Shown: positions 1 to 64,000 of the stretch, in pieces | Numbering within the stretch: position 1 is the first letter of the stretch | Layout of the letters: each line of letters opens with the position of its first letter | Assembly: GCA_020629545.1 (NCBI GenBank) | Contig: JAHDDC010000008.1 | Span: 18,592 to 82,591 of the forward strand | DNA from: Hellea sp. | GTDB taxonomy: Bacteria; Pseudomonadota; Alphaproteobacteria; Caulobacterales; Maricaulaceae | DNA: 64,000 bases | Reading direction: 5' to 3' | Translations under genes and position numbers: made by a program | The notes under the pieces: model-generated | The model's input: only the letters and a program-made list of their open reading frames with translations | The model's database searches: none | Told to the model about the DNA's origin: nothing

Positions 1-2
1 GG

Positions 3-335
3 GAGATTCCTGAAGGTGGTTGTCCACTGGGAGAAGATTTACAGGATTGTGCACTCCGCGAACTTAAAGAGGAAACAGGAATTTCGGCCGGAACTCTTAT
101 CCCTCTATTCGAAAGCCATTTATCCAATTCGGTATCAGACGAGTGGGGAATTGTTTATCTGGCAACCGAATTATCGTTTGGTCAATCCAATCCAGAGGCC
201 ACTGAAGACATAACCATCAGAAAGGTTAGCCTCGAAACCTTTTTTGAAGAAGTCGAAGCGGGACAGATAACAGACTCTCTTAGCGTGACGGCATGCTATA
301 AACTCATGCTGATGAAATCACAGGGAACGCTTTAG
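3..335 (+). CDS. Nudix hydrolase, 5'-truncated by window edge (absent from the ORF track because it has no start codon in the window)
   Basis: Frame 3 reads EIPEGGCPLGEDLQDCALRELKEETGIS..., matching the Nudix box GX5EX7REUXEEXGU, to TAG at 333-335. Confidence 0.9.
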   Translation, partial: EIPEGGCPLGEDLQDCALRELKEETGISAGTLIPLFESHLSNSVSDEWGIVYLATELSFGQSNPEATEDITIRKVSLETFFEEVEAGQITDSLSVTACYKLMLMKSQGTL

Positions 336-1057
336 TCTTCTTCGTCTTCTTCTTCATGAAGATAAATTGTCGTACTTGTGCGGTCACTTTTGGGTCGTTT
401 TTCCCGAATTGATTCGGCGGTTACCACAAAATGTATGGCCGAAGCAATATTTGTTGCATGATCTCCAATTCGTTCAAGGTTTTTCGCAAAAAACGTCATT
501 TGAGTACAGGCATTGATTGAACTGTTATCGGCCATCATCCCGGTCAATACAGTCTCGAAAATTTCGTTGCAATACTCATCAATCGCAGCGTCACCTGCCC
601 AGATATCGAGCGCCAGCTCAGCATCGCGGTTGCGGTAAGCTTCCATGACAGTCGAAAGATTGGCGGCGACCTGCTTTCCCATTTTTAAAATCTTTTTTGT
701 CCCTTTGATCTTGTCGTCTTCAATGATGACACTGGTTCGCAGCGCGCAATTCTTGGCCAGATCTCCGACCCGTTCAAGCTCTCGGGCAATTTTAAGCGCG
801 GCGATCGTATCGCGCAGATCGACTGCGTAAGGGTGTCTGAGCGCCAGGATCGCCATAACACGCTCTTCGATATCATCGTTGATCGCGTCTACCTGTTTAT
901 CATTTTTCGTCACGCGTTCCGCCATTTGAGGATCACGAGCTTTGAGCGATTTCATGGCGGATTTGATCTGATCAACGACAAGTTCCCCCATTCGAGTTAA
1001 CTCAACTGACAGACCTTTCATCTCGTCGTCAAAGGATTTTACAATATGATCGCCCAT
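332..1057 (-). CDS. phoU: Phosphate signalling/transport accessory protein PhoU
   Basis: 241 aa, MGDHIVKSFDDEMKGLSVELTRMGELVVDQ...RHPYAVDLRDTIAALKIARELERVGDLAKN; last gene of the pst operon. Confidence 0.97.
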   Translation of the reverse strand: MGDHIVKSFDDEMKGLSVELTRMGELVVDQIKSAMKSLKARDPQMAERVTKNDKQVDAINDDIEERVMAILALRHPYAVDLRDTIAALKIARELERVGDLAKNCALRTSVIIEDDKIKGTKKILKMGKQVAANLSTVMEAYRNRDAELALDIWAGDAAIDEYCNEIFETVLTGMMADNSSINACTQMTFFAKNLERIGDHATNIASAIHFVVTAESIREKRPKSDRTSTTIYLHEEEDEED

Positions 1058-1073
1058 AGTCTGGTCCTGCTGT

Positions 1074-1856
1074 TTATCCGGTTCTGCCGGTAATATAATC
1101 CTGTGTTCGAGGGTCAGTCGGATTCGTGAATATATTAGAGGTTAAATCATATTCCACCAAATTCCCCATATGGAAAAAGGCCGTTCGTTGCGAAATGCGT
1201 GCGGCCTGGGCCATAGAATGGGTCACAATGACGATGCAGTATTTTTGTGATAACTCGTCAATCAATCCCTCTAGCTTTGCGGTTGCAATCGGATCAAGCG
1301 CAGAAGCCGGTTCATCCATCAAGATCACTTCTGGACTGACTGCAATGGCCCGCGCAATCACGAGCCTTTGTTGCTGCCCGCCTGACAGCCCTGTCCCAGA
1401 GTCCTTCAATCGGTCTTTAACTTCGTCCCAAAGCCCTGCTTTTTGAAGACTGCTTTCAACAATTTCGTCAAGCTCAGACCTATTAGCGGCAAGCCCATGG
1501 ATACGGGGCCCATAGGCGACATTGTCATAAATCGATTTCGGAAACGGATTTGGCTTTTGGAAAACCATACCGACCCGAGCCCGAAGCAGGACTGGATCAA
1601 GATTGGGGTCATAAATATCGGCGCCGTCCATTTTGACCTCACCCGATACTGTGCAGCCAGCAATAGTGTCATTCATACGGTTAAAAACCCGAAGAAATGA
1701 CGACTTGCCACACCCTGAGGGACCAATGAAAGCCGTAACCCCGCGGTCATCAATATCCATATTGATGCCATGCAGAGCTTCCTTTCCACTATAAGCAACC
1801 CGCACATCTCGGCAGGTAAACTTTATTTTGGAATGCGTCAGTTCAGTATCAGTCAT
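1074..1856 (-). CDS. pstB: Phosphate ABC transporter ATP-binding protein PstB (start chosen at [10 protein letters not shown], internal to the 1907 ORF start)
   Basis: Walker [10 protein letters not shown], signature LSGGQQQR, Walker [14 protein letters not shown]; position after pstA. Confidence 0.97.
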
Positions 1857-1860
1857 ACCC

Positions 1861-3156
1861 TTACCATCTCTTTTCAAGTCTGTTGCGCAGCCAAATTGCA
1901 AATGCATTGATCAAGACGAGAACAATCAAAAGCACAATAATCGCAGCAGATGTTTTTTCGGTCCAGGCTCTCTCCGCATTACCAGCCCACAAATATATCT
2001 GTACAGGTAGAACAGTCGCTGGCTCGGTCACGCCCTCTGGCAATTCAGTCAGGAAGGCCACCATTCCGATCATCAGAAGCGGCGCTGTTTCTCCCAAAGC
2101 TTGCGCCATTGCAATAATGGAGCCGGTCATAATGCCGGGTCCAGCATGGGGTAGCTTGTGATGGAAGACCGCTTGTACATGCGAAGCACCGATACTGAGC
2201 GCACCATCGCGAATAGATGGCGGTACCGCCATAAGAGAGGCGCGCGTTGCGATGATAACAGTTGGAAGGGCGCGAAGGCCAAGCACCAGACCACCTACAA
2301 TAGGCGCTGAACGCGGCATTCCAAAAAAATTGATAAATACGGCTAAACCTAAAACCCCAAAAATAATCGAGGGCACAGCAGCCAAATTGTTGATATTGAT
2401 CTCAATGAAATCGACAATCCTCGATTTTGGAGCAAATTCATCAAGCCAAATCGCTGCGCCGATTCCGATAGGAATCGCCAGCAGCGCCGTCATGAAAAGC
2501 GTCATCAAGGAGCCCATAAACGCACCGCCAATTCCAGCAAGTTCTGCATCGCGGCTGTCCGTATTAAAGAAAAAACTCTTGTTAAAACCAGCTTTGATTT
2601 CGCCATTTTCAACCAGATCGTCAACCCAGGCAATTTGCTGATCAGAAACCTTCCGGCGAGACTGATCCAAATTGCGGTCAATATTGCCCTTAAGCAGCTG
2701 ATCAACATCGTCAGAAGTTGGGACCTTTATTGTCAATGATTGCCCGACAAGAGACGGATTATTATAGACCATCTGGCGAATATGGTTGGGCGCGCCCGAT
2801 GATGAAATTACATCGAAAAGTTCGCGTTTGGCTTTGCGGTCCGAAACAGCCGGAAATCGCTTGTAAAGCGCGGTTTGAACTATTTTTCGATAATTCGCTT
2901 GGCGTAAGACATCCGGATCACGGAGGTTTTGCGGATCAAGAACCGACTCGGTCAGCTCAACGTCCAGCGTCATACTATGTTGATAAAATGCTTTATAGCC
3001 TGTTCCCGCGACGCTGATGAGCAACCAAAGCAATGAGATGACAGCCATCGTAATAGCAGCAATCCCTAAAGCTTTGAAACGGCGCTCTTTGGCATGGCGC
3101 TTTTTAAGACGCTTAAGAGCATATTCCGATGCGTGAATAGACGATTCAGAGCTCAT
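1861..3156 (-). CDS. pstA: Phosphate ABC transporter permease PstA
   Basis: C-terminal permease domain ([38 protein letters not shown]...ALGETAPLL); long N-terminal DUF3333-like region. Confidence 0.95.
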
Positions 3157-4376
3157 CAGTCATACCTTGCGCGATAGCGTCTGACGATTATCAGAGCAAT
3201 GAAATTTAGAACCAAAGTGATAAAAAACAATACTAGGCCAAGCGCAAAGGCCGCCAGTGTTTTGGGGCTGTCAAATTCCTGATCACCTGTCAATAACGCA
3301 ACAATTTGAACAGTCACGGTTGTTACAGCTTCGAAAGGATTGGCGGTAAGATTAGCGGCGCGACCCGCAGCAAAAACCACAATCATCGTTTCACCGATAG
3401 CCCGGCTCACGGCGAGTAGCAAAGCGCCAATAATGCCAGGAAGCGCGCCTGCAAAAACAACCTTGGACATGGTCTCCGATTTCGTTGCACCGAGCGCATA
3501 CGAACCATCACGCATGGTCTGCGGGACCGCATTGATAACATCATCAGACAATGAGGATATGAACGGAATGATCATGATACCCATAACAAGACCTGCGGTT
3601 ATCGCACTCTGTGTGGGCACTGCAAATCCTAAACTTTCCGCCGTTGAACGAATAACGGGGCCTACCGTTAAAAGCGCGAAGAACCCATACACAACAGTCG
3701 GGACGCCAGCTAGAATTTCAATTACGGGCTTGACGAGTTTTCGCGTTCGCCGGCTGGCATATTCAGAAAGATAAATCGCAATCATAAGCCCAATAGGCGC
3801 GGCGACCGAAATCGCGATCGCCATAATCAGGAATGTACCTGTGAAAACCGGAATAGCGCCAAACGCGCCAGATTGGCCAACTTGATCTTCCCGCATGGCC
3901 GTTTGAGGCGACCATTGCAGGCCTCCTAGAAAATCTAAGATCGGTACATCTTTAAAAAAGCGAAAACTCTCAAATAGTAACGAGAGAATAATGCCGACTG
4001 TCGTAAAGACCGCGATAAATGAACATATGACTAGGATCGACTTGATAAAATATTCGACATAAGTTCGAGCTCTGAAATTTGAACTGATGCGTGAGACGGC
4101 TAAATAGCTTCCGATCAAGGTCACAACAACCATGATTATAGCCAGCATCCAGACATCTAAACCCGCATATAAGCCTACCGCCATAACGCAAAAAGCGGCG
4201 AGTCCAGAGACAATCGCCGCAAACCAACCGTGATAGCCGGGCTGGGAATGATATCCAAGTCCCGAACCTTTGCCATGGGCTAAGATTTGGGCGCCGGCCT
4301 TGCGCCGCGCGAAAACGAAAGAAGCCGCCGTTAAGGCAGCTAAAATCAGCGCTAAAACAAGGACTGTATTCACCAT
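3156..4376 (-). CDS. pstC: Phosphate ABC transporter permease PstC
   Basis: EILAGVPTVVYGFFALLTVGP, SRAIGETMIVVFAAGRAANL; shares its start/stop junction with pstA. Confidence 0.95.
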   Translation of the reverse strand: MVNTVLVLALILAALTAASFVFARRKAGAQILAHGKGSGLGYHSQPGYHGWFAAIVSGLAAFCVMAVGLYAGLDVWMLAIIMVVVTLIGSYLAVSRISSNFRARTYVEYFIKSILVICSFIAVFTTVGIILSLLFESFRFFKDVPILDFLGGLQWSPQTAMREDQVGQSGAFGAIPVFTGTFLIMAIAISVAAPIGLMIAIYLSEYASRRTRKLVKPVIEILAGVPTVVYGFFALLTVGPVIRSTAESLGFAVPTQSAITAGLVMGIMIIPFISSLSDDVINAVPQTMRDGSYALGATKSETMSKVVFAGALPGIIGALLLAVSRAIGETMIVVFAAGRAANLTANPFEAVTTVTVQIVALLTGDQEFDSPKTLAAFALGLVLFFITLVLNFIALIIVRRYRARYD

Positions 4377-4390
4377 AAACCTATATAATA

Positions 4391-4415
4391 TTTAGGCGGC
4401 TTTTAGCCGCCTAAA
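4391..4415 (-). promoter_or_regulatory. Perfect inverted repeat (10-bp stem, 5-nt loop) between pstS and pstC
   Basis: tttaggcggc-tttta-gccgcctaaa. Confidence 0.7.
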
Positions 4416-4434
4416 GGAGCTTATTGCAATAGGG

Positions 4435-5532
4435 TTATTGCTTATAAGCCGTAAGGTTCTCCACAGCGGAGCGATATTTCGCTCGTTCTCCAGCTGGAAG
4501 TGGGACCAGTCCGATTTCTTCAAGGTATCCACCCGGCCCCCAGGCTTCATCAGAAGTGAACTCCAGCGCGAAATTTCTGACACCTGGTTTTGTCGCCACA
4601 TGTTCTTTTTTGATATAGAAAAACAGGGATCGGGAAATCGCATATTTACCTGAAGCGATATTCTCGAAAGTAGGCTCGATATTATCGATATTTGCGCCTT
4701 TAATCTTGTCAGAATTCTGATCCAGAAAAGAAAACCCAAAGATGCCGAGCGCTGTTGGCGTATTGACAAGCGTACCCACGATTGCATTGTCGTTTTCACC
4801 GGAATCGATCCACTTGCCATCCTCTCGAATAGTATGAGAGACAGCTTTGAACGCCTTTTTGTCCGCTTTTCTAAGATCCGCCAAACACGCAAACTTCTTT
4901 GCGCCGCCTTCCATGGCTACCTCAACGAAGGCATCTCGCGTGCCGGATGTAGGCGGAGGTCCATAGGCTTCGATGGTTGCGGCCGGTAAGCTAGGATCAA
5001 TATCAGACCATTTAGTGTAAGGATTATCCGTCAGCGAGCAGTCTGTGTCCGATGTCGGGACCTGTTTTGCAAAAGCCTGAAAGACCTGTTTGCTGGTCAG
5101 GTTTAACGGTTTAGCGTCAATCGCGTTGGACAGCACAATACCGTCAAATCCAATTTTAACTTCGATAACATCGTTGACTGAATTAGACACGCATTTATCA
5201 AACTCGGCCTTTTTCTGACGACGTGAAGAGTTTGTGATATCGGGTGTACCGGCGCCCTTTCCCTCACAAAAAAGCTTATGACCACCGCCAGAACCTGTCG
5301 CCTCAATCACGACGTTTTGCCCCGACTTATTTTTATACTCCTGAGCCACCTTGGTCGAAAAGGGGTAGACAGTCGATGATCCAACCACGCGGATTTCTGA
5401 TTTTTTGGCGCTAGACGCACTTGTTTTGACATTATCTGTTTTAGCCGTGTTTGCCCCGCTTGAGTTGTCTCCACCACAAGCCGTCAGTAATACAGCCATG
5501 CAAGTCAGGCTGCTCATCCATAATTTCTTCAT
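4435..5532 (-). CDS. pstS: Phosphate-binding substrate-binding protein PstS family (lipoprotein signal peptide)
   Basis: Lipobox LLTACGG; EIRVVGSSTVYPFSTKVAQEYKNKSG...GSGGGHKLFC; upstream of pstC. Confidence 0.93.
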   Translation of the reverse strand: MKKLWMSSLTCMAVLLTACGGDNSSGANTAKTDNVKTSASSAKKSEIRVVGSSTVYPFSTKVAQEYKNKSGQNVVIEATGSGGGHKLFCEGKGAGTPDITNSSRRQKKAEFDKCVSNSVNDVIEVKIGFDGIVLSNAIDAKPLNLTSKQVFQAFAKQVPTSDTDCSLTDNPYTKWSDIDPSLPAATIEAYGPPPTSGTRDAFVEVAMEGGAKKFACLADLRKADKKAFKAVSHTIREDGKWIDSGENDNAIVGTLVNTPTALGIFGFSFLDQNSDKIKGANIDNIEPTFENIASGKYAISRSLFFYIKKEHVATKPGVRNFALEFTSDEAWGPGGYLEEIGLVPLPAGERAKYRSAVENLTAYKQ

Positions 5533-5567
5533 TTTAAAACCCTCAATAATCTATTGGTTATAACACC

Positions 5568-6758
5568 TTAAAAATCAAAGCCAAGGCGCGCATTAAACCC
5601 GCTAGCGCTCTCTGCATATCCATCTTCAGCATCGGCATTAAAGTAATTCAAACGCAAACGGGTATTTTTCGTCGGAAGCCAGTCAACGCCTAACACGATA
5701 GTATCAAGCTTTCCCAAATACCCGTTATCTTCTAAGTCTAGCGTATCATATCGGGCCACAAGAGAAATAGCGCCCATTCCGCCCTCACCGATCGGATTAT
5801 CCACTTTCATTCGGTTATAAGTTCCGCCTGACGCTTTATATGTGCGGCGTCCGCCAAACATTATGCCGGCTTCGATATACCCACCGCTAAAGTCTGCATC
5901 CGGATTATTATCTGACCCGTTTGCGCCAAGGACCGAATATTCAGCCGCAGCCCACATATTGTTTTGTAAAAGCAATCCTTCAATTGCGAACAAATTGTCG
6001 GACTTTGCAAATCGCTCCGAACGATCTCCTGGGAAACGACCCGCATTCACAATTCTTCCGCTTGGTAAAAAGCCTTCTGTATTCGTCCCGTCAAGTGAAT
6101 GGGCATAAGGACGTTGGCGATAGCGTAAATCGCTTTCTCCGGCATCTCTGTAGCGCCATGACGCGCCCAAGTGCAAAGTGGTCTCGTCGCTTTTGATCGG
6201 CGTGAATGTGGCTCTGGCAGCCGCAGCCTTTCCTTTAGCGGAATTGTCATTGATGCTTTCGCCATAAATTCCGGCATTGAGCGTATAATTATCTCCTGAC
6301 GTACCGACGGACAATCCGAGTCTACGGTCAAGTCCAAATGCATCTGTAAAGGCTCCCCGCTCAATCGTCGTGATAAAACGTGAGCTGGCTTCTTCTTCGA
6401 GAGAATTGTGCGTTTTAAAGTGCCCGACCTTCACGGCAAATTTCTTATCTTTTGGGACAAATTGCAAAAACCCGTCAGTAACCTCTATGTCACCGCCCGT
6501 CGTGTGATTAAATTCGAACTTGTACTTAACTGCGCTACCGAAATTACCTTTGGCAAACAAACGGGCCCGCCGAACCTCAGACGAGGTCACATCAATATCC
6601 GTGTTCGTTCCGTCAACGTTTTTGATATCTGTATAGGCTTGATCCAACATTAACCGGCCGCCTATTTGAACGGTAGCCTCTTGTGCGACAGCCAGATCGC
6701 TAAAAATTATACCGGCACCTGCAAATATAGCCGCCTTTAGATTTATTTTATTGCTCAT
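5568..6758 (-). CDS. OprO/OprP-like (phosphate-selective) porin
   Basis: Signal peptide, VQIGGRLMLDQAYTDIKN..., beta-barrel pattern ending ...SGFNARLGFDF; first gene of the pst cluster. Confidence 0.88.
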   Translation of the reverse strand: MSNKINLKAAIFAGAGIIFSDLAVAQEATVQIGGRLMLDQAYTDIKNVDGTNTDIDVTSSEVRRARLFAKGNFGSAVKYKFEFNHTTGGDIEVTDGFLQFVPKDKKFAVKVGHFKTHNSLEEEASSRFITTIERGAFTDAFGLDRRLGLSVGTSGDNYTLNAGIYGESINDNSAKGKAAAARATFTPIKSDETTLHLGASWRYRDAGESDLRYRQRPYAHSLDGTNTEGFLPSGRIVNAGRFPGDRSERFAKSDNLFAIEGLLLQNNMWAAAEYSVLGANGSDNNPDADFSGGYIEAGIMFGGRRTYKASGGTYNRMKVDNPIGEGGMGAISLVARYDTLDLEDNGYLGKLDTIVLGVDWLPTKNTRLRLNYFNADAEDGYAESASGFNARLGFDF

Positions 6759-6863
6759 CTCTAACCTCTAAAACTCACTTTTTTAAACAAGGTGATTCTT
6801 TTGACTGATGTCATGTCACACGCGCCCTATGAACAAATATTGCGACACATTTTTACAAGTTTT

Positions 6864-6881
6864 GTGACAGTTCTATGACAA
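6864..6881 (-). promoter_or_regulatory. Putative Pho box upstream of porin-pstSCAB-phoU
   Basis: Reverse complement reads TTGTCAT-AGAA-CTGTCAC, close to the PhoB consensus CTGTCAT-N4-CTGTCAT; about 105 nt upstream of the porin start. Confidence 0.75.
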
Positions 6882-6902
6882 TTAGAGAGCGGTTAAATCG
6901 CT

Positions 6903-8129
6903 ATGCAAAATTATTTGCTTGCGTCTCGACAATGTTTGCACCAACTCGTCCGAATGCATTTTGATCTCATCATAATTGGAGCCGGAGCGGCTGGAATGAT
7001 GTGCGGCGCAGTGGCCGGACGGAAAGGACAAACAGTCCTTCTCATTGATCATGCAGATAAGCCCGGAGAAAAGATTCGAATCTCCGGTGGCGGCCGGTGC
7101 AATTTCACCAATTTATATTCAGGACCGCAAAACTTCATCTCGGAAAATCCGCATTTTTGCCGCTCAGCACTTGCGCGATATACACCTCAGGACTTTATAG
7201 ACTTGGTGGATAGCTACGGAATTCGTTGGCATGAAAAAACCTTAGGGCAGTTATTCTGCGACGGACGGTCCCAAGAGATCATCAACATGCTGGTCAGCGA
7301 ATGCGAAAAGTCTGGCAATAAAATCTGGCTCGGAACGTCGGTCATTAATGTCAAGAAAAGCGATTCCGGTTTTATTGTGACGACAGAACGACAATCATTG
7401 AGTTGCCAAAAGCTCGTGGTCGCTTGTGGCGGCGCCTCCATCCCAAAAATGGGCGCGACGCGATTGGGTTATAAAATCGCGGAGCAATTTGGCCTCGATG
7501 TCACGGAAACCAGGCCGGCACTCGTACCCCTCACATTTACAGATGAACTCAAAGCACCGCTGAAAGCATTGACCGGCGTTAGCGTTACTTCAAGGGTCTC
7601 CTTCAATGACATCTATTTTGACGAAGAGCTCTTATTCACCCACCGGGGTCTATCGGGCCCGGCCATATTGCAAATCTCGTCTTACTGGCGTGAAGGGGAA
7701 TCTTTAAATGTGAACCTAACCCCGCACGAAAACATAATAGGCGCGCTCAAGGCGGCGCGAACAGAAACGCCCCGTCAACACATAAAGACTCCTTTATCCA
7801 AAATCCTTCCTCAGAGACTCGTCGACTATATTTGCCGAGACGTCAAAAAGCAGCGTCTTGCGGATATGAGCGACAAAGAACTCATCAATATCGCGCTTCA
7901 AATCAATAATTGGTATGTTAAACCCGCAGGCACGGAAGGTTTTCGTACCGCCGAGGTTACGCTTGGCGGCGTAAACACCAATGAGTTGTCGTCAAAGACG
8001 ATGGAAAGCCGGAAAGTTCCGGGCCTATTTTTTATTGGCGAAGTTGTTGATGTAACAGGGCATTTAGGCGGGCATAACTTTCAGTGGGCCTGGGCCAGCG
8101 GACATGCGGCAGGCCTGTCCATGCATTAA
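6903..8129 (+). CDS. HI0933/BaiN-family NAD(P)/FAD-dependent oxidoreductase
   Basis: HFDLIIIGAGAAGMMCGAVAGRKGQTVLLIDHADKPGEKIRISGGGRCNFTN; C-term GEVVDVTGHLGGHNFQWAWASG. Confidence 0.92.
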   Translation: MQNYLLASRQCLHQLVRMHFDLIIIGAGAAGMMCGAVAGRKGQTVLLIDHADKPGEKIRISGGGRCNFTNLYSGPQNFISENPHFCRSALARYTPQDFIDLVDSYGIRWHEKTLGQLFCDGRSQEIINMLVSECEKSGNKIWLGTSVINVKKSDSGFIVTTERQSLSCQKLVVACGGASIPKMGATRLGYKIAEQFGLDVTETRPALVPLTFTDELKAPLKALTGVSVTSRVSFNDIYFDEELLFTHRGLSGPAILQISSYWREGESLNVNLTPHENIIGALKAARTETPRQHIKTPLSKILPQRLVDYICRDVKKQRLADMSDKELINIALQINNWYVKPAGTEGFRTAEVTLGGVNTNELSSKTMESRKVPGLFFIGEVVDVTGHLGGHNFQWAWASGHAAGLSMH

Positions 8130-8176
8130 CGCAAAAACTGTTTTCAATCAGCCCGATATACTCTAGTCAGACCAAC

Positions 8177-8956
8177 ATGAGACCGATTGATCTAAACGCG
8201 GATACGGGCGAAGCAGATACGCCGGAATGGCAAGCTATTGAAGCAGCTGTTTTGAAGCATGTCACATCTGCCAATATTGCCTGCGGCGGTCACGCCGGGG
8301 ATCACGACAGCATGTCCCGCACAGTGAAATTAGCAAAATCAAACGGCATTAATATCGGAGCCCATCCCGCTTACCCTGATAAAGCCAATTTCGGCCGGAA
8401 ATCTCTTTCGCTCGGAGATGACATTTCCTACAAGAACCTAGCACTGACCCTGACTGAACAAATCAAGACATTAGAAGAAATAGCCGCTGATAACGGCACT
8501 TCCATTTCTTATGTCAAAGCCCATGGCGCGCTTTATAATGACGCGGTTTTTAACCCGCAACTGGCGGGCTTAATCGCCGAAGTGGTAGCCGATCTAAATC
8601 CAAATTTGTGGCTTATGGGCGCGCCGTCGTCCTGTTTGACAAAAGCCGCACAGGATGCAGGTCTGAAATTCGTCGCCGAAGGCTTTATTGATAGGCGATA
8701 TACTGACGACGGACACCTGCAGAGCCGCAAAGAAGCCGGAGCAGTAATAGAAAGCAATTCGGATCGCGAAGCACAGGCTCTGGCGCTCTGGCAGGGGCAA
8801 AATATTACAACAAATACCGGTAAGGCGCTCAATCTGCAGGTCCAAACATTGTGTTTACACAGTGACAGTCCGGGGGCCGATATTACCGCCGCTAAGATCA
8901 AACATGCTCTATTAGACCAGGGCGCAAAAATAGAACCTTTTATCAATGCCGCGTGA
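8177..8956 (+). CDS. pxpA: 5-oxoprolinase subunit PxpA (LamB/YcsF family)
   Basis: MRPIDLNADTGEAD...TSANIACGGHAGDHDSM...GAHPAYPDKANFGRK. Confidence 0.93.
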   Translation: MRPIDLNADTGEADTPEWQAIEAAVLKHVTSANIACGGHAGDHDSMSRTVKLAKSNGINIGAHPAYPDKANFGRKSLSLGDDISYKNLALTLTEQIKTLEEIAADNGTSISYVKAHGALYNDAVFNPQLAGLIAEVVADLNPNLWLMGAPSSCLTKAAQDAGLKFVAEGFIDRRYTDDGHLQSRKEAGAVIESNSDREAQALALWQGQNITTNTGKALNLQVQTLCLHSDSPGADITAAKIKHALLDQGAKIEPFINAA

Positions 8957-9632
8957 ATCTTATGAAATAATTCCATTCGGCGACTCGGCATTTTTGGTCA
9001 AATTTGCCTCGAAAGGTTACTCGGATTCCGTCATCGATCATATTCATTCTTTGATCACAACCCTGCAATCGCAGCCATTCTGGGTTGAAGTCGTTGCAGG
9101 TTATGACTCCTTATTAGCCTGCTTTAGGCCAGCCGAAGTCTCTCCTGTACGGGCGGAAGAGGTTCTCGAAAAAGCCCTGAAATCAGCTGTAACATCAGAG
9201 ATAGGCTCCGGAAAAGTTATTGAAATTCCAGTCTGTTATGGCGGGGAATATGGTCCGGATATTGACATTATCATTAAAAATAGCGGCCTGACGGAAACCG
9301 AAGTTATCAAGGTTCACAGCGACCCGACCTATAAAGTCTGTATGATGGGATTTGTACCGGGTTTTACATTTTTATCCGAAGCCCCGGAAATTTTGCATCA
9401 CAATCGACGCGCTACCCCTCGCGCTGTGGTTCCCTCAGGATCGGTAGGCATTGCAGGCTGGCAAACCGGTATCTATGGATTAGAAAGCCCCGGAGGCTGG
9501 CAACTCATCGGACGTACCCCATTGTCAATATTTGATAGCCAGCGGGAGAATCCTTTTTTTCTTAAGGCTGGGGACAGCGTAAAATTTGTACCGATATCCG
9601 CTAAAACATTCACAGAGACAGTCAATGATTGA
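8946..9632 (+). CDS. pxpB: 5-oxoprolinase subunit PxpB (KipI family)
   Basis: IPVCYGGEYGPDID...GFVPGFTFLSEAPEILHHNRRATPRAVVPSGSVGIAGWQTGIY. Confidence 0.93.
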   Translation: MPRESYEIIPFGDSAFLVKFASKGYSDSVIDHIHSLITTLQSQPFWVEVVAGYDSLLACFRPAEVSPVRAEEVLEKALKSAVTSEIGSGKVIEIPVCYGGEYGPDIDIIIKNSGLTETEVIKVHSDPTYKVCMMGFVPGFTFLSEAPEILHHNRRATPRAVVPSGSVGIAGWQTGIYGLESPGGWQLIGRTPLSIFDSQRENPFFLKAGDSVKFVPISAKTFTETVND

Positions 9633-10557
9633 AGTCCGTCAATCAGGAACCCGTCTTACGATTCAAGATGCTGGACGGCCAGGCCATCGGCACCAAGGCA
9701 TTCCGACAAGCGGCGCTGCAGATCGCCTAAGCTTCGCTCTCGCTAATTTCATGGTTGGAAATCCATGGGACACACCTGCGCTTGAATGCGTTCTGGGAGG
9801 CCAGCATTTCAAATTTGAAAAAGACGTTATCATCGCCATAGCCGGAGCTGAAATGTGGGCGCAAGTTAACGGACAAAACGTGGAAAACTTCACATCATTC
9901 AAAGTGAACTCTGGTGACATTCTGACGTTTAGTTTTGCCCGAACCGGGTGCAGGTCCTATCTGGCCGTTCAGGGAGGATTTAAAGGTGACCCATTTTTAG
10001 GGAGTGTTTCAACCTACCTTCCGGCCAATCTGGGAGGATTTCAGGGACGCGCTTTACAGACACGGGACAAACTGGAGATCGGCTCACCATTCGGGTCATC
10101 GCAAACAATTCCTACAGGATATGTTCCAAGCTTTTCCAATCACATTGTTTTGCGGGCCCTCGAAGGCCCGGAATTTTCCGAACTAACCCTTGCAAGCCAA
10201 CGCCATCTTTTCGTAGATCCTTACCGAGCAACACAGCACACAAATCGAATGGGCGCTCGCCTCAAAGGCAATCAGGTTGTTCCTAAGGAACACACGCATA
10301 TGATAAGCTCCCCGCTTTTACCCGGAACCTTGCAGTGCCCGCCAGATGGACAGCCCATACTGGCCATGACCGACGGACATTGTACCGGAGGATATTTGCG
10401 AGCCTTACAAGTCATCAGGGGCGATCTTTGGTTAATGGGACAAATCAGACCCGGGTCGAAGATTAGTTTCAGGCGCGGAATAGGAAACGAAGCCCTTGAT
10501 GTACTCTCGCGGAGAAACGCATTTTATGGCGGTTTGATCGACGGATTTACCTTTTAG
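9625..10557 (+). CDS. pxpC: 5-oxoprolinase subunit PxpC (KipA, biotin-dependent carboxyltransferase-like); start at internal ATG overlapping pxpB stop
   Basis: MIEVRQSGTRLTIQDAGRPGHRHQGIPTSGAADRLSFALAN. Confidence 0.93.
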   Translation: MIEVRQSGTRLTIQDAGRPGHRHQGIPTSGAADRLSFALANFMVGNPWDTPALECVLGGQHFKFEKDVIIAIAGAEMWAQVNGQNVENFTSFKVNSGDILTFSFARTGCRSYLAVQGGFKGDPFLGSVSTYLPANLGGFQGRALQTRDKLEIGSPFGSSQTIPTGYVPSFSNHIVLRALEGPEFSELTLASQRHLFVDPYRATQHTNRMGARLKGNQVVPKEHTHMISSPLLPGTLQCPPDGQPILAMTDGHCTGGYLRALQVIRGDLWLMGQIRPGSKISFRRGIGNEALDVLSRRNAFYGGLIDGFTF

Positions 10558-10563
10558 AATCCG

Positions 10564-12303
10564 ATGAGCCAAACCCCTTATATATTACTGGATGATCAAC
10601 TTGCAGGGAAAGCAAGATATTACGAAAGACCAATTGAAGTTGTCACCGTAACGGACCCATCAAAACTCTCTGCAGCATTTGAAAAGCTCCAGAAACATTT
10701 AGACAACGGCAAATATATAGCCGGCCATATTGGTTACGAGGCCGGCATGGTATTTGAGCCTAAACTTTCAAAATGCCTGAATCACCCGCCTAAAAACTAT
10801 CTCTTACAACTGGGCGTATTTGACGGCTTTGAACCGCGATATCCCGAGATACCCATAGAAACCATACCGCGCCTAGATCTCAAACCCGATTGGAGCGAGG
10901 CCGATTATCTGGCCCGCTTTGAAAAAGTCATCGCTTATATCAAAGCCGGCGATGTTTATCAGATAAATCTAACGTTTCCAATGCGATCACCCTATGATGG
11001 TTCGGCTCTATGTTTGTATGATACGTTGCGCGCCCGACAGCCTGTTCATTATGGGGGCGTTGTTGCATTGTCCGATACGCAAATCGTCACGTTTTCCCCA
11101 GAGCTATTTTTTGAAAAAGCGGGACATGATATTTCGATGCGCCCGATGAAAGGTACGATCAAGCGTCTGCCGGATCGGGAAGCTGATCTTGCCCAGCGCG
11201 AAGCGATGCGCGCAGACATAAAATCTCAGGCCGAAAACCTAATGATTGTTGACTTGCTCCGAAATGATCTTTCACGAATAGCTAAATCCGCTAGCGTAAA
11301 AGTACCTGAGCTGTTTTCACTTGAAACCTATCCCACTCTTCATCAAATGACGTCAAAAGTGACGGCGCAGCTATCTGATGATATTACAATCGCACAGCTA
11401 TTCAAAAGCCTATTCCCATGCGGGTCAGTAACCGGAGCCCCCAAAATCAGGGCTATGGAAATCATACACGAGTTGGAAGGATCAGAACGCGGGCCCTATT
11501 GTGGTTCTATCGGTTACATGGACCCGAACGGAGACGCCTGCTTCAATGTCGGAATTCGTACAGCGATCATAAATAACGGTACAATGCGATATCATGTCGG
11601 GAGCGGCGTTGTGCTCGATAGCGACGGGAAATCTGAATATGAAGAATGTTTGTTAAAGGCAAAAGTTCTGTCTGATATCCCAAGCCTGGTTGAAACTTTT
11701 CTCTGGGATCCGGACAAAGGTATAATTAATCGAAAACGTCATTTCGCGAGGCTGGCGTCCAGCGCGATGACCCTTGGTTATCCTTTTGATGAGATCGCCA
11801 TACAAACTGCGCTGCAAAAAATTTCGGCAAATGAACCCCAAAAATGCCGTTTGATCTTAAGTGAAAACGGGTCCCTTTCCATTGAGACCGACCCATATAT
11901 TCCGTTAAATTCGCCTGTGAAATTAGCCATATCCAAGCATGCATTATCTCTGGGTGTTCAAGAACATCGCCACAAAGTTCTCGCGCGGGACTTTTACGAC
12001 GGAGAACGAAACCGGGTAAAAGCATTAACCAGCGCAGATGAGGTCATTTTTCTCAATCAAGACAATGAAGTTTGCGAAGGCAGTTTCACATCAATCTTTG
12101 TCGAAAAAGACCAGCAATTATTTACACCTCCTCTTTCCAGCGGTCTACTGCCAGGCGTGCTTCGGGCTAAGCTCATTGAACTCGGTAAAGCCAAACGCAA
12201 AATATTGACGATTTCAGACCTGCAATCAGCGGATAAAATTTTTGTCGGAAATTCGATGCGTGGCCTAACGCCAGCAAGCTTTATCAACTTCGACCTGTAT
12301 TAA
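10564..12303 (+). CDS. pabB: Fused aminodeoxychorismate synthase component I / 4-amino-4-deoxychorismate lyase (PabB-PabC)
   Basis: Chorismate-binding domain (DVYQINLTFPM...MIVDLLRNDLSRIAK...GSVTGAPKIRAMEIIHELE) followed by class IV aminotransferase-like domain (DEVIFLNQDNEVCEGSFTSIFV). Confidence 0.92.
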   Translation: MSQTPYILLDDQLAGKARYYERPIEVVTVTDPSKLSAAFEKLQKHLDNGKYIAGHIGYEAGMVFEPKLSKCLNHPPKNYLLQLGVFDGFEPRYPEIPIETIPRLDLKPDWSEADYLARFEKVIAYIKAGDVYQINLTFPMRSPYDGSALCLYDTLRARQPVHYGGVVALSDTQIVTFSPELFFEKAGHDISMRPMKGTIKRLPDREADLAQREAMRADIKSQAENLMIVDLLRNDLSRIAKSASVKVPELFSLETYPTLHQMTSKVTAQLSDDITIAQLFKSLFPCGSVTGAPKIRAMEIIHELEGSERGPYCGSIGYMDPNGDACFNVGIRTAIINNGTMRYHVGSGVVLDSDGKSEYEECLLKAKVLSDIPSLVETFLWDPDKGIINRKRHFARLASSAMTLGYPFDEIAIQTALQKISANEPQKCRLILSENGSLSIETDPYIPLNSPVKLAISKHALSLGVQEHRHKVLARDFYDGERNRVKALTSADEVIFLNQDNEVCEGSFTSIFVEKDQQLFTPPLSSGLLPGVLRAKLIELGKAKRKILTISDLQSADKIFVGNSMRGLTPASFINFDLY

Positions 12304-12376
12304 ACTGGAAATTCATTTGCTCTGATCAGTCCGAATTCCTATATGGAGTTATCAGACACATCCAGGAGGACGATAC

Positions 12377-13552
12377 GTGGCCGGACAACTCAGTACTTTA
12401 CAATATCTGGACAAAGCCCTTGGGGGTCTAAGAGAGCTTGGCCTTCTCAAAGGACAGAGTGACCCCGTGCCAATCGTAACTCTACTGGATCAAATTTCGG
12501 ACCTTGACGAGACCAAGGTGACAGCCATCGCCAGAACACTCAATCAAGCATCTTATTTTAATGAGGTTGTTCGCGAACAGGTTTCAGGAATCAAAGTCGC
12601 CGACAGATATGAAGCGATTACGACAGCGTTTAATTCTATTCGCGATGACAGTAAGGCTCTTGTTGACCAATATGCTGACGGTAAAATCGGCACGATGGAA
12701 AAAGTCTCTAATGCTTGGATGAAAATGCGGCGCGGGACGATCGCCTCACGATTTGAAAAAATCAAAGATGTTTACAAAGATGTTACCGAAGAGACGTCCA
12801 ATCAAATCGAACGAGAGCAGCTTATTCTTGAAGCCTATATGGATTTTCGCGGTGCAATGAAGAACGCAGAAGTTTTATCATTTGACGTATTACAAAAGGC
12901 CGAAGCCGAATTGTCCAAAGCCAAAGATGCGGTTGGCGAAGCAGTCGCCGCTGTTGAAGCCTATACAGGCGACGACCAGACCGAGCGCGCAACGCTTGAG
13001 CTTGACAGAGATGAAAAGCTTCGGATGCTTCAGACAGGCGATAAACGCTATCAGGTCGCCAAGGATTTGTCCGATAACCTTACTGTTGGATATAACACAT
13101 CTGAAGTCGTGATGGCGCGACTAGTACAAACTAAAAATGCCAAGGAACGGGTCTACGCTCAGAGTATATCATTCTTTAGTACTAATGAGGTTGTCCTGAC
13201 GGCGCTGAGCGCCACACTCACGGGCATGCATGGCCTTCACGAAAGCACACAAACTTTGGAGGCCATGAAAAAAGGCGTCAATGATAGCCTGGAAGTCCTC
13301 GCAGAAGTTGGAGACAAAGTTCAGGAAGCCGCAGTTCGTTCAGGATATGGTCCGACCGTATCTGCAGCAGCCGTCAAAAAGTTACTCGACTCCGTAATTG
13401 CCTATCAGGAACGCAGCCATGAAATCATTGCTGAAATGCGGACCTTGGCGACCGAAAACTCTAAGGAAATTCGTGTCATTGTTGAAGATGGAAAGCGCCG
13501 TCTTGCAAGACTTGCGGAAACCGGCGCATCATCAACGCTGCTCCTTGACTAG
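12377..13552 (+). CDS. Predicted coiled-coil protein of unknown function, possibly TelA-like (GTG start, SD aggagga)
   Basis: 391 aa, mostly helical/charged; C-terminal region faintly resembles TelA-type toxic-anion-resistance proteins; no family-specific motif confirmed. Confidence 0.7.
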   Translation: MAGQLSTLQYLDKALGGLRELGLLKGQSDPVPIVTLLDQISDLDETKVTAIARTLNQASYFNEVVREQVSGIKVADRYEAITTAFNSIRDDSKALVDQYADGKIGTMEKVSNAWMKMRRGTIASRFEKIKDVYKDVTEETSNQIEREQLILEAYMDFRGAMKNAEVLSFDVLQKAEAELSKAKDAVGEAVAAVEAYTGDDQTERATLELDRDEKLRMLQTGDKRYQVAKDLSDNLTVGYNTSEVVMARLVQTKNAKERVYAQSISFFSTNEVVLTALSATLTGMHGLHESTQTLEAMKKGVNDSLEVLAEVGDKVQEAAVRSGYGPTVSAAAVKKLLDSVIAYQERSHEIIAEMRTLATENSKEIRVIVEDGKRRLARLAETGASSTLLLD

Positions 13553-13571
13553 CTGCGGCTCCATTTAGACG

Positions 13572-14558
13572 ATGGTAAATACTGGCGATATTCACGAAGC
13601 TGATCAATCGGCGAAACGTGCCGCGGACGCGCTTAAGTCCGACGAGAAACTTGATGACGTCATGCTGGCAATGGATGTCGTTGATACTTTGCGTCATGAA
13701 AGGCTCATGGTTGAAAAAGAGCTTTCAAGCGAAGACCGCCGCGAAGCTCTTATTACCCGGTTAAAAGATATTTATCGGGCCCAAGGCATCGATGTACCGG
13801 ACGATGTTTTAATGGACGGCGTACTGGCCCTAGAAGAGCAGCGCTTTGTTTATGACCCGCCCCAAAAAGGCCTAGGTCGCTCGCTTGCGACTTTCTATGT
13901 GAACCGGCGCAAATGGCTCCCTTTATTTTATACTTTTGCATTTATTCTGGGCGGCGCATCGGCGATCAATTATTTTGGTTTTGAAAGACCTCAACGTCTT
14001 GAGGCTCAAAAAACAGAACGTCTTTTATCAAAGACTTTGCCCGATAAACTTTCAACAGCCCATCAAGACGCCATAAATATTGCAGCTACCGATGGCATCA
14101 AAGCGCGCGCTAATGATCTTTATAATCTCGCTGACGACGCGATCAAAAACAAAGATGCAAAACAAGCCGAAAAATATACTAATGATCTTATGGACCTGAC
14201 CAGCGATCTTTCTCAACGCTATACGCTGCGTGTTGTATCACGGCCAGGTGAATATAGCGGCGTATTTCGGATTAATGAGGACGGCGCAAATGCGGTGCGA
14301 AATTACTATCTAATCGTAGAAGGGATTACGCCCTCTGGCGAAAGAGCCAAGGTTTTGATCAATAGTGAAGAAGACCAGAAAACACGGCGAACCCAAATTT
14401 GGGGCGTACGTGTCCCCGAAGCCGTTTTTAATCGCGTTGCTGCGGACAAAAAAGACGATCAAATCATTCAAAACGCTATCATCGGTGAAAAACAGCGCGG
14501 CCATACTGAACCTGATTATGACATAGAGACGTCCGGCGGACTCATTCTGGATTGGTAA
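13572..14558 (+). CDS. DUF6384-like membrane-anchored protein of unknown function
   Basis: DDVMLAMDVVDTLRHERLMVEKELSS...LITRLKDIYRAQGIDVPDDVLMDGVLALEEQRFVYDPP; one TM segment (WLPLFYTFAFILGGASAINYF). Family name is from memory. Confidence 0.65.
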   Translation: MVNTGDIHEADQSAKRAADALKSDEKLDDVMLAMDVVDTLRHERLMVEKELSSEDRREALITRLKDIYRAQGIDVPDDVLMDGVLALEEQRFVYDPPQKGLGRSLATFYVNRRKWLPLFYTFAFILGGASAINYFGFERPQRLEAQKTERLLSKTLPDKLSTAHQDAINIAATDGIKARANDLYNLADDAIKNKDAKQAEKYTNDLMDLTSDLSQRYTLRVVSRPGEYSGVFRINEDGANAVRNYYLIVEGITPSGERAKVLINSEEDQKTRRTQIWGVRVPEAVFNRVAADKKDDQIIQNAIIGEKQRGHTEPDYDIETSGGLILDW

Positions 14559-14559
14559 A

Positions 14560-16041
14560 ATGAATAGCGGTCTTCATACATTACACAAAATTGATCAGGC
14601 AATTGTCAAAGCGAGACAATCTGTTTCTGAAGCTGCCAAGCTTCCGCGTGAGGCTGCCGAAGCTATGGTCGATATTCGCCGCCAGCAAACCTTAGCCTAT
14701 GACAAAATCGCCAAAGAACGGCTTGAGCTTATCGAGGACGGGGACGCCGGCGATCTGGGTTATGTCGACCGCAAGGCTGCGAAGCTATTGCAAGAGCATG
14801 AAAAAGCTGAAGCTAAAATTGTTTCTAAACTCAATAAAGCGGTCGTCAAAATAGAGAAACTTGAATCGGATCGCCGCTCAGCAGAGACAAAAGTGGCAAA
14901 AGCCGTCGATGCTTATGACAAAGCCGCAGCCGCCGCGGAAAAAGAAATCCTCAAGGACCCTGATTATATGACAGCACTCGACCGTGTTGAAAATGCAGAG
15001 AGCACAGTCATTCGCGCCAGCCAAAAACTTGAACTCGCCCGGGCAGACGAAGTCGAGAAAGGTGCGCCCTATCGGCAAGATCCTCTTTTCACTTATCTGC
15101 AGAAGCGAGAATATGGTACAAAAAATGCCAAAGGTTGGTTCCTAACCAAATGGCTGGATAGTTGGGTAGCCTCAATTATCAAATATCGTGATGTAGCCGT
15201 GGATTATCAACGCCTGCGTGCCATTCCTCAACGTCTCGAAAACCATGTGAAGGCATTGGAAAACCGCGTCGAAGAATCGCGGAACTCTCTTGAAAAGCTT
15301 GAAGACGATATATTGGAGCGCAAAGGCGTAACAGCCCTTCATAAAGCGTCATTATCTGAACAGAAAAAACTGGAATCAATAGACGAGAAAATCATAGCCG
15401 CCGAACGGCAACACGCAGAGCTGCGCGATGAACATCATAAAATGGCGTCAGGCGAAACCGGTCCTGTTCGAGATGCGATCAATATTTTGTCTGAGGCTCT
15501 AACCCGGTTTAAAATCAGTGATCTTAGACGGCTCGCCTCACAAACAACAAGCCGCTCGGATGATCATGCCATTGAGGAAATCATTGATCTATCGCGCGCT
15601 GTCGATGCGATGGAAGATGACCAAAAGGAAGCCAAAAATTTGATCCGTAAGTATGAGCGAACCTTGCGTGAGCTCGAAGAAATTCGCCGCCGCTTTAAGT
15701 CTCGGCGCTATGACGCACCCTCTTCTGTATTCGATGGCGACTTGGTTGGCGCCTTATTGCTGCGAGTACTGGCTGGCGCCATTGACGGCAATAGTTTGTG
15801 GCGACAAATCGAACGCGCTCAAAGAACAACCCGGCGATATTCGGATAATGATTTTGGCGGAATCGACTGGACAGAAGGGCTGCGATTACCCCGAAGTTCT
15901 GGCCGAACCCGTAGAAGCCCACGCGTTAGAACCTCTATTCCCCGTATGCCGCGTACAAGTCTACCACGTATGCCAAGGTCATCAGGGCGCCGCTCTTCTG
16001 GCGGGCGTTCAGGGGGTTTCAGAACCGGGGGCGGTTTTTAG
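14560..16041 (+). CDS. Long coiled-coil protein with Arg/Ser/Gly-rich disordered C-terminus, unknown function
   Basis: 493 aa, heptad-like charged segments; tail RSSGRTRRSPRVRTSIPRMPRTSLPRMPRSSGRRSSGGRSGGFRTGGGF; 2-nt gap from upstream gene. Confidence 0.75.
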   Translation: MNSGLHTLHKIDQAIVKARQSVSEAAKLPREAAEAMVDIRRQQTLAYDKIAKERLELIEDGDAGDLGYVDRKAAKLLQEHEKAEAKIVSKLNKAVVKIEKLESDRRSAETKVAKAVDAYDKAAAAAEKEILKDPDYMTALDRVENAESTVIRASQKLELARADEVEKGAPYRQDPLFTYLQKREYGTKNAKGWFLTKWLDSWVASIIKYRDVAVDYQRLRAIPQRLENHVKALENRVEESRNSLEKLEDDILERKGVTALHKASLSEQKKLESIDEKIIAAERQHAELRDEHHKMASGETGPVRDAINILSEALTRFKISDLRRLASQTTSRSDDHAIEEIIDLSRAVDAMEDDQKEAKNLIRKYERTLRELEEIRRRFKSRRYDAPSSVFDGDLVGALLLRVLAGAIDGNSLWRQIERAQRTTRRYSDNDFGGIDWTEGLRLPRSSGRTRRSPRVRTSIPRMPRTSLPRMPRSSGRRSSGGRSGGFRTGGGF

Positions 16042-16919
16042 GGTAAATTCTCACGCAGTCTGTTGAGATTACTTTGAGCTTTGACGTGAAAAACCGGACT
16101 AATTTCAAGAGCTTTTGAAAACAGTCTCTCAGCCAATGAAAATTGACCTCGTTTCATGGCAACATATCCAGCATCATTGACGATATTGGCACCCTGCGCC
16201 TCGTCAATATTTTCGAGGGCTAACTCCAAATCTCCCAGTAACATATGACTCATACGGAGATTATTGTCGTATATTTTCGTCTTTGAACTAATGTCGGTCG
16301 CTTGAATAAATTTATCCCGTGCCTCTTTAAAACGGCCCTGCAACAAGAGAGACATTCCCATATTGTTAATTGTCCCGGATCGACTACTTCCCGTGTTTAA
16401 CGCGGTAACATAAGCACTAAGGGCCTCCATCCATTCTTCGCGACCATCGTGCCATTGGCCTTTCGCATTCCAAATGCGGCCGTCTTCCGGACTCAAAACA
16501 AGGCCTTCGTTCAGCGCCTTTTCAACATCTTCATATCGATTTGTATAAATACCAGATAAGGTGCGGCCAATTTCAATATCTTTGAGCTTAAGTTCATCGT
16601 CCCAACTTATTGTCTCGTCCCAAAAAATCGAAGCAGCCTGTGAATACTGTCCCAGGGCGAGATAACAATTAGCCGAACCTAGTTTAGCGAACTCGTCATT
16701 CGGATCGAACGCCGTTAGGCGACTATATTCTTTTAGAGCATCAGCAAATTGTTCGTCCTCAAAAAGTCCCTCAGCAAGCTCTAATACATCTTTGGGGACG
16801 AAAGGATCAGATTTAATCTGTGTTACGGGTTGAATTTCAACCGGTGTTACTTTCACCGCTGATGTCGATGCACAGGCGCTTAGAACCAGGCCACTTATCA
16901 GGAGCAACGCTAATCGCAT
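16038..16919 (-). CDS. tadD: TPR-repeat lipoprotein, TadD-like pilus assembly protein
   Basis: Lipobox LVLSACAS; TPR motifs (FADALKEYSRLTAFDPNDEFAKLGSANCYLALGQYSQAA); downstream of tadC. Confidence 0.82.
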   Translation of the reverse strand: MRLALLLISGLVLSACASTSAVKVTPVEIQPVTQIKSDPFVPKDVLELAEGLFEDEQFADALKEYSRLTAFDPNDEFAKLGSANCYLALGQYSQAASIFWDETISWDDELKLKDIEIGRTLSGIYTNRYEDVEKALNEGLVLSPEDGRIWNAKGQWHDGREEWMEALSAYVTALNTGSSRSGTINNMGMSLLLQGRFKEARDKFIQATDISSKTKIYDNNLRMSHMLLGDLELALENIDEAQGANIVNDAGYVAMKRGQFSLAERLFSKALEISPVFHVKAQSNLNRLRENLP

Positions 16920-17845
16920 TACCCAAGGCCTTCTGCCAAACGAATACCAGCTGGTATCAGCAACATGGCCATGATTGATGGGAATATAAAAACAATCAAG
17001 GGAACCGTCAATTTTGCCGGCAGCGCCATCGCTTTCTCTTCTGCTCTCATCATCCGTTTATTACGCATTTCCTCTGCAAACGTCCGGAGTGATTTCCCGA
17101 GACTAGCTCCCATTTGCTCAGCCTGACGCAACATCACAGCAAGTGCTTTGGCTTCCTCCAGATTGACCCTGGTTGCAAAGTTTAACATGCCGGCGTGTCG
17201 TTCCCGTCCCGCTCTGAGCTCCATATTCAGTATATCCAGATTAATTTTGAGCGGAGGATTACGGGCCCCAATCTCCTCAGCCACACGCAATAACGCAGCG
17301 TCCATTCCCAGGCCTGCCTCGATGGAGGCCACAGTAAGATCAAGCATATCAGGAAAGCCGCGCCTGATCAAAGTTGTACGGCGATTTTCAAGAATTCTCA
17401 AAACCAGTTGCGGTAATAGGAGACCCGCTAAGATTAACGCACAACTGATCCCGATTAACGTATTTTGCTCCATATCATTGAAGAAAAACGACCAACCAAG
17501 CATAAAGACAAACAGCGGAACAACTAAACACAAAATTCGAACGGCATAAAAGTATTTTACTGTGCCCGTCCCATAAAAACCCGCTCTTGCGAGGCGCGCC
17601 CGAATTTTGGACACTTCTTCTTCATCGGGCAATGTCAGATGACTAGCAAAACTGTCAAAAGCCTGGTTATGTTTAAGAATGGAATCATTTCCATCTGCGT
17701 TCCAACGACCTTCAAGTCGGGATTTGATCAAACGGCTATCCGCAATGGCATCTCGGATCGCCAAAAAGATCAATACGATTGCAATCGCCACGAAGACAAT
17801 CGCAACAACAATCATTAAATTATTCGTCGAGAAAGGTAACGTCAT
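16919..17845 (-). CDS. tadC: Type II secretion F-domain protein TadC
   Basis: GFPDMLDLTVASIEAGLGMDAALLRVAEE...LKINLDILNMELRAGRERHAGMLNFATR; membrane segments. Confidence 0.9.
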   Translation of the reverse strand: MTLPFSTNNLMIVVAIVFVAIAIVLIFLAIRDAIADSRLIKSRLEGRWNADGNDSILKHNQAFDSFASHLTLPDEEEVSKIRARLARAGFYGTGTVKYFYAVRILCLVVPLFVFMLGWSFFFNDMEQNTLIGISCALILAGLLLPQLVLRILENRRTTLIRRGFPDMLDLTVASIEAGLGMDAALLRVAEEIGARNPPLKINLDILNMELRAGRERHAGMLNFATRVNLEEAKALAVMLRQAEQMGASLGKSLRTFAEEMRNKRMMRAEEKAMALPAKLTVPLIVFIFPSIMAMLLIPAGIRLAEGLG

Positions 17846-17849
17846 CTGT

Positions 17850-18812
17850 CTATATCTTAAAATTAATCATGCGGTTCATGATCACATTTCCTATTACCAT
17901 CCATCCAATTATCCCCCAAAAAGCCTTAGTCATAATTGGACGGTCCGAAACGTCCCCATAAAAATCCGGCGCGACGAGTTGAATTACAAAGAACAGACAA
18001 ATCGGGGCAGCATTGAGAATGAGTGCGGACGCACGGCCCTCCGAAGAAGCCGCTTTAACCTTAAGGCGCATCCTTTGTCGTGAACGGATTGTATCGGCGT
18101 TGGACTCTAGAAGTTCAGCCAGATTACCACCTGTTTTTTCCTGTAGACGAATCATCGCAGCAAATAGGTCAAAATCATCTTGTCCGACACGGTCCGCCAT
18201 TCGTTGCACAGCCGTGCTTACCGTTCCGCCAAAACTGACTTCATCACTAGCCATAGCAAACTCTGACCCAATCGGATCAGCCATCTCTTTTCCGACTAAT
18301 GCTAATGCGACTGGTACCGGATGCCCGGCTTTTAAAGACCGAATGATGACATCCAGTGCGTCCGGTAATTGTCGTGTTGCTTTACTTCTTCTGCGGTTCC
18401 TTAGAATAACAACCACAAGAATGGGTAGTAGAACACCGACCACACAAAATAGGCTCGCATATAAGACAGAATTCTGTAGCAAATAGGCGATAATAGATAC
18501 GGCTAGGCCTGAAAGAGCCATTACGCCGTATATACCATAGGATCCAAGCGGTAGACCTGATTGTAAGACTATCTTTCCGATCTGATAGTTTATACTTTGC
18601 AGGCGACCATCGCGATTAAGTCCTCGATCATGGCGCATTAACGCCAGCAGAGATTCCGGCGTCTCCCCGGCTTTTTGTTTTTTATCATGCTTGTTGGCGT
18701 GGGCGTGACGTTTTCTATATTCCAGACCTGCGCCAAGCAGGGCTTGCAAAGCTAGGAAAGCCGAGCAAAAGATCAAAAAATAAAGAACTATGGATTGGGA
18801 CGCGCTCGACAT
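17850..18812 (-). CDS. tadB: Type II secretion F-domain protein TadB
   Basis: QLPDALDVIIRSLKAGHPVPVALALVGKEMADPIGSEFAMASDEVSFG; adjacent to tadC/tadA. Confidence 0.9.
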   Translation of the reverse strand: MSSASQSIVLYFLIFCSAFLALQALLGAGLEYRKRHAHANKHDKKQKAGETPESLLALMRHDRGLNRDGRLQSINYQIGKIVLQSGLPLGSYGIYGVMALSGLAVSIIAYLLQNSVLYASLFCVVGVLLPILVVVILRNRRRSKATRQLPDALDVIIRSLKAGHPVPVALALVGKEMADPIGSEFAMASDEVSFGGTVSTAVQRMADRVGQDDFDLFAAMIRLQEKTGGNLAELLESNADTIRSRQRMRLKVKAASSEGRASALILNAAPICLFFVIQLVAPDFYGDVSDRPIMTKAFWGIIGWMVIGNVIMNRMINFKI

Positions 18813-18817
18813 GTCAT

Positions 18818-20320
18818 TTACACGCGCTCTTGAATAGATTGCTCATAAACTCGCCCAACAGGAAGAACCTTGGGTTCAAATAGACCATCCGGGAGATTGA
18901 TACTCTTCGTGATAATTTCACCCAAACATTTCGGCCGAATGCCCGTTGCGCGAAATTCACCGATAACCTCGTGTTCAGGTCCAGTTCCGGTTCGCGTATA
19001 ATTGAAGATTTCCTGCATTTGGATTATCGCACCCTCCATCCCGGTTATCTCGGAAACAGATGTTATCTTCCGCTGTCCATCCGAAAGACGCACAGCCTGA
19101 ACAATAAGACCAACAGCGCTGGCTATTTGTCCGGCAACAGCTTCGGGTGTGATTTTCATGTCGCCCATTGCGACCATCTGCTCAAGCCGCGTAATCGCGT
19201 CTCTTGGCGTATTGGCATGAAGTGTCGCCATTGACCCTTCGTGACCCGTATTCATGGCCTGGAGCATATCGAAAGCTTCTTCGCCGCGAACCTCACCTAA
19301 TATAACACGGTCCGGCCGCATACGAAGCGCATTCTTAACCAGTTCTCGCTGCCGGATTTCGCCCTTGCCTTCAATATTCGGCGGACGCGTTTCCATTCTC
19401 GCAACATGGGGTTGTTGCAGCTGAAGCTCAGCCGCATCTTCAATTGTGATCAAACGTTCTTTGTGACTAATCGATTGTGACAATGCATTGAGCAATGTAG
19501 TTTTTCCGGACCCGGTGCCGCCTGAAATTAGAATTGTAACTTTAGCTTTGCATGCAGCCCATAAAAACTGGGCAACAACATCAGGAACAGCCCCGAATTC
19601 GACCAGTTTATCAAGCGTAAAAGGTTTCTTAGAGAACTTTCGAATTGAGACCAATGGACCGTCAACAGCAATCGGTGCAACAGCAACATTCACACGACTA
19701 CCATCTAACAAACGGGCATCCGTCATGGGTTGACTTTCATCAACGCGTCTACCGACCGTGGCTACAATTCTATTGATTATCCGAAGAAGGTGTGGCTCAT
19801 CGGCAAACTTTACACCGCTGAGTTCGAGTTCTCCTCCGCGTTCAACATAAACTTGCTTGTGAGTATTGATTAAAATGTCGGAAACCGAGTCGTCTTTAAG
19901 TAACTCCTCGAGAGGCCCAAGACCGACCATTTCGTCGATAACTCCGTGAACGAGATCGTCAAATTGCTGTCTGTTCAGTTTGAGATCTTCTTTGCTGGCA
20001 AGATCACGAACAACGACGCTAACGCGTCTTGTCATTTCCCGTTCGTCAAGACCATCAAGTTGGGTAAGATCTATTTCGTCTAACAACTTCCCGTGAAGAT
20101 AGATCTTTGTTTCAAGCGCCTTGGCTTTTTCCTTTTCACTACGAGGCGTCTTCATTTTTCGCCGGTCAACTCTGGCAGGTTTCGTTTCAGTGCTGTCTAC
20201 AGCTTCGATCAAATCTTCTGGACCTTTTCCAACAGTCTTTTCTATCGGAATAGATTGTTGTTCAGACACATAGCGCGGTGTTTCAGACTTAATTATTTTA
20301 GAAAAGCGTCCCATCCGCAA
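18818..20320 (-). CDS. cpaF: CpaF/TadA family secretion ATPase
   Basis: Walker [85 protein letters not shown]. Confidence 0.95.
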
Positions 20321-20372
20321 AGCCTATTATATTATTGTGTCAAACCGGTTGAAAAACAGGGTTAATATGAAT

Positions 20373-21236
20373 TTAAAAAGCGCTCGCTTCACGCTCTCGT
20401 CGAGCCAAAGCAACTGACGTCCACTCGGAGAAAAGTTCGTTCGCATCTCGCACAAATCGCGTTTCTTTGGAGGCAGCACCGATTGGCATACCCCTATTAA
20501 TTGCCTCACGTATGCTGTCCAAATTTGCCGGAAACGTCGGTAAATAAGATACGCCCAGAGCCCGCTCCGCATCGGAAAGTTTCAGGCTGTTTCGAAAGGA
20601 ACGTCTTTCGACTTTGTTGAGGATGAATTCTATGTCTGCTAACTCATCAATGGCCTTTAATAGCGCCTGACGTTTTTGACTGGCGAGATGAAGGCCAGGC
20701 ACAGTCAGCTCAGTTATCATTGCAACTTTGTCAGCTGCGCCTATTGCGGCATGCGTCCAAGGCATCCATATACGCGGTACATCCAAGACTATATTGTTAA
20801 AGTTCTGGCTGACTAAATCTAAAAACGTGAGAACAGTTTCCGGCCTCGCCGCGTCATTACCTCCAAGACAATTTGGCAATGACATGACATAAAATCCGAA
20901 AGCTGTTTCAGAAACGACCCGCTCCATAAACGCGTTATCGATAACCGAGGGATCTTGTTTAAATTCTTCCAGCGTTACCTTGGGCCGCGCATCCAAATAC
21001 TGAGAAATAGAACAGTTTTCAAAATCTAAAGACAATAATAAGGTCTTTTGTTTGGAAGCATGTTTTACATTAGCGAGAAAGTAAGCGAGCTGGATCGCCG
21101 TCGTCGTTACACCGACTCCGCCTGTCGCGCCGAGAATAGCATAGATCAGGGCATCGACGTTGAAATCGTCATACCCTGTTTGGGGTATGACAAGATCATC
21201 ATGCAACATATGGATGTTTTCAGCGATTTGACCCAT
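20373..21236 (-). CDS. CpaE/TadZ-like ParA-superfamily protein, short form with atypical P-loop
   Basis: ILGATGGVGVTTTAIQLAYFLA; tad locus position; no N-terminal receiver-like domain. Confidence 0.82.
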   Translation of the reverse strand: MGQIAENIHMLHDDLVIPQTGYDDFNVDALIYAILGATGGVGVTTTAIQLAYFLANVKHASKQKTLLLSLDFENCSISQYLDARPKVTLEEFKQDPSVIDNAFMERVVSETAFGFYVMSLPNCLGGNDAARPETVLTFLDLVSQNFNNIVLDVPRIWMPWTHAAIGAADKVAMITELTVPGLHLASQKRQALLKAIDELADIEFILNKVERRSFRNSLKLSDAERALGVSYLPTFPANLDSIREAINRGMPIGAASKETRFVRDANELFSEWTSVALARREREASAF

Positions 21237-21847
21237 TAGTTCATATCCTCCCCAATAGACGCGGCTCGGGCGCTCATCGTCTTCGATCCAAGTGCCGACG
21301 AGATCAAATCCAAAAACAGATAATCTTTTTCAATACCTTGAATTTCGACAGTCACTAAAGGCATGAGGTCAGGAGGTGACCCCGCACGACCCAACCCGGA
21401 ATTTTCATAAGTGACAGTCATGTTTTCAACTGTCACATTATCGAATATATCGCATAGTCCTCGACGCTCATCGCTTGTTGCGCCGCACGTCCCATCTTCG
21501 TCTCGGCCGTAAAATATTTTGTTAAACGCAGATTGATCAAAACCGCCTCGATTACATGACGACGTCTTCCCAGAACAAACAATTTTATAGTCTGACATGG
21601 GGTCCCCTGGATTGGCGCCGCCCTCCATTCCAGTCATGGTAGTTAGCTCTGTCGCAACAGGGGCGCTGGTGATAGCAATGCGGGCACCATGTTTAGCGGC
21701 ATGTTGCATCGTATTTGATTGCCAATAGCTAAAGGTAAGCTCAAGGCCGCCGCCCACCAGGATTATAAAAGTGCCAATCAATAAGCTCGCAGATACTGAT
21801 ACAGATCCTTTATTATCGCTTGTTAAGTTCTTAATCGCAGAAATCAT
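21236..21847 (-). CDS. TadE/TadF-like pseudopilin
   Basis: N-terminal hydrophobic helix after DNKGSVSVSASLLIGTFIILVGGGLELTFSYWQ. Confidence 0.8.
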   Translation of the reverse strand: MISAIKNLTSDNKGSVSVSASLLIGTFIILVGGGLELTFSYWQSNTMQHAAKHGARIAITSAPVATELTTMTGMEGGANPGDPMSDYKIVCSGKTSSCNRGGFDQSAFNKIFYGRDEDGTCGATSDERRGLCDIFDNVTVENMTVTYENSGLGRAGSPPDLMPLVTVEIQGIEKDYLFLDLISSALGSKTMSARAASIGEDMN

Positions 21848-22314
21848 AACCCGCCCCCCACAAGGCGGTCTTCACTTTTTGCAGAAATGGTCGCGCCTTC
21901 AGGAAAGATGGAGGATATAATACCAAAACCCTGGAGAGAAATTTCAGAGCTGACCTGAATGGTCGTCACAGCACTATCCCCGCGATACTCGCCGCTTTGG
22001 TTACTGGTTGTCATGTAATTTATACTGATATCAGCCGCAGTCCAATTAGGAAAAAGTGGTTCCCCTATACCGTCTAGATTTCCGGTCAATGCAAGGCGTT
22101 TCGCCTGTACTTCTTTACCTCTGGGATCGTCAGATTTGGATAAATATGTCGTTGCCATCACCAAGCGGCTTTCAAGCTTGTGATTCTGCAACAGCAGATT
22201 CGAAATATCGAGTCCACCCAAAACAAGTGTCACAAGAAAAGGTAGTATGAGCGCGGCCTCGACGACGAGACCCCCTTCTTTATTCTCAAAATATGCAATC
22301 GTCTTCTGCGTCAT
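21844..22314 (-). CDS. TadE-like pseudopilin
   Basis: ENKEGGLVVEAALILPFLVTLVLGGLDISNLLLQNHKLES, TadE-type N-terminus. Confidence 0.87.
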   Translation of the reverse strand: MTQKTIAYFENKEGGLVVEAALILPFLVTLVLGGLDISNLLLQNHKLESRLVMATTYLSKSDDPRGKEVQAKRLALTGNLDGIGEPLFPNWTAADISINYMTTSNQSGEYRGDSAVTTIQVSSEISLQGFGIISSIFPEGATISAKSEDRLVGGGL

Positions 22315-23789
22315 TATCGCGTAACGCTCACTCGGTCGCGCGCAACAGAATCCTGCCCAGTGACGATAGGGCCAACGATTTCACCCCAAATGGTACTTTC
22401 ATTTGACTGGCCCATAGGCTCTGTAACAAATACTTTTGCAAACGTCTCAACAGGCAAACTTTTTTGAGCACCATTCATTCCGTACTCAGCTTCGAGTGCA
22501 TTACAATTTAAAACCGCTGCGTAGATTATTCTCCGATCAATGTCCGCTGAATTTGCCCCGCTAGCGTGACACTGAGGTGTACCTTCTTCTGGCGTTGAGC
22601 TTGTTCCATATGAAACCGCACCCGGAATCGATCCACTGTCAATTTCCCATCTATAGACTTGGTAACGAGATGGGGGCGAACCAGGTGAATGCGTCCGGGC
22701 TGTATAATTAATCGTATAGGTCGTTCCGGCAATGTTTACAGTTTGGGCCGCATTGTGATTGACCTCCATGTATGAAACAAAGTCCCAATCGCCATTACCT
22801 TGGCGTCCATTCATATAGGGGCAGTTGCCGGTTTCAAAACAAGCATCGCGCGGAAGGCCCATGGCATTTTCGTCCGGGGAAGCGCTACAAGCAGAACCGG
22901 AATAACCCTTGGTAACATTCGCGGCGGGCGCATAATTTGGATCAGTAGACACTTTCTTGAATTTTCCGTCAAACATATCGAAACGCGTATTCATGGCCTT
23001 ACTGAGTGAGGCGATATTCCCGGTCTCCAAATTCACACCGCCTTTGCCAAAGCAGATTGGGGGCTTGTTAAATGCAATCGCGTCTTCGATTTTAGATTTG
23101 TCACCGTTTCCGAAGGGATCAAGGAAACCGAAATTACCCGGACCGAATGGATCTTGCTGCCGACGCGGCGTTTTAAATTCAATTAGACGTCGCTGAAATT
23201 CCAATGTTTCCATCGCAGCGTAAATGCTGTTTGCGCTATCCTCATAGGGATTGCAAACAAATATAGGGGCGCCGCCGCAAATCCCGTTCTCCGTGCCCGC
23301 GATCGAACGCGCATCCAAAGTCACTTTGGTTATTGAGCTTGCGAGCGCGCGTGAAAATATAGCTTTTACTGTAACAGGAACCACTTCGACTTCAATATAT
23401 GCAGCCTTGTATGGATCCGTAGTCATATAATCGGGACCCGGGATTTCATAGTCATTATTGGGGAGATCATGCAAAAATCGAATATTCTGGGCGATGACTT
23501 CCGCTCCTCCATCCTCGCCGAATTTTTGTGAGTTTTCAACGAGATTTGCGACAGCCCGTTGTGCTCGCTCTATTGCGTCGCTACGTTGGTCAAGTTCCGC
23601 TGCGCCGGCGCGTGCAAAGGCGTCTGCTGCTATTTGTAACTCCTGTTCGAGATTATACATTCGAGAAACGTCAACTGACAACGCCAGACTGCCGACGAGA
23701 GCGGGTAATAGCAAAGCTACCCAGACCGCGATAGCGCCCTGGGTGTCGTGGCATATGCGCCGTAAATATAACGTAGCTCTATTGATCAT
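22314..23789 (-). CDS. TadG-like pilus assembly protein
   Basis: CHDTQGAIAVWVALLLPALVGSLALSVDVSRMYNLEQELQIAADAFARAGAAELDQ. Confidence 0.87.
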   Translation of the reverse strand: MINRATLYLRRICHDTQGAIAVWVALLLPALVGSLALSVDVSRMYNLEQELQIAADAFARAGAAELDQRSDAIERAQRAVANLVENSQKFGEDGGAEVIAQNIRFLHDLPNNDYEIPGPDYMTTDPYKAAYIEVEVVPVTVKAIFSRALASSITKVTLDARSIAGTENGICGGAPIFVCNPYEDSANSIYAAMETLEFQRRLIEFKTPRRQQDPFGPGNFGFLDPFGNGDKSKIEDAIAFNKPPICFGKGGVNLETGNIASLSKAMNTRFDMFDGKFKKVSTDPNYAPAANVTKGYSGSACSASPDENAMGLPRDACFETGNCPYMNGRQGNGDWDFVSYMEVNHNAAQTVNIAGTTYTINYTARTHSPGSPPSRYQVYRWEIDSGSIPGAVSYGTSSTPEEGTPQCHASGANSADIDRRIIYAAVLNCNALEAEYGMNGAQKSLPVETFAKVFVTEPMGQSNESTIWGEIVGPIVTGQDSVARDRVSVTR

Positions 23790-24046
23790 TTCTCTTCATT
23801 AGTCGTATTGAGATCACGGGGTTTTTCGACTTCATCAGCTCTATATCGAAGACGCGCCTTGGCCATTCGCTCTTGATTGGGTTTGATATAAGTATTTTGT
23901 TTTTGATCTGGACTTGGGGCAACGGTTTGGGCCGCAATATTTTGTTTAACCGACGATCCGAATGGCGCTGACGGCTTTTCCATTGTCGTACAGCTGGACG
24001 CCATAAACCCACACAAAATCAAAACTGAAGAATAATATTTTTTCAT
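23786..24046 (-). CDS. Small lipoprotein, CpaD-like remnant/short form
   Basis: MKKYYSSVLILCGFMASSCTTME...FGSSVKQNIAAQTVAPSPDQ; CpaD position between secretin and TadG/TadZ region. Confidence 0.6.
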   Translation of the reverse strand: MKKYYSSVLILCGFMASSCTTMEKPSAPFGSSVKQNIAAQTVAPSPDQKQNTYIKPNQERMAKARLRYRADEVEKPRDLNTTNEEK

Positions 24047-24053
24047 TGTGAAC

Positions 24054-25379
24054 CTATTGAATTGTGTGGCCGTATTTCCCCGCAAGGCCCTCAGATTGAG
24101 ATACTTTGTCGAGTTTTCCATTTAAAAACAGGTCAAGTTCTGTCGGAGCTCGGTGCGTATCCATGGGTGACGATAACTCCGAAATATCGGCGACAGGTTT
24201 GGCAAGGCGCGGCGTGACAATAATCACGAGCTCAGTCTCAAAATTTTTGTACCGGCTTGATCGGAAGAGACTTCCCAGCACGGGAACGTCTCCGAGCCAA
24301 GGCACCTGAACTTTGCTAGTTGTACTATCGTTCTGAAGAAGCCCCGCAATTGCGAAACTCTGTCCGTTACGGAGCTCAACCGTAGTGTCGGCCCGGCGAA
24401 CCCTCAAGGATGGAATCTCAATACCGGCTATTCGAACAGCATTCGCTGTATCGATTTGGCTGACTTCAGGCTTGACTTCGAGATTGATTATACCGTCCCC
24501 CAAAACCGTCGGCGTGAATGAAAGACCAACTCCGAACTGGCGAAACTCAATCCCAATCTGACCGTCATCTGCTGAGACTGGGATTGGAAACTCTCCTCCA
24601 GCCAGGAAACTGGCCGTATCACCTGACATGGAAACCAGATTGGGCTCAGCCAATGTTCGAATGACACCCTGTTCTTCTAGAGCCTGAATATTCGTATCAA
24701 GGGATACATTGCCGGTGCCGCCTAATAATGTCCCGGCAAGTGATGGAAGATTGCCAGAGATCAAACCGCCCCCGGCACGGAAACCAAAATCGCCGGCCCG
24801 CTGGGTCAGTAGCCCCATGCCAAGCTCTTTAACTGCATCCCGGCTGGCCTCTACAAAGCGGACTTCGAGCATAACTTGATGGGAATCATTGACACTTAGA
24901 GCATTTGTGACTTTTCCGGGTGCATAGGCTTCAGCAATTTTTTCAGCTTTCGATACAATGGACGGACTGGAGACTTCACCGGACAAATAGACACCGCCGC
25001 CCATGGGTCTGACCTCAACTTTTTCTCCAGGCAGGGTTTCAAACAAACTGCGTTTAAGTTCGGCTAAATCATATCCAACATTGACTGTTATAATATCAAT
25101 AAGCTGTTTGTTTGTATCATAGAGCATGACATTAGTTTTGCCGCCCTTCTTTCCCATGACGTGGAAGGATTGATCTGTCAGAACAACCACGTCAGCGATT
25201 TCGGCATTGGCAACTCTGACTTCTTTGAAAGCTTTGTCGGTTCTCATCACAATAAGGTCATCTATCTTCACCGACGTTGCAGTCCGGCTGCCTGTAAGAT
25301 CATCAATCCAGGACCTGGCACTGGCTGGGGTCGTCAAAATACCCAGAGCCAATGTTGTAAGGAGTAATTTGCGGATCAT
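24054..25379 (-). CDS. cpaC: Secretin CpaC/RcpA (type II/III secretion system protein)
   Basis: BON-like region then secretin domain: SGDTASFLAGGEFPIPVS...TVELRNGQSFAIAGLLQND...VPWLGDVPVLGSLFRS. Confidence 0.94.
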   Translation of the reverse strand: MIRKLLLTTLALGILTTPASARSWIDDLTGSRTATSVKIDDLIVMRTDKAFKEVRVANAEIADVVVLTDQSFHVMGKKGGKTNVMLYDTNKQLIDIITVNVGYDLAELKRSLFETLPGEKVEVRPMGGGVYLSGEVSSPSIVSKAEKIAEAYAPGKVTNALSVNDSHQVMLEVRFVEASRDAVKELGMGLLTQRAGDFGFRAGGGLISGNLPSLAGTLLGGTGNVSLDTNIQALEEQGVIRTLAEPNLVSMSGDTASFLAGGEFPIPVSADDGQIGIEFRQFGVGLSFTPTVLGDGIINLEVKPEVSQIDTANAVRIAGIEIPSLRVRRADTTVELRNGQSFAIAGLLQNDSTTSKVQVPWLGDVPVLGSLFRSSRYKNFETELVIIVTPRLAKPVADISELSSPMDTHRAPTELDLFLNGKLDKVSQSEGLAGKYGHTIQ

Positions 25380-26317
25380 AGCGTGCCTCCGGCAAGTGTC
25401 TCTGAAGCCCGTTTCGCACTATCTTCTTTAAGAACTTGGACCTGATCTTTGTCGTCTCCCCGGATAATCGTGACATTGGCCAGGTTCGAGTCCTTAGCTT
25501 TCACTGGATTTTTCCGAACATAACGAGGTTTCACGGTGACAAATTTTTGTTGAGATTTTAAAATAGACTTTTGAGCGATTGTTTTGTTTTGCTCGATGAT
25601 TGCATCGCCAGCTCGGCGCAAAGTCAGTGATAACTTGCCGGCATCCTGTGCCAGATGGAGTTTTTGAGCGTCCGTGTTCGTCACCTCAAGCGTTACGGTT
25701 TTTACAACGTTTGGCGTGTTCGTTTGATCATTTAGGTCCTGATCTATCCCTAAGACTTTTATGTTTTGAAGCAGAATGTCCGACTTCAGATCATTACCGT
25801 TTCGGCGGCTTTGATCGTCCCGAGTGTAGATGACATCGACAAAATCGCCCGGCATGACGAACCCGGCAACCCCGGCAACCTCATTTACCCGAACAGAAAC
25901 AGCCCGCATACCCTCATTGATTAGCGCCGATAATGAACCTCGCGCTCCGGGCCCACTGATTTTGTAGGTTAAAACGGCTTCATTTCGGGCCATTCGCCTC
26001 AACACAATCGTCGCTTGGGATGGATCAACAAAAATACTGTTGATTGTCTCATAGGTTCCTTCTGGAACGGCGTCGATGGGGAATTCTGCAACTCTTAAAA
26101 CATCCGGTGATAATACATCACCAAAATTTAAATCGGAATTCAGTACAACAACCGGTACGACATCCGCCGGTGCGTTTACCATCAATGCGTCTTGCTGGGA
26201 ATTTCGTTTTGAGTACTCGTCTCGAATAGCATCATTGATCCATCCACGAGCCAAGACCACGGCAAAAATTCCAAATGCGACTGACGCACCTAAAGTTATG
26301 ATCGTCGATTGTCTCAC
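25376..26317 (-). CDS. cpaB: Flp pilus assembly protein CpaB/RcpC
   Basis: SAF domain: PVVVLNSDLNFGDVLSPDVLRVAEFP...NEAVLTYKISGPGARGSLSALINEGMRAVSVRVNEVAGVAGFVMPGDFVDVIYTR. Confidence 0.94.
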   Translation of the reverse strand: MRQSTIITLGASVAFGIFAVVLARGWINDAIRDEYSKRNSQQDALMVNAPADVVPVVVLNSDLNFGDVLSPDVLRVAEFPIDAVPEGTYETINSIFVDPSQATIVLRRMARNEAVLTYKISGPGARGSLSALINEGMRAVSVRVNEVAGVAGFVMPGDFVDVIYTRDDQSRRNGNDLKSDILLQNIKVLGIDQDLNDQTNTPNVVKTVTLEVTNTDAQKLHLAQDAGKLSLTLRRAGDAIIEQNKTIAQKSILKSQQKFVTVKPRYVRKNPVKAKDSNLANVTIIRGDDKDQVQVLKEDSAKRASETLAGGTL

Positions 26318-26500
26318 GCTATCCCCGTTAGTTGATCACCCATATATCGAGTGTTGGAAAAGAATTAGAAGAAGACCTGAAATCTTTCGTGAAAAGACAA
26401 AGTTTAAATTTTTGAAATTTTGTCAGTTAATGATATGTAAATAGGTATTGAAAATTGGGTGAATCAATTGCAGTAAACCCTCATCTACTAGGGGGTATTC

Positions 26501-27364
26501 ATGAATTTCGACGTTTCGCAGCTTGGGCCGCTAGCTATCCAGTATGGGTTACCTTTACTCGGAGCTTTAGTGGTATTCTGGATCGGACGGATCATTGCTG
26601 GTAAAGTATACAAAGGTTCAGAACGCATGTTTAATCGGGGTGCAAACTCTGATCCTACGCTCTCAAGGTTTTTTGCCAGCATTCTAAAATATCTTATTTT
26701 GGTTGCCGCAATTTTGGCTGCACTCACAGTCTTAGGCGTCGATACCTCATCTTTTGCAGCTATTGTCTTGGGCCTTGGCGCCGCTATGGCATTTGTCCTT
26801 CAAGGGTCGCTCTCAAATATTGCGGCCGGTGTAATGCTGATGATTTTTCGACCTTTCAAAATTGGAGACGAAATTAAGGCAGCCGACGCATCAGGTAAAG
26901 TTAAAGAAATCGGTTTGACTGCCACGCGTTTAACGACAGTCGACAATAAGGAAGTGATTATTTCTAACGGTAAAATTTGGGGCGGGACTATAGAAAACAA
27001 TTCTTCACTCGGTGATCGGCGGCTGGATATGGTATTCGGCATCGATTATAGCGCCGATATTGATACGGCAATCAAGGCGATTACAGACGCCGCAAGCGCG
27101 CATCCGCTCGTTGTCACCGAACCAGCACCTTGGGCAAAGGTGGTCAATCTGAACGACAGTTCGATAGATTTGGAACTCAGAGCCTGGTGCAAATCCAGTG
27201 ATTACAAGGGCCTTAAGGTTAGCATCTCCCAACCCGTAAAAGTCGCACTAGACAAAGCCGGGATTGGAATTCCTTATCCCCATGAAACAAAAATCAAACA
27301 ATCCGTTAAAAAATCAAAGGCGCGCGATAGGCTCGCTCGTCTACAATCCCTTCGCAACAGTTAA
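26501..27364 (+). CDS. Small-conductance mechanosensitive channel (MscS family)
   Basis: GLGAAMAFVLQGSLSNIAAGVMLMIFRPFKIGDEIKAA. Confidence 0.93.
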   Translation: MNFDVSQLGPLAIQYGLPLLGALVVFWIGRIIAGKVYKGSERMFNRGANSDPTLSRFFASILKYLILVAAILAALTVLGVDTSSFAAIVLGLGAAMAFVLQGSLSNIAAGVMLMIFRPFKIGDEIKAADASGKVKEIGLTATRLTTVDNKEVIISNGKIWGGTIENNSSLGDRRLDMVFGIDYSADIDTAIKAITDAASAHPLVVTEPAPWAKVVNLNDSSIDLELRAWCKSSDYKGLKVSISQPVKVALDKAGIGIPYPHETKIKQSVKKSKARDRLARLQSLRNS

Positions 27365-27381
27365 AGTATCAGGAGTTTATT

Positions 27382-28263
27382 ATGCAAGACGCACAAGTTG
27401 TAGAGGCCGCTGAGGCCGCAGGCGAAGCCGCAACCGGCAGCGGGTTTTCGATCCAGAATTTCACTGACGTTAATTGGCTCGTTGAAAATATCGGGCCATT
27501 GGCCATGAAACTTATCATAGCGCTCGCAATCCTTTGGATCGGGCTAAAAATCGCCCGTTGGGCCGGTAATTTTGTCAAGAAATTATCCATGCGTTCTCCT
27601 GCTGTAGACGAGACTCTTGGAAACTTCTTGGGATCAATTGTTCGTTATGCGGCAACGGCCATGGTTTTTGTAACAGCCATTACACAGCTCGGTGTCGAAA
27701 CTGCATCATTAGTCGCCATGCTGGGTGCCGCAACTTTGGCGATTGGCCTCGCGCTCCAAGGAACTCTCGGAAATGTCGCCGCAGGCGTGATGCTTATGCT
27801 TTTCCGCCCTTACAAACTCGGAGACTATGTCAGTGTCGCTGGACAGGAAGGCGTAGTTAGAGACATGAACATTTTCACCACAAACCTTGCGACAGTCGAT
27901 AATAAAGAAATCATTATAGCCAATGGCGAAGCCTGGGGTTCAACCATTTCAAACTTCACATCACTGGGTAAACGCCGCGTGGACGTTGATTACGGAATTC
28001 ACTATGATGACGATATCGATAAGGCGATTAAGATTATCAATGATACGGCCGCGAAACATCCGCATGTGATTTCAGATCCAGAAGCGCCATGGGCAAAAGT
28101 GGTAACACTCAACGAAAGTTCAGTCGATATCCAAAGCCGTGTCTGGTGTAAATCGGAGCACTATTGGGACGTGATGTTTGATCTCAAGAAATCCATTAAG
28201 GAAGCTTTTGACAAAAACGGTATAACTATACCTTACCCAACATCGATCGAACTTGACGGCTAG
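27382..28263 (+). CDS. Small-conductance mechanosensitive channel (MscS family), tandem paralog
   Basis: GAATLAIGLALQGTLGNVAAGVMLMLFRPYKLGDYVSVAGQEGVV. Confidence 0.94.
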   Translation: MQDAQVVEAAEAAGEAATGSGFSIQNFTDVNWLVENIGPLAMKLIIALAILWIGLKIARWAGNFVKKLSMRSPAVDETLGNFLGSIVRYAATAMVFVTAITQLGVETASLVAMLGAATLAIGLALQGTLGNVAAGVMLMLFRPYKLGDYVSVAGQEGVVRDMNIFTTNLATVDNKEIIIANGEAWGSTISNFTSLGKRRVDVDYGIHYDDDIDKAIKIINDTAAKHPHVISDPEAPWAKVVTLNESSVDIQSRVWCKSEHYWDVMFDLKKSIKEAFDKNGITIPYPTSIELDG

Positions 28264-28284
28264 ATCTAAAAACATTTTAATTGA

Positions 28285-28306
28285 AGGCCCCGACAGGGGC
28301 CTTTTT
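28285..28306 (+). terminator. Rho-independent terminator after the MscS pair
   Basis: aggcccc-gaca-ggggcct-tttta. Confidence 0.8.
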
Positions 28307-28324
28307 ATGGGCGGGGAGCGCCGA

Positions 28325-28708
28325 GTGAAGTTGAAAGATTTTTGTTATTACCTGGCCATTGGCTTGATCGCGTTTTGGATGCTTGCAGGGGCCTGGGTTC
28401 ATTTTTTTCAACCCGAATTATTCTATAAAATCGTTCCCGATTTTCTACCCAAGAAAGAAGTGGTCATTCTATCGGGGATACCAGAGCTCTTGATCGGAAT
28501 AGGTGTATTGATACCCAAAACCCGGTCTTTGGCCGGGCTTGCATTTGCAATGTTATGCTTGGCTTTTTTACCGCTGCATCTCTGGGATCTTGTCCGCGAT
28601 GATCCAGCCATAACACCCCAAAGCGCTGCTATTATTCGCGTGTTTGTTCAATTCGTTTTGATGTGGACAGGATGGCAGGTTTGGAGACGCTGGCGTAAAA
28701 GCGCATAG
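28325..28708 (+). CDS. Small DoxX-like integral membrane protein
   Basis: VKLKDFCYYLAIGLIAFWMLAGAWVHFFQPELFYKIVPDFLP...GIPELLIGIGVLIPKTRSLAGLAF; four predicted TM segments; GTG start. Confidence 0.7.
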   Translation: MKLKDFCYYLAIGLIAFWMLAGAWVHFFQPELFYKIVPDFLPKKEVVILSGIPELLIGIGVLIPKTRSLAGLAFAMLCLAFLPLHLWDLVRDDPAITPQSAAIIRVFVQFVLMWTGWQVWRRWRKSA

Positions 28709-28717
28709 AAATTTCCT

Positions 28718-29287
28718 TTAGAAATATTCCTTCAAAACCCGGTCCAGACGGCGCTGAACAAGCGCTGTGAGTTTTTGCAATCCGTAAAGAGACAAGATTG
28801 ACCGAGCTATTTCTTCGCGGCCCATAAATTCGTCGGCGCAGCGAAGCTCAAGAACAAGTGCGGCAAGTTCAGAAAGCGGAATCTCTGCAAAGCTTCTGGT
28901 GCCTAGCGCGCGCATGTTGACTTTCTCCTGATCCGCAAGCCGAACGATCCAACAGCGCGGATCGCTGTCATCTTCGACCTCGGTATCATTTTCTCGCTCG
29001 ATGATAACGGTATTTTTCTTGGCTGCGTCCAATATAACCCGCTCAAACCGCGATCTTACAGAAGCTGTAATTTTCATAAGACCTCCGGCCTTGGCATAGG
29101 TCTGAAACAGATGCAGGGCCTGCATTGGACCCTGAGCCGCTAAAATTTCACTCATTCCGTCCATAAACTGTACCGGACTAGCTCTTCGCGGATCTGCTAC
29201 GGGACGGGTTTGCCATTCTTGATATGGATTGAGTTTTATGTCCAACATCGCCTCATTCACCTGGGTAGAGTCTCTTTTTGGGAACAA
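28718..29287 (-). CDS. Conserved-looking hypothetical protein
   Basis: 189 aa ORF in an intergenic-free position; no recognised family. Confidence 0.6.
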   Translation of the reverse strand: MFPKRDSTQVNEAMLDIKLNPYQEWQTRPVADPRRASPVQFMDGMSEILAAQGPMQALHLFQTYAKAGGLMKITASVRSRFERVILDAAKKNTVIIERENDTEVEDDSDPRCWIVRLADQEKVNMRALGTRSFAEIPLSELAALVLELRCADEFMGREEIARSILSLYGLQKLTALVQRRLDRVLKEYF

Positions 29288-29525
29288 ATAGCGTTAATAT
29301 ATTATGATTTGGTGAAACCGACTCAAGATAAACGTGGAAATTCCGCTGAAATCAACCCAATCGCTCGCCTTAAACGATAGAAAATTCAATAAATTTCGCT
29401 TAAAATACGCATAAATATCAATAACATAAGCTTCTGTTCATCACCCGTTAATACATGTTGACTTCGAAAAGTGATTCATACATTATTAACCCAGTAGCAA
29501 ATCTGCTATAAATTTGGGGTGTTCA

Positions 29526-29591
29526 ATGCGAGAACTAACCACAGAAGAAATCGAAGTCGTCGTAGGCGGCTCTTTAAAAGTCGAAGTTTAA
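29526..29591 (+). CDS. 21-aa micro-ORF with double-glycine (RiPP/bacteriocin-type) leader-like motif
   Basis: MRELTTEEIEVVVGGSLKVEV*; terminator immediately downstream; not in the ORF track because of length. Confidence 0.5.
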   Translation: MRELTTEEIEVVVGGSLKVEV

Positions 29592-29620
29592 TATATCGTC
29601 GATTTTATAAATTGAACATT

Positions 29621-29645
29621 AGGCCCTTCACGGGCCTTTTTTTTT
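29621..29645 (+). terminator. Rho-independent terminator after the micro-ORF
   Basis: aggccc-ttcac-gggcct followed by an 8-9 nt T tract. Confidence 0.85.
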
Positions 29646-29683
29646 GGCAAAAATCATTAATGTTTTCGATCTAAACTCTATTT

Positions 29684-31813
29684 ATGTTTAGAGCCATAAT
29701 ATATGTTTTTATTCTTCTCGGAGCGTTAATCGCGATTTCCCAAGATGCGAAAGCGGCTAATGAAAAAATAGTAGCTATAGCAAATGGTCTAATAGATTCG
29801 AAAGCCCGACTTGAAGAGAAAAGCAATTCAGATTTAAACGCCCTAAATGAAGCAATTCTCGATGACAAATTTATAAAAGCATCGTCGATATTGAAAGAAA
29901 CTGATGCACCCATAGACTTACTGGAGACCTATCATTTCGTCATAGAGCTGAGTATCGATGATGTAAACTCGGCGGAGGAGATATCCTGGCTAGAAAATTG
30001 CGTTGCGACAAAACCTCCGATTCTAGCCCACAACTGTGCTACTGGGCTCGCGAAGCCTCACATTATTAACAACGAGCGATCGGCAAGCATGCAATGGGCG
30101 ATAAGGTCCGCTGAAGTCTTAAGTGAGATGGAATATGGTACCAAGGAATATTGGCTCGCATCCTATAAAACATCCTACTTACTCTACATGTCTTATCTTC
30201 TTGATCGAAATTTGGAAAAAACTCTAAACGCTGTCACCGAATTCGTGGAAGCTAAAAACCAGGTTGGTATATCCACAGCCATATATCCGATTATAAATAA
30301 CATTGTCCTTCTAGAAAACAAAATTGAAGGCCCAGAAAAAGCTTGGGAAACACTTCAAGGTATTAACATCAACTTGGATGGCCTAGACAAGGCTGACAAA
30401 GAGATCATTCTGTATACCCTCGGAAAAGTTGGGACAGAGGCAAATCAATATGAAAAATCAATTGGGTACTTGAATGAACTTAACCGAACCGTAGAACACC
30501 CGGGCTTGAAAAAGGCCCATTACGGTTATTTTGCTCTCTCACTAGCGAAAACGGGAAAAACCAAACGTGCAGAAGACGTTATTTTAGAGAGTAGGCAATA
30601 TTACAAAGACGGCTTCACAGGGCAGTCTGGCGCTCGAATACTTCAAGCTCAGAAGGAACTATCCTTGAGCAGTAAAGATTTCAAACAAGCCTACGAACTG
30701 GAAAAAAAGATTTCCGAAATCAATGAAGCTGTGTGGGTCAAAACATTATCTGATGATCAAAGACGGCTGGCATCTGAGTTGGAAGCATCAAATGAGAAAC
30801 TTGCAAGTGAGCAGCAGCGCCTCAAGTTGGAATTAACGATAACTGAAGAAAAAGAAAAAACAGCCAAACTCGTGATCGCGAGTCTTATCGCATTCGGACT
30901 TTTATTGTTGACTCTGGTTATCTTTTTAAGACGATCTCGCGATACAGCACTCGCGCTCAACAACAAGCTCGAAATCCAAAACGCGCAAATTGTGAAATCC
31001 CAAGAAGAACTTATTATCGCTAACGACCTCGCAAATGCCGGACTTCGGGCAAAAGAAAAATTCATTGGCGTCGTCGGCCATGAACTGCGGACGCCTTTAA
31101 ATCCCATCATTAACATGGCGCGGATTTTAGCCGACAAGGCCGACAATCCATCAGACAAGGAATCCCTTGAGGCCATTTATGATGGCGGACAGAGATTACA
31201 CATGACAATCGAAAATATGATAGCCGTCAGTAATGAGACCTACTTAGTTTACCGGGAGAAAACCGACCTTGTTCTGATGGTCTGCAATATTATGGAAGAT
31301 CGGAAAAAACAGCTTATCGACAAGAAGGCAGCCGCGCAAAAATCAGGATCCGACTTCACATTCAAAGTATCAAAGTCCAAAGACTTCCCCGATACATTCT
31401 CGACCGGGAAAATCATGCTGGACCGCGTGCTTATCAACATTATCGATAATGCCATCAAGTTTACCAGCACAGGCCATATTCATATCAATTTATTGCTCGA
31501 CGCGGATCAACGCGCTCGCATCGAAATTCTCGATACAGGTTCCGGAATTTCCAAACAGGCTATTCGGGAGATCTTTGAACCTTTCAGCCAGGAAAATGAA
31601 GGCCTGTCCAGATCCCATGAAGGGTCCGGCCTGGGTCTGACCGTCGCGCAAAAATATCTTAAGGCGTTAAATGGACGAATTGAGATAGAGAGTGAACTTG
31701 GCGCGGGAACCTTGGTGGCGGTTGTTATCCCCGAAACATTCAATGAAAATAAAGTTAAACTCGCCAAAGATGACGACGCCCAAGGCGATATCAATTTCCG
31801 AAAATCAGCCTAA
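29684..31813 (+). CDS. Sensor histidine kinase with signal peptide, TPR-like periplasmic region and one TM
   Basis: H-box FIGVVGHELRTPLNPI; N-box DRVLINIIDNAIKF; G1 ILDTGSGIS; G2 HEGSGLGLTVAQKYL. Confidence 0.92.
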   Translation: MFRAIIYVFILLGALIAISQDAKAANEKIVAIANGLIDSKARLEEKSNSDLNALNEAILDDKFIKASSILKETDAPIDLLETYHFVIELSIDDVNSAEEISWLENCVATKPPILAHNCATGLAKPHIINNERSASMQWAIRSAEVLSEMEYGTKEYWLASYKTSYLLYMSYLLDRNLEKTLNAVTEFVEAKNQVGISTAIYPIINNIVLLENKIEGPEKAWETLQGININLDGLDKADKEIILYTLGKVGTEANQYEKSIGYLNELNRTVEHPGLKKAHYGYFALSLAKTGKTKRAEDVILESRQYYKDGFTGQSGARILQAQKELSLSSKDFKQAYELEKKISEINEAVWVKTLSDDQRRLASELEASNEKLASEQQRLKLELTITEEKEKTAKLVIASLIAFGLLLLTLVIFLRRSRDTALALNNKLEIQNAQIVKSQEELIIANDLANAGLRAKEKFIGVVGHELRTPLNPIINMARILADKADNPSDKESLEAIYDGGQRLHMTIENMIAVSNETYLVYREKTDLVLMVCNIMEDRKKQLIDKKAAAQKSGSDFTFKVSKSKDFPDTFSTGKIMLDRVLINIIDNAIKFTSTGHIHINLLLDADQRARIEILDTGSGISKQAIREIFEPFSQENEGLSRSHEGSGLGLTVAQKYLKALNGRIEIESELGAGTLVAVVIPETFNENKVKLAKDDDAQGDINFRKSA

Positions 31814-31867
31814 TTTTTCAGCGCGATGACTTAGCGGCTCAAACCGCATCCTTGTTTATATTTTGAT

Positions 31868-31954
31868 TGGTGCCCTGGAGAAGACTCGAACTTCCACTTC
31901 CATACAGAAACTAGCACCTGAAGCTAGCGCGTCTACCAATTCCGCCACCAGGGC
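31868..31954 (-). tRNA. tRNA-Leu (anticodon CAG), CCA encoded
   Basis: Reverse complement GCCCTGG...CTAGC-TTCAGGT-GCTAG...GTTCGAGTC...CCAGGGC-A-CCA; acceptor and anticodon stems pair, long variable arm. Confidence 0.95.
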
Positions 31955-32091
31955 ATGATGACCAGCCCCATAAGAGCAAGACCCGCCATATATGGGATCG
32001 TCTGTATCAGGTCAACTGATACAACTCGCCTTTTGTTTACATGCGACGCCTTTGGACCTTGCGCGGGAATATACACAGCGTATGAACAATT

Positions 32092-34008
32092 ATGGTCGCT
32101 GAACTTGGGCATATCCTTTTAATCACAGCATTTGTGATTGCACTCGCTCAGACCTGCGTGCCGCTTTGGGGCGCAAAAACCAATAATGTCCAAATGATGA
32201 GCTTTGGGGATCAGGCGGCACGTTTGCAATGTTTAGTCTTGATCGGTGCATTTGCGTTGTTGACTACGTCTTTCATTAGATCAGATTTTTCAGTAAAACT
32301 CGTCGCGGATCACTCGCACAGCGCGAAACCGCTTTTGTACAAAATCAGTGGCGTTTGGGGCAATCATGAAGGTTCCATGCTGCTATGGGTTCTTATCTTG
32401 GCGATTTATGGCGCCATGGTTCCAATCTTTGGAAAGTCCCTCCCCGCGAGCCTGAAAGCGCGCGCCATTGGCATTCAAGGGCTGCTCGGCGTCGGCTTTT
32501 TGGGATTTCTTTTGTTTACGTCAAACCCGTTTTGGCGATTAAGCCCGTCGCCTGCTGATGGCGCAGGTCTAAACCCGCTTTTACAGGACCCTGGACTCGC
32601 CCTTCATCCTCCATTTCTATACCTCGGATATGTTGGGTTCTCTCTAAGTTTCTCATTTGCCTGTGCGGCGCTCATTGAAGGCAAAGTCGACGCCATCTGG
32701 GCAAGATGGCTTCGGCCCTGGGTTTTGTTAGCCTGGAGCTTTCTGACAATCGGTATTACGCTGGGAAGCCTTTGGGCCTATTATGAACTTGGCTGGGGTG
32801 GTTGGTGGATGTGGGATCCCGTTGAAAATGTGTCTTTCATGCCGTGGCTTGCTGGAACAGCGCTTTTACACTCTATCTTGGTTCTTGGCACTCGCCACGC
32901 CCTGCCAAGCTGGACTGTACTTCTGGCTATTGCCACATTTTCTCTCAGTTTAATCGGAACATTTGTGGTTCGTTCTGGCGTATTGATTTCCGTTCACACC
33001 TTTGCCGTAGATCCCCAGCGCGGCATTTATATTCTTTCCTTACTGGCTTTGTATACGGGCGCTGCTTTATCGCTCTACGCTTGGAGATCCCGAATACTTC
33101 AGACACACAACAGTTTCGAGCCTGCGTCCAAAAGCGGGGCATTGGTTTTGAATAATCTTCTTTTAATCATAGCAACATCGACAGTTTTCCTCGGCACATT
33201 TTATCCTCTTTTGATAGAAGCCATTTCAGATAATAAGCTGACTGTTGGCGCGCCCTATTTCGATAAAACCTTCACCCCCATCATGATTATCCTAATATTG
33301 GTTATGGGTGTGGGACCGCTTTTGAAATGGAATAATGAAACGTCGACAAAAGCCATGAAGATTTTTTCCAAGCTATTTGGCTTTTTTGTCGTTGCCTTTT
33401 TACTGACCATAGCACTGGGCGGATCTGTGGGCGGCGGAATAGGTATAGGGCTTGCGCTTTATCTTCTCGCCGGTGTCTGTTTCGTCATAATTAAGCGGCG
33501 CCATAAATTGCGCCAACAGTCTGCAGCATTTTATGGGTTCATTGCAGGGCATTTGGGCATGGCGGTATTAACCCTAGCGATTACAGCGATGACGGTTTGG
33601 GGCGGCGATAATGCAGCTCGTTTAAAAATTGGGGATAGCCTCACAATTGGCCAACACAGCTTCACGCTGACTGATATGGAAAATGGACGCCAGAATAATT
33701 ACGAATATCTTCGCGGAACTTTTAAAGTGGAAAAATCTGGACGTGAGCTCAAAAGCTTATCAGCGGAACAACGATATTATCCTGTTCGCGATATGGTGAC
33801 AACGGAAGCAGGCTTTAACCTGGGTCTTATTGATACTGTTTTTGCGGCACTTTCGGAAGGTGATCGAGACAAAGGCTGGGTCGTGCGTGTTTATTACCAA
33901 CCTCTTGTTGTTTGGATATGGATTGGTGGGTTTTTGATTGCTTTAGGTGGATTTATTTCCCTCGCTGATCGGCGCCTGAGATTTCGTCCGGCTCAAGAGG
34001 AGGCGTAA
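32092..34008 (+). CDS. ccmF: Cytochrome c maturation heme lyase CcmF
   Basis: ISGVWGNHEGSMLLWVLIL; WAYYELGWGGWWMWDPVENVSFMPWL (WWD motif). Confidence 0.97.
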   Translation: MVAELGHILLITAFVIALAQTCVPLWGAKTNNVQMMSFGDQAARLQCLVLIGAFALLTTSFIRSDFSVKLVADHSHSAKPLLYKISGVWGNHEGSMLLWVLILAIYGAMVPIFGKSLPASLKARAIGIQGLLGVGFLGFLLFTSNPFWRLSPSPADGAGLNPLLQDPGLALHPPFLYLGYVGFSLSFSFACAALIEGKVDAIWARWLRPWVLLAWSFLTIGITLGSLWAYYELGWGGWWMWDPVENVSFMPWLAGTALLHSILVLGTRHALPSWTVLLAIATFSLSLIGTFVVRSGVLISVHTFAVDPQRGIYILSLLALYTGAALSLYAWRSRILQTHNSFEPASKSGALVLNNLLLIIATSTVFLGTFYPLLIEAISDNKLTVGAPYFDKTFTPIMIILILVMGVGPLLKWNNETSTKAMKIFSKLFGFFVVAFLLTIALGGSVGGGIGIGLALYLLAGVCFVIIKRRHKLRQQSAAFYGFIAGHLGMAVLTLAITAMTVWGGDNAARLKIGDSLTIGQHSFTLTDMENGRQNNYEYLRGTFKVEKSGRELKSLSAEQRYYPVRDMVTTEAGFNLGLIDTVFAALSEGDRDKGWVVRVYYQPLVVWIWIGGFLIALGGFISLADRRLRFRPAQEEA

Positions 34009-34548
34009 ATGCAGTCAATACGGTCATTCCTGCCCCTGATTATATTTTCGGTCATTCTGTTGGGATTTGGACTATCCTTGTTTCGCGGAGACCCGAGCAA
34101 GCTTGAATCAAACTTAATTGATCAACCTTTCCCTGAATTTTCCCTGACAACTCTGGACAGTCCCGAAGTCATCTTAACAGAAACAAACATCAAAGGCGAA
34201 ATCAGCCTCATCAATGTTTTCGGATCTTGGTGTATCGCCTGCGTGCAGGAACATCCTAACCTAATGAAAATTGCCGAGTCAGACCGGGTAAGAATAATTG
34301 GCATGAATTGGCGTGATACGCGAGAAAAAGGGCGAAACTGGTTAAATCGATTTGGGGACCCATATGACCTCATCCTGTTTGATGCCGATAGCGAGCTGGC
34401 GATTTCACTAGGAGTAACGGGTGCTCCAGAAACCTATTTGGTCGACAAAGACGGGAATATTAGACATAAACATGTCGGGATTATTACCCATGAAGTTTGG
34501 AAAACCGATATTTTACCACGCATATTGAAATTGGAAAAAGGAGCATGA
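34009..34548 (+). CDS. ccmG: Thiol:disulfide interchange protein CcmG/DsbE
   Basis: LINVFGSWCIACVQEHPNLMKI (CxxC); GVTGAPETYLVDKDGNIRHKHVG. Confidence 0.95.
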   Translation: MQSIRSFLPLIIFSVILLGFGLSLFRGDPSKLESNLIDQPFPEFSLTTLDSPEVILTETNIKGEISLINVFGSWCIACVQEHPNLMKIAESDRVRIIGMNWRDTREKGRNWLNRFGDPYDLILFDADSELAISLGVTGAPETYLVDKDGNIRHKHVGIITHEVWKTDILPRILKLEKGA

Positions 34549-34949
34549 AACATAGTGTCTGGATCATTATCTTTGTTCTTGTTGCTGGAATAGGCCTATC
34601 GTCATCTGTTGCAGCACAGGAAAATCGTCCCATTTCAGAACAGGTAATAGACTCTCGCGCTAAGGAAGTTGGCAGATCACTACGCTGTGTTGTTTGTCAA
34701 AATCAATCGATCGAGGAATCGGATGCAAGTCTTGCCCAAGATATGCGCAAACTTGTTCGGGCCCGAATTGAAAAAGGTGATAGTAACGCCGAAGTTATCG
34801 AGTATATGCGAAGCAGTTATGGTGACTTTGTCCTTTTAGAACCACCCGTGCAGGGCAATACTTATGTGCTCTGGGCCCTTCCATTTATTCTATTGGCATT
34901 GGCCATGGCTTGGTTCATGCGCCAAACTCAGCGTCGTAATGAGACATAA
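34545..34949 (+). CDS. ccmH: Cytochrome c-type biogenesis protein CcmH
   Basis: RSLRCVVCQNQSIEESDASLAQDMRKLVRARIEKGDSNAEVIEYMRSSYGDFVLLEPP. Confidence 0.96.
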   Translation: MKHSVWIIIFVLVAGIGLSSSVAAQENRPISEQVIDSRAKEVGRSLRCVVCQNQSIEESDASLAQDMRKLVRARIEKGDSNAEVIEYMRSSYGDFVLLEPPVQGNTYVLWALPFILLALAMAWFMRQTQRRNET

Positions 34950-34974
34950 AAAAACCGCGCCCGAATGAGCGCGG
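34949..34974 (-). terminator. Terminator for the minus-strand repeat lipoprotein gene
   Basis: Reverse complement: ccgcgc-tcattcgg-gcgcgg followed by a T tract. Confidence 0.75.
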
Positions 34975-34997
34975 CAATTTCTGAATTTTTGTTTTGT

Positions 34998-35978
34998 TTA
35001 CTTCCGGATAGGCAAGTAATCATTGGCTGTATAACCGCCAGATGACGTATACCCGCCATAGCTATTGCTAGATCCGTAGGAACTGGATGAGCCAGACTGC
35101 ATACAGGTTCCATCTGACTGCATTGTTGTTCCGGATGGGCAAACAACCGCGCTACCTGATGTCGAACCTGAACTATAGCTGCTTGAACCTGATGAATAGC
35201 TAGAACCTGAGCCGTAGCTTGAAGAGCCTGTATAGCTTGAACCACTGGACTGCATACACGTACCATCTGACTGTTTACTTGTACCAGCGGGACAATCAGC
35301 TGTTTCGCCGCTTGAGTAACTTGAACCCGAATATGACGACCCGGAATATGAACTACCGGAGGAATATGTCGATCCGCTGCTATAAGACGAACCTGATGAC
35401 TGCATGCATGTTCCGTCTGACTGCAAAGATGTTCCGGCTGGACAATCGGCTGTTCCGCCGGACGTTGTGCCTGAAGAATAGCTAGATGTCGAATAAGATG
35501 TGCTAGGTGCGGAGTAAGTCTGCGCAGGAGCCGAGTATGACTGGCTCTGGCTCATTGTTGGCGGAATGACAACACTTTGCTGAACACTCTGTTGAGAGTA
35601 AGTCGGCTGAGAGTATGTCTGAGACGTAGAATAACTCGGAGCTGAATGCCCGCATGTTCCGATTTGAGAACAATCTGCGTAAACTACGCCGGTTACAGGC
35701 GCTGACATTGGCGCAGCCAATGGGGCGAGTTGAGGAGCTGGCTGTGCAACGACTGCACCGCATGATCCATAACGTCCGCCGTCACAGCTTCCGCCTCCAC
35801 TTTCATACTGATAAACACTTCCATATCGATCGGAACCACTGCTTGTGGCATACCCATCATACTGACCACCATATCGATCATTGCTATGCGATGTATGACT
35901 TGCGCAAGCGGATAATGATAGTCCTACAACTCCGATAGCGGCTACCAAGCCGTTGCGGATTAATCCTGACGTGACCAT
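34998..35978 (-). CDS. Ser/Tyr/Gly-rich repeat lipoprotein, unknown function
   Basis: SD ggaggcc before ATG at 35978; MVTSGLIRNGLVAAIGVVGLSLSACAS; three CPxGTxxQSDGTCMQ repeats. Confidence 0.75.
   Translation of the reverse strand: MVTSGLIRNGLVAAIGVVGLSLSACASHTSHSNDRYGGQYDGYATSSGSDRYGSVYQYESGGGSCDGGRYGSCGAVVAQPAPQLAPLAAPMSAPVTGVVYADCSQIGTCGHSAPSYSTSQTYSQPTYSQQSVQQSVVIPPTMSQSQSYSAPAQTYSAPSTSYSTSSYSSGTTSGGTADCPAGTSLQSDGTCMQSSGSSYSSGSTYSSGSSYSGSSYSGSSYSSGETADCPAGTSKQSDGTCMQSSGSSYTGSSSYGSGSSYSSGSSSYSSGSTSGSAVVCPSGTTMQSDGTCMQSGSSSSYGSSNSYGGYTSSGGYTANDYLPIRK
35090..35453 (-). repeat. Three coding repeats encoding (D/V)CP(A/S)GT(S/T)xQSDGTCMQS plus Ser/Tyr/Gly spacers
   Basis: DCPAGTSLQSDGTCMQSSGSSY, DCPAGTSKQSDGTCMQSSGSSY, VCPSGTTMQSDGTCMQSGSSSSY. 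Confidence 0.9.
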
Positions 35979-36051
35979 GTTTGGCCTCCCATTTTGAAAC
36001 ATTTGCTGCATTTTCTGCAATTATTAGACCAAACAAAGGTGAAATTTCGGT

Positions 36052-37353
36052 TTACATCTGTTCAATCTTTTGCCTGAGCCGGGCGATAAAAAACCCGTCC
36101 AGACCACCATTTTCCCTAAATTGGTGAGGCAATAGCCGTAAATGCCCGCTTAATGTCCCAAAATCATGCCATTTTTCGTCGGAAACACGAATCACGTCAA
36201 AATCAGTATTCTTTTGCAAGAATCGATCAATCTGTTCTTCACCTTCCTCCACCTGTAGGGAGCACGTACAATACACCAACTGCCCACCAGGACGCAATTT
36301 TCGAGCTGCAGAAATTAGCAATTTTCGCTGCAATTTCTGTAACTGCTCCATTTGTTTTTTGGTTTTGGCATAAAGAACGTCGGGATGGCGACGAAACGTC
36401 CCCGTCGCGCTGCACGGCGCATCAAGCAGAACGATATCATATTGAGAGTCGTTTTCCGGCCAATTTGTTGCATCCGCCGCGATGATGTCTGCCGATAGGC
36501 CGGTTCTCCCTAGGTTTTCTTTTAGAAGGTCTAATCTTTCAGCTGAGCGATCCATCGCCGTCACAATCGCCCCCTGTGAGGCCAGTTGGAGGGTTTTCCC
36601 GCCCGGCGCCGCGCACATATCGAGAACTTTAAGTCCCGAAACATCCCCCAAGAGCTGAACAGGAAGTGTTGAGGATAGATCTTGCACCCACCAATCACCT
36701 TCATCAAAGCCGTCAAGTTCTTTGATTTGCCCCGCCTTGGGCAGTCTGACACAGTTTCCATACATAACTTGACCGTCAAATCTCTCTGCCCAGAGTTCCG
36801 GATCGCGTTTCACGCAAATATCCAGAGGCGGAATTTGTTGATATTGCAGCGCAAGCTGTCTGGCGGCAGATCGCCCATAAGCTCTTTCCCAAGATCTATA
36901 TATCCAGGTTGGAATATTTTCTCGCGGCGGAATATTTCCCATAATCGAGCGACCTTCCCGGGCGATTTTCCGTAAAACCGCATTGGCAAGGCCTGAAAAT
37001 TTGTAATACTTTTTATGACTCTTCAGAAGACCGACTGTTTCGCCAACGGCGGCATGGTCGGCCGTGCCTAAAATTAAGAGCTGTACTGCACCGATACGCA
37101 AAGCGTTCAACACAAAATCCGGCGGCATTCGACTAAGAAAGCCGTTCAGAACTCCATCTATTTGCCCTTTTTGCCGAAAATACGAACTTACGAGTAGGCG
37201 GACAAAACCACGATCTCGGGTTTCCAGCTCTCGATAATGTTTATCCGTCGATAACGTGGCCTCTAATTGCTCCCCAGAGGTTAGTATTCGGCCCAAGGCT
37301 CGAACGGTTATTGTGCGGCTATCAATTTTTTTATCCGTATTTTTGGGGCTCAT
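36052..37353 (-). CDS. rsmB: 16S rRNA (cytosine967-C5)-methyltransferase RsmB-like
   Basis: VLDMCAAPGGKTLQLAS; DIVLLDAPCSATGTFRRHPDVLY; LVYCTCSLQVEEGEEQI. Confidence 0.93.
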   Translation of the reverse strand: MSPKNTDKKIDSRTITVRALGRILTSGEQLEATLSTDKHYRELETRDRGFVRLLVSSYFRQKGQIDGVLNGFLSRMPPDFVLNALRIGAVQLLILGTADHAAVGETVGLLKSHKKYYKFSGLANAVLRKIAREGRSIMGNIPPRENIPTWIYRSWERAYGRSAARQLALQYQQIPPLDICVKRDPELWAERFDGQVMYGNCVRLPKAGQIKELDGFDEGDWWVQDLSSTLPVQLLGDVSGLKVLDMCAAPGGKTLQLASQGAIVTAMDRSAERLDLLKENLGRTGLSADIIAADATNWPENDSQYDIVLLDAPCSATGTFRRHPDVLYAKTKKQMEQLQKLQRKLLISAARKLRPGGQLVYCTCSLQVEEGEEQIDRFLQKNTDFDVIRVSDEKWHDFGTLSGHLRLLPHQFRENGGLDGFFIARLRQKIEQM

Positions 37354-37497
37354 ATACCCCTCTATCAGTGCAATTATACTTAATAAACCGTCAACGTGAG
37401 CTTAATCAATTTTTATGGCTCTTCCTGTACCAGTTCGGGTCACTGGTATGACAATTTTCGAGTTGACGTTCCTGATGAACTAAGATTAGTGGAGGCT

Positions 37498-37701
37498 ATG
37501 TCTGATCAGACTCCAGCCCCCGCCGCGAAAGGCAAGATCCTTAGTCCTGCAGCCCGCAGAGCTTTGGAAGAAGCTGCTGCAAGGCGTAAGGCCCAAAAAT
37601 CCAGTTCCTCAGAGCGCCCAAAAGAAAAAGGTGGACCAGAGGGGGCTGAACCAACTCGCTTCGGTGATTGGGAACGCGGCGGAATAGCTTACGACTTTTA
37701 G
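37498..37701 (+). CDS. DUF1674 / SDHAF4-like small protein
   Basis: C-terminal PTRFGDWERGGIAYDF motif. Confidence 0.85.
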   Translation: MSDQTPAPAAKGKILSPAARRALEEAAARRKAQKSSSSERPKEKGGPEGAEPTRFGDWERGGIAYDF

Positions 37702-37770
37702 TCTCCCCGAATTAAAGTTTCGCCTTCGGGCATTTGATATGGCTTCGGGCCGAGAATGGAGAGTACGCAA

Positions 37771-38859
37771 ATGCGTCAGTTTTTAAAAACGACAGCTATT
37801 ATTAGTGGTTTAACTTTGTCTTTGGGTTCTACGGCGGCTTGGGCAGGCAATTGTGGTTTTGGCGCATCGGGTCCAAATTGCACACCAAACGTTGTTGTTC
37901 ATCCGAGCGGGGGATCTCAAGTCGATCCTATGCATGTCTATGCTTCTCGTCCCATGGGGCATTTACGGTCAATTCAATATCTCGGAACACCCAGCGTCAA
38001 CATTACGCGCATCCACGGTCAAAATAATATCGCTTCAGTCTCAGACGCTCCAAGTGGCTTCACCGGGGGATGCACTCCAGAATCAACACAATATTGCCGG
38101 CAAGGCGGATCGGTAAGTTCTGCCATTCCTGTGCCAATGACCGCAGGTTTACCAGCACCCATGCCCGTCCCTGTGACAGCAGGCCTTCCCGCTCCTATGC
38201 CAGTTCCCATGACAGCTGGACTTCATTCGCCGTTTCCACTTGAAACACCAGTTATCGCACCTCCTGCTCCTGTTATCGCAGCGCCGGCACCCGCAGCAGA
38301 GCGCGTCATTCATGTTGGCGGCGGATATGACCCAAGCAAATTTGTACCGAGAACTTATGGAACCAACGAACTTACGCCCGGGATCGCTCATATACCGACA
38401 TCTCATATTGATCGCTCTTTTGAGAATGCTCAAGCCGTTCTCAATAGCGGCATGACGCAAGCGCAGCCTATTGTTTCAGGCGGCACCGTCCCGCATCCAA
38501 CGATGTCAAACTCCGCAATGGCCGCGATTTCCTATGGATCAGTACCGTCTTTTACCGGTTCAGCTATGGGAACGGGATATATGGGCGCTGTAAATCAGAC
38601 AGTTACAATGGCCCCGGAAACCAATGTTTACCCAGGCTCAATGTCAAATGATGGAACTTATTGGGAAAACGTTTCAGGTCCAACCACTATGAATGGACTG
38701 TCCGCTACTCAGGTGATTTGTAAGCGTGAAGCTCCCAAGATGAATGTTCAAAGACCTGTCATTGGCGTACCAACACCGGTGCCAACAGCCGTGACTCCGA
38801 GTTGCGTCAATGCTGCAACGGGCGCGCCGGTAAAATATTCTGGCCGCTACGGATATTAA
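37771..38859 (+). CDS. Secreted low-complexity protein, unknown function
   Basis: Signal peptide MRQFLKTTAIISGLTLSLGSTAAWAGN; Pro-rich tandem repeats. Confidence 0.7.
   Translation: MRQFLKTTAIISGLTLSLGSTAAWAGNCGFGASGPNCTPNVVVHPSGGSQVDPMHVYASRPMGHLRSIQYLGTPSVNITRIHGQNNIASVSDAPSGFTGGCTPESTQYCRQGGSVSSAIPVPMTAGLPAPMPVPVTAGLPAPMPVPMTAGLHSPFPLETPVIAPPAPVIAAPAPAAERVIHVGGGYDPSKFVPRTYGTNELTPGIAHIPTSHIDRSFENAQAVLNSGMTQAQPIVSGGTVPHPTMSNSAMAAISYGSVPSFTGSAMGTGYMGAVNQTVTMAPETNVYPGSMSNDGTYWENVSGPTTMNGLSATQVICKREAPKMNVQRPVIGVPTPVPTAVTPSCVNAATGAPVKYSGRYGY
38128..38235 (+). repeat. Three tandem 36-bp coding repeats (PVP[MV]TAGL..P[MF])
   Basis: PVPMTAGLPAPM / PVPVTAGLPAPM / PVPMTAGLHSPF. Confidence 0.9.
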
Positions 38860-38867
38860 GAATTGTT

Positions 38868-38898
38868 ACTCGCTTAAATGGCGAGTTTATCTTTTTTT
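38868..38898 (+). terminator. Rho-independent terminator
   Basis: actcgc-ttaaatg-gcgagt-ttatctttttttt. Confidence 0.75.
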
Positions 38899-38978
38899 TG
38901 GAATTATAGACTAAACTTGCACGATAATTGCAGGCCAACTGCGAAAGTTTAAGTGATTAAGTGAAAAGGGGTGACCCC

Positions 38979-39542
38979 ATGAAAAAATTAATACTCGTCA
39001 AATCAGTAATGGCTTTGGCGTTAACCGCAGGCTTTTCTTCGGCCGCGAACGCCTCTTGTAGCGCGGGTAGCGTTTATTGCGGGTCATCATCGCTGCAGCC
39101 ACTGTCAAGCTATTCCTCTTCTTCGTCATTAGGAACGTCTTACACAGGTGGCTCTTACTCAAGTTCTTACGGAACTTCTAGCGCGCCGACTCTTGTCCCG
39201 TTTTCGTCTTCTGCCGCAACAACGGGTCCTATTAGAATGAGCGGTCTTGGCGCAAGTGAATATCTTCAGCCAACATCCTGCCCGGTCAATGTAAATGGCT
39301 TGCAATCCGGTCAGTCAGTTCTGGGCTGCTATTCTGTCATGAAGCAGTCTCAAAGCTCATCTATTCATTATGGTGCGCCACAAACCGTTCGTGTGGTACG
39401 GCCAATTATCTATGTTCGTTATCCGGTTCCGACGCCCGTATTTAATGTACCGGTTCCTGTACCTGTGCCAGTATTCGGCCCTCGACCAATGTGCGGGGCC
39501 CCCATGATGCCTCGGCCCATGATGCGCGGATGCGGTTGGTAG
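38979..39542 (+). CDS. Secreted Ser-rich protein with Pro/Val-rich C-terminus, unknown function
   Basis: Signal peptide MKKLILVKSVMALALTAGFSSAANA; RYPVPTPVFNVPVPVPVPVFGPRPMCGAP. Confidence 0.7.
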   Translation: MKKLILVKSVMALALTAGFSSAANASCSAGSVYCGSSSLQPLSSYSSSSSLGTSYTGGSYSSSYGTSSAPTLVPFSSSAATTGPIRMSGLGASEYLQPTSCPVNVNGLQSGQSVLGCYSVMKQSQSSSIHYGAPQTVRVVRPIIYVRYPVPTPVFNVPVPVPVPVFGPRPMCGAPMMPRPMMRGCGW

Positions 39543-39548
39543 ACGTTT

Positions 39549-39570
39549 AAAGCCCCGGAAGGGGCTTTTA
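39549..39570. terminator. Bidirectional terminator between the secreted protein gene and pyrF
   Basis: aaagcccc-gga-aggggctttta. Confidence 0.75.
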
Positions 39571-40263
39571 TTTTGCCATATCCTGTATGATTTTTCGAGC
39601 AGCTTCAGTAGGATCATTCGCCTGCGTAATAGGTCGTCCCACGACGATCTGAGATGCTCCGTCTTGAAGAGCCTTGGATGGTGTCGCAATTCGTTTTTGA
39701 TCTCCCGTGTCATGACCGGCCATTCTAACGCCCGGAGTTACGACCAAAAACTCTTTAGGGACTATGGAGCGAATTTTTGCCGCTTCAAGCGGACTTGAGA
39801 CCACCCCATCAATTCCGGCCTCCAAGGCTTGCCTGACGCGATGCAATACAAGCTCCTCGGCATTGTGGTGATAACCAATATCAATCAGAGCCTGCTCATC
39901 TAATGATGTCAGTACTGTTACACCCAGGACTTTTAGTTTAGGCCCTTTGCCCTTGGCTGCAGCGCGCATGACATCAGGGCGCGCATGAACTGTCATAAGG
40001 TCCGCCCCAATTTTTGCGATTGACCGCGTCGCTTTTTCAACCGTTGCGTCAATGTCATGGAGTTTAAAGTCCAGGAAAACATTTTTTCCCATCGCGGCCA
40101 ATTCCCGTCCAAATTCGGCACCGCCAAGAGGTAAAAGCTGTAGGCCAATCTTATAAGACTTAACGGTGTCGCCCAAACGCAAAACCATGTCCCGCGCCAA
40201 ATCAATGGACGGTAGATCTAACGCAACATAAAGTCTGGGGTCAGATTGAAAATTGTTTTGCAT
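39568..40263 (-). CDS. pyrF: Orotidine-5'-phosphate decarboxylase
   Basis: VFLDFKLHDIDATVEKATRSI; LVVTPGVRM; IVVGRPITQANDPTEAA. Confidence 0.95.
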   Translation of the reverse strand: MQNNFQSDPRLYVALDLPSIDLARDMVLRLGDTVKSYKIGLQLLPLGGAEFGRELAAMGKNVFLDFKLHDIDATVEKATRSIAKIGADLMTVHARPDVMRAAAKGKGPKLKVLGVTVLTSLDEQALIDIGYHHNAEELVLHRVRQALEAGIDGVVSSPLEAAKIRSIVPKEFLVVTPGVRMAGHDTGDQKRIATPSKALQDGASQIVVGRPITQANDPTEAARKIIQDMAK

Positions 40264-40264
40264 G

Positions 40265-41086
40265 TTACCCTTTTCTAAACTTTTCAGCATTCCTCGCCAT
40301 TAATCCCATAGCGATACGCTCGGGCAAAAGACGTGCTGTTAAAGCCAATGACTTGTTAACCCGGCCTGGAATAAAGACAGGGCGATTTAGTTCACAAGCT
40401 TCGACACCCTGAGCTGCACATTCATCAGCTTCCATCCACATAAAGTCCGGCATTTTAGAGACGGCATTGCGGGTTCCGTTAACGTCATGAAACTCACTGT
40501 AAGTAAAACCTGGACACAGCGCTGATACGTTGACTCCATAGGGTTTCATTTCAAGGTTCAAACTTTGGGAAAACTTGACCAGAAAACTTTTCACAGCCGC
40601 ATATAATGTATGTCCTCGTGACCCCGGCATATGTCCTGCAAGGGAAGCGACATTGATAATTCGGCCGTAACCCTCAGCTTTCATTGAGGGCAAAACGGCA
40701 TGGGCCAGTTCACAGGGCGCACGCAACATGAGTTGCAAAAAATTTGCATGATCGTCCCACGGACTTTCCATATAGCTTCCCGGGTGACCATAACCTGCAT
40801 TATTAACCAAACCGTCAATCCGAAGTTTCTTCTTGGCTATTCGCGCCATTAAATCCTGCGTGCCGGCAGGGTCAAACAAGTCCAGGGCAAAAATGTGGCT
40901 GGTCGCACCAAAATCACGTTTAAGCTCCACAGCTAATTCGACCATAGGCTCTTCGCGCCGAGCTGTTAGAGCCAAGTCCCAACCTCGAGCCGCATATTCC
41001 CGGGCAATGGCCGCACCAATCCCGGCAGAAGCTCCAGTTATCAAGCAGGTTCGTGTCTTGGTTGGATTTGACGTGGATCTTGTCAT
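40265..41086 (-). CDS. Short-chain dehydrogenase/reductase
   Basis: TCLITGASAGIGAAIAREYAARGW; VNNAGYG; LYAAVKSFLVKFSQSL. Confidence 0.92.
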   Translation of the reverse strand: MTRSTSNPTKTRTCLITGASAGIGAAIAREYAARGWDLALTARREEPMVELAVELKRDFGATSHIFALDLFDPAGTQDLMARIAKKKLRIDGLVNNAGYGHPGSYMESPWDDHANFLQLMLRAPCELAHAVLPSMKAEGYGRIINVASLAGHMPGSRGHTLYAAVKSFLVKFSQSLNLEMKPYGVNVSALCPGFTYSEFHDVNGTRNAVSKMPDFMWMEADECAAQGVEACELNRPVFIPGRVNKSLALTARLLPERIAMGLMARNAEKFRKG

Positions 41087-41181
41087 GGAATCAGTCTCGC
41101 TTTTGGGAAGCCTTAGCCTATGGCCCTGATCAAGACAATATTCTGCTTGGCCTTGGTCGCTGGAATGGATACACAAATTCT

Positions 41182-42003
41182 ATGGATGTAACGGATACCA
41201 TCGAATTATGGCTACGTGGTGGCCTGTTCTTATCCTTATTGGTTTTATTTATTTTGGCCGAAAGCCTATCCCCTAAACGGCGCCGAGTATTTGGACGCTT
41301 AAAGCGATGGCGGACTAATTTTGGCATTACAATCGTAAACACAATAACAATAAAACTTCTGGGACCCGTCACGGCAATTGCTACCGCAGGATACGCATCT
41401 CACTATCAACTCGGATTTTTCAACCATATCGACTTATCGATCGGCATTGAGTTTTTCCTAACACTCATAGTGCTGGATTTTGCAATATATATTCAACATG
41501 TCGCGACCCATAAAATTCCGGTTCTTTGGCGACTTCACAAAGTTCATCATTCTGATCGCGATATCGATACATCAACGGCTCTGCGGTTTCATCCCATAGA
41601 GATTGTTCTCTCTATGGTGTACAAATGCGCCGTGGTATTGGCTTTGGGACCAGCCGCCTTTGCCGTGTTGACGTTTGAAGCGATTTTAAATGGCTGTGCG
41701 ATGTTCAACCATTCAAATTTACATATACCGGCTTGGTTTGACAAATATTTGCGGCTTTTCATCGTCACACCAGACATGCACCGGGTCCACCATTCCGTCC
41801 GCCCGGAAGAAACAAATAGTAATTATGGTTTCTCGCTATCATTATGGGACCGGGTTTTTCGTACCTATAAAGATCAACCTATGGACGGCCATGACCAAAT
41901 GACAATTGGACTGCTGGAACATCAAACCCATGATCCGGAAAACATAATATGGTCGCTACGACTACCGTTCGACGCCAACAGTGCTTATATAAGACGTGAG
42001 TGA
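41182..42003 (+). CDS. Sterol desaturase/fatty acid hydroxylase family protein
   Basis: Histidine motifs HVATHK, HKVHHSD, HRVHHS; multiple TM segments. Confidence 0.9.
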   Translation: MDVTDTIELWLRGGLFLSLLVLFILAESLSPKRRRVFGRLKRWRTNFGITIVNTITIKLLGPVTAIATAGYASHYQLGFFNHIDLSIGIEFFLTLIVLDFAIYIQHVATHKIPVLWRLHKVHHSDRDIDTSTALRFHPIEIVLSMVYKCAVVLALGPAAFAVLTFEAILNGCAMFNHSNLHIPAWFDKYLRLFIVTPDMHRVHHSVRPEETNSNYGFSLSLWDRVFRTYKDQPMDGHDQMTIGLLEHQTHDPENIIWSLRLPFDANSAYIRRE

Positions 42004-42011
42004 GGGTTGTT

Positions 42012-42557
42012 ATGAGTATTATTCTAATTGTCTTTATCGTTTTTATTGCGATCGTTATACTCATCTACAACCGCCTTGTTGCGGCCCAACAGCTAGTCAA
42101 TAATGGATGGTCCGATATAGAAGTGCAATTGAAACGTCGCGCGGACCTTATCCCTAAAATCGTCGATACAGTTAAAGCTTATGCCAAGCACGAACGAAAC
42201 CTGTTTGAGGACTTAACAGAGAAGCGAAACCAGGCACTGGTCGCTGAAACACTTTCCGACAGAGCTAATGCAGAAGAAGCCATCAAAGCTCCGCTATCAA
42301 AGCTAATGGCTGTAGCCGAAGATTACCCTGACCTAAAAGCCAATGAAAATTTTCTGGATCTACAGAACGAGCTATCTGATACGGAAAACAAAATCGAATA
42401 TGCCCGCCGATTTTACAATGGCGCTGTGCGAAAAATGAATACGATGATTCAGAGCTTCCCCATAAATTTGCTGGCAGGAATATTCGGATTTGATCTGAAA
42501 GATTATTTTGAAATGAGCGAGGCAATCATTCTCCCAGACACCCAATTCGGAGATTAG
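42012..42557 (+). CDS. LemA family protein
   Basis: IYNRLVAAQQLVNNGWSDIEVQLKRRADLIPKIVDTVKAYAKHE; FYNGAVRKMNTMIQSFPINLLAGIFGF. Confidence 0.95.
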   Translation: MSIILIVFIVFIAIVILIYNRLVAAQQLVNNGWSDIEVQLKRRADLIPKIVDTVKAYAKHERNLFEDLTEKRNQALVAETLSDRANAEEAIKAPLSKLMAVAEDYPDLKANENFLDLQNELSDTENKIEYARRFYNGAVRKMNTMIQSFPINLLAGIFGFDLKDYFEMSEAIILPDTQFGD

Positions 42558-42558
42558 A

Positions 42559-44424
42559 TTGAAAAATCTGTTTAAATCCTTCGCGATCATTCTGGTACTA
42601 TTATGCTCTCAGGCCATGGCCATGGCCGAAGAGGTCATCAAACTATTTTCTTCCGATATAAATGTTCAGCTTGATGGTGATTTCATTGTCACAGAGTCGA
42701 TTACTGTCAACGTCGAAGGCCAGCAAATAAGGCGGGGTATTTTTCGAGACCTCCCGCGTTATAAAAACTATCTTGGGCACGATATTCCGGTGCGTTACAA
42801 CATTTTATCCGTTAAACGAAATGGCAATCAGGAACCCTATGAAATTGAACGCGATGGGAATGCTTACCGTCTTCTCATCGGCAATCCTGATCGCCTGTTG
42901 AATCATGCCGACCATACCTATGAGATCAAGTTCGAAATTAAGGACGAAATCAGACGCGACAATAGTTTTGATGAAGTCTATTGGAACGTTACGGGAAATT
43001 ACTGGCGCTTCCCCATCGAACGCGCTCATGCCCGCATAACCATGCCCGAAGGGGCTACCCTGCAATCCTACCAAGCGTGGACCGGGCGGATGGGTTCAAC
43101 GGCAAATGATGCGGCTTTTACGCAGCGCGGAAACGCCAATGAATTTACGACCCGGCAAGCGCTCTCATCGGGCGAAGGCATGACCATATCTTTGAAGTTT
43201 GACAAAGGAATTATGTTGCCGGAACCAGAATCGACGCGGCGTTATATTTGGTGGCTCAAAAATGGGGCTCTAATTTTGCTATCGCTATCGTTTCTAGCTA
43301 TTGCAGGATATTACTATCTGACCTGGAACAGAGTCGGCAGAGATCCAATCAAAGGTGCTGTGTTTCCGATCTATGACCCCCCCAAAGACTATTCACCGGC
43401 CGCTGCAAGTTACATATGGCACAGGGGCATTAGCGGCCACAAAGCCCTGACAGCGACACTTGTGAGCCTATCAAACAAAAAATGGCTCAAAATCGAAACG
43501 GATAAAAAGAAAACGATTTTGACGCCGACTGACCGGGACATTATCGACGAGGAAGACGAAAATATTTTTGAACTCACGCGAGAAACATTTGCCGGTCTTC
43601 TCAGAGGGGACAAAAAAACCTTAAAGGAATTGGGCCTGGATGATCCTGATGATGAGAATTTGGAATTTGACGTAATGGCTCCAGAAGAGTCGGAACGACA
43701 AAACCTAAATCGTGACGAAGGTCATCTTTTTCATAGCCTGTTCCCGCCATCTAGGCGACAATCCATTACGCTGAAAAAAAAGGTGAATACACATTTCAAT
43801 CTGAAATATTCTGCATTTCAGAGACGATTGGCCAAAGATTATGGCAGGCCATATCACCGCTTTAACGTTGGTTATATGGTCGGAGGCGTTCTTCTGTCGA
43901 TCCTTGCAACCGTCATAACCATGTCGCAACTTTCGAAACTGTCGCCATCATGGATTTGGGGCCTATTGGCTGCACTAGCCGCCCTTAATATTCTGTTCTT
44001 TTTTCTAATGCCCGCACCAACCCGCAAAGGGCAAAATGTCCGGACTGAACTTGAAGGCTTTAGGCTCTATATGAAAACGGCTGAAAAACATCGGCTCGAC
44101 TCAGTCGAAATCGGGAGGGATGAATTACCGCCCATGAGCGTTAAGCGATACGAACAACTTCTTCCCTATGCCATTGCCCTGGATGTAGAGAAACCCTGGA
44201 GCCGTTATTTTGAAAAAGTAATGCCAGTTGAAGCCAAACAATATGACCCAAGCTGGAGCGTCGGTACCCATCACGGAAGTATCAGTCATATGACAAAAAG
44301 TCTTACGTCGAATATCAGTTCCGGCGTCAGCTCTGCAGCGCCGCAAAGCTCAGGCTCATCCAGCAGCGGGGGCGGAGGGTTTTCTGGGGGCGGCGGCGGA
44401 GGCGGAGGCGGCGGCGGTTGGTAA
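42559..44424 (+). CDS. DUF2207 family membrane protein with Gly-rich tail (TTG start)
   Basis: EVIKLFSSDINVQLDGDFIVTESITVNVEGQQIRRGIFRDLPRYK; TM segments; tail SSGGGGFSGGGGGGGGGGGW. Confidence 0.9.
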   Translation: MKNLFKSFAIILVLLCSQAMAMAEEVIKLFSSDINVQLDGDFIVTESITVNVEGQQIRRGIFRDLPRYKNYLGHDIPVRYNILSVKRNGNQEPYEIERDGNAYRLLIGNPDRLLNHADHTYEIKFEIKDEIRRDNSFDEVYWNVTGNYWRFPIERAHARITMPEGATLQSYQAWTGRMGSTANDAAFTQRGNANEFTTRQALSSGEGMTISLKFDKGIMLPEPESTRRYIWWLKNGALILLSLSFLAIAGYYYLTWNRVGRDPIKGAVFPIYDPPKDYSPAAASYIWHRGISGHKALTATLVSLSNKKWLKIETDKKKTILTPTDRDIIDEEDENIFELTRETFAGLLRGDKKTLKELGLDDPDDENLEFDVMAPEESERQNLNRDEGHLFHSLFPPSRRQSITLKKKVNTHFNLKYSAFQRRLAKDYGRPYHRFNVGYMVGGVLLSILATVITMSQLSKLSPSWIWGLLAALAALNILFFFLMPAPTRKGQNVRTELEGFRLYMKTAEKHRLDSVEIGRDELPPMSVKRYEQLLPYAIALDVEKPWSRYFEKVMPVEAKQYDPSWSVGTHHGSISHMTKSLTSNISSGVSSAAPQSSGSSSSGGGGFSGGGGGGGGGGGW

Positions 44425-44427
44425 CCT

Positions 44428-46083
44428 CTAAGGCTCCAAATTCAGAACTTCACGTCGCGGAATTGGCATGATGATGCCGTGCTTTTTAAGCGTTCGCCAA
44501 ACGATATAGTTCAGATCCGAAGTAAACTTGTTTTCGCCGTCATCAATACCTGACACCCAAAACTCGATGGCGAAGTGAATGCCATATTCTCCGAATTCTC
44601 TTAATTCCAAATCTGGCTCCTCAGGTTCCATTAGAACTTTTGGGTAAGCCGCAATCGCTGGGATTAAAATATCTTCGAGTGTATCGATATCCGTATCATA
44701 GGGAACCTTGAAATAGACTTCATAGCGCTGGGCCGGGTCCTTATGAGTCCAGTTTTCATAGGTGTTTTCAATAAACGTCGTATTCGGAACCATAACATCT
44801 TTACCGTCAGTCGTTTCAACTGTGGTTGACCGCATATTAATGGCTTCGACATAACCTTCCTGCCCGTCGGGAAGTACGACAAAATCTCCTTTACGAACCG
44901 ACCGGTCAAACAGAATGATAATACCGGAAACAAAATTCGCAGCGACGGGCTGTAATCCAAGACCAATCCCAAGACCAATCGCACTAATAATCATCACGAG
45001 ACCGGACAACGGGATACCTGCAAAGCTCATCACCAGGACAACGACGATTGTAAACAATAGCATCTGGAAAATTTTGCCGACGACTTCACGGGTCGCGACA
45101 TCAAGACCTTCTTGCGAATGAATAGCCGCTTGGCCTTTGCTATTTGAAAGATTGCCGAGCCAGAAAAATAATCCACCGAAAAACGCCAGTCTGACCAGAG
45201 TCATAGCCGTCACAGGCGGATCCATCGGGATAACGGATGTATTTTCAAGAAAATTCAAAAATTCGTCCAGATAGCCAAATACCGCAAGTAAAGCGATTGG
45301 AATGATCGTCCAGGTCGCCGCTTTCCTTAACAGGTCATTTGTGACGAACTGATTTATCGCTTTATAGGCAAGATAAACGACAGAGATACCCATCACAATT
45401 TTGACAAGCCAATCTTCGCCAAGATTGGGGATGGCTTTTAAGACAACCCCCGCCAATGCGAGCAAACCAACGTATGCGATTAGTCGCAAAAACTCACGAG
45501 ACTTGTAGATGTAATTGCGCGCGACGAGAAGTTTGGCGTCATCCGAAGGCGGGTCGCGGAAGAAGAACAGACGTCGGCGTAACTGACTGGCAATTATAGG
45601 CGCCAAGAAATAGGCTAAAATAATTGCACCAATTTGAGCTAAAAAAGCTGGGCTTTTGAGCCATTCAATCAGCTTATCCAAGAAACCCATCGCCTTGTCT
45701 TTAACCGAATCAATGTCTAGTTTCGGCGCAGATGTTTCAGGTGTTTCAGCAATGTCTGCAGCCTTTTCCCGTTGTTCCAAAAGCGCCTGTCCAAGCGCCC
45801 GCTCTGCCTCCTCGCTGGCGGCTTTGGCTTCCTCCAAAGCTTGCATAGCTTTTTTGATTGCCGGGTCATCAAGATCGATATCTGATACATTTGTCGGATC
45901 AGGAAGCGTTAAAACGGGTTCAGCCGGATTCTGGGTTGACGTTTCTGTAACTTCTTGAGCTGTCTGCGCAGCTGCGTTTTCTGAATCTTCCACAGGGGTT
46001 TGCGCGCAAGAATTTTGCGAAAAAAACAACGAAGCGCAGAAAAATACTACGCCAACAACAAGACTGCGTGTCCAATGGGCCAT
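44428..46083 (-). CDS. Mechanosensitive ion channel (MscS family) with N-terminal extension
   Basis: ISAIGLGIGLGLQPVAANFVSGIIILFDRSVRKGDFVVLPDGQEGYVEAINMRSTTVETTDGKDVMVPNTTFI. Confidence 0.92.
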   Translation of the reverse strand: MAHWTRSLVVGVVFFCASLFFSQNSCAQTPVEDSENAAAQTAQEVTETSTQNPAEPVLTLPDPTNVSDIDLDDPAIKKAMQALEEAKAASEEAERALGQALLEQREKAADIAETPETSAPKLDIDSVKDKAMGFLDKLIEWLKSPAFLAQIGAIILAYFLAPIIASQLRRRLFFFRDPPSDDAKLLVARNYIYKSREFLRLIAYVGLLALAGVVLKAIPNLGEDWLVKIVMGISVVYLAYKAINQFVTNDLLRKAATWTIIPIALLAVFGYLDEFLNFLENTSVIPMDPPVTAMTLVRLAFFGGLFFWLGNLSNSKGQAAIHSQEGLDVATREVVGKIFQMLLFTIVVVLVMSFAGIPLSGLVMIISAIGLGIGLGLQPVAANFVSGIIILFDRSVRKGDFVVLPDGQEGYVEAINMRSTTVETTDGKDVMVPNTTFIENTYENWTHKDPAQRYEVYFKVPYDTDIDTLEDILIPAIAAYPKVLMEPEEPDLELREFGEYGIHFAIEFWVSGIDDGENKFTSDLNYIVWRTLKKHGIIMPIPRREVLNLEP

Positions 46084-46179
46084 TTTACCCCCCGATTTAT
46101 GGCCTCGATATAGATTCTAGACTATCATTTGTAAATCATTTTGGAGTAGAGAATTCGCTTCTTAAGCGTGGAGATAGAC

Positions 46180-47403
46180 ATGAGTACGCCCAAAAAAGTT
46201 GTCCTGGCTTATTCTGGTGGCTTGGATACATCCATTATCCTGAAATGGCTCCAAGAAGAACGCGGCTGCGAAGTGGTCACTTTCACGGCGGATTTGGGTC
46301 AAGGCGAGGAGCTTGAGCCAGCGCGGCGCAAAGCCGAAGCTGCCGGCGTAAAAGAAATATTTATCGATGATTTGCGCGAAGAGTTTGTAAGAGATTTTGT
46401 TTTTCCAATGTTCAGAGCCAATGCACTGTATGAGGGCCTATATTTACTCGGAACTTCAATAGCTCGGCCGTTAATCGCCAAACGCCAAATTGAAATTGCT
46501 AATATGGTCGGAGCCGACGCCGTCTGTCACGGCGCGACAGGTAAAGGCAATGATCAAGTCCGCTTTGAATTAGGGTATTACGCCCTTGACCCTAATATCA
46601 AAGTCATCGCGCCTTGGCGAGAATGGGATTTGAACTCGCGGACGAAGTTGATCGAATATGCCGAGAAGCACGGCATTGAAATTGCCATGGACAAACGCGG
46701 CGAAGCTCCTTTCTCTGTTGACGCAAACCTGTTGCATACGTCCTCCGAAGGCAAAGCATTGGAAGACCCAGCAGAGGAAGCCCCGGAATTTGTGTATCAA
46801 CGGACTGTCTCGCCAGAGGACGCCCCAGATAAACCGACCTATGTCGAGATCGGGTTTGAACGCGGGGACGCTGTATCAATCGATGGAACGGAAATGAGCC
46901 CAGCAACGATTTTGACAAAGCTCAATGAGCTTGGCGGCGCCAATGGGATTGGCCGCCTGGATTTGCTGGAGAACCGTTATGTCGGCATGAAATCGCGCGG
47001 GATTTATGAGACACCCGGCGGCACTGTATTATTGATGGCCCATCGCGGCATCGAACAAATCACAATGGATAAAGGGGCAATGCACCTCAAAGACGAGCTT
47101 ATGCCGAAATATGCTGAGCTTTTATATAATGGATATTGGTTCTCGCCGGAGCGCGAAATGCTTCAGGCCGCGATCGACAAATCGCAAGAATTGGTAACCG
47201 GAAGCGTTCGCCTCAAACTCTATAAAGGCAATGTTGACGTTGTTGGACGAACATCACCATATTCGCTCTATTCTCAAGAGCATGTCACTTTTGAGGAAGA
47301 CGATGTGTATGATCAAGCCGACGCAGGCGGATTTATCAAGATCAATGCGCTTAGATTACGCCTTCTAAAAGCCCGCAATCAAAAAGCTGGTCGTAACGAT
47401 TAA
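46180..47403 (+). CDS. argG: Argininosuccinate synthase
   Basis: [24 protein letters not shown]; full-length signature ([20 protein letters not shown]). Confidence 0.98.
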
Positions 47404-47449
47404 TAGAGTCTGGCTTTACCTCAGAGGGCTCATTTATCTTGGGCTCTCC

Positions 47450-47635
47450 TTGGCTTTTGGAATAATATATTTCAAGCGCTATTGGATTTGGCGAGACTGT
47501 TTCAACGAACTTGGACGATGTTTTGATCCGGTTACCCAAGAGGTTTACCTTGAACAAGCTTTCGTCTGGTCTGCTCCCTGCATCTTGTTTTTTGCTCTTT
47601 TCCTGATGACATTTAGAAAAATCAGGCGCACATAG
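47450..47635 (+). CDS. Small predicted membrane protein; start uncertain (frame open upstream)
   Basis: MAFGIIYFKRYWIWRDCFNELGRCFDP...SAPCILFFALFLMTFRKIRRT. Confidence 0.4.
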   Translation: MAFGIIYFKRYWIWRDCFNELGRCFDPVTQEVYLEQAFVWSAPCILFFALFLMTFRKIRRT

Positions 47636-47641
47636 CGCTTC

Positions 47642-48262
47642 ATGTCGTTTGATGTCTGGCTGGCTTTAGTTGCTCTATTTGGGATTGGCGGATTAACACC
47701 AGGTCCCGCGGTCATGCTTGTCATGGCTTCATCGTTTAGATACGGGTTTTCACCTGCAATGCTCGCAGCGCTTGGGATTGCCAGCGCCAATGTGATCTGG
47801 CTGTTATTGGCGGCCAGCGGCGCCGCGGCACTCGCAACGCAATTTCCGTCAACATTTCTGGCCCTTAAAATCCTAGGTGTCTTGGTCATAATTTACTTGG
47901 CTGTGACAACAATGACAGGGCCCGCACCCAATTTAGACAACACCAATGACGCACCGCCGCGCGCTGCCCTTTATTCGAAAGGTATCGCTTTACAGATTTC
48001 CAGCCCCCTGCCTCTCGTCTATTTTGGACTTTTACTGCCAACCTATTTTGATCCCGCCTTGCCCGTTACGACGCAGTTTTGGATCATGCTGGCCACTGTA
48101 ACCGTTACTGAGCTACTGGGTCTCGCAATCTATGCTTATGGCGCGCAAAACATTCGGCGCTGGCTTCGGGAACCTGTTCAAGCTCGAATCTTCAATATAT
48201 TTATCGGCGTGGTCATGATCGGTTCGGGAATATGGGCGATTGGATCGACGGCAGGGCTTTAA
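47642..48262 (+). CDS. LysE family translocator
   Basis: FGIGGLTPGPAVMLVMASSFRYGFSPAMLAALGIASANVIWLLLAASG. Confidence 0.9.
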   Translation: MSFDVWLALVALFGIGGLTPGPAVMLVMASSFRYGFSPAMLAALGIASANVIWLLLAASGAAALATQFPSTFLALKILGVLVIIYLAVTTMTGPAPNLDNTNDAPPRAALYSKGIALQISSPLPLVYFGLLLPTYFDPALPVTTQFWIMLATVTVTELLGLAIYAYGAQNIRRWLREPVQARIFNIFIGVVMIGSGIWAIGSTAGL

Positions 48263-48366
48263 CGGTTATAAAATTGAGCCATTTTGTCCGCCGCTGCACA
48301 TTAGGGTTGCTTTCATTTATTTTGACTATAAGACGCCAGCGCTAACCCTGAACCTGAGGCCCAGCC

Positions 48367-48900
48367 ATGGATATGTCAAAAATTCCTGCCGGTAAAAACC
48401 CGCCGAAAGACATCAATGTTATCATTGAAGTTCCGCTGGGTGGTGAACCTATCAAATATGAATTGGACAAAGCCTCCGGGGCCATGTTTGTTGATCGCTT
48501 TTTATATACGGCGATGCGCTATCCCTGTAATTACGGCTTTATTCCGCACACGCTTTCCAATGATGGCGACCCAACCGACGTTATGGTCTATGGCAATCGA
48601 GCACTCATGCCAGGCGCTGTTGTACGGGCACGTCCGATCGGCGTTCTCATGATGGAAGATGAAGCCGGGGTGGATGAAAAAATTCTCGCCGTGCCTCACC
48701 AAAAGTTATCACAATTCTACAATAAGGTCGAATCCTATAAAGATATGCCGGAGATCCTGTTAGAACGGATTTCTCATTTCTTTGATCATTACAAAGACCT
48801 TGAGGCAAATAAATGGGTTAAAGTTCTGGGATGGGAAGACCGGGAAAAAGCCGAAGCGCTTATTCTTGAAGGCATTAAGGCCGCCCAAAACCAAGGCTAA
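48367..48900 (+). CDS. ppa: Inorganic pyrophosphatase
   Basis: VIIEVPLGGEPIKYELDKASGAMFVDRFLYTAMRYPCNYGFIPHTLSNDGDPTDVMV. Confidence 0.97.
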   Translation: MDMSKIPAGKNPPKDINVIIEVPLGGEPIKYELDKASGAMFVDRFLYTAMRYPCNYGFIPHTLSNDGDPTDVMVYGNRALMPGAVVRARPIGVLMMEDEAGVDEKILAVPHQKLSQFYNKVESYKDMPEILLERISHFFDHYKDLEANKWVKVLGWEDREKAEALILEGIKAAQNQG

Positions 48901-48974
48901 TACGAAAGTTCTTTTAGCCGCCAAAAATCATTCACTTTTCTGATTGATTAGATTCACCCTTGATTCCCGCGTCA

Positions 48975-49111
48975 ATGGCGCTAATTTGCCTGCCATAACG
49001 CGAGGGGAAGCGTATTTGGGGAAATACGGCCAATCTCACTGATCGCGAGGGGAAGCGTGTGATCAGCACGGCCAACTTCACTACATTCAACTGACACGAC
49101 GTCATCGTGTC
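48975..49111 (+). ncRNA. Candidate structured leader RNA (tandem repeated motif) upstream of hppA
   Basis: Two near-copies 49000-49040 and 49045-49082: gcgaggggaag[hairpin]ggccaa(t/c)(c/t)tcact, with hairpins of differing sequence (cgtattt-gggg-aaatacg; cgtgt-gatca-gcacg); followed by 7-bp hairpin gacacga-cgtca-tcgtgtc (49093-49111) just before the SD. Confidence 0.65.
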
Positions 49112-49132
49112 TTTCTATTGAGGAGAGAATTA

Positions 49133-51220
49133 GTGGCTCTTTATCTAATTATACTAGCCGGTGTACTGGCAGTCATTTACGGGTTTGTGACCCGAGCGAA
49201 GCTTATGAAAGCATCGACCGGAAATGAGCGCATGAATGAAATCGCCGGCGCCATTCAAGAAGGGGCGAAAGCCTATCTCAACAAACAATATAGAACCATC
49301 GCGATTGTCGGTGTGTTCGTAACTATCCTGCTATTCGTTCTATTCAGAAACGCGATTGCACCTGTTGGTTTCGTCATCGGTGCGGTCCTGTCAGGACTTG
49401 CCGGCTATATCGGCATGCTGGTCTCTGTGCAGGCGAATGTGCGTACGACCGAAGCCTCTCGCAAAAGCCTCGGCGACGGCCTAAAAATCGCATTTGATGC
49501 CGGCGCTATTACGGGAATGTTGGTTGCAGGACTCGCATTATTGGGCCTATCAGTTTATTACATGCTTCTCACCGGCCCGATGGGCGCGGATGAGCGCGGC
49601 GTCATTGACGGATTAGTATCCTTATCTCTTGGCGCATCCCTAATCTCAGTATTTGCCCGTCTTGGCGGCGGTATCTTTACCAAAGGCGCTGACGTCGGTG
49701 GTGACCTCGTTGGTAAAGTCGAGGCCGGTATCCCGGAAGATGATCCAAGAAATCCGGCGACAATTGCCGATAATGTCGGTGATAATGTCGGTGATTGTGC
49801 CGGTATGGCCGCTGACCTTTTCGAAACCTATGTTGTGACAATTGCTGCGACCATGGTTTTGGGGTCTATCCTTTACGGCACTGTCGGTTCGCTAGCGCTT
49901 TATCCTATGGCGATTGCCGCAGTTTGTATCGTGACCTCAATTATTGGAACGTTTTTCGTTCGCCTGGGCAAAGGCTCAACCAATGTTATGGGCGCTCTTT
50001 ATAAAGGCCTTATTGCGACTGGCGTATTTTCGGCCCTCGCGATTTTCGTCGTCACACGTCAAATGCTTGGCTTTGGTGAAATCGGCGGAACCGAATTTTC
50101 GGGTATGGACTTATTTATCTGCTCATTGATTGGTCTTATCATTACAGGCGCAATCGTTGTTATCACTGAATATTATACAGGCGTAAAATTCCGCCCGGTT
50201 AAATCCGTCGCAGCCGCGTCTGAATCCGGTCACGGAACAAACGTTATTCAAGGCCTTGCAGTTTCGATGGAAGCAACAGCTGTTCCAGTCCTGATCATCG
50301 TATTTGGTATTATCTCTACTTACTCGATGGCCGGACTTTACGGAATTGCGATCGCAGTTACAGCCATGCTTGGCGTTGCCGGGATGATTGTCGCTCTTGA
50401 TGCATTTGGTCCCGTAACGGATAACGCCGGCGGTATTGCCGAAATGTCAGAACTCGATCCGGAAGTTCGCAATACAACTGATGCCCTTGACGCCGTCGGT
50501 AACACGACAAAAGCCGTTACCAAAGGTTACGCGATTGGCTCAGCCGGACTAGGTGCTCTCGTTCTGTTTGCCGCTTACTATAAGGACATTGAGTACTTCT
50601 CGGCCAAGGATGGCAATGCCTTGTCAGGCATGGTTGCTGATTTCTCATTGACTAATCCCTATGTGATCGTCGGTCTATTTGTCGGTGGTTTATTGCCTTA
50701 CCTGTTCGGCGCATGGGCCATGCAATCTGTTGGACGTGCCGCAGGGTCAATCGTTGAAGAAGTTCGCCGTCAGTTTAAAGCTGATCCGGGGATTATGAAA
50801 GGCACATCACGTCCTGACTATGCCAAAGCGGTCGATCTTTTGACCGGCGCGGCGATCAAGGAAATGATCAAGCCATCACTTCTGCCAATTCTGGCTCCTA
50901 TCGCGCTGTTCTTTGCTGTACGCGCAATGGCCGGCATGGAAAATGCTCTCGCGGCCCTCGGTGCGATGTTGATGGGCGTGATCGTAACCGGTTTGTTCGT
51001 AGCTCTTTCTATGACTGCGGGCGGCGGCGCTTGGGACAATGCCAAGAAATATATCGAAGATGGCAACCATGGCGGCAAGGGCTCAGAAGCCCATAAAGCG
51101 TCGGTTACCGGCGATACTGTCGGAGATCCCTACAAGGACACAGCCGGCCCAGCTGTTAACCCGATGATTAAAATTACAAATATCATCGCGCTTCTCATGC
51201 TGGCAATCCTGGCCCACTAA
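49133..51220 (+). CDS. hppA: Membrane-bound proton-translocating pyrophosphatase (GTG start, SD aggaga)
   Basis: [78 protein letters not shown]. Confidence 0.97.
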
Positions 51221-51245
51221 GCCGCCAGGTCACAAACTGAATTAG

Positions 51246-51268
51246 CCCGCCTTATGGCGGGTTTTTTA
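51246..51268 (+). terminator. Rho-independent terminator of hppA
   Basis: cccgcc-ttat-ggcggg-tttttta. Confidence 0.88.
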
Positions 51269-51359
51269 TTGGCTGACGATCAGACTTCATATCGACATTT
51301 ATCCAGTTCTTCCTAAAAAATAACATGCATTAGACGCTATTCTACTCTATCTGATCCCC

Positions 51360-52745
51360 ATGAATTTCGCTTCGGTAACATTCCTGTTTTATTTTCTGCC
51401 GATATTCATTGGTCTGTATTTTTGCTTTCCAGGTCGCCGGACCAAAAATCTATTTTTATTGATCGCCAGTCTGTTTTTCTATGCTTGGGGCGAAGGCTAT
51501 TATCTGGCGATTTTGATCGCCTCTGTTGCTGTTAATCACATCATAGCCCAAAAAATCAGTCAGGGTGCCGGGCGCAAAACATGGCTTACCGTAGGCATAA
51601 TGGCCAATCTTCTGCTATTGATCTGTTTGAAATATGGTGGATTTATAACGCAGCAGCTGGGTGTTTTGGGCATTCCTGAACTTGTAACACATTTGCCCAT
51701 GGGAATTTCGTTTTTCACCTTTCAGGCTATGAGCTTACTGGTCGATGTTTACCGTGGTCAAAAGCCGATGAAATCCATTGTTAACACCGGCGTCTATATC
51801 ACCATGTTCCCGCAATTAATGGCAGGGCCGATTGTTCGCTTTAATGAAATCAAAGACCAAATATTAGCCCGAACTGAATCTGTCGATCGATTTGCCGATG
51901 GCGTACGCATTTTTATTCTTGGCCTTGCCCAAAAAGTTCTGATCGCCGATGTTTTGTCAGGCCCGGTTGTTATCGCTTTTGGCGGAGATCCGGAAACACT
52001 GAGCACCTCGGCCGCCTGGATCGGGATCATTTGTTTTAGCTTTCAAATCTATTACGATTTTGCCGGCTATTCCAATATGGCGATTGGTCTCGGGCGGATG
52101 CTCGGGTTTGAACTGCCCCAAAACTTCAACTACCCATATTGTGCCAGATCCTTTCAAGAGTTTTGGCGCCGCTGGCATATGACCCTATCCCGGTGGTTCC
52201 GGGATTATCTCTATATTCCGCTAGGCGGCTCGCGCGCCGGGTCTCGTAAAACCTTTCGGAATTTGTTGATCGTATTTATTCTTTGCGGTTTCTGGCACGG
52301 CGCGGCCTGGACCTTTCTTCTCTGGGGACTCTGGCACGGAGCATTTTTAATTTTTGAAAGGCTTTTGCCCCAGAAATTCTCAACCGTTTTACATGGCCCT
52401 ATCTTAGGCACGATTTATACTTTTTTCGGCGTCGTTTTTGGATGGGTCCTGTTTCGAGCCGAAAGCTTTGGACATGCTACGGCTTACTGGAAAGCCATGA
52501 TCGGTTTAAATGTCGAAAGTTCGGTCAATCTGGCCCAGCTTGGTTTCCTCCCCCTGGTTCAATATACGCTCATCGGCGCATTTTTGCTATCCTGGCAGGG
52601 CTGGGAAATTCGGATTGCGCGCCTCCCGACAGAGCGCATTAGCCTGCAAATGCTGAAATGGGCCTTGCTGGGCCTGTTGCTTTTGCTGTCTATGCTATAC
52701 ATTGCCGGAAACACGCATCAACCCTTCATCTATTTCCGGTTTTAG
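51360..52745 (+). CDS. MBOAT-family O-acyltransferase (AlgI-like)
   Basis: FQAMSLLVDVYRGQKP; YYDFAGYSNMAIGLGRMLGFELPQNFNYPYCARSFQEFWRRWHMTLSRWFRDYLYIPLGGSR; CGFWHGAAWTF. Confidence 0.94.
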   Translation: MNFASVTFLFYFLPIFIGLYFCFPGRRTKNLFLLIASLFFYAWGEGYYLAILIASVAVNHIIAQKISQGAGRKTWLTVGIMANLLLLICLKYGGFITQQLGVLGIPELVTHLPMGISFFTFQAMSLLVDVYRGQKPMKSIVNTGVYITMFPQLMAGPIVRFNEIKDQILARTESVDRFADGVRIFILGLAQKVLIADVLSGPVVIAFGGDPETLSTSAAWIGIICFSFQIYYDFAGYSNMAIGLGRMLGFELPQNFNYPYCARSFQEFWRRWHMTLSRWFRDYLYIPLGGSRAGSRKTFRNLLIVFILCGFWHGAAWTFLLWGLWHGAFLIFERLLPQKFSTVLHGPILGTIYTFFGVVFGWVLFRAESFGHATAYWKAMIGLNVESSVNLAQLGFLPLVQYTLIGAFLLSWQGWEIRIARLPTERISLQMLKWALLGLLLLLSMLYIAGNTHQPFIYFRF

Positions 52746-52746
52746 C

Positions 52747-53832
52747 ATGCAGCAACAATTGAAATTTCTGGGAATAGCCGGTTTCTTTTTATGCCTCTGC
52801 GCGCCGCTAGCCCTTCATTTTCTCGGCGCTGTCACAGGCAAAAACGGGAATGCTCAGGAAAACCGGTCTCTGGCGCAGATCCCGAAACCGGATTTGCTTT
52901 TCAAAGACCCCTCCAAATATACCAGCGGATTATCGGCATATTTCGAAGATCACTTCGGCGGGCGCGCTCAACTCATAAAGGCCCGCAAACGCATGGAAAT
53001 CGGAATAAACCGCCAAACCACCCGTGTTATTAAAGGTAGCGAACATCCGTGGCTTTATCTGACCAGCTTTGAAACCAAAGCTCAATTCTCAGGCGCGCCC
53101 TATCTGACGCCGCTCCAAATATCCAATTGGAATGATCGTTACGCGGAGATGAAAGCAATTTACGCAAAACATGGGATAAAATTTCTCAGCGCAAAAATTC
53201 CCGTCAAGGCCCGCATATATCCTGAATATACGGAAAATGCCTTTGGCACATATAATGCGGCATTGCCCGATCAACGGCTGGAATTTGACCTGGATCTGGA
53301 ACCCGCGCTGAACACAGCAAAAGCCAACGGACCCGTGTTCTTCAAGACGGACACTCATTGGACCCGCTATGGCGCCTATATGGCCTATTTGGATATTATG
53401 GAAACCATTCAGCCCGGACATAATCAACAGACTGATTTTAAACTTGATTATTTCGACATGAAGACATTCTCGGGCGATCTGGTTCCGCTCGCAGGCATGG
53501 ACAAGGTCGACTATAACGAAGCGTTGAAAGACATTCGCTATCCCAAATTTGACGACGTTGAGCGCAAAAACCTAGTCAAAGATGACCCCCGTTTTAAAAC
53601 ATTCATTTCAAAACGCACCAACACACCCGGCAAGACTCTCGTCATCATCGGCGATTCTTTTGCGCATCCAATAGCACCTTTTTTCCTTTCCGATTTTAGC
53701 AAGGTTATACGGGTTCATCATGAGATCGGCGCATTTGATATCGAATCTCCGCTTCAATATAATCCTGATGTTGTTCTGTTTATGCCGGCCGGACGGTATA
53801 GTTTTAAATCGCTCCAAGGATTTGATAAATGA
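52747..53832 (+). CDS. AlgX/AlgJ SGNH hydrolase-like O-acetylation protein
   Basis: NRSLAQIPKPD...SGLSAYFEDHFGGRAQLIKARKRMEIGI; FFKTDTHWTRYGAYMAY; LVIIGDSFAHPIAPF. Confidence 0.9.
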   Translation: MQQQLKFLGIAGFFLCLCAPLALHFLGAVTGKNGNAQENRSLAQIPKPDLLFKDPSKYTSGLSAYFEDHFGGRAQLIKARKRMEIGINRQTTRVIKGSEHPWLYLTSFETKAQFSGAPYLTPLQISNWNDRYAEMKAIYAKHGIKFLSAKIPVKARIYPEYTENAFGTYNAALPDQRLEFDLDLEPALNTAKANGPVFFKTDTHWTRYGAYMAYLDIMETIQPGHNQQTDFKLDYFDMKTFSGDLVPLAGMDKVDYNEALKDIRYPKFDDVERKNLVKDDPRFKTFISKRTNTPGKTLVIIGDSFAHPIAPFFLSDFSKVIRVHHEIGAFDIESPLQYNPDVVLFMPAGRYSFKSLQGFDK

Positions 53833-54161
53833 TTTCGAGCGCCTACAAATTCATCTTTGTGCACGTCCCAAAAACGGGCGGCAATAGTGTGCAAGACGCC
53901 TTGCGTAATTATGCGGATGACAAGCTTGTCGCGCTCAATAGCGTACAAGACGGCATAGAGCGGTTTTCAATCCAGAACGAAAAATTCAAGTCTTTACATA
54001 AACACTCGGCGCTACGGGATTACCAGAATGCTCTGGGGCAGGATATTGAACAACCCGCCTCCAAAAAGGCGGGTCAATATTCAGGTTTTAGAGAAGCACA
54101 CTTATGCGTCTTCACCCTCTACGGCTTCCATCCGCGCGCGATCGGCTGCGCCTTTAGCTGA
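53829..54161 (+). pseudogene. Sulfotransferase-family N-terminal fragment
   Basis: KFIFVHVPKTGGNSVQDALRNYADDKL resembles the 5'-PSB loop region; catalytic remainder absent and frame runs through a terminator hairpin into antisense rplQ. Confidence 0.65.
54053..54074 (-). terminator. Terminator-like hairpin at the end of the alpha operon (after rplQ)
   Basis: acccgcct-ccaaaa-aggcgggt. Confidence 0.7.
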
Positions 54162-54521
54162 TTCATCGCGATCGACGAATTCAATGACTGCCATCGGCGC
54201 ATTGTCGCCATAACGAAAGCCAGCTTTCATGATCCGGATATATCCACCCGGACGGTCCTTGTAGCGCGGACCGAGGACATCGAATAATTTCTTGGACATC
54301 TCTTTATTGCGCGTGCGGGCAATAGCGATCCGGCGGGAATTCAAATCGCCTTTCTTGGCGAGAGTCACCAGTTTTTCCACGAAAGGGCGTAGCTCTTTGG
54401 CCTTAGGCAGAGTCGTAACGATCTGCTCATGCTCAATCAGGCTTGATGACATATTGGCAAACATCGCTTTGCGGTGCGATTGTGTGCGATTTAATTTACG
54501 ATGGGCAATGCGGTGGCGCAT
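54102..54521 (-). CDS. rplQ: 50S ribosomal protein L17
   Basis: [58 protein letters not shown]. Confidence 0.98.
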
Positions 54522-54553
54522 GGCTTTATCCTCTTATTAGTTTTGTTTTCGAC

Positions 54554-55570
54554 CTAGATGCGGTCGTCATATTTCTTGGCTAGCTCTTCGATGTTTTCCG
54601 GTGGCCAGTTTGGCGCATCCATACCTAGGTGCAGACCCATAGCCGCGAGAACCTCTTTGATCTCGTTTAAGGACTTACGACCAAAGTTTGGCGTGCGTAG
54701 CATTTCTGACTCTGACTTCTGAATCAGATCACCAATGTAAACAATATTGTCGTTCTTCAAGCAGTTAGCGGAACGAACAGAGAGCTCTAGCTCTTCAACC
54801 TTGCGCAGAAGCGCCGGGTTAAAGTCAAGTTCTGGCTTATCGGCTTCGCGGACACTGTCTTCAGGGTCATCAAAGTTGACGAAGACCTGGAACTGATCCT
54901 GCAGAATACGCGCCGCAACAGCGGTCGCGTCTTCTGGCGTTACGGCACCATTGGTTTCGATGTCGATGATCAGCTTATCGTAATCAAGGACCTGACCTTC
55001 GCGTGTATCCTCGACGCGGTAAGCTACACGCTTAACCGGAGAATAAAGCGCATCAATCGAAATAAGACCAATCGGCGCGTCTTCTGGGCGGCTGGCGGCT
55101 GCCGGAACATACCCTTTACCCGTTGTAACGGTCAGCTCCATGCGAAGCTCAGTTGCCTCATCCATGGTACAAATAACATGATCAGGGTTGAGGATTTCAA
55201 CATCAGCAGTTTCTTCGATGTCAGCACCTGTCACAGGACCGGCCCCTGTCTTTTTCAGCAAGAGGCGCTTTGGGCCTTCAGCATGCATACGGACGGCGAG
55301 GTCTTTAAGGTTCAAGACAATATTCGTAACATCTTCGCGAACACCTTGAATAGATGTAAACTCGTGAACAACGCCGTCAATCTGCACCGCACTAACCGCG
55401 GCGCCTTGCAGCGACGACAATAATACGCGACGAAGCGCATTTCCTAATGTCATGCCAAATCCACGCTCGAGCGGTTCCGCTGTTACGGTTGCGAAACGTT
55501 CTGGGTCACGACCCGGAATAATTTCCGGATTGATTGGGCGGATAAGTTCTTGCCAGTTTTTCTCAATCAC
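54554..55570 (-). CDS. rpoA: RNA polymerase subunit alpha
   Basis: [41 protein letters not shown]-terminal [45 protein letters not shown]. Confidence 0.98.
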
Positions 55571-55665
55571 AATCTTGCCTCTTTAAGGTCAAAGGGCGGA
55601 CTTGTTAAAGCCCGCGCAAATTCAGTTTTTCGGGAGCTAAGCCCCCGGCAAAAACGCGCTTGGCG

Positions 55666-56055
55666 TTATACCCGACGTCTTTTGGGTGGACGGCAACCAT
55701 TGTGCGGGATCGGAGTTACATCACGAATAGTTGTGATCGTAAACCCAGCGGCCTGCAGAGCGCGAACGGCGCTTTCACGGCCAGAACCCGGACCATTTAC
55801 ATTGACTTCGAGTGTATTCATGCCGTGCTCAGCAGCTTTGCGAGCCGCTTCTTCGGCTGCGACCTGAGCCGCATAAGGTGTCGACTTGCGGGAGCCTTTA
55901 AAGCCCATCATTCCGGCACTACACCATGCTACCGCGTTACCTTGTGCATCGGTGATCGTGATCATTGTATTGTTGAATGTCGAATTCACATGGGCGACAC
56001 CCGATGTGATATTCTTACGGTCAGCGCGACGTACGCGGCCTGGATCTTTAGCCAT
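55666..56055 (-). CDS. rpsK: 30S ribosomal protein S11
   Basis: [46 protein letters not shown]. Confidence 0.98.
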
Positions 56056-56065
56056 TATCTAGCCC

Positions 56066-56434
56066 CTACTTCTTCTTGCCAGCAATTGGCTTGGCTGGAC
56101 CTTTGCGGGTCCGCGCATTTGTATGTGTACGCTGTCCGCGAACAGGCAGGCCACGACGGTGACGCAGGCCCCGGTAATTACCCATATCCATCAAACGCTT
56201 GATGTTCTGGTTACGCTCACGGCGAAGGTCACCTTCGACTAAAAGATCGGCGTCAATTGTTTCACGAATTTTGAGCACTTCTGCATCTGTCAATTCGTTA
56301 ACGCGGCGCTCGGCTGTGATTCCAACCTTCTCGCAAATAGACTTCGATATCGCCGGGCCAATGCCGTAGATATATGTCAACGCGATAATTACGCGTTTAT
56401 TTGTGGGAATGTTTACACCCGCAATACGTGCCAC
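56066..56434 (-). CDS. rpsM: 30S ribosomal protein S13
   Basis: [26 protein letters not shown]...[27 protein letters not shown]. Confidence 0.98.
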
Positions 56435-56584
56435 ACTGGCCTCCTTAAAATTCCGCTTTCATCTGGATGTAGAAGAGAGGGCGCTTTATGCCACGGCAAA
56501 GTGGCGGCCTGTCTCCAACATCCGCTTGAAAGCGGGTTCCTTACTGCCTGTATCTGCCTCCTGTCAAGGCAGATTCAGATTCTT

Positions 56585-57205
56585 TTAACCCCCAAACAAA
56601 CGCGCCCAAAAAGACTTTGGCTTTTCGGCTTTCCCGTTCCCGTGGGTGTCAAGCACGCGAGCCACAGCTCCCGCGACTGTTTCAATGTCTGCCATGCCGT
56701 TGACCTCAGTCAATTTCCCCTGCGCTGAGTAGTAGGGCAGGAGCGGCGCTGTATTTTTATGATAGGCGTCGAGACGCTTTTTAAAGGTCGCAGGATTGTC
56801 ATCTGTACGGCCCTGTTCTTCAAATCTTTTTGTGATCCGCGTCATGATAGATTCGTCTTCGACACACAGGCGCACGACGCAGTCGACCTTTTGCCCGCGA
56901 GCTTTTAGGGAAGCATCTAAAGCTTCGGCCTGTGCGACTGTTCTGGGAAAACCGTCAAATATAAATCCGGCGGCATTTGGATTATTCTCGAGCTGTTCTT
57001 CGATAAGCGCGATAACAATTTCATCAGAGACCAATTGGCCCGTATCCATAATCTCGGCTACTTGCTGGCCCAGTTCAGTGCCTGCCGCACGCGCGGCCCG
57101 GAGCATATCGCCCGTTGATAGTTGGATAAGTCCGCGCTCTTCCACAAGACGCTTAGCCTGTGTGCCTTTACCGGCGGCGGGGGGTCCGAAGAGTACGAGA
57201 TTCAC
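56585..57205 (-). CDS. adk: Adenylate kinase
   Basis: MNLVLFGPPAAGKGTQAKRLVEERGLIQLSTGDMLRAA; FDGFPRTVAQAEAL; lidless short form. Confidence 0.97.
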   Translation of the reverse strand: MNLVLFGPPAAGKGTQAKRLVEERGLIQLSTGDMLRAARAAGTELGQQVAEIMDTGQLVSDEIVIALIEEQLENNPNAAGFIFDGFPRTVAQAEALDASLKARGQKVDCVVRLCVEDESIMTRITKRFEEQGRTDDNPATFKKRLDAYHKNTAPLLPYYSAQGKLTEVNGMADIETVAGAVARVLDTHGNGKAEKPKSFWARLFGG

Positions 57206-57214
57206 AATGCTCTC

Positions 57215-58591
57215 CTACTTATTCTTTTTATTGCCGCGGCGGCGCATGCGGGACTTTTTGATCAAACCCTCATATTGGTGCGCGATCAAATGCGACTGTA
57301 TCTGAGAAACCGTATCCAGAGTCACCGATACGATAATCAAAAGACTCATACCGCCGATTAGCATGGCAACGGAAGGCGGGATCGAACTATTTTGTGCAAT
57401 CACAATTTCTGGAAGCACACAAACAAAGGCCACATACAGCGCGCCAATAAATGTCAGACGTGACAGAACATAGCTAAGACGTTTTTCAGTTGCCTCGCCC
57501 GGACGCACACCTGGCAGGAAGCCACCGTTTTTACGCAGATTATCGGCGACATCTTCGGGCTTAAAAACATAAGGCACATAGAAGAAACAGAAGAAGATAA
57601 TCAAGAGACCATAAAGCGTCAGGTAATAAGGTGACCCGTAACCCAAGAAAGCTAGGATTGTTGTCAGGAAAGTATTAGATTCGCCTTGCGCCGAATTTGA
57701 CAAAGCGATCTGACCAGCCGTTGTCGGCAAGAGCAAAAGTGAGCTAGCGAAAATCGGAGGGATAACACCAGGTGTATTGAGCTTTAGCGGCATGAAAGAG
57801 CTTTCCCCGCCAAAAGTTTTACCCCCAGCCATTTGGCGCTTGGGGTATTGAACCAGAAGCCGTCGCTGCGCGCGCTCGATAAAGACAATCAAAAGAGAAA
57901 GGGCAACAAATAAGGCTATCAGGAATAAGAGCAATCCCCCGCTAATCGCTGTGGAAGCCCGGTTAATTTCAAGAATTTGCCCGATTGCTCGCGGAAGTTC
58001 TGCGACGATACCGGCGAAGATAATCAAAGATACACCGTTACCGACGCCGCGCGCCGTAACTTGTTCACCCATCCACATCAGGAACATTGTACCGCCGACA
58101 AGCGTGACAACCGTGCTCGCTTCAAAGAAGAAGCCAGGATTGATCGCCGCGCCTTGAGAGCTTAGGAGACGCGCGATCCCATAGGCCTGAAACGCGGCCA
58201 AAAATACAGTGAGATATCGCGTATATTGATTGATTTGCTTACGGCCTTGCTGGCCTTCTTTATCCAATTCCTTGAGTGACGGGATTGATCCCTTCATCAA
58301 GGTCATAATAATCGACGCCGAAATATATGGCATCACGTTCAGGGCAAAGATCGCCATCCGGTCAACAGCACCGCCTGAGAAAAAGTTTAGTCTGGAAACG
58401 AGGTCACCGCCACCGGCGCCCATGACTTGGCGAAATTGCTCCAGATCGACCCCTGGGATCGGAATATAAGTCCCAATCCGGTAGACAACCAGAATCATTA
58501 GCGTGAACAACAGCCGTTGTTGGAGCTCCTTAGCCTTTGCAAAGGTTCCCCAATTTATATTTCTGGCGAGCTGTTCAGAGGCTGAAGCCAT
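57215..58591 (-). CDS. secY: Preprotein translocase subunit SecY
   Basis: FTLMILVVYRIGTYIPIPGVD...LNVMPYISASIIMTLM...FKPEDVADNLRKNGGFLPGVRPGEATEK. Confidence 0.98.
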   Translation of the reverse strand: MASASEQLARNINWGTFAKAKELQQRLLFTLMILVVYRIGTYIPIPGVDLEQFRQVMGAGGGDLVSRLNFFSGGAVDRMAIFALNVMPYISASIIMTLMKGSIPSLKELDKEGQQGRKQINQYTRYLTVFLAAFQAYGIARLLSSQGAAINPGFFFEASTVVTLVGGTMFLMWMGEQVTARGVGNGVSLIIFAGIVAELPRAIGQILEINRASTAISGGLLLFLIALFVALSLLIVFIERAQRRLLVQYPKRQMAGGKTFGGESSFMPLKLNTPGVIPPIFASSLLLLPTTAGQIALSNSAQGESNTFLTTILAFLGYGSPYYLTLYGLLIIFFCFFYVPYVFKPEDVADNLRKNGGFLPGVRPGEATEKRLSYVLSRLTFIGALYVAFVCVLPEIVIAQNSSIPPSVAMLIGGMSLLIIVSVTLDTVSQIQSHLIAHQYEGLIKKSRMRRRGNKKNK

Positions 58592-58645
58592 AATTGTTTC
58601 CCGTTTTGAAGATTAGGCCCCAATATAGGGGCCCATCATCAAGAT

Positions 58646-59608
58646 TTAAAGATCGCCGAGTTTACCTTCGTTTTTGGCCAGCAGATAATAGAACGTAACA
58701 CGATCTTTCATCCGTTGTTTCGCGGCTTTCATTTCGTCACATACGGCCATGACTTTGGCATCAAGCACGTCATTCTCGTCCTTAAGGCCCAGCTTCTTCT
58801 TCAAGAAGGCATCCCGAACGGTTTGGCGCTCGGTTTCATCAGTACATGAGACATATTTAGCATCGCGATTATTCAGCGAAGCACCCAAATATTTTGTAAT
58901 GGTCATGACGACAGCTTCGTCAGCCTTAGCATCGTATTTCTCGGTGATATTTTTGAAATACGGAATGTGCTTATCGTAATCTCCGGAGGCTTTCGCATCA
59001 GCTTTTTTGGCTTCGGCCTTTGGAGCTGCGTCGGTCTTTGCCGCAGGCTTCTTGGCCGCAGCTTTAGGAGCTTCAGCTTTCGCTGCAGGCTTAGGCGCCG
59101 TCTTCTTCTTAGGCTTGGCATCAGCGTCTTTTTTGGCGCGTACCGGCTTGGCATCCGTAACCGTCACGGACCCTTTGGCGCCTTCAACAATTTTCGTTGC
59201 ACCGGGCGTTGCACCGGATACTACGAGCTTGACAGCCTTGGAGATAGTTCCGCCACCAATCAAACGAACGCCGTCGCGAGCTCGGCGTACGACACCGGCT
59301 TTGACGAGCGCCTCAGCGTCGACATCTTTTGATAGGTCCAATTTACCGGCCTGAATAGCACGCTCAAGGTTCGCAATACTAAGTTCGGTCCAGCGCTTAC
59401 GGTTTGGCTTATTAAAACCACGCTTTGGCAGGCGCATATGGATCGGCATCTGACCGCCTTCAAAGCCTTTAATAGCCACACCTGAGCGGGACTTCTGGCC
59501 TTTAACACCGCGAGCGGCCGTTTTACCTTTACCGGAACCTACACCGCGGCCTACGCGCATGCGGGGTTTAGTTGCTCCCGGATTATCACTTAATTCGTTC
59601 AAACGCAT
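58646..59608 (-). CDS. rplO: 50S ribosomal protein L15 with Ala/Lys/Pro linker and C-terminal DUF2853-like domain
   Basis: N-term [65 protein letters not shown]; 320 aa total; C-term [41 protein letters not shown]...[15 protein letters not shown]. Confidence 0.93.
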
Positions 59609-59643
59609 TGTCGTTCTCCAAAAGGCCGTAAGGCCCTTAAATC

Positions 59644-59832
59644 TTATTCTTCGACGATTTCTACCATGTGCTGGATCTTGTTGATCATACCGCGCACAGA
59701 CGGTGTATCTTCAAGCTCGCGCACGCGGCCAATTTTACCCAGTCCAAGACCCACAAGAGTCTGGTGCTGGTCTTTTGGGCGCCGGATCGAACTTCCGGTC
59801 TGACGCACTTTCAATGTTTTCTTAGCAGCCAT
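59644..59832 (-). CDS. rpmD: 50S ribosomal protein L30
   Basis: [51 protein letters not shown]. Confidence 0.97.
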
Positions 59833-59851
59833 TGCTTATCTTCCTTCTGGC

Positions 59852-60418
59852 TTAACCTGTTGCGTCGAGCGCTTCAGGTGCGCTGGCACCGTCATTACGA
59901 CGCGTCACAAGATCACCAACTTTTTTACCACGCTTGGATGCAATCATCCGCGGGCTTTCCGCGCGCTTTAGAGCGTCAAACGTAGCGCGTACCATATTGT
60001 ATGGGTTTGATGTCCCGACCGATTTGGCAACGACATCCTGAACGCCCAGACATTCCAAAACCGCACGCATTGGACCACCGGCGATAACACCTGTACCTGG
60101 AGGGGCAGCGCGCATCATGATTTTACCGGCACCGTGACGACCCTTTAGGTCATGGTGCAAAGTGCGGCCTTCACGCAACGGTACGCGGATCATTGTCTTC
60201 TTAGCTTCATCAGTCGCTTTACGGATAGCTTCAGGAACCTCACGGGCCTTACCTTTACCAAAACCAACACGGCCTTTTTCGTCTCCGACTACAACCAAAG
60301 CGGCAAAGCTCATATTGCGGCCACCTTTTACGGTTTTTGCAACACGGTTGATGTGAACGAGACGATCGACAAATTCATTATCTTCTTCGCGATCACGTCT
60401 TTTGTTTTCTCGTGCCAT
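59852..60418 (-). CDS. rpsE: 30S ribosomal protein S5
   Basis: [48 protein letters not shown]. Confidence 0.98.
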
Positions 60419-60426
60419 GATAACTC

Positions 60427-60777
60427 CTAAAACTTCAGACCGGCTTCGCGAGCCGCATCAGCCAGGGCTTTGACCCGGCCATGATAAAGGTAACCACCAC
60501 GATCAAAGATAACTTCTTCGACCTTGGCTTTCTTGGCACGCTCAGCGATCAATGTACCGATCCGGGTTGCGGCCTCGACATTGGAGCCCTTGGCTTTTTT
60601 ATCTTCAAGCGTTGACGCGGCGGCCAGAGTTGTCCCTGTTGCATCATCAATGATTTGAACAGAAATATTCTTGCTGCTGCGATGAACCGACAAGCGTGGA
60701 CGCCCATTGGCGTTCTTCTTGAGACGGCGACGAACGCGTTTGGCGCGACGTCTGGTATTTTCGAGTGCAGTTTTCAT
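60427..60777 (-). CDS. rplR: 50S ribosomal protein L18
   Basis: [31 protein letters not shown]...[28 protein letters not shown]. Confidence 0.98.
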
Positions 60778-60779
60778 GA

Positions 60780-61316
60780 CTACTTCTTCTTACCTTCTTT
60801 ACTGCGGACATATTCGCCGACATAGCGAACACCTTTGCCCTTATAGGGCTCTGGTTTCCGGTAGGAGCGGATTTCCGCCGCAACCTGTCCAACCTTTTGC
60901 TTGTCAATGCCGCTAACAATAATGTCTGTCGGCTTTGGCGCTTCAATCGTAATGCCTTCTGGGGCTTCGTAAATCACATCGTGAGAGAAACCGAGCTGTA
61001 AGGTGAGCTTGTTACCCTGAGCCTGAGCTCTGTAACCAACACCCTTGAGCTGAAGCTCTTTCTTAAAACCTTCTGTCACGCCAGTAATCATATTGACGAT
61101 CATTGTGCGGGACATACCCCACATGGCTTTTCCGACGCGGTCACCCTCATTCACAGGCTTGACCGAAAACATATTGTCTTCTGTTGATCCGGCAATTGAA
61201 TCTGGAAGTGTAAAGCTCAGTTCGCCTTTGCTGCCCTTGGCGGTAACGACTTGACCATTTTGGGTCAGCGTAACACCTGCTGGGATCTCAATAGGTTGTT
61301 TTCCAATACGAGACAT
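60780..61316 (-). CDS. rplF: 50S ribosomal protein L6 (start at [12 protein letters not shown])
   Basis: [34 protein letters not shown]...[13 protein letters not shown]. Confidence 0.98.
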
Positions 61317-61335
61317 AATCTTCTCCTTAACCCCT

Positions 61336-61731
61336 CTAGGATACCTGGCAGAGGATTTCGCCGCCCACATTGGCTTCGCGGGCTGCGTGGTCACTCATCA
61401 CGCCTTTTGGGGTGGACAGAATAGCGATGCCTAGACCATTGCGGATTTGCGGCAAACTCTTCACAGAAGAATAGACGCGACGCCCTGGCTTCGATACGCG
61501 CTGAATTTCGCGAATAACGGCTTCACCTTCATAATATTTAAGTTCGATTTCAAACGTCTTGAAACCGTCGGTTTCTGTTTCTGAATAACCGCGAATAAAG
61601 CCTTCTTCAGCCAGCACGTCCAGAACGCGGCCTCTAAGCTTTGATGCAGGGGTAGAAACGTTCGCGCGGCCACGCATAATCGCATTGCGAATACGTGTCA
61701 GCATATCTCCAAGAGGATCACTAAAAGACAT
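61336..61731 (-). CDS. rpsH: 30S ribosomal protein S8
   Basis: [40 protein letters not shown]. Confidence 0.98.
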
Positions 61732-61740
61732 TAACCCCTC

Positions 61741-62046
61741 CTACCAGCTTGACTTGACCAGACCTGGGATCAGGCCTTGCGATCCGAGTTCGCGAAGCGC
61801 GATCCGGGACATTTTCATTTTACGGTAATAGCCGCGGGGACGACCCGTAACCTGGCACCGATTGCGGACGCGGTTAGCCGCGGAATTACGGGGCAAAGCT
61901 GCCAGTTTTAGCTGGGCGGCAAAGCGCTCCTCAACCGGTAACTCTTTATTGCGCGCTGTATCTTTGAGCAAAGCTCGCTTACCCGCATATTTTGCGACCA
62001 GGCGTTGACGCTTTGCATTGCGTTCGACTGCACTTACTTTAGCCAT
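61741..62046 (-). CDS. rpsN: 30S ribosomal protein S14
   Basis: [54 protein letters not shown]. Confidence 0.98.
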
Positions 62047-62104
62047 TCATTTTTCTCCTTTTGCGAAGTCGGCCTTGATGACCGAGCTTGCTTGACCTGC
62101 TGCG

Positions 62105-62659
62105 TTAGTTACGGAATGGGAATCCGAACTCAGCCAGCAGTGCCTTGGCTTCTTCATCAGTTTTGGCGCTGGTTTGCACCACGATATCCATACCCAAAAC
62201 GGAATCGACGGAATCATAGTCGATTTCAGGGAATACGATATGTTCCTTCAGGCCCATGGCGTAATTGCCATTGCCATCGAAACTCTTGCCATTAAGACCG
62301 CGGAAGTCACGAACGCGCGGCAGCGCGATGTTGACCAAACGATCAGCAAATTCAAACATGCGGTCGCGGCGCAAAGTAACTTTGGCGCCAATTACCATCC
62401 CGTCACGAAGCTTAAAGCCCGCAATAGACTTTTTGGCCTTAGTTGGAACAGCTTTCTGACCCGCAATTAATTCCAGATCAGCAATAGCGCTCTGGACTTT
62501 TTTCTTGTCGCCTACACCTTCGCCCAGACCCATATTCAGAACGATCTTTTCGATCTTCGGAATTTGCATCTCGCTTGTGTAACCAAACTTTTCTTTCATC
62601 TTGGCGCGGATTTCATCACGATAAATCGTCGCCAGACGGGGTTCATAAGGCTTAGTCAT
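62105..62659 (-). CDS. rplE: 50S ribosomal protein L5 (start at MTKPYEPRL, overlapping rplX stop)
   Basis: [45 protein letters not shown]. Confidence 0.98.
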
Positions 62660-62972
62660 CGATAACCTCACCGGATCTCTTGGCCACACGGACCTTTTTG
62701 CCATCTTTTAAAACTTTAAAACCAACCCGAGTCGGCTTTCCGTCCTTGGGGTCGATATGCGCAACATTTGAAACATCGATTGGAGCTTCAAATGTACGGA
62801 TACCCCCTTCAGGATCCCACTGTGTCGGGCGAACATGGCGCTTGACCATACGAACACCTGAAACCACGATCCGGCCTTCTTTAGGGAATACCTTCGTCAC
62901 TTCACCCTTCTGGCCTTTATCTTTACCAGTTAGGACGATGACATGATCGCCTTTTTTAATCTTTGCGGCCAT
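62652..62972 (-). CDS. rplX: 50S ribosomal protein L24
   Basis: [37 protein letters not shown]. Confidence 0.98.
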
Positions 62973-62973
62973 T

Positions 62974-63357
62974 TTACAGAACCTCCGGAGCCAATGAAAC
63001 GATCTTCATCAAATTTTTGGTCGAGTCGGATTTAGCGCGAAGTTCACGCGGCACTGGACCAAAAATACGCGTACCGATCGGCTCGCCATTATTGTTGATG
63101 ATGACAGCGGCATTACTGTCAAACCGGATGACAGAACCGTCAGGACGTTGAATGTCCTTGGCAACGCGGACAACAACGGCCCGGCGTACGTCACCTTTTT
63201 TTACCTTACCGCGCGGTGCGGCTTCTTTGATGGATACGACAATAATATCGCCCACAGACGCATAACGTCTTTTAGATCCGCCCAGCACTTTAATGCACTG
63301 AACGCGGCGGGCGCCGGAATTATCGGCTACATCTAGATTTGTCTGCATTTGAATCAT
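62974..63357 (-). CDS. rplN: 50S ribosomal protein L14
   Basis: [46 protein letters not shown]. Confidence 0.98.
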
Positions 63358-63397
63358 GCGACGTCTCCCTTGAGCTTAAGCCCGATAGTCAGCTTGC

Positions 63398-63628
63398 CTA
63401 GCCGGCAACAACTTCCCACCGCTTGAGTTTACTTTTAGGCGGACATTCGACGATGCGAACATTGTCACCCACTTTGTGCGCATTATTTTCATCATGCGCG
63501 TGATATTTTTTGGTCCGACGGATCGTCTTTTTGAAAAGCGGATGCAGATATGCACGCTCAACTTTGACAACAATCGTCTTGTCGCCTTTATCGGATACGA
63601 CAGTTCCTTGCAGGATACGTTTTGGCAT
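63398..63628 (-). CDS. rpsQ: 30S ribosomal protein S17
   Basis: [47 protein letters not shown]. Confidence 0.98.
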
Positions 63629-63634
63629 CTCGAC

Positions 63635-63838
63635 CTACCCGTTTGCTTCAGCTGATTTTTTCTCAGCCATAATGGTTTTAATCCGTGCAATATCGCGCCG
63701 CACTTCACGCACGCGGGAGCTTTTATCAAGCTGGCCCGTTGCCGATTGGAAGCGCAGATTGAACTGCTCTTTTTTCAGCTTCAAAAGCTCGTCGCCGAGC
63801 TGGTCTGCTGTCATTGCTCTGACATCAACTGCTTTCAT
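63635..63838 (-). CDS. rpmC: 50S ribosomal protein L29
   Basis: [50 protein letters not shown]. Confidence 0.97.
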
Positions 63839-63847
63839 TGACTTATC

Positions 63848-64000
63848 CTATTCGCCGTGGCGGGTAACAATTTTACATTTGACCGGAAGTTTAGCCGCGC
63901 CAAGGCGCAGAGCTTCGCGGGCGACTGCATCTGTCACACCATCAATTTCAAACATGATACGGCCGGGCTTGACTTTACAGGCCCAAAATTCGACCGAACC
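63848..64000 (-). CDS. rplP: 50S ribosomal protein L16, C-terminal part (truncated by window edge; absent from ORF track)
   Basis: Reverse complement translates ...[50 protein letters not shown]. Confidence 0.95.

Follow-up and report, generated by a model that had tools for sequence, protein, structure and literature searches.

The window, a stretch of 64,000 nucleotides of DNA from Hellea sp., carries on its forward strand the gene for a membrane-bound proton-pumping pyrophosphatase, hppA, at 49133-51220. Its assignment rests on matches to NF001951 (1117 bits) and TIGR01104 (860 bits), both of which exceed the cut-off, and its start codon is the GTG at 49133, which agrees in frame with the listed open reading frame. 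A Shine-Dalgarno (SD) sequence, GAGGAGAG, can be read at 49120-49127. A soluble inorganic pyrophosphatase gene (ppa, 48367-48900) directly precedes hppA on the same strand, and three other hppA leaders in the collection described below (L005, L010, and L015) likewise come after a gene with a similar end sequence.

Between ppa and hppA lie two consecutive near-copies of a motif, at 49000-49040 (copy 1) and 49045-49083 (copy 2). The first-pass annotation had described tandem near-copies in the hppA leader, and they were recovered at these positions with a conservation far above chance. Judged by that conservation and by the covariation of its helices, the pair is a real structured RNA that was previously uncatalogued.

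Anatomy and distribution of the tandem element

Each copy follows the plan GCGAGGGGAAGCG-[hairpin of 11-50 nt]-CGGCCAA-CUUC, in which the core, GCGAGGGGAAGCG-[hairpin]-CGGCCAACUUC, hardly varies among leaders. In the window, the 5' strand GCGAGGGGAAGCG occupies 49000-49012 and 49045-49057, and CGGCCAA lies at 49027-49033 in copy 1 and at 49069-49075 in copy 2. The strands of the outer stem, P1, are GAGG (49002-49005) and UCUC (49034-49037) in copy 1 and GAGG (49047-49050) and CUUC (49076-49079) in copy 2. Within these, the core of copy 1 comprises 49006-49012 and 49027-49033 around an apical hairpin at 49013-49026, and that of copy 2 comprises 49051-49057 and 49069-49075 around an apical hairpin at 49058-49068; the two apical hairpins differ in sequence and both are paired. 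A covariance model (R1), trained on 44 copies that include both of those in the window, finds only these two places in the 64 kb, with 52.8 bits for copy 1 and 52.5 bits for copy 2, and the full pattern likewise occurs twice in the 3.59-Mb genome from which the window derives, both times here.

The tandem is present in 43 distinct hppA leaders, all from the Robiginitomaculaceae (Hellea, Litorimonas, Algimonas, and Robiginitomaculum), including those of the cultured type strains Hellea balneolensis, Robiginitomaculum antarcticum, Litorimonas cladophorae, and Algimonas arctica, and hppA is the sole gene found behind it. A pattern scan of one genome per species, covering 85,462 species, returned 41 stretches, 40 of which are the element; 39 of these lie directly upstream of hppA, and the contig of the remaining one (L070) stops before the gene. 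The 41st stretch, from an Actinomycetota bin (L063) and without hppA, was set aside as a chance match. Relatives were also fetched by HppA protein search, independently of the motif, and all 17 with at least 80% identity and with the leader on the contig carry it, 16 of them with two canonical copies and one (L017) with a degenerate copy 1. The expectation that orthologous hppA leaders would carry the motif is thus borne out among close relatives, while more distant hppA genes in this family and order, at identities up to about 77%, are without the motif. In 299 genomes of the order, the model gave strong matches in 18, always exactly two and with scores of 38-59 bits, and all remaining matches fell below 23 bits. 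Samples of other alphaproteobacteria (385 genomes) and of the phylum (399 genomes) yielded only matches of about 25 bits, in G351 and G803, none of them with hppA. Both loci examined in G351 overlap open reading frames and are therefore read as chance, as are six matches on viral contigs, again without hppA. In a tree of HppA proteins, the 38 carriers used fall on one side of a branch with 100/99 support, a topology that fits a single origin of the element. One metagenome bin (CALDTL01), probably mixed, contributes two different motif-bearing leaders, L055 and L069, and the hppA of L055 is divergent (75% identity, on a long branch).

Within the motif, 17 columns are invariant, in part because the search pattern required them; the protein-based set of 17 leaders is free of this bias. 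The apical hairpin varies in both sequence and length between species and yet keeps its pairing: 93.9% of its cells are paired, whereas shuffles give 84.1% and shifted registers 35-48%. The earlier reading of conserved flanks enclosing compensatory stem changes is upheld by the number of doubly changed cells, which is 71 where shuffles give 21.8 (0/500). All members come from one family, however, so that the substitutions behind such counts are not independent of one another and the statistics ignore kinship. An independent swap test agrees. P1 is usually GAGG/CUUC, with GAAG/CUUC, GGAG/CUUC, GGGG/CUCC, and GAGG/UCUC also found, and its covariation alone is modest because the stem is short and often contains G-U pairs; the frequency of these pairs on the sense strand argues for a function as RNA rather than DNA. 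The GG/CC pairing within the core is invariant and so gives no covariation signal either way. The leader domain is, in sum, structured and conserved, with helices that covary, as is expected of a riboswitch. Among 42 leaders, the apical loops (49018-49021 in copy 1 of the window, for example) are enriched in the SD-like sequences GGGAG and GGGGA, found respectively in 12 and 10 leaders in copy 1 (1.8 and 1.7 expected) and in 9 and 8 leaders in copy 2 (1.4 and 1.5 expected); these sequences might pair with CUUC in competition with the SD.

The predicted 5' end of the transcript and alternative pairing at the SD and start codon

The position of the element relative to the promoter bears on which of the neighboring structures belong to the mRNA. 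TTGA, or TTGC in four leaders, stands 37-42 nt before copy 1 in 42 of the 43 leaders, the exception being L017, whose degenerate copy 1 was not counted. In the window, this corresponds to a promoter-like -35 element, TTGATT, at 48960-48965, which is followed after 16 nt by a possible -10 element, TAATTT, at 48982-48987; a generic sigma-70 scan did not score this pair. The near-fixed distance suggests that the transcript begins within about 10 bases of copy 1, with a predicted start at about 48994-48999, so that the tandem probably lies at the very 5' end of the mRNA. The promoter signal upstream of the motif makes a transcription start downstream of 49082 unlikely. It also tells against the inclusion in the leader of a further hairpin, annotated at 48975-48996, because this sits between TTGATT and copy 1 and would be promoter DNA that is probably not transcribed.

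On the other side of the tandem, the hairpin at 49093-49111, between the copy-2 tail and the SD, had been proposed as the site of an expression platform. The hairpin exists, and most leaders have one at the equivalent place, but the evidence favors a platform in which the SD or start codon competes for the copy-2 tail. In L070 and L076 only a 6-nt loop is found there, so that the hairpin looks like a spacer between tail and SD. Neither is there a conserved intrinsic terminator before hppA: only two of the 43 leaders, that of the window and L068, have a terminator-like site downstream of copy 2, and transcription attenuation was rejected as the platform.

The strand on which this competition would turn is the copy-2 tail, CUUCACUA at 49076-49083, a proposed anti-SD or anti-start strand whose complementarity covaries between species. 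Seven of its eight positions are complementary to UAUUGAGG at 49116-49123, and UCACUA (49078-49083) can alternatively pair with UAGUGG (49131-49136), which spans the GTG start. Copy 2 thus has a 3' strand (CUUCAUAA-type) that can take as its partner either its own GAGG or the SD (UUAUGGGG-type), and in most leaders tails such as CUUCAUAA, CUUCAUU, CUUCAG, and CUUCAUG are complementary to the SD regions UUAUGGGG, AAUGAGG, CUGAGG, and CAUGGGG; in leaders of the Litorimonas group, it is the start codon (UGUUAUG) that this strand matches. Complementarity of the tail to the SD or start region scores 14.5, compared with 12.8 when tails are swapped between species (0/5000) and 9.2 with shuffled regions. 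When anchored on the SD, the leaders show 16 distinct tail/SD combinations with doubly changed pairs, and only one or two of 500 shuffles equal them on paired fraction and covariation score. CUUC is found in the copy-2 tail of all 43 leaders and varies in copy 1, a contrast that would follow from a need of the copy-2 strand to fit both of its partners. When the leaders are folded without ligand, 69% have the tail on the SD or start region with P>0.5, a share that is 15% among shuffled controls, and copy-2 P1 is mostly open. Computationally, then, the leader has what defines an expression platform, namely mutually exclusive pairing placed to control an SD, start codon, or terminator.

About five leaders (L018, L073, L075, L077, and L085) are without a clear tail-SD helix. 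Three of these, the related L073, L075, and L085, have the SD in a local hairpin of the type ACUCU-AAGG-AGAGAGU, which is perhaps another platform. In the Algimonas-type leaders L070 and L076, tail and SD form a hairpin around the 6-nt loop (CUUCAG-AACCAA-CUGAGG), and in L076 the SD is some 30 nt before the AUG with a second, GC-rich hairpin between them.

A candidate translational switch and its alternatives

Conservation, covariation, and alternative pairing of the leader are established from the sequences, and the reading that we consider somewhat the better bet is that the tandem is a candidate translational ON switch, formed by two aptamers at the 5' end of the hppA mRNA. The two internal-loop hairpins of about 40 nt would be paired sensor domains, each built from the short outer stem P1 (GAGG/CUUC), a core in which GGAAG stands opposite CGGCCAA, and an apical hairpin that is free to evolve. 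In the absence of an effector, the 3' strand of copy 2 would quit P1 and pair with the SD or start codon, lowering translation, a step to which both the covariation and the folding point. From this arrangement we infer the direction of the switch: an effector bound to the conserved cores would hold copy-2 P1 closed and capture the anti-SD strand, so that hppA is translated. The tandem probably steepens the response, and the effector would most likely be a small molecule or ion tied to pyrophosphate (PPi) or energy metabolism. The folding model prefers the unconstrained best fold over that with both copies closed by 1-13 kcal/mol, which means that the ON state must be stabilized, by a ligand, a protein, or tertiary contacts for example, and that in some leaders the effector would pay a large cost. 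A 'domino' pairing of the copy-1 tail with the GAGG of copy 2 is possible in sequence but has a low folding probability in nearly all leaders, and the leaders with CUCC (L008 and L062) are better explained by copy-1 P1; it was put aside and remains an idea.

As the chief alternative, the same switch could be worked by a protein, if a dedicated RNA-binding protein on the tandem hairpins closed P1 or blocked the SD. Hairpins of about 40 nt that are repeated, have an internal loop, and vary at the tip would suit a protein too, as would the invariant core, and a regulator devoted to this leader would fit its being the only target in one family; however, no candidate protein is known, and the commonest protein of this kind, CsrA, is missing, PF02599 being found in none of 15 carrier genomes and in all three control genomes. 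A CsrA-regulated leader is thereby excluded, and a protein effector in general is unlikely, though it deserves to be kept in view. A constitutive role, in which ligand-free 5' elements stabilize the mRNA or offer SD-like GAGGGGA standby sites, is quite improbable: the hairpins do lie at the predicted 5' end, GAGGGGA does resemble an SD, and the apical loops are enriched as described, but the invariant 3' core CGGCCAA, the strict occurrence of two copies, and the covariation between tail and SD would all go unexplained.

Two further explanations are very improbable. Variable hairpins flanked by conserved strands could reflect pairing of those strands with a trans-acting small RNA, but the stems covary, and in nine genomes the 13-mer GCGAGGGGAAGCG, on either strand, occurs only in hppA leaders and CGGCCAACTTCA nearly so, from which it follows that no fully complementary small RNA is encoded in the nine genomes checked. 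The inverted repeats, being just downstream of promoter-like sequence, might equally be taken for a DNA operator bound by a transcription factor, a notion at odds both with the use of sense-strand G-U pairs by P1 and the tail-SD helix, which would be meaningless in DNA, and with a spacing within copies that ranges from 11 to 50 nt.

As to what a tandem-aptamer switch might sense, PPi would be an obvious guess for the effector, given that ppa precedes hppA in the window. The specific proposal of a candidate riboswitch class in which two cooperating aptamers of the internal-loop type sense PPi (or Mg-PPi) directly and so turn hppA on is nevertheless speculative and, in our estimate, distinctly unlikely; were it true, the leader would turn on a pump that spends PPi to energize the membrane. 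Whatever the ligand, it would reveal what cells keep track of while PPi is being spent to pump protons. The element is a strong orphan riboswitch candidate, in that its tandem core is strictly conserved, it has a single target gene, and the predicted switch is explicit enough to be tested by point mutations; its biochemical probing is straightforward given a sensor region of about 90 nt and its presence in cultured type strains.

Comparison with known RNAs

At the gathering cut-off, Rfam identified one tRNA in the whole window, and its 4227 families (Rfam 15) gave only unrelated noise in this region at E<=10 and only noise in 15 related leaders at E<=5. No hppA riboswitch or RNA-level control of membrane pyrophosphatases was found in the literature covered, which included surveys that looked for structured RNAs across 26 and 50 bacterial genomes and whose main text names neither hppA nor pyrophosphatase. 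The first-pass annotation had found in the tandem the look of aptamers and pointed to ion-responsive classes. The tandem, aptamer-like structure and its covariation stand, whereas the proposed location of the platform does not. The classes named, the fluoride (crcB), Na+ (DUF1646), and Li+ (nhaA) riboswitches, are also leader RNAs tied to ion physiology, and some fluoride riboswitches precede pyrophosphatase genes, but the lack of an Rfam match to the element leaves all three unsupported. The NAD+-I (nadA) riboswitch differs both in this respect and in its gene context.

Closer likenesses are found among RNAs that use small or repeated aptamers, although the element matches none of them in Rfam. 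The tandem glycine riboswitch also places two homologous aptamers before one expression platform (PMC9481103); the hppA element is far smaller and has another sequence and architecture. In guanidine-II (mini-ykkC), which is similarly small, two near-identical tandem hairpins act as one sensor, and conserved tetranucleotides in the apical loops dock with each other (PMC9481103). No conserved apical tetranucleotide is shared by the two hairpins of the hppA leader, where the apical regions are variable (11-50 nt) and it is the internal loop that is conserved. By analogy, the element may work in the manner of the small tandem-aptamer riboswitches, with its conservation in the internal loop and not in the apical loop.
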